12,384 nucleotides of DNA. It comes from Bacilli bacterium (GTDB lineage: Bacteria > Bacillota_I > Bacilli_A > RF39 > UBA660). The stretch is from contig JAFUFG010000224.1 in assembly GCA_017470045.1 (NCBI GenBank), forward strand, positions 1 to 12,384, in the 5' to 3' direction. The notes under the pieces are model-generated. The model was not told where the DNA came from. It saw only the letters and a program-made list of their open reading frames with translations, and ran no database searches. Of the stretch, positions 1 through 12,384 are shown one piece after another (the first letter of the stretch is position 1; each line of letters opens with the position of its first letter). The position numbers and the translations under genes were made by a program.

Positions 1-1088
1 GAACTGGAGCACATTGACACATTGGGCCAGATATAGTAGCTATTGAAGGTCTTAGGAGATTAATTGCAAAACATGGGATGAAATTTCAACCAGGAGGTTC
101 TGTGGAATATACACCTTATACACAAAAACATTTATATGCTTGGTTTAATGAACAAACAAATGATAGACAACCGATTGAAGGAAGAGGTGTAACTCTTATA
201 AAATCAAAACCGAAAGAGTATCAAAAGCAATATAATCTATCAGATCCTCCAAGAGTAGACAATGGTTTTGATAAATGGTATCAATACGTTTCTACAACAC
301 TTGGATTAGACCCGAATCCTGATGATCCTGAACATCATTATGATTATCGTGGTTATTACGACGATCTTGTAAAACAAGGCAAACAATATGAAGTAATTCC
401 AGAAGGTTTTCATTTCCCAGATACATATAAACTTCCCGGACATCCTACATTCTCTGTTGAATCTAAATATTATAAACCTGGAATGGATGCTGGACATTGA
501 GAAGGAGACAAATTTATCGGTCCAAAAACAATTGCAGATCTTGCTAAATTTACAGGAAGTTTTGAAACATTTAATCCTGAAGCATATATGTTAAATACTT
601 CTGACGGCAAACCTCAAACTCTTGCAGGATATGGAAGTGCAAATCCAGAAATAATTAAACTTGCGAAAGAAGGAAAACTTACAGAAGAAATCGCAAGAAA
701 AGAAATGCAAAGACATCTTCAACAAGAATATGATGATTGGATGAAATTAGTTCCTAACTTTAAAAATCTTTCCAGAGGTGTACAATTAGCCTTAGTTGAC
801 ACGTCCTATAATGGAAAAGGCGTCGCTAGCACAATTCAAAATAGTCCTAAATTAATGAAGATGATTAATTCTGGAATAACAGATCCAAAAGAACTCGTTA
901 AACAAATGGATCATTCAAAAACAGCTGGAGGTTGACTTGGTGTACGTTCTGCAGCAAGAAGAGCTATGGCATTAGATGAATATGATTGAGATTGGAAAAA
1001 TGTAGATCGGTTTGGAAGACAAGTTGATTATACAAAATATAGAGGGCCAGAAGATTGAAAGGCCTCACCGTATTATAATAAATATTAA
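1..1088 (+). CDS. Virion-associated protein with GH24-like lysozyme domain (5' end missing)
   Basis: Reading from base 3 with TGA = Trp gives 361 residues to the TAA at 1086-1088; the start lies outside the window. Five in-frame TGA codons (15, 498, 933, 987, 1056) would otherwise break it. From about residue 188 the protein resembles phage lysozymes of the T4 type (GH24), which cut the glycan strands of peptidoglycan. E188 and Y195 have the spacing of T4 E11/Y18. They are followed by D201, T206 and a GYG motif, the usual Glu-Asp-Thr arrangement with a short insertion. Further on come a helical RGVQLALVDTSYNGKG segment and a GGWLGVRSAARRA segment typical of the C-terminal lobe. The first visible residues, AHWHIGPD, recall the HxH end of an M23-type peptidase, a weak hint that a second lytic domain lies upstream. 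Residues 26-32 contain MKFQPGG, a motif seen elsewhere in the window. It sits 2 bp before the fibre gene, suggesting a virion-borne lysin used at entry rather than a free endolysin. Confidence 0.75.
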
Positions 1089-1090
1089 AT

Positions 1091-4000
1091 ATGATTGAAG
1101 AAGTAAAACGAATATTTGACGATATTAGAAATGCAATCATCGAAATGGGAGGTAATATTGATATATGTACATCTCCAGAAGATTACGATGAAGCTATAAA
1201 AACACTTGCTGGAAACAATGCTGTATTGTTTTTACCTGTATTTAAGCAATCTGACACAAAGCCTGCAAAACCAACAAAACAAATGTCATCAAATGAACCT
1301 ACAGAATTTCCTGATGGATGGGGTACTCCTGATGGACTTGAAGGTAGTATTTGAATGTCTTATACAATTGTTGGACCCAATACAACATATATCCCTTGGA
1401 CAGAACCATTACTTATTAATGGAATTGCTTCAGATGACGGTGGAGGTAGTAGTGGCGGAGAAGAAACTAAAAACTTAGAAGCCGGATCTACAAGGACATT
1501 TAATCTTTGCGCAGAATGAACAAGTAAAGAAATTATTCCAAAAACGCCTGCAAAAGATGCACTTACATGGAATGTAGTAACAAATATTTTAGAGGGTGAT
1601 TTTGATGTAATTCAAGATGACGGTTATCCGCTAACTTGATCAACAGATAATAATCATATATCTGGACTATATACATGGTTTTCTTCAGGAACCTTTTTAT
1701 TTAAAGACGGTTCTTTAATTGGTGATTGAACAGAACCAATTTGTATAAATGGCGTACGTGATGGCAAGGATGGTAAAGATGGACGCAATGGAGTTGATGG
1801 TGAAGATATAGAATTCATTTATAAACTTTGTAAAGATAAAAACGAAGCGGAGTCTTTAATTTCACTTGGTGCTCCATATTCGGATCCAAATCAAGATGAT
1901 TATCAACCTACGGGTTGAACAGACCAACCTTATCCAGGTATCGACCCTATAAATTATAGGGTACAGTTAATGTGTACTAGAAAAAAGAACGTAGAAGATC
2001 CAAATACACATGAAAAAACGTGGGGTCCTTTTGTTGGACCAGTTGTTTGATCTTCTTGGGGTGAAGACGGAATGGATGGAGATGGTATTGAATATATCTT
2101 TAGAGTTGCTGCAGAAGATGAAGTAAACTATGTTGATCCAGAAAAAGGTATTTATGAATTAAAAGCAGAACTTTGACCTCCAACATGTGCTGGTACAGCA
2201 AATGATGGATGTGCAAGTGGTTATATTTCAACAATTAGAAGTAATGTTCAAACATCGTTAACAGATGACGAATTGTTTGAAATATACAATCAAGATGAAT
2301 TTATTCCAGCAACAATTCCAGGACATATACCAAATGCGTCTGCAATTGGATGGGATAGAAACTGAAGCGATGACCCTTTAGATGTTTCTTATTCAAAACC
2401 ATATGAATTTTGTTCCATAAGAAAATATGATGCAGATGCTGTAAACACCGATGGATCGTTGGGCAAATGAACTTGATTTACAAAACCAGTTTTATGGAAT
2501 AGATATTGAGGAGCACGATCTCCTGTATTTTCTTCATTTGTATTCACAAGAAGTAGATTAAAACTTGGAGGAATGACGGATGAAGGACCTGGTGGTGAAC
2601 CATATCTAAAAGGTGGTACTGTAGGACATCCATATCCAGATTCCGTAGATTATTCTAATACAGTTGACGGAAAAACTATTACAGAAAGAATTGTATGGTT
2701 TGATACTGTTCCGACAGCTCAAGACTTTGATGAACAAGGGTTAGATAAATCATTAGGTGTTTGTCCTGTTTGAATGACCACACGTTTATTCGGAAGTATT
2801 GATCCCGATGCAGAACTTCAAGATCAAGGATGGTCAAGTCCAACACTTGTAACAGACAATAAGTATTTTCAAGTAGAATATTCAGGCACAACAACAATTA
2901 ATCCAAATGATGGAAATTTTAGACTTCCTAGACTCGATGAAGAAATAGAAGATGACACTCCTTTTTTGGATCCAAATAACGAAACCGAAGGTATTGACGA
3001 AGCAAAATGAAGACAGTTTTGTGTCCAACACGGTTTGGGTGTATGAGGCGATGAAAATGATATAGAGCATCCAATATGGATGGCTACTTGTCAGTTTTTA
3101 GACGGAAAGTGGACAGAATGGAATATTGTTCAAATAAAAGGTGAGGACGGAGCTACAATCTGAAATGCATATGCTTACACAAATGCAAAAGAGGGTTATG
3201 ATTTAAGTACTTATACTGTTACTGGTGTAAGAACAATTGATTTAGACCAAGACGGAATAGGAGATACTCCAATTCCAACTACAACAACAAAACCAGCTGG
3301 CAGTACAGATCCAACTACTTATGTATGACATGATTCGTTTCCGTCCTTGTCAGATGGTGAAGTTCATTGGGAAGTTGTAGGTAAATTTGAGAAAATAGAT
3401 AATGAAATAAAATCAATTGGTGGTTGATCTAAACCAAGGTTATTAGTGGACAGGAATGATTTTGAAATAATGACTTGTCCACATAAATATGCAACTGCTG
3501 CTGAAGCTAGAGCTGCAATCCCCAGTGGCTTTTCTAAACTAGGTGTAGATATTGAACCAACCTGATTAGCTTCGGCTGAAGCAGTCGGATGATTCGACGA
3601 ACAATCTGATTATTTTAATAAAGAATATTTAGATGACCAACGCACTATACCGAATCCATATTATCATGTTGCGCCAATATATAAAGCCGAAAACCATGGT
3701 GTAAATAATGTATTTAGTGATAATTATTGGGTTGTAACCAAATGTGAAGCAGAAGATGGAAAAAATGGAGATTTTACATCTTTTGTATACACTAGTGCTG
3801 AAGACGGAATTGATTTAAGCGTATTGACTTTAACAGGAGGTACGTGTGAAAACCCGATTCCAAATAAAAGTACTTTGGATGGAACAGAATACACTTGACA
3901 AGATGCACCACCCAATACATCAAAGATAATCTGAGAAGCTCAGGCTAGATTTGTAGATGATGATGATCCGCAATGTAAGGGATGATCAAGACCTCGCAGA

Positions 4001-5836
4001 TTGAAAGACACTATTGATTTTGAAGTAATGTATAGTGCTCATGATTATGGTAATGCAACACCTGTTGTAGGAAACGGAACCTATGATATGCCACCTGGTT
4101 TCAAGAAAAAGGCTTCGAATTCAGAAGATATTGATCCAACTTGGCAATCTTTAGCTTCTACTAGAGGTTGATACGATGAAACTTCAGATCTTCCAAGTGG
4201 ACAAACAGCTAAATGAAGGGCACAAACCTGAATGCATAATGGTGTCTGACGCGATTGACAATTCGAACACATTGGTGGTGAAAAAGGGGACGATGGACGA
4301 GGCGTTGTAAGTACTACAAATTACTATATGTGATCTGCTAATGGAACCACACATCCTTCTGAGAGTTCTAGTAGTTGGAAAACAACAATTGCTACATTTG
4401 ACGAGAGTAAACCATATCTTTGGACAAAAATAATTATAACTTATACAGATAATACATCAGAAGCGTTATATTCTGTATCTAGACAAGGTAAAGATGGAGA
4501 TTTAGGACCAACTGGCGCTAAATTAAGAATGCGTAACTGAAGTACTACTTATACGAACCCAGATTCAGATGGACAAATTGGATGATTATCCGGAAGAAGA
4601 GATGATCCTGCATATGACGAAAATAATCCAGATGAGTATTATGATATTGCAATTTGACCAATAAAAAGTACAAGTATTACAATTCAGAATGCTGGTGAAA
4701 ACGCTCCAAAATTATGACTTTGTAAAAAAAGACTTACTTATACAAATGTTGCAAGTCTTGTTCAAACAGAAGGTGCCGCAAAAGTTTATCCTGGATCTAC
4801 AGCTCTTCAAGATTATTTTGTTCAAGCACAAGGTTGGGATTTTCTTGCTACAAATGTTCTGTTAGCAAATTACATTGCTGCTAATGATATTGAGGCTGGA
4901 CGAATTGATGCAAACGAATTACATACTAATGACATTGGAGAAGGACACATAGATATTGTTGGAAACGACATTACATTAACGACTAGCGACGGTGCAAAAG
5001 GTTGCACGGTGTCTGGAGATCCGATAATAGAGATTAGTGAATATTCTGGTAACAACGGATTGCAACAAACATTATGAAGGAATAACATAAACGACGGTGG
5101 TAATATTGTAGACGATTACTCTTATTCCGGTAGAGTTGCCCTCGGAAACTTTACTGTAAACTTGGCTTCTGGAGATTCACATACACTAACGTTTGAATCT
5201 GGTTTAAGACCAGGTTTTACAATAGATTTCTATGCAGATGTTAATACATATTTAGGTGAACCTGTTGAATACGAGTTTGGGTTCGAATATAAAATTTATG
5301 CGAAAAATACACAAACTGGAGAAAAAACTCCAGATCTATTGGCTAACACTCAAGAGCCAATTACAGTAGGGACGACTAGTGGTGGACCTTGTGAAGTTTG
5401 ACTTTCTAGTAACGACTTTTATTTATATGCAACTGATCCTGGAAACATTTTACGAAAGGCTCCAAATATAAGTAATGGTAATTATACATTATACTTTGAG
5501 TATTCTTTATATATACAAAGCGGAAGCCGTCCCGACATTGAACCAAAAAGAGTCTATTTGAATCAAGATGCCAGCTCTTTATTAAAATATGAAAAGACAC
5601 AAGGCTCTGGATCGACAACTGTTGGTGATTCACAATTAACAGAAATTGGATCGAATGGTTTCCAACACATCCTCGATGCAAACAATTATTTTAGAGTTAT
5701 CACACAAGTTGATTCTAATAACAATAAAACGTTGATGATGGAATTCCTTACAAATGGAACGCAAGGTATTCAAATAACAAAAGATGGAATTAAATATCGA
5801 AACGGTAGTAATTGAGAAAATTTAACAACACCGTAA
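1091..5836 (+). CDS. Giant modular tail fibre / receptor-binding protein
   Basis: This 1581-residue protein is continuous only if TGA is Trp: about 35 in-frame TGA and 19 TGG codons. The start is the ATG 2 bp after the previous stop; the stop is TAA just before a terminator. Residues 1-45 are a short helical N-terminus (MIEEVKRIFDDIRNAIIE) of a kind I recall from Bacteroidales phage fibres. Next comes a DGWGTPDGLEGSIWMSY module, then five Gly-X-Y triplets (about residues 225-239). WTDQP and WSSWGEDGMDGDG modules follow, then three diverged tandem modules of about 175-210 residues, more short Gly-rich linkers (near residues 683, 888, 1063, 1132), and a helical segment, NVLLANYIAANDIEAGRID, around residues 1256-1280. 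The C-terminus (GIQITKDGIKY...SNW) looks like a fibre tip. It probably trimerises and binds the host surface. Receptor and fold of each module cannot be told from sequence. Trp content is high, near 3.4%. Confidence 0.88.
1763..1807 (+). other. Collagen-like Gly-X-Y segment in tail fibre
   Basis: Five consecutive Gly-X-Y triplets (GKD GKD GRN GVD GED) near fibre residues 225-239. Such charged Gly-X-Y stretches are known in phage fibres as trimeric stalk elements. Shorter Gly-rich pieces of the same kind recur at roughly 2064-2085, 3139-3155, 3752-3769, 4280-4303 and 4486-4510, so they mark boundaries between globular modules. Confidence 0.8.
2537..4303 (+). repeat. Three diverged tandem protein modules in the tail fibre
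   Basis: Protein-level repeats at about 2537-3169, 3170-3781 and 3782-4303 (211, 204 and 174 residues). Each opens with a FVFT / YAYT / FVYT strand. The second and third continue with GYDLSTYTVTG versus GIDLSVLTLTG. All three share GWSSPTLVTDNKYFQVEYS, GWSKPRLLVDRNDFEIM or GWSRPRRLKDTIDFEVM. The second and third also align at DIEPTW...GWFDE and DIDPTW...GWYDE. Each ends near a Gly-rich linker. DNA identity is low, so the duplication is old or under diversifying pressure. Boundaries are approximate. Confidence 0.75.
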
Positions 5837-5841
5837 AACAA

Positions 5842-5877
5842 AAAAATCCCGAGTACAATTAAGTACCCGGGATTTTT
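5842..5877. terminator. Bidirectional hairpin terminator between convergent units
   Basis: Left arm 5842-5856 (AAAAATCCCGAGTAC) pairs with right arm 5863-5877 (GTACCCGGGATTTTT) around a 6-nt loop, with a single mismatch. A T-tract follows on the plus strand (TTTTTATTTATA) and a T-rich tract on the minus strand (TTTTTTTGTTTT). It lies 5 bp after the fibre stop and 26 bp from the stop of the leftward operon, so it can end both transcripts as an intrinsic terminator. Confidence 0.9.
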
Positions 5878-5903
5878 ATTTATACCAACATTAAGTACTA
5901 TTT

Positions 5904-6305
5904 TTATTCAGAAGTAACAGTTACTTTACAAGAAGCAGATTTTCCAGCAATAGTTGCTGTAATGTTAGCCGTGCCAGCTTTAACACCAGTAACTTTACCA
6001 GAAGAATTTACAGTTGCATTTGCAGTAGCAGAAGATTTCCAAGTAGGAGTTCCAACTGCAGACGGAGAAACAGTAGCTTTTAAAGTAACGTTTCCTCCAA
6101 CAGCAATAGATGCAGTGGTTTTATCTAGTGTAATTTTCGCGCCTTGTGTTTTTTCGTAAGTGTCGGTTACATTTTCCTCTTTCACATAAGGATCATAAGC
6201 AAATTGACCACTAAGGTCTTTGTTAGAAGAAAGTTTTGCAGGTTTTGCTTTTGCGGTTGCTGCAGCAGTTTCTTTTGTGTAAATTGTTTGTAAATCGTTA
6301 GCCAT
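5904..6305 (-). CDS. Small protein with bacterial Ig-like (BIG2) domain
   Basis: A 133-residue protein with no in-frame TGA and one TGG Trp. Residues about 55-131 form a BIG2-type Ig-like domain. It has the TLDKTTASIAVGGNVTLKA start, a TPTWKSS core strand, the VNSSGKVTGVKAGTANITA signature and the CKVTVTSE end. The first 50 residues are Ala/Lys/Thr-rich, then a DPYVKEENVTDTY stretch, with no signal peptide or membrane segment. BIG2 and related Ig-like domains are common on phage capsids and tails, where they are thought to bind carbohydrate or mucus. A virion decoration role is therefore likely but unproven. It is the last gene of the leftward operon, 4 bp after the amidase, and ends just before the shared terminator. 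Its Ala/Thr-rich, repeat-like codon use differs from its neighbours, consistent with a module that moves between phages. Confidence 0.85.
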   Translation of the reverse strand: MANDLQTIYTKETAAATAKAKPAKLSSNKDLSGQFAYDPYVKEENVTDTYEKTQGAKITLDKTTASIAVGGNVTLKATVSPSAVGTPTWKSSATANATVNSSGKVTGVKAGTANITATIAGKSASCKVTVTSE

Positions 6306-6309
6306 AATT

Positions 6310-6975
6310 TTATGAATTAATATTTAAAATCTTTTTTATTGCGTTTATATGTATTTTTGTTATAACATCTCTTCCTTGTTCAGACATTAAAAATTCGCAA
6401 TCTATCTTATTATCTTGAAATAGGTTTTCTGTTAAAATGGCAGGGCACCAACTTTTATAAAGAATTGTAAAATCAGATTCGTAATCATAATCTCCATCAG
6501 ACATATCTTTTCTTACTGACATCCCATATAAAAGAAGCAATTTCTCAGCTTCTTTATAAAAAATATCGGCATATGCATCTGATTTTGTTTTACCCTTAGT
6601 TGTTCAAACACTTCATCCTCTTGCAGGCATTCATTGCGTACCATTACCTGAAGCATTTGCATGTACTGAAATTAATAAACAATGATTCTTTCCAAATTTC
6701 TGACAATACCTATTTACTCTATTTGCTCTTGTAGATAAAGCAATATCTTGATCTACCTCTGGTGTTATTATTTTATAACCAATGTTTAGCTTTTCTAATT
6801 CTATTGAAATTCGTTTTACAATATCTCTTGCAAATTCATATTCAAAAAACTGTTTCCCATTTTCAAATACAGGGGAGCGTTTTCCAGGAGTAGATTTTGC
6901 ATGACCATTGTCTAGTAAAACTCAAAATCTATAACCTGTAACGATTGCTGGATTTAATTCATTATCATTTAACAT
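6310..6975 (-). CDS. N-acetylmuramoyl-L-alanine amidase (Amidase_3), candidate endolysin
   Basis: A 221-residue protein assembled across four in-frame TGA codons (Trp18, 115, 121, 124). It cleaves the bond between N-acetylmuramic acid and L-alanine in peptidoglycan. The zinc-dependent Amidase_3 signature is complete. DNGHAKSTPGKRSP carries the first His ligand (H25). E45 or E47 in FFEYEFAR is the Glu ligand. ISVHANASGN carries the second His (H105). LTENLFQDN carries the catalytic Glu (E183). The length fits a single catalytic domain with no cell-wall-binding extension. There is no signal peptide, so release would need a holin or other membrane disruption. The ATG at 6975 is the only start that keeps the domain whole; a TAA lies two codons upstream in frame. 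It is third in the leftward operon, 7 bp after the metallopeptidase gene. It may be the main endolysin, since the lysozyme domain upstream sits in a virion protein. Confidence 0.93.
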
Positions 6976-6982
6976 ATATTAT

Positions 6983-7474
6983 TTATTTTTCATAATATAA
7001 CTCCTTCACTTTTCTCTCAATCTTTCTCATTTCAGAATTTGCTTCGATTTCTCAAGGCCTTTGAAAATATGGTGTTTCTTTATCATAAAATACACCTTTT
7101 CATTCAGCCCCACCTTTAACAAGTTTTAGTTCTCCTTTGTCATACTGTTTTAAATGGACCATTTCATGACAAAGAATAAGTAAAAGATTTCCTGCTCCAA
7201 CTCTGCTATGGTATGTTAAACGATACTGATGTTTTTCTGGAATTGCCTGTAATATAGCCTGCATTTCTAAATCAGAAGAATCAAATTTAGAAATCATATG
7301 ATCGTTTGTTACAGCAATTAACTCTACATCTTTAACATCTAGTATTTGTGTAAGAATTAATTTACACATTGTCTCCATATCATAGTTAGCTTTGTTTTTA
7401 ACGTATCACCCAACAGTATGTTTGTCATCAAAAGTTCACTTTCTTGGCGTTTTCTTTTTAAATCAATTTATCAT
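6983..7474 (-). CDS. HExxH zinc metallopeptidase-like protein
   Basis: A 163-residue protein in which all five Trp codons are TGA (residues 4, 13, 23, 125, 141). The zinc site is HEMVH (H103, E104, H107), followed by HLKQYDKGEL. The WEIEAN motif (W141-N146) probably supplies the third ligand, E144. This pattern fits the gluzincin-type or SprT-like phage metallopeptidases, which are small and cytoplasmic in appearance, with no signal peptide or membrane segment. The substrate is unknown: it could process virion proteins or cleave peptidoglycan cross-links beside the amidase. The start at 7474 overlaps the end of the preceding gene by 7 bp (ATGATAA), implying translational coupling. Under the standard code only residues 33-124 would be seen, which would cut off both the N-terminus and the putative third zinc ligand. 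Confidence 0.8.
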
Positions 7475-7728
7475 TTTATTAGAGATTTAACAATAGGTTC
7501 ATCAATAATTCCTCCAAATTGATGTTTCTTAGACCAACGTCTTGCGTTACGTGCAAAATTTGCTCTCTTACGTGTAGTAGGGTTGGATGAATGAAGACCG
7601 CGTTGAATACAAGCTTCTGTTACCTTACCACCGCAATAATCTGTAAACTTTCCACGATTCTTTTTCTTAATATGGATTCCAGATCCATTCTTAAGTTTAA
7701 GTACTAAAAATTCTATCTTATTATTCAT
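7468..7728 (-). CDS. Small conserved phage protein with GIHIKKKNRGKFT motif
   Basis: An 86-residue basic protein, the first gene of the leftward operon. I recall its pattern from many gut phages without a known function: GSGIHIKKKNRGKFT near residues 15-29, YCGGKVTEACI after it, then RKRANFARNARRWSK and a terminal HQFGG. Arg and Lys dominate, so nucleic acid or virion packing contacts are possible. The last codon before TAA is TGA (7471-7473), so the protein ends ...LIKW in table 4 and would be one residue shorter in the standard code. The HQFGG motif matches FxxGG-type motifs in the large virion proteins of this window, hinting that it too goes into the particle. A Bacteroidota-type promoter lies 26 bp upstream. 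Confidence 0.8.
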
Positions 7729-7753
7729 AATTCTTTTTATTTTATATTTTGGT

Positions 7754-7785
7754 GCAAATATAAGAATTTTCTTTTAAAATTCCAA
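7754..7785 (-). promoter_or_regulatory. Leftward Bacteroidota-type promoter
   Basis: On the minus strand, TATATTTGC (7762-7754) matches the Bacteroidota -7 consensus TAnnTTTG. A TTG upstream box (7785-7783) lies 20 bp before it. It drives the four-gene leftward operon whose first start codon is at 7728. Confidence 0.8.
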
Positions 7786-7800
7786 GTTTAAAATTTGGAA
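7780..7800. promoter_or_regulatory. 21-bp near-palindrome, candidate operator
   Basis: The arms TTCCAAGTTT (7780-7789) and AAATTTGGAA (7791-7800) are reverse complements at 9 of 10 positions around a central A. The element contains the upstream promoter box of both divergent promoters (7783-7785 and 7794-7797). A dimeric regulator bound here would control both transcripts together. No regulator gene is in the window. Confidence 0.6.
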
Positions 7801-7826
7801 ATGTCAAAATAATTTGTTATATTTGC
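7794..7826 (+). promoter_or_regulatory. Rightward Bacteroidota-type promoter
   Basis: TTTG at 7794-7797, a 20-bp spacer, then TATATTTGC at 7818-7826, the same -7 box as the leftward promoter. The start of transcription would fall near 7832, leaving a leader of about 55 nt before the ATG at 7887. No Shine-Dalgarno sequence precedes that ATG; the stretch is A/T-rich, as usual in Bacteroidota. Confidence 0.8.
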
Positions 7827-7847
7827 CCGAAAAATAATAGGCAAATA
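7820..7847. repeat. Inverted repeat over the rightward -7 box and leader
   Basis: TATTTGCC (7820-7827) and GGCAAATA (7840-7847) are perfect 8-bp inverted arms separated by 12 nt. The left arm lies within the -7 box, so protein binding could block the promoter. As RNA only the right part would be transcribed, so a hairpin in the leader is unlikely. Confidence 0.45.
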
Positions 7848-7886
7848 AGAACGTGAATTGTAAATTATTAAAACTTTAAATATAAA

Positions 7887-8279
7887 ATGGATTGAGTATC
7901 AATTATAATTGCTATAATCGGAGCCTTAACTGGAAGCGGATTAATTAGTTTGTTTACCGTTAGAGAACAAAAGAAAAGTATGAAAATCGATAATGCTGAA
8001 AAAGAAGATGGTAGATGATCTAAATTAGTAAACGAACTTCAAGATCAAATAGAAAAACTTAACGAACGAGCTGAGAGAAAAGATGCAAGAATTACGGAGC
8101 TTGAAGATACAAATGCTGTATTAAGACAAAAGCTTGATGAAACTAATACTGCTTTAGCTAAGGCTACATTAATGCGTTGTTCTAAACTTGGCTGTAAAAC
8201 AAGAATTCCTCCGTTTGGTTATTCAGAACTTACCCCAGAGGAGCTAATGCTTGAAAAGAATGTAGAACAAAGTGAATAA
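7887..8279 (+). CDS. Membrane-anchored coiled-coil protein (possible holin or spanin)
   Basis: A 130-residue protein with both Trp codons TGA (residues 3 and 44). Residues 4-24 (VSIIIAIIGALTGSGLISLFT) form one membrane helix, followed by a charged REQKKSMK stop-transfer segment. Residues about 47-95 are a heptad-rich coiled coil (LVNELQDQIEKLNERAER, then ITELEDTNAVLRQKLDE). The C-terminus has RCSKLGCKTRIPPFG (C98, C103) and a SELTPEEL helix. The topology suggests a short N-terminal anchor with the coiled coil on one side of the inner membrane. It is the first gene of the rightward unit and lies across the divergent promoter from the amidase operon, so a holin or inner-membrane spanin role is plausible. 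I recall similar proteins annotated only as hypothetical in Bacteroides phages. Confidence is in the gene and topology, not in the function. Confidence 0.8.
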
Positions 8280-8322
8280 ATTAAAATGAAGATGTTTATG
8301 AATTATGTAAAATGAGTTAAAA

Positions 8323-9063
8323 ATGCCTAAGAAAGAAAAAGTATATTATATTTATAAAATACATTTTTTATGCGGTTTTCCTACAGGTAGATATTATTTA
8401 GGAAAACATCACGGATATGTAGACGATGCATATGCTGGATCTGGAGAATTCGGAAGAAGATATTATAAAAAATACTGTAAGGTAAAAGGAATTACGTACA
8501 TAAAGGAAATTCTTGAAATTAATCCAGATGTAGAAATAAACAGAATTAGGGAAATAGAAATAATTGGAGATCTTTGGAAAACAGATCCACTTTGTATGAA
8601 TTTAAAACCTGGCGGTGACGGTAATGACACTTTATCAAAAGAAAATAAAGAAGCTTTGTCTAATGCAAAGAAAAAACCAGTCATACAGTATACACTAAAC
8701 GGTGAATTTTTAAACGAATTTGATTCTGTAAAAACAGCATCTGCATTAACTAATACATGCAGTGCAAAAATAAGTTCTTGTTGTACAAAATCTAGACTTA
8801 CTGCTGGAGGTTTCATATGAAGGTATGTTGGTGATTCCATTTCTAAAGACGAATTGGATTTCATAAAAAGTAATACTAAACAAAAAGGAGCTGCAAAACG
8901 TAAAGTTTGTAGAATATACATTAATACTGGAGAACGAATATATTATGAATCAGTACGAGAAGCAGCTAGACAAATTGGAGGACACAACTCATCTATAAAT
9001 GCTGTGTGTCATGGAAAAAGAAAGACTGCCGAAGGATATAAATGAGAATTTGTGGAGGATTAA
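8323..9063 (+). CDS. GIY-YIG endonuclease with two IENR1/NUMOD-like DNA-binding modules
   Basis: A 246-residue protein with two in-frame TGA (8818, 9043). Residues 8-90 are a GIY-YIG nuclease domain of the phage type: YIY (9-11) and YLG (25-27) stand for the two name motifs. AYAGSGEFGRRYYKK follows with the catalytic Arg region, and then REIEIIG with the catalytic Glu. Two repeated modules follow. The first is about residues 125-172 (KPVIQYTLNGEFLNEFDSV ... GGFIWRYVGD). The second is about 188-245 (KVCRIYINTGERIYYESV ... EGYKWEFVED). These match IENR1/NUMOD1 helix-turn-helix modules of homing endonucleases. The Trp closing each module is encoded by TGA. No HNH domain is present. It sits between the coiled-coil gene and the nuclease gene as a likely free-standing homing endonuclease, 43 bp after one and 2 bp before the other. 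Confidence 0.88.
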
Positions 9064-9065
9064 TT

Positions 9066-10013
9066 ATGCCAGCAGCTAAAAATATAGAAGAAAAATACAT
9101 TCAAGGTATAAAAGTAGATAAAGAAAACGATTTTGTATTCTTTAATGATTCTACACACACCTATTATGACAAAGAAACTCTTCAGAAATATATTTCGGTT
9201 ACACAACTTGTAAACGCATATTCTCAGGAGTTTGATGAAGAATTTTGGTCGGCATATAAAGCTTTAGAACAGTTAATGGATGGCGATAAATGGTCTATTT
9301 TAAAACCAATCTTATTAAACACCAAAAAATTCAAAATTGAACAACTTTCTAAATGTGGAGTAGATAAAGAAACATTTTTAAATCTTCAATCTGAAATCAA
9401 AGCTGAATATAAAAGAAAACGAGATGAATCTTGTGCTAGAGGAACTGCAATTCACGAACAATTTGAGTTAGGTTTCTATGGAAAGAAGCAATTTGATTTC
9501 TCTAAATACAATCTTCCAGCTTTGTGTGGTAATTTTGATTGCAAACAGAATTATTACAAATTAGATTTACAACGAGGTGTTTATCCAGAGTTATTACTCT
9601 CTTGTAAATTTGATAATGTTCTTGTATCTGGACAAATAGATTTAGCGATCGTTGATGGAACGGATGTATATATCATTGATCATAAAACAAATGCAGAAAT
9701 AAAGATGCATTCGTACTTTGATACAAAGAGAAAGACAAGAGTGATGATGAAAGCACCTTTAAATGATGTTGAAGATTGTTCTTGAGGGCATTATTGTTTA
9801 CAGCTTTCTTTATACGCTTATATGATCGAAACACTTTATCCGAATTTAACAATAAAAGCTTTAAAAATCAATCATATAGATCACAACGATAAAGTTACTA
9901 TTTTAGATGTACCTTATTTAAAGGAAGCGGTAAAAAGAATGCTTAAAGATTATTCTCGCAAATTAAGGATTAAGGAACAATTAGATAGAATTGAACCATA
10001 TAAAATAGGATAA
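9066..10013 (+). CDS. PD-(D/E)XK nuclease (RecB/Cas4-like exonuclease fold)
   Basis: A 315-residue protein joined across one TGA (9783-9785). Motifs of the RecB-type nuclease superfamily appear in order: SVTQLV near residues 40-45, GTAIHE with H130, YPE with E175, GQID with D192, IIDHKT with D205 and K207, and QLSLYA with Q246 and Y250. The His-Glu-Asp-(D)xK-Q-Y series is the usual metal-binding and catalytic set for DNA exonucleases such as Cas4 and lambda-type nucleases. There is no C-terminal Cys cluster, so no Cas4-type iron-sulphur site. The start at 9066 follows TAATT and keeps the gene 2 bp after the previous stop. An in-frame ATG at 9042 would overlap the endonuclease gene by 22 bp and add eight residues. 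Likely roles are phage DNA recombination, end processing or host DNA degradation. Confidence 0.85.
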
Positions 10014-10014
10014 T

Positions 10015-10230
10015 ATGACAAGTGAAGAGAGATTAAAAATATGTGAAAAGTGTCCATTAGTGAAAAACGATCCTGTTTATGGACTTACATGTGATAGTTC
10101 AAAATATATGAATTTAAAAACCGGAGAAATTTCAAGAATTCCTAAATCAGGATGAATTAAGGGTTGTGGATGTCATCTTAAATGAAAATCTAGAGACCCA
10201 CATGCTAAATGTGTTGCTAGAAAATGATAG
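10015..10230 (+). CDS. Small cysteine-rich protein, putative zinc binder
   Basis: A 71-residue protein with all three Trp encoded by TGA (47, 57, 71). The cysteines are C10-x2-C13-P, C26, C51-G-C53 and C66, forming the pattern CEKCP, GLTC, GWIKGCGC and AKC...KW. Six Cys in such spacing suggest one or two zinc sites or a rubredoxin-like knuckle. I recall similar hypothetical proteins in Bacteroidales phages but no function. The final codons are TGA TAG, so the last Trp exists only in table 4. It starts 1 bp after the nuclease stop and ends 1 bp before the next gene, in the same reading unit as a second Cys-rich protein. It is one of two genes here stopping with TAG. Confidence 0.75.
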
Positions 10231-10231
10231 T

Positions 10232-10444
10232 ATGATAAAATGAATTAAAATGGTACTACAAGGTTGATACAGAAGAATTTTTAATATTAGATCAGAAGAA
10301 TCAAAAAGAAGATTAGCTATCTGTATGGCCTGTGAAGATAAAGTCAAACTAACAAAGAGAGAATATATCTGCGGGCATTGTGGATGTCCAATTAAATCTG
10401 CAGTACTTGCTGATGAGAAACATTGTTCAATAAATAAATGGTAA
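10232..10444 (+). CDS. Second small cysteine-rich protein, DUF6171-like zinc ribbon
   Basis: A 70-residue protein with two TGA (4, 12) and one TGG (70). The C-terminal half has C31-x2-C34, then C47-x2-C50-G-C52 and C65, ending NKW. This resembles the DUF6171-type zinc ribbon (CxxC ... CxxCGCxxxxK ... C...KW), whose role is unknown. The N-terminus is basic and aromatic (GWYRRIFNIRSEE). An alternative start at 10250 would remove six residues; the earlier ATG is chosen because it lies 1 bp after the preceding stop, like its neighbours. With the previous gene it forms a pair of small putative metal-binding proteins with the same final KW. Confidence 0.72.
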
Positions 10445-10445
10445 T

Positions 10446-10859
10446 ATGGATTATTTAGATAAGTTAATGTCTGATACAATTATAGAAAAACAATTGGATG
10501 GAATCAAAGAAGGTGATTTTGAAATAATTCCTTGTAATGTTGGAGTTGTTGTAAAGCCTTATGATGAAAATCCGTATCGTAGAATTGAAAAAACTGAATC
10601 CGGCCTTATTATAGGTGTTCAAAGTTCTCAGAAATATAAATCAGATGATTCTGGAGAAATTGAAGAGAATGATGAATATGTCACTTGTGCAAAAGTCATT
10701 GCGGTTGGACCATTTTGCAGAAATGTAAAAGTTGGAGAAGATGTTTTTCTTATTAAACATATTCTTAAACCAATTCCTTTTAGAAAGCAAGGCTTATATG
10801 AGGTGGATGAACAAAATATATTATGTCGAATTGTTCCGAAAGGAACCCAAAATGAGTAA
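10446..10859 (+). CDS. GroES-like (Cpn10) co-chaperonin
   Basis: A 137-residue protein with no Trp and so no TGA. From about residue 30 it follows the GroES barrel. GVVVKPYDENP opens the barrel. A TESGLII strand is followed by a long acidic loop, YKSDDSGEIEENDEY. CAKVIAVGP comes next, then VKVGEDVFL, and finally YEVDEQNILCRIV at the end. Bacterial GroES is about 95 residues. The extra length here is an N-terminal helix of about 25 residues and a longer central loop in place of a canonical mobile loop. Phage versions such as T4 gp31 replace host GroES on GroEL to fold the major capsid protein, so a virion assembly role is likely. It starts 1 bp after the previous stop and precedes the DUF2158-like gene by 3 bp. 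Confidence 0.8.
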   Translation: MDYLDKLMSDTIIEKQLDGIKEGDFEIIPCNVGVVVKPYDENPYRRIEKTESGLIIGVQSSQKYKSDDSGEIEENDEYVTCAKVIAVGPFCRNVKVGEDVFLIKHILKPIPFRKQGLYEVDEQNILCRIVPKGTQNE

Positions 10860-10862
10860 AAT

Positions 10863-11105
10863 ATGATTTATAATGATTATGATGAAAACAAAGTGTTTTA
10901 TAATCCCGGAGATATTGTAACAATAAAGCACGATATTCCTAATAAACCTATTATGTGGGTCGTTGAAAAAAGTACACGTTCTCTGATTAATAAAGACACT
11001 CAAGAGATGGAAAATGTATTCTTGGGTATTAAATGCAGATGATTTGATAATAATCAGGTGATGCATGAAGAATTATTTTCTACCAAAGATCTTTCAAAGC
11101 TATAG
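10863..11105 (+). CDS. Small DUF2158 (YodC)-like protein
   Basis: An 80-residue protein with one TGA and one TGG Trp, stopping with TAG. It has the outline of DUF2158: YNPGDIVTIKH, then KPIMWVVEKS, then LGIKCRWFD, ending LFSTKDLSKL. The family pattern is GDvVxLKSGGPxMTV ... vxCxWF ... Fxxxxl. The Trp in CRWF, a family hallmark, is encoded by TGA at 11040-11042. The family is thought to be a small beta-barrel with no settled biochemical role. It lies between the co-chaperonin gene and the next large gene with gaps of 3 and 2 bp, so it is part of the rightward unit. Confidence 0.72.
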
Positions 11106-11107
11106 AA

Positions 11108-12384
11108 ATGAATTACTTACAAATATTTGCCAAGGGTGGTAAAATTGATACGAAAGCAATAAAATCAGAAATTGCTAGAATCTTTATGTTAGAAGATTCT
11201 CCCGAAAAAGTAGAGCAACTTTGGCAAGATGCTGTAAATACATACGGTTCTGAGGAAGGAGTACTTAGTGAAATATTTAAACAGGTCGGAGAGAATCCTT
11301 CAGATGAATCTGTACAAAAGGCAATGATGAACGTATTAAATTATACACCTATGGAAGAATCACAAATGTTTAAATGTGGTGGTAAACTACAACAATTAAC
11401 TGCAAAATTTGCTAAAGGTGGATCTGTTGATTGTGGATGTAACGGAATTAAATTGGACAATGGAGGACGACCTATTCCAGAAGGTGCTTCTAGAACAATT
11501 ACACAAAGAGATACTACTGATTGGTATCCTTTTAGAGGTGGAATGATTGAATCAGTTCATCCTACTAATGGAGATGCACCAACTTACAAAGTGTTTGATG
11601 GAGTAACCCCTGCATATAAATATTCTGTTGCTCCTAAACTAGAGAACGAAATTGGAATATTTGCACGTCCACTTCAAGCTATAGGCATTGCAGCTAAACG
11701 AATTACTCCAGAAGTAGCGGCAGAATATGAAACCGCTAGACAAAGAACTTTTGGAGTTCCTTGTAAACAACCTGGCGGTGCAATAAAAGAATTGGACTTT
11801 GACAATCTTACTAATAGACAGGCACGCCAGGCATCTGCAGAAACAATGGGATTTAATGCGGAACAATATGACCGTGCATATCAAAACGCATTAAATGCGC
11901 TAAGAAGAAACCGACCAGAAGGACTTAGAGGTAGAGCTCTTCGTAATGAAGCGAGAAAAATGGTTATTGGTTTAAATACAGGATTAGATGACAATCCTTA
12001 TTCTAATGTTCCTTCTACTTCAATACAAGACGCAAAAGCTGCAATGTTGTCAAGTTTACCTACAACTGTTGACTATTCTAAGTATAATGAAGTTGTTCCA
12101 GAAGAGCATTTTGAAGAAGTTATTCCAACAAAGCCTGTTGTTTCAAGAACTTTAAATAATAAGTATCAACAAGAAGCAAGAATTCGTTCGGCACAAGCTG
12201 CTAAAGAAACAATAGCTGCTGCAGAACAGAAAAAACAAGAACGTTCGGCTTTTCCGGGTGTAACGCTTGAAGATGGATCAATAAGAAGATATCAATATGG
12301 TGATACATATGATATCTCAGGAGAACCTAGTATGGTAGCACCACTGTCTAAATCTGTACCAGCTGAAGAATGGGCAAAAACTGC
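11108..12384 (+). CDS. Large putative virion protein with FxxGG motifs (3' end missing)
   Basis: At least 425 residues, running off the window with no stop. It has three TGG and no TGA Trp codons, so it reads in either code. The N-terminus, MNYLQIFAKGG, is followed by a helical segment of about 75 residues. Then come MFKCGGK, AKFAKGGSVDCGCNGIKLDNGG and, further on, CKQPGG. I recall such KGG/CGC patterns at the front of large structural proteins of Bacteroidales and crAss-like phages, with no assigned function. Residues about 205-300 are rich in Arg and Ala (TNRQARQASAETMGF, LRRNRPEGLRGRALRNEARK) and probably helical. The visible end is Gln/Lys-rich, then YGDTYD and SGEPSM segments. It starts 2 bp after the previous stop. 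It may be an ejected or head-associated protein processed at the GG motifs, which is inference. Confidence 0.75.
   Translation, partial: MNYLQIFAKGGKIDTKAIKSEIARIFMLEDSPEKVEQLWQDAVNTYGSEEGVLSEIFKQVGENPSDESVQKAMMNVLNYTPMEESQMFKCGGKLQQLTAKFAKGGSVDCGCNGIKLDNGGRPIPEGASRTITQRDTTDWYPFRGGMIESVHPTNGDAPTYKVFDGVTPAYKYSVAPKLENEIGIFARPLQAIGIAAKRITPEVAAEYETARQRTFGVPCKQPGGAIKELDFDNLTNRQARQASAETMGFNAEQYDRAYQNALNALRRNRPEGLRGRALRNEARKMVIGLNTGLDDNPYSNVPSTSIQDAKAAMLSSLPTTVDYSKYNEVVPEEHFEEVIPTKPVVSRTLNNKYQQEARIRSAQAAKETIAAAEQKKQERSAFPGVTLEDGSIRRYQYGDTYDISGEPSMVAPLSKSVPAEEWAKT

Follow-up and report, generated by a model that had tools for sequence, protein, structure and literature searches.

UGA read as tryptophan in a fragment of a likely crAss-like phage, and phage suppressor tRNAs with a second anticodon arm

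The stretch of DNA that we analysed (the window; 12,384 nucleotides) contains in-frame TGA codons whose recoding is confirmed by our analysis. Very likely, the window comes from a crAss-like phage, of which it forms a late-gene and lysis block near the terminase genes, and in whose translation UGA stands for tryptophan whereas UAA and UAG keep their role as stops; the decoder is most likely a tRNA with the anticodon UCA that the phage itself encodes. Among phage tRNAs that read a reassigned or rare codon, we found a second anticodon arm that displays CCA in the Trp type, CUG or UUG in the Gln type, and GAU in the Ile type, and we propose that this arm serves as an identity arm during charging.

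An earlier note on this DNA had counted about 61 TGA codons in 11 of 14 genes, none of which ended in TGA. Our recount agrees: 61 in-frame TGA codons stand against 34 TGG codons and are spread over 11 of the 14 reading frames, which terminate with TAA (11) or TAG (2), never with TGA, while one frame is open at the window end. Two of these codons, codon 86 of 87 in the gene at 7468-7728 and codon 71 of 72 in the gene at 10015-10230, lie immediately 5' of a TAA and a TAG stop, respectively, and are weak evidence; 59 remain without them. The note had also suggested comparing coding density under tables 4 and 11. With greedy open reading frames, coding cover of the window rises from 31% (table 11) to 85% (table 4), and clearly higher cover under table 4 was likewise found for two related phage records, G004 (52% to 84%) and G005 (57% to 82%). 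TAG as a sense codon was rejected since it yields a cover of only 43% in the window. A standard code combined with pseudogenes or sequencing errors was rejected on the TGA counts, the coding cover and the codon swaps with relatives. All motif positions at which the note had placed TGA-encoded tryptophan were located as claimed: codons 166 (GGFIWRY) and 241 (GYKWEFV) of the IENR (homing-endonuclease-like) protein, codon 60 (CRWF) of the DUF2158-like protein, codon 121 (RGW) of the amidase, and codons 276 (GWTD) and 320 of the fibre, the latter being the first W of WSSWGE, whose second W is encoded by TGG.

Codon swaps, scored in well-aligned columns, support tryptophan as the amino acid inserted at TGA. 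Against four recoded relatives (G001, G004, G005, G006), the TGA codons of the window fall into 67 columns with 50 TGA, 14 TGG and 3 Tyr codons, so that TGG accounts for 14 of the 17 non-TGA columns; G004 TGA codons compared with G005 give 144 columns (112 TGA, 26 TGG, 6 other). The amidase alignment that the note had envisaged, made here with five homologues from standard-code Bacteroides and Alistipes phages, bears out tryptophan in part. Codon 121 corresponds to W in 5/5 homologues and codon 115 in all four that have a letter there (the fifth has a gap), whereas codon 124 corresponds to Y in 5/5, which counts against tryptophan at this position, and codon 18 (K/I in the homologues) precedes the aligned domain; in sum, two of the four columns are Trp, one is Tyr and one is outside the domain. 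In more distant comparisons, the residue is less clear: TGA of the window matched W in 2/3 columns with G007 and in 0/3 with G003. Against G003, at 35-37% identity, W was found in 5/13 columns for G004 (Y in 3) and in 3/16 for G005 (Y in 4), while TGG columns of these two comparisons gave W in 4/6 (G004) and 3/7 (G005).

The earlier impression of a phage with Bacteroidota signals is supported by synteny of the window with G004 (176 kb, 19 tRNAs, a DNA polymerase gene) and G005 (167 kb, 25 tRNAs), and by the 144 records that matched the G004 large terminase subunit (TerL), the best 30 of which are mostly crAss-like phages ("uncultured phage cr...") with a top identity of 46%. For the amidase, G004 is the closest relative (89%). 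The phage probably belongs to the zeta group, for which UGA as tryptophan is already described in passages of PMC12386605 (e.g., Lera and ct1yV3), opal-recoded crAss-like phages having been documented earlier by Yutin et al. 2021 (PMC7886860). The recoding of the window is thus one more member of a documented group, and the word "uncommon", as used in the earlier note, is too strong for this clade. As portrayed in the available parts of both papers, zeta phages resemble the relatives studied here in size (145-192 kb), richness in tRNAs and the use of TGA as tryptophan mostly in late genes, the group as a whole being characterised by TGA or TAG recoding. Lera, like G005, is described in PMC12386605 as having UCA and CUA suppressor tRNAs in one genome without TAG recoding, its UCA tRNA being labelled Trp or Arg. 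A second anticodon arm, as present in the G005 tRNA, is not mentioned for zeta phages in the available text of either paper.

The window opens with a lysozyme-like or peptidoglycan-hydrolase-like gene cut at its 5' end (3..1088, plus strand; 5 TGA, 4 TGG); residues 63-361 of its product share 88% identity with G004 at 170.9-171.8 kb, it has no Pfam or PHROG match, and it is named a hydrolase from the look of its sequence. A tail fibre of 1581 amino acids with matches to PHROG tail fibre families follows (1091..5836, plus; 35 TGA, 19 TGG). On the minus strand lie an Ig-like (Big_2) protein (5904..6305; 0 TGA, 1 TGG), the N-acetylmuramoyl-L-alanine amidase or endolysin (6310..6975; Pfam Amidase_3 5e-19, PHROG endolysin; 4 TGA, 1 TGG), an unknown protein matching PHROG unknowns (6983..7474; 64% to G004; 5 TGA, 0 TGG), and a small protein (7468..7728; 97% to G004; 1 TGA, abutting TAA, and 1 TGG). 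The remaining genes are on the plus strand: a spanin-like coiled coil (7887..8279; weak Rz-like spanin PHROG matches; 88% to G004; 2 TGA), a homing-endonuclease-like protein with NUMOD modules (8323..9063; Pfam NUMOD1, I-HmuI_NUMOD-like; 2 TGA, 1 TGG), a PD-(D/E)XK exonuclease (9042..10013; PHROG exonuclease 2e-23; 1 TGA, 2 TGG), two small Cys-rich proteins (10015..10230, 77% to G004, 3 TGA, the last abutting TAG; and 10166..10444, 2 TGA, 1 TGG), a GroES-like co-chaperonin (10446..10859; PHROG GroES 1e-6; 92% to G004; no Trp codon), a DUF2158-like small protein (10863..11105; weak Pfam match below the cut-off; 83% to G004; 1 TGA, 1 TGG), and an unknown protein cut at its 3' end (11108..12384; 0 TGA, 3 TGG), whose G004 counterpart adjoins TerL. 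The GTG start of the gene at 10166..10444 is probably too early, as homology begins at residue 23. No syntenic copy of the homing-endonuclease-like gene was found in G004 or G005, and neither the endonuclease nor the amidase matched a solved structure.

The note had seen neither a tRNA nor a release factor that could underlie the recoding. No tRNA gene was found in the window, but UCA tRNA genes are present in G004 (41581-41657) and G005 (59870-59962), and the window's own genome would presumably encode such a tRNA. Neither the RF-1 family nor the Trp/Tyr synthetase family (tRNA-synt_1b) was matched in the records of any of the seven relatives, so that the host would have to supply the enzymes for charging and termination: its tryptophanyl-tRNA synthetase (TrpRS) would charge the UCA tRNA, which would compete with the host's release factor 2. 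The UGA codons of the relatives cluster outside a tRNA-rich, probably early, block; TGA:TGG is 26:138 at 1-40 kb of G004 versus 376:265 elsewhere (Fisher p 7e-24), and 10:108 at 30-60 kb of G005 versus 375:232 elsewhere (Fisher p 6e-29). The UCA tRNA would therefore need to be made before the UGA-rich structural and lysis genes are translated. When true TGA terminators were sought in the tRNA-rich block, TGA stood on at least one side in 4 of 35 end-aligned ortholog pairs, all of them ambiguous.

The tRNA-Trp(UCA) of G005 carries a second anticodon arm with CCA. In a scan that did not require a second arm, the CCA arm was present in 22 of 24 phage tRNA-Trp(UCA) loci, and it was absent from all 80 tRNA-Trp(CCA) matches examined. 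Long variable regions occur in none of 112 distinct tRNA-Trp(CCA) and none of 59 tRNA-Ile(GAU) sequences. According to the available text of PMC12135181, G73 is the major and A1-U72 a minor TrpRS identity element in bacterial tRNA-Trp; within our two-arm set (A2), these are found in 22/22 and 19/22 cases, respectively. The G004 UCA tRNA differs from bacterial tRNA-Trp in these positions (C1-G72, A73) and has a single arm, no second one being found when sought, although G004 is equally heavily recoded. UCA tRNAs with a single arm also occur in the partly recoded phages G003 and G021, whose long frames contain several TGA codons; the idea that recoding needs the second arm was therefore dropped. 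At least one piece was table-4-like (coding gain >0.12) in 13 of 17 two-arm records sampled, a threshold also passed by 10 of 57 tRNA-Trp(CCA) control loci, and a second coding measure was equally noisy (control values up to 0.57). When two single sequences were folded without constraints, no five-arm cloverleaf resulted. In a bacterial scan, none of the matches examined had both arms paired, and our literature search for tRNAs with two anticodon arms found none.

The design recurs in other isotypes. Second loops with CUG or UUG (Gln) are found in 24 of 27 phage CUA tRNAs with a long variable region, and loops with GAU in 22 of 23 such tRNA-Ile(UAU). The Ile arms mostly have a 7-nt loop (18/23) and lie 5-6 nt from the T stem (23/23); those of the Gln type are irregular, with a 7-nt loop in 11/25 and distances of 0-7 nt. 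A coding gain above 0.12 with TAG as sense was seen at 14 of 18 Gln-type two-arm CUA loci versus 16 of 59 short-arm CUA loci (Fisher p 2e-4, computed over related phages that are not independent).

Odd cloverleafs tied to stop-codon reading, such as the selC* tRNA-Cys with UCA, are treated in the review "Naturally Occurring tRNAs With Non-canonical Structures" (PMC7609411); a term search of its available text returned neither "phage" nor "two anticodon", which sets the two-arm phage tRNAs apart from the cases found there. Class II tRNAs (Leu, Ser, Tyr) and tRNA-Sec share a long variable-region hairpin with the two-arm tRNAs, which differ from them in a mostly 7-nt loop bearing the cognate standard anticodon, a 7-bp acceptor and a 5-bp T stem. 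ARAGORN labels the two-arm UCA genes "tRNA-SeC". In tRNA-Sec, the acceptor and T arm together span 12-13 bp, arranged as 8/5 or 9/4; the two-arm tRNAs do not conform to this, as judged by a 7 + 5 fit, the one form tried, under which 99.4% and 100% of cells are paired.

Long variable arms are normal in tRNA-Leu, -Ser and -Tyr, and the second hairpin could be an ordinary class II arm whose CCA loop arose by chance or descent. One chance case was indeed met: the best tRNA-like one among the bacterial matches examined, a Skermanella gene (L111), presumably a tRNA-Sec. The T-stem distance in tRNA-Tyr (3 nt in 30/53) overlaps that of the two-arm tRNAs, and the irregular Gln-type arms fit this explanation as well. 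We nevertheless consider it unlikely. The second loop reads TCCA in all 23 UCA tRNAs with a long variable region, part of which came from patterns that demanded TCCAAAAC, and in 22/22 two-arm loci of the unbiased scan that did not demand the second loop, while the stem covaries through compensatory changes. The Trp arms mostly have a 7-nt loop (17/23) at 3-5 nt from the T stem (22/23), as opposed to 4-nt loops in 67/102 Leu and 92/140 Ser tRNAs, with 1-2 nt to the T stem in 93/102 and 128/140. The own-family anticodon appears in the best-paired register of just 12 of 295 Leu, Ser and Tyr arms, and the rule recurs for Ile and, less regularly, Gln.

Slightly less likely still is a dual decoder of UGA and UGG. 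It would accord with a CCA arm that retains U33 in 23/23 cases and that in 22/23 lies as far from the T arm as a normal anticodon arm does. Yet an ordinary tRNA-Trp(CCA) gene is present on the same stretch in 11 of 15 two-arm loci, and decoding requires U33, which is replaced by A33 in 22/22 Ile second arms, so these should not decode. Host defences that cut tRNAs and phage counter-tRNAs are known, and the extra arm could act against anticodon nucleases of the host, either as a decoy or as a repair-proof arm; we regard this as very improbable, because it leaves unexplained why it is mainly tRNAs with non-standard anticodons that carry the arm. With regard to the code itself, the recoding extends over most of the window, as it would if the host were a recoded bacterium using table 4 that the phage merely follows. 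This is the least credible of the alternatives, given that G004 and G005 have their own UCA tRNAs and that their tRNA-rich blocks avoid TGA, which would be needless in such a host. Moreover, among the phages with a related TerL or amidase are those of Bacteroides, Flavobacterium, Alistipes and Prevotella, and these bacteria use the standard code.

We consider it reasonably probable that one arm of these tRNAs reads the reassigned or rare codon (UGA, UAG or AUA), while the second arm, in the variable region, shows the standard anticodon of the same amino acid to the host synthetase. In G005, as in the majority of phage tRNA-Trp(UCA) genes found, the CCA arm would thereby present host TrpRS with its usual anticodon and the first arm would read UGA. 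Two observations were counted against this proposal: the UCA tRNA of the closest relative, G004, is single-armed and without Trp marks, and phages with single-arm tRNAs recode, too. The glutaminyl-tRNA synthetase recognises the anticodon loop, and the same is reported for the tryptophanyl (PMC12135181) and isoleucyl (PMC9976931) enzymes in the available text of these papers. A suppressor tRNA must alter its anticodon, yet these synthetases recognise the anticodon loop; a second arm with the former anticodon would explain how such a tRNA stays chargeable by host enzymes.

The two-anticodon tRNAs matter more than the recoding itself. If the proposal is true, they represent a general way for unmodified host enzymes to charge suppressor tRNAs, and a second arm with the old anticodon would offer nature's own rule for designing such tRNAs; the idea can be tested in vitro. 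These tRNAs may help annotators to spot recoding, the Trp form being called "tRNA-SeC" by ARAGORN, and, if true, the mechanism may have a part in determining which phages are able to recode.

Read with table 4, in which UGA specifies tryptophan, 14 frames tile the window and contain a total of 61 TGA versus 34 TGG codons; of the 13 closed frames, 11 terminate with TAA and two with TAG, and none with TGA. A greedy cover by open reading frames reaches 85% of the window with table 4, 31% with the standard bacterial code (table 11), and 43% when TAG is read as sense. The TGA counts and named TGA positions from which an earlier note had argued for UGA as tryptophan across the whole window were correct on recount and position check; two of these codons directly precede a stop codon and are therefore of little evidential value. 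At these two sites (7468-7474 and 10225-10230), TGA stands immediately before TAA/TAG and is possibly an old stop made harmless by a back-up stop.

Seven relatives' phage records (G001-G007) were obtained from IMG/VR, and all six except G002 entered a gene-by-gene comparison with the window. In the 176-kb record G004, a block at 162.1-171.8 kb carries counterparts of 12 of the window's 14 genes, collinear with the window but in opposite orientation; the genes for portal and terminase large subunit adjoin this syntenic block. The window's Ig gene has no match in G004, and its NUMOD endonuclease matches weakly, and only elsewhere in that record. The 167-kb record G005 matches the same 12 genes in a block spanning both record ends, and the record is thus probably a complete circle. 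The G004 terminase large subunit matched 144 phage records, the best 30 of which are mostly crAss-like (top identity 46%). Size, the tRNA genes (19 in G004, 25 in G005), a phage DNA polymerase gene that was also found, and TGA recoding are consistent with the zeta group as a probable placement. For this group, the consulted passages of PMC7886860 and PMC12386605 describe the same reading of UGA as tryptophan as in the window, mostly in late genes and with suppressor tRNAs, and the recoding itself is already documented there. The NUMOD homing-endonuclease-like gene (window 8323-9063) has no syntenic copy in G004 or G005, and the exonuclease beside it is 88% identical to phage locus L001 versus 46% to G004; hence, this stretch looks mosaic. 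The GroES-like gene of the window (10446-10859) and the GroEL gene of G004 (42.3-43.9 kb) perhaps represent a phage chaperonin pair.

For the codon comparison, TGA was masked as X, best hits were used, and columns needed at least five identical residues among ten neighbours. The 67 window TGA columns aligned with the recoded G001, G004, G005 and G006 hold TGA (50), TGG (14) or Tyr codons (3); the 144 TGA columns between G004 and G005 gave 112 TGA, 26 TGG, 3 Tyr and 3 other codons, and window TGG codons face TGA nine times and TGG seven times in G004. Backed by these close relatives, the assignment of UGA to tryptophan is well supported at the sequence level. The residue at TGA appears less clear for larger distances: tryptophan stands in 2/3 window TGA columns in the distant G007 and in 0/3 in the distant G003, which was taken as standard-coded here though it is partly recoded. 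Against the same G003, tryptophan is found at 5/13 TGA columns of G004 and 3/16 of G005 (Tyr in 4), and TGG stays tryptophan in 4/6 and 3/7 cases, respectively. The alignment of amidase homologues proposed in the earlier note bore out tryptophan at codon 121 in all five standard-code endolysins (from Bacteroides and Alistipes phages) and at codon 115 in all four with a letter there; codon 124 (TGA in the window) is tyrosine in 5/5, and codon 18, which precedes the domain, is K or I.

No tRNA was found in the window itself. Among the relatives, a UCA tRNA is present in G004 (41581-41657) and G005 (59870-59962), and neither the RF-1 domain nor the tRNA-synt_1b family had a match in the seven relatives' records. 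The tRNA-rich block of G004 (1-40 kb) contains 26 TGA to 138 TGG codons versus 376 to 265 elsewhere (p = 7e-24), and that of G005 (30-60 kb) 10 to 108 versus 375 to 232 (p = 6e-29). This scarcity agrees with the late-gene pattern described in the consulted passages of PMC7886860 and PMC12386605, and we infer early expression of the tRNA-rich block. Two HNH genes (L038:9774-10790 and L039:6553-7263) are TGA-rich inside the otherwise TGA-poor block of G004, and within L040:700-1657 (G004 40.7-41.7 kb) a further HNH endonuclease gene, with five TGA and no TGG codons, lies 17 bases upstream of the UCA tRNA. At L038:16255-16385, G004 carries a 115-nt tRNA-like gene with a long insert between the D and T arms, for which ARAGORN makes no call. 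G005 also has a CUA tRNA (L049:1394-1466; 41.4 kb), and TAG is by appearance not recoded there; the consulted part of the literature reports the like for phage Lera.

The UCA tRNA gene of G005 (93 nt; L049:19870-19962) reads as tRNA-Trp(UCA) with an extra hairpin in the variable region; the hairpin ends in a tRNA-Trp loop with CCA. ARAGORN labels this gene and 22 other UCA genes with long variable regions tRNA-SeC. A UCA-then-CCA loop pattern occurs at 28 viral loci, 15 of which are two-arm tRNA genes, and when each arm was free to carry UCA or CCA, the matches with acceptor, T and both anticodon arms paired showed only the order UCA first, CCA second (21 viral loci). An unbiased pattern, which required a D-arm string, the UCA loop with its stem and, 5 to 35 bases further on, the T arm, but no second arm, found 24 loci, with the second arm present in 22 (21 plus L225, the latter recognised by covariance model) and absent in 2; the same pattern with CCA found at least 120 stretches, and in 80/80 matches examined the variable region measures 4 or 5 nt. 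Across 22 two-arm sequences (19 from the unbiased pattern, three from patterns requiring both loops), 90.9% of second-stem cells are paired, and three of the five pairs change on both sides. G73 is invariant and A1-U72 occurs in 19/22, the major and minor identity elements, respectively, of TrpRS according to the consulted passages of PMC12135181. In BLAST searches, the second arm together with everything 3' of it aligns with 3' halves of ordinary phage tRNA-Trp. The first arm starts one base after the D stem and the second lies 3-5 bases from the T stem in 22/23 genes; each arm's link to its neighbour is about normal.

Similar architectures extend beyond tryptophan. An ARAGORN survey of 394 phage loci (2742 genes) gave 1760 distinct parsable tRNAs outside Leu, Ser and Tyr, 88 of which have a variable region of at least 17 nt; 73 of these are UCA, CUA or Ile-UAU, and the other 15, some of them parsing slips, are dispersed among 1564 others. 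The long region occurs in 23/28 UCA genes (a set enriched by the two-arm patterns), in 23/50 Ile-UAU genes (by-catch), in 0/59 Ile-GAU genes and, among the matches listed, in 27/118 CUA genes, whose loci came mainly from a scan without a second-arm requirement. CCA lies in the best-paired register in 23/23 long UCA genes, and GAU in 22/23 long Ile-UAU genes, with A at position 33 (examples are L263, L269, L278, L292, L326, L346, L348 and others). Among the CUA matches listed, 24/27 long regions contain CUG or UUG (L308, L406, L415, L460, L472 and others). The loop is mostly CTCTGAA, taken here to be that of tRNA-Gln; U33 is present in 21 of these 24. These Gln-type arms are less regular, since loop sizes and spacings are mixed and the best-paired register holds for only 12. 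In the arms of Leu, Ser and Tyr tRNAs, the own-family anticodon is in the best-paired register in 12/295. Reading TAG as sense raised coding by more than 0.12 at 14/18 loci of at least 5 kb with a CUG/UUG long region versus 16/59 short-region CUA loci (p = 2e-4), among the CUA matches listed and with related phages that are not independent.

In the Trp, Gln-type and Ile cases alike, the amino acid's standard anticodon sits in the second arm and a non-standard one in the first. GlnRS uses the anticodon loop as identity. So do TrpRS and, through positions 34 and 37, IleRS, as stated in the consulted passages of PMC12135181 and PMC9976931. The simplest account of these sequences is that the second arm would serve as an identity arm for the host synthetase, with the Gln and Ile assignments putative; a role as second decoder is disfavoured by the A33 of the Ile second arms. 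No title or abstract of open-licence PMC papers, in the covered part of long result lists, reports a two-anticodon-arm tRNA, nor do the consulted passages of two tRNA reviews.

A covariance-model search found no two-arm gene in G004, the nearest relative by amidase and heavily recoded, whose UCA tRNA has a single arm with C1-G72 and A73 and lacks the Trp marks. UCA tRNAs with one arm are likewise present in G003 and G021, both partly recoded, and in L224 and L226; the variable region is short in about half of the Ile-UAU genes (27/50) and, among the matches listed, in most CUA genes (76/118); and the two-arm records G015, G016, G019 and G024 show little recoding in the pieces sampled. In view of these single-arm recoded phages, short-region genes and little-recoded two-arm records, the second arm is one solution rather than a necessity, and either tRNA form may serve the phage from which the window comes.
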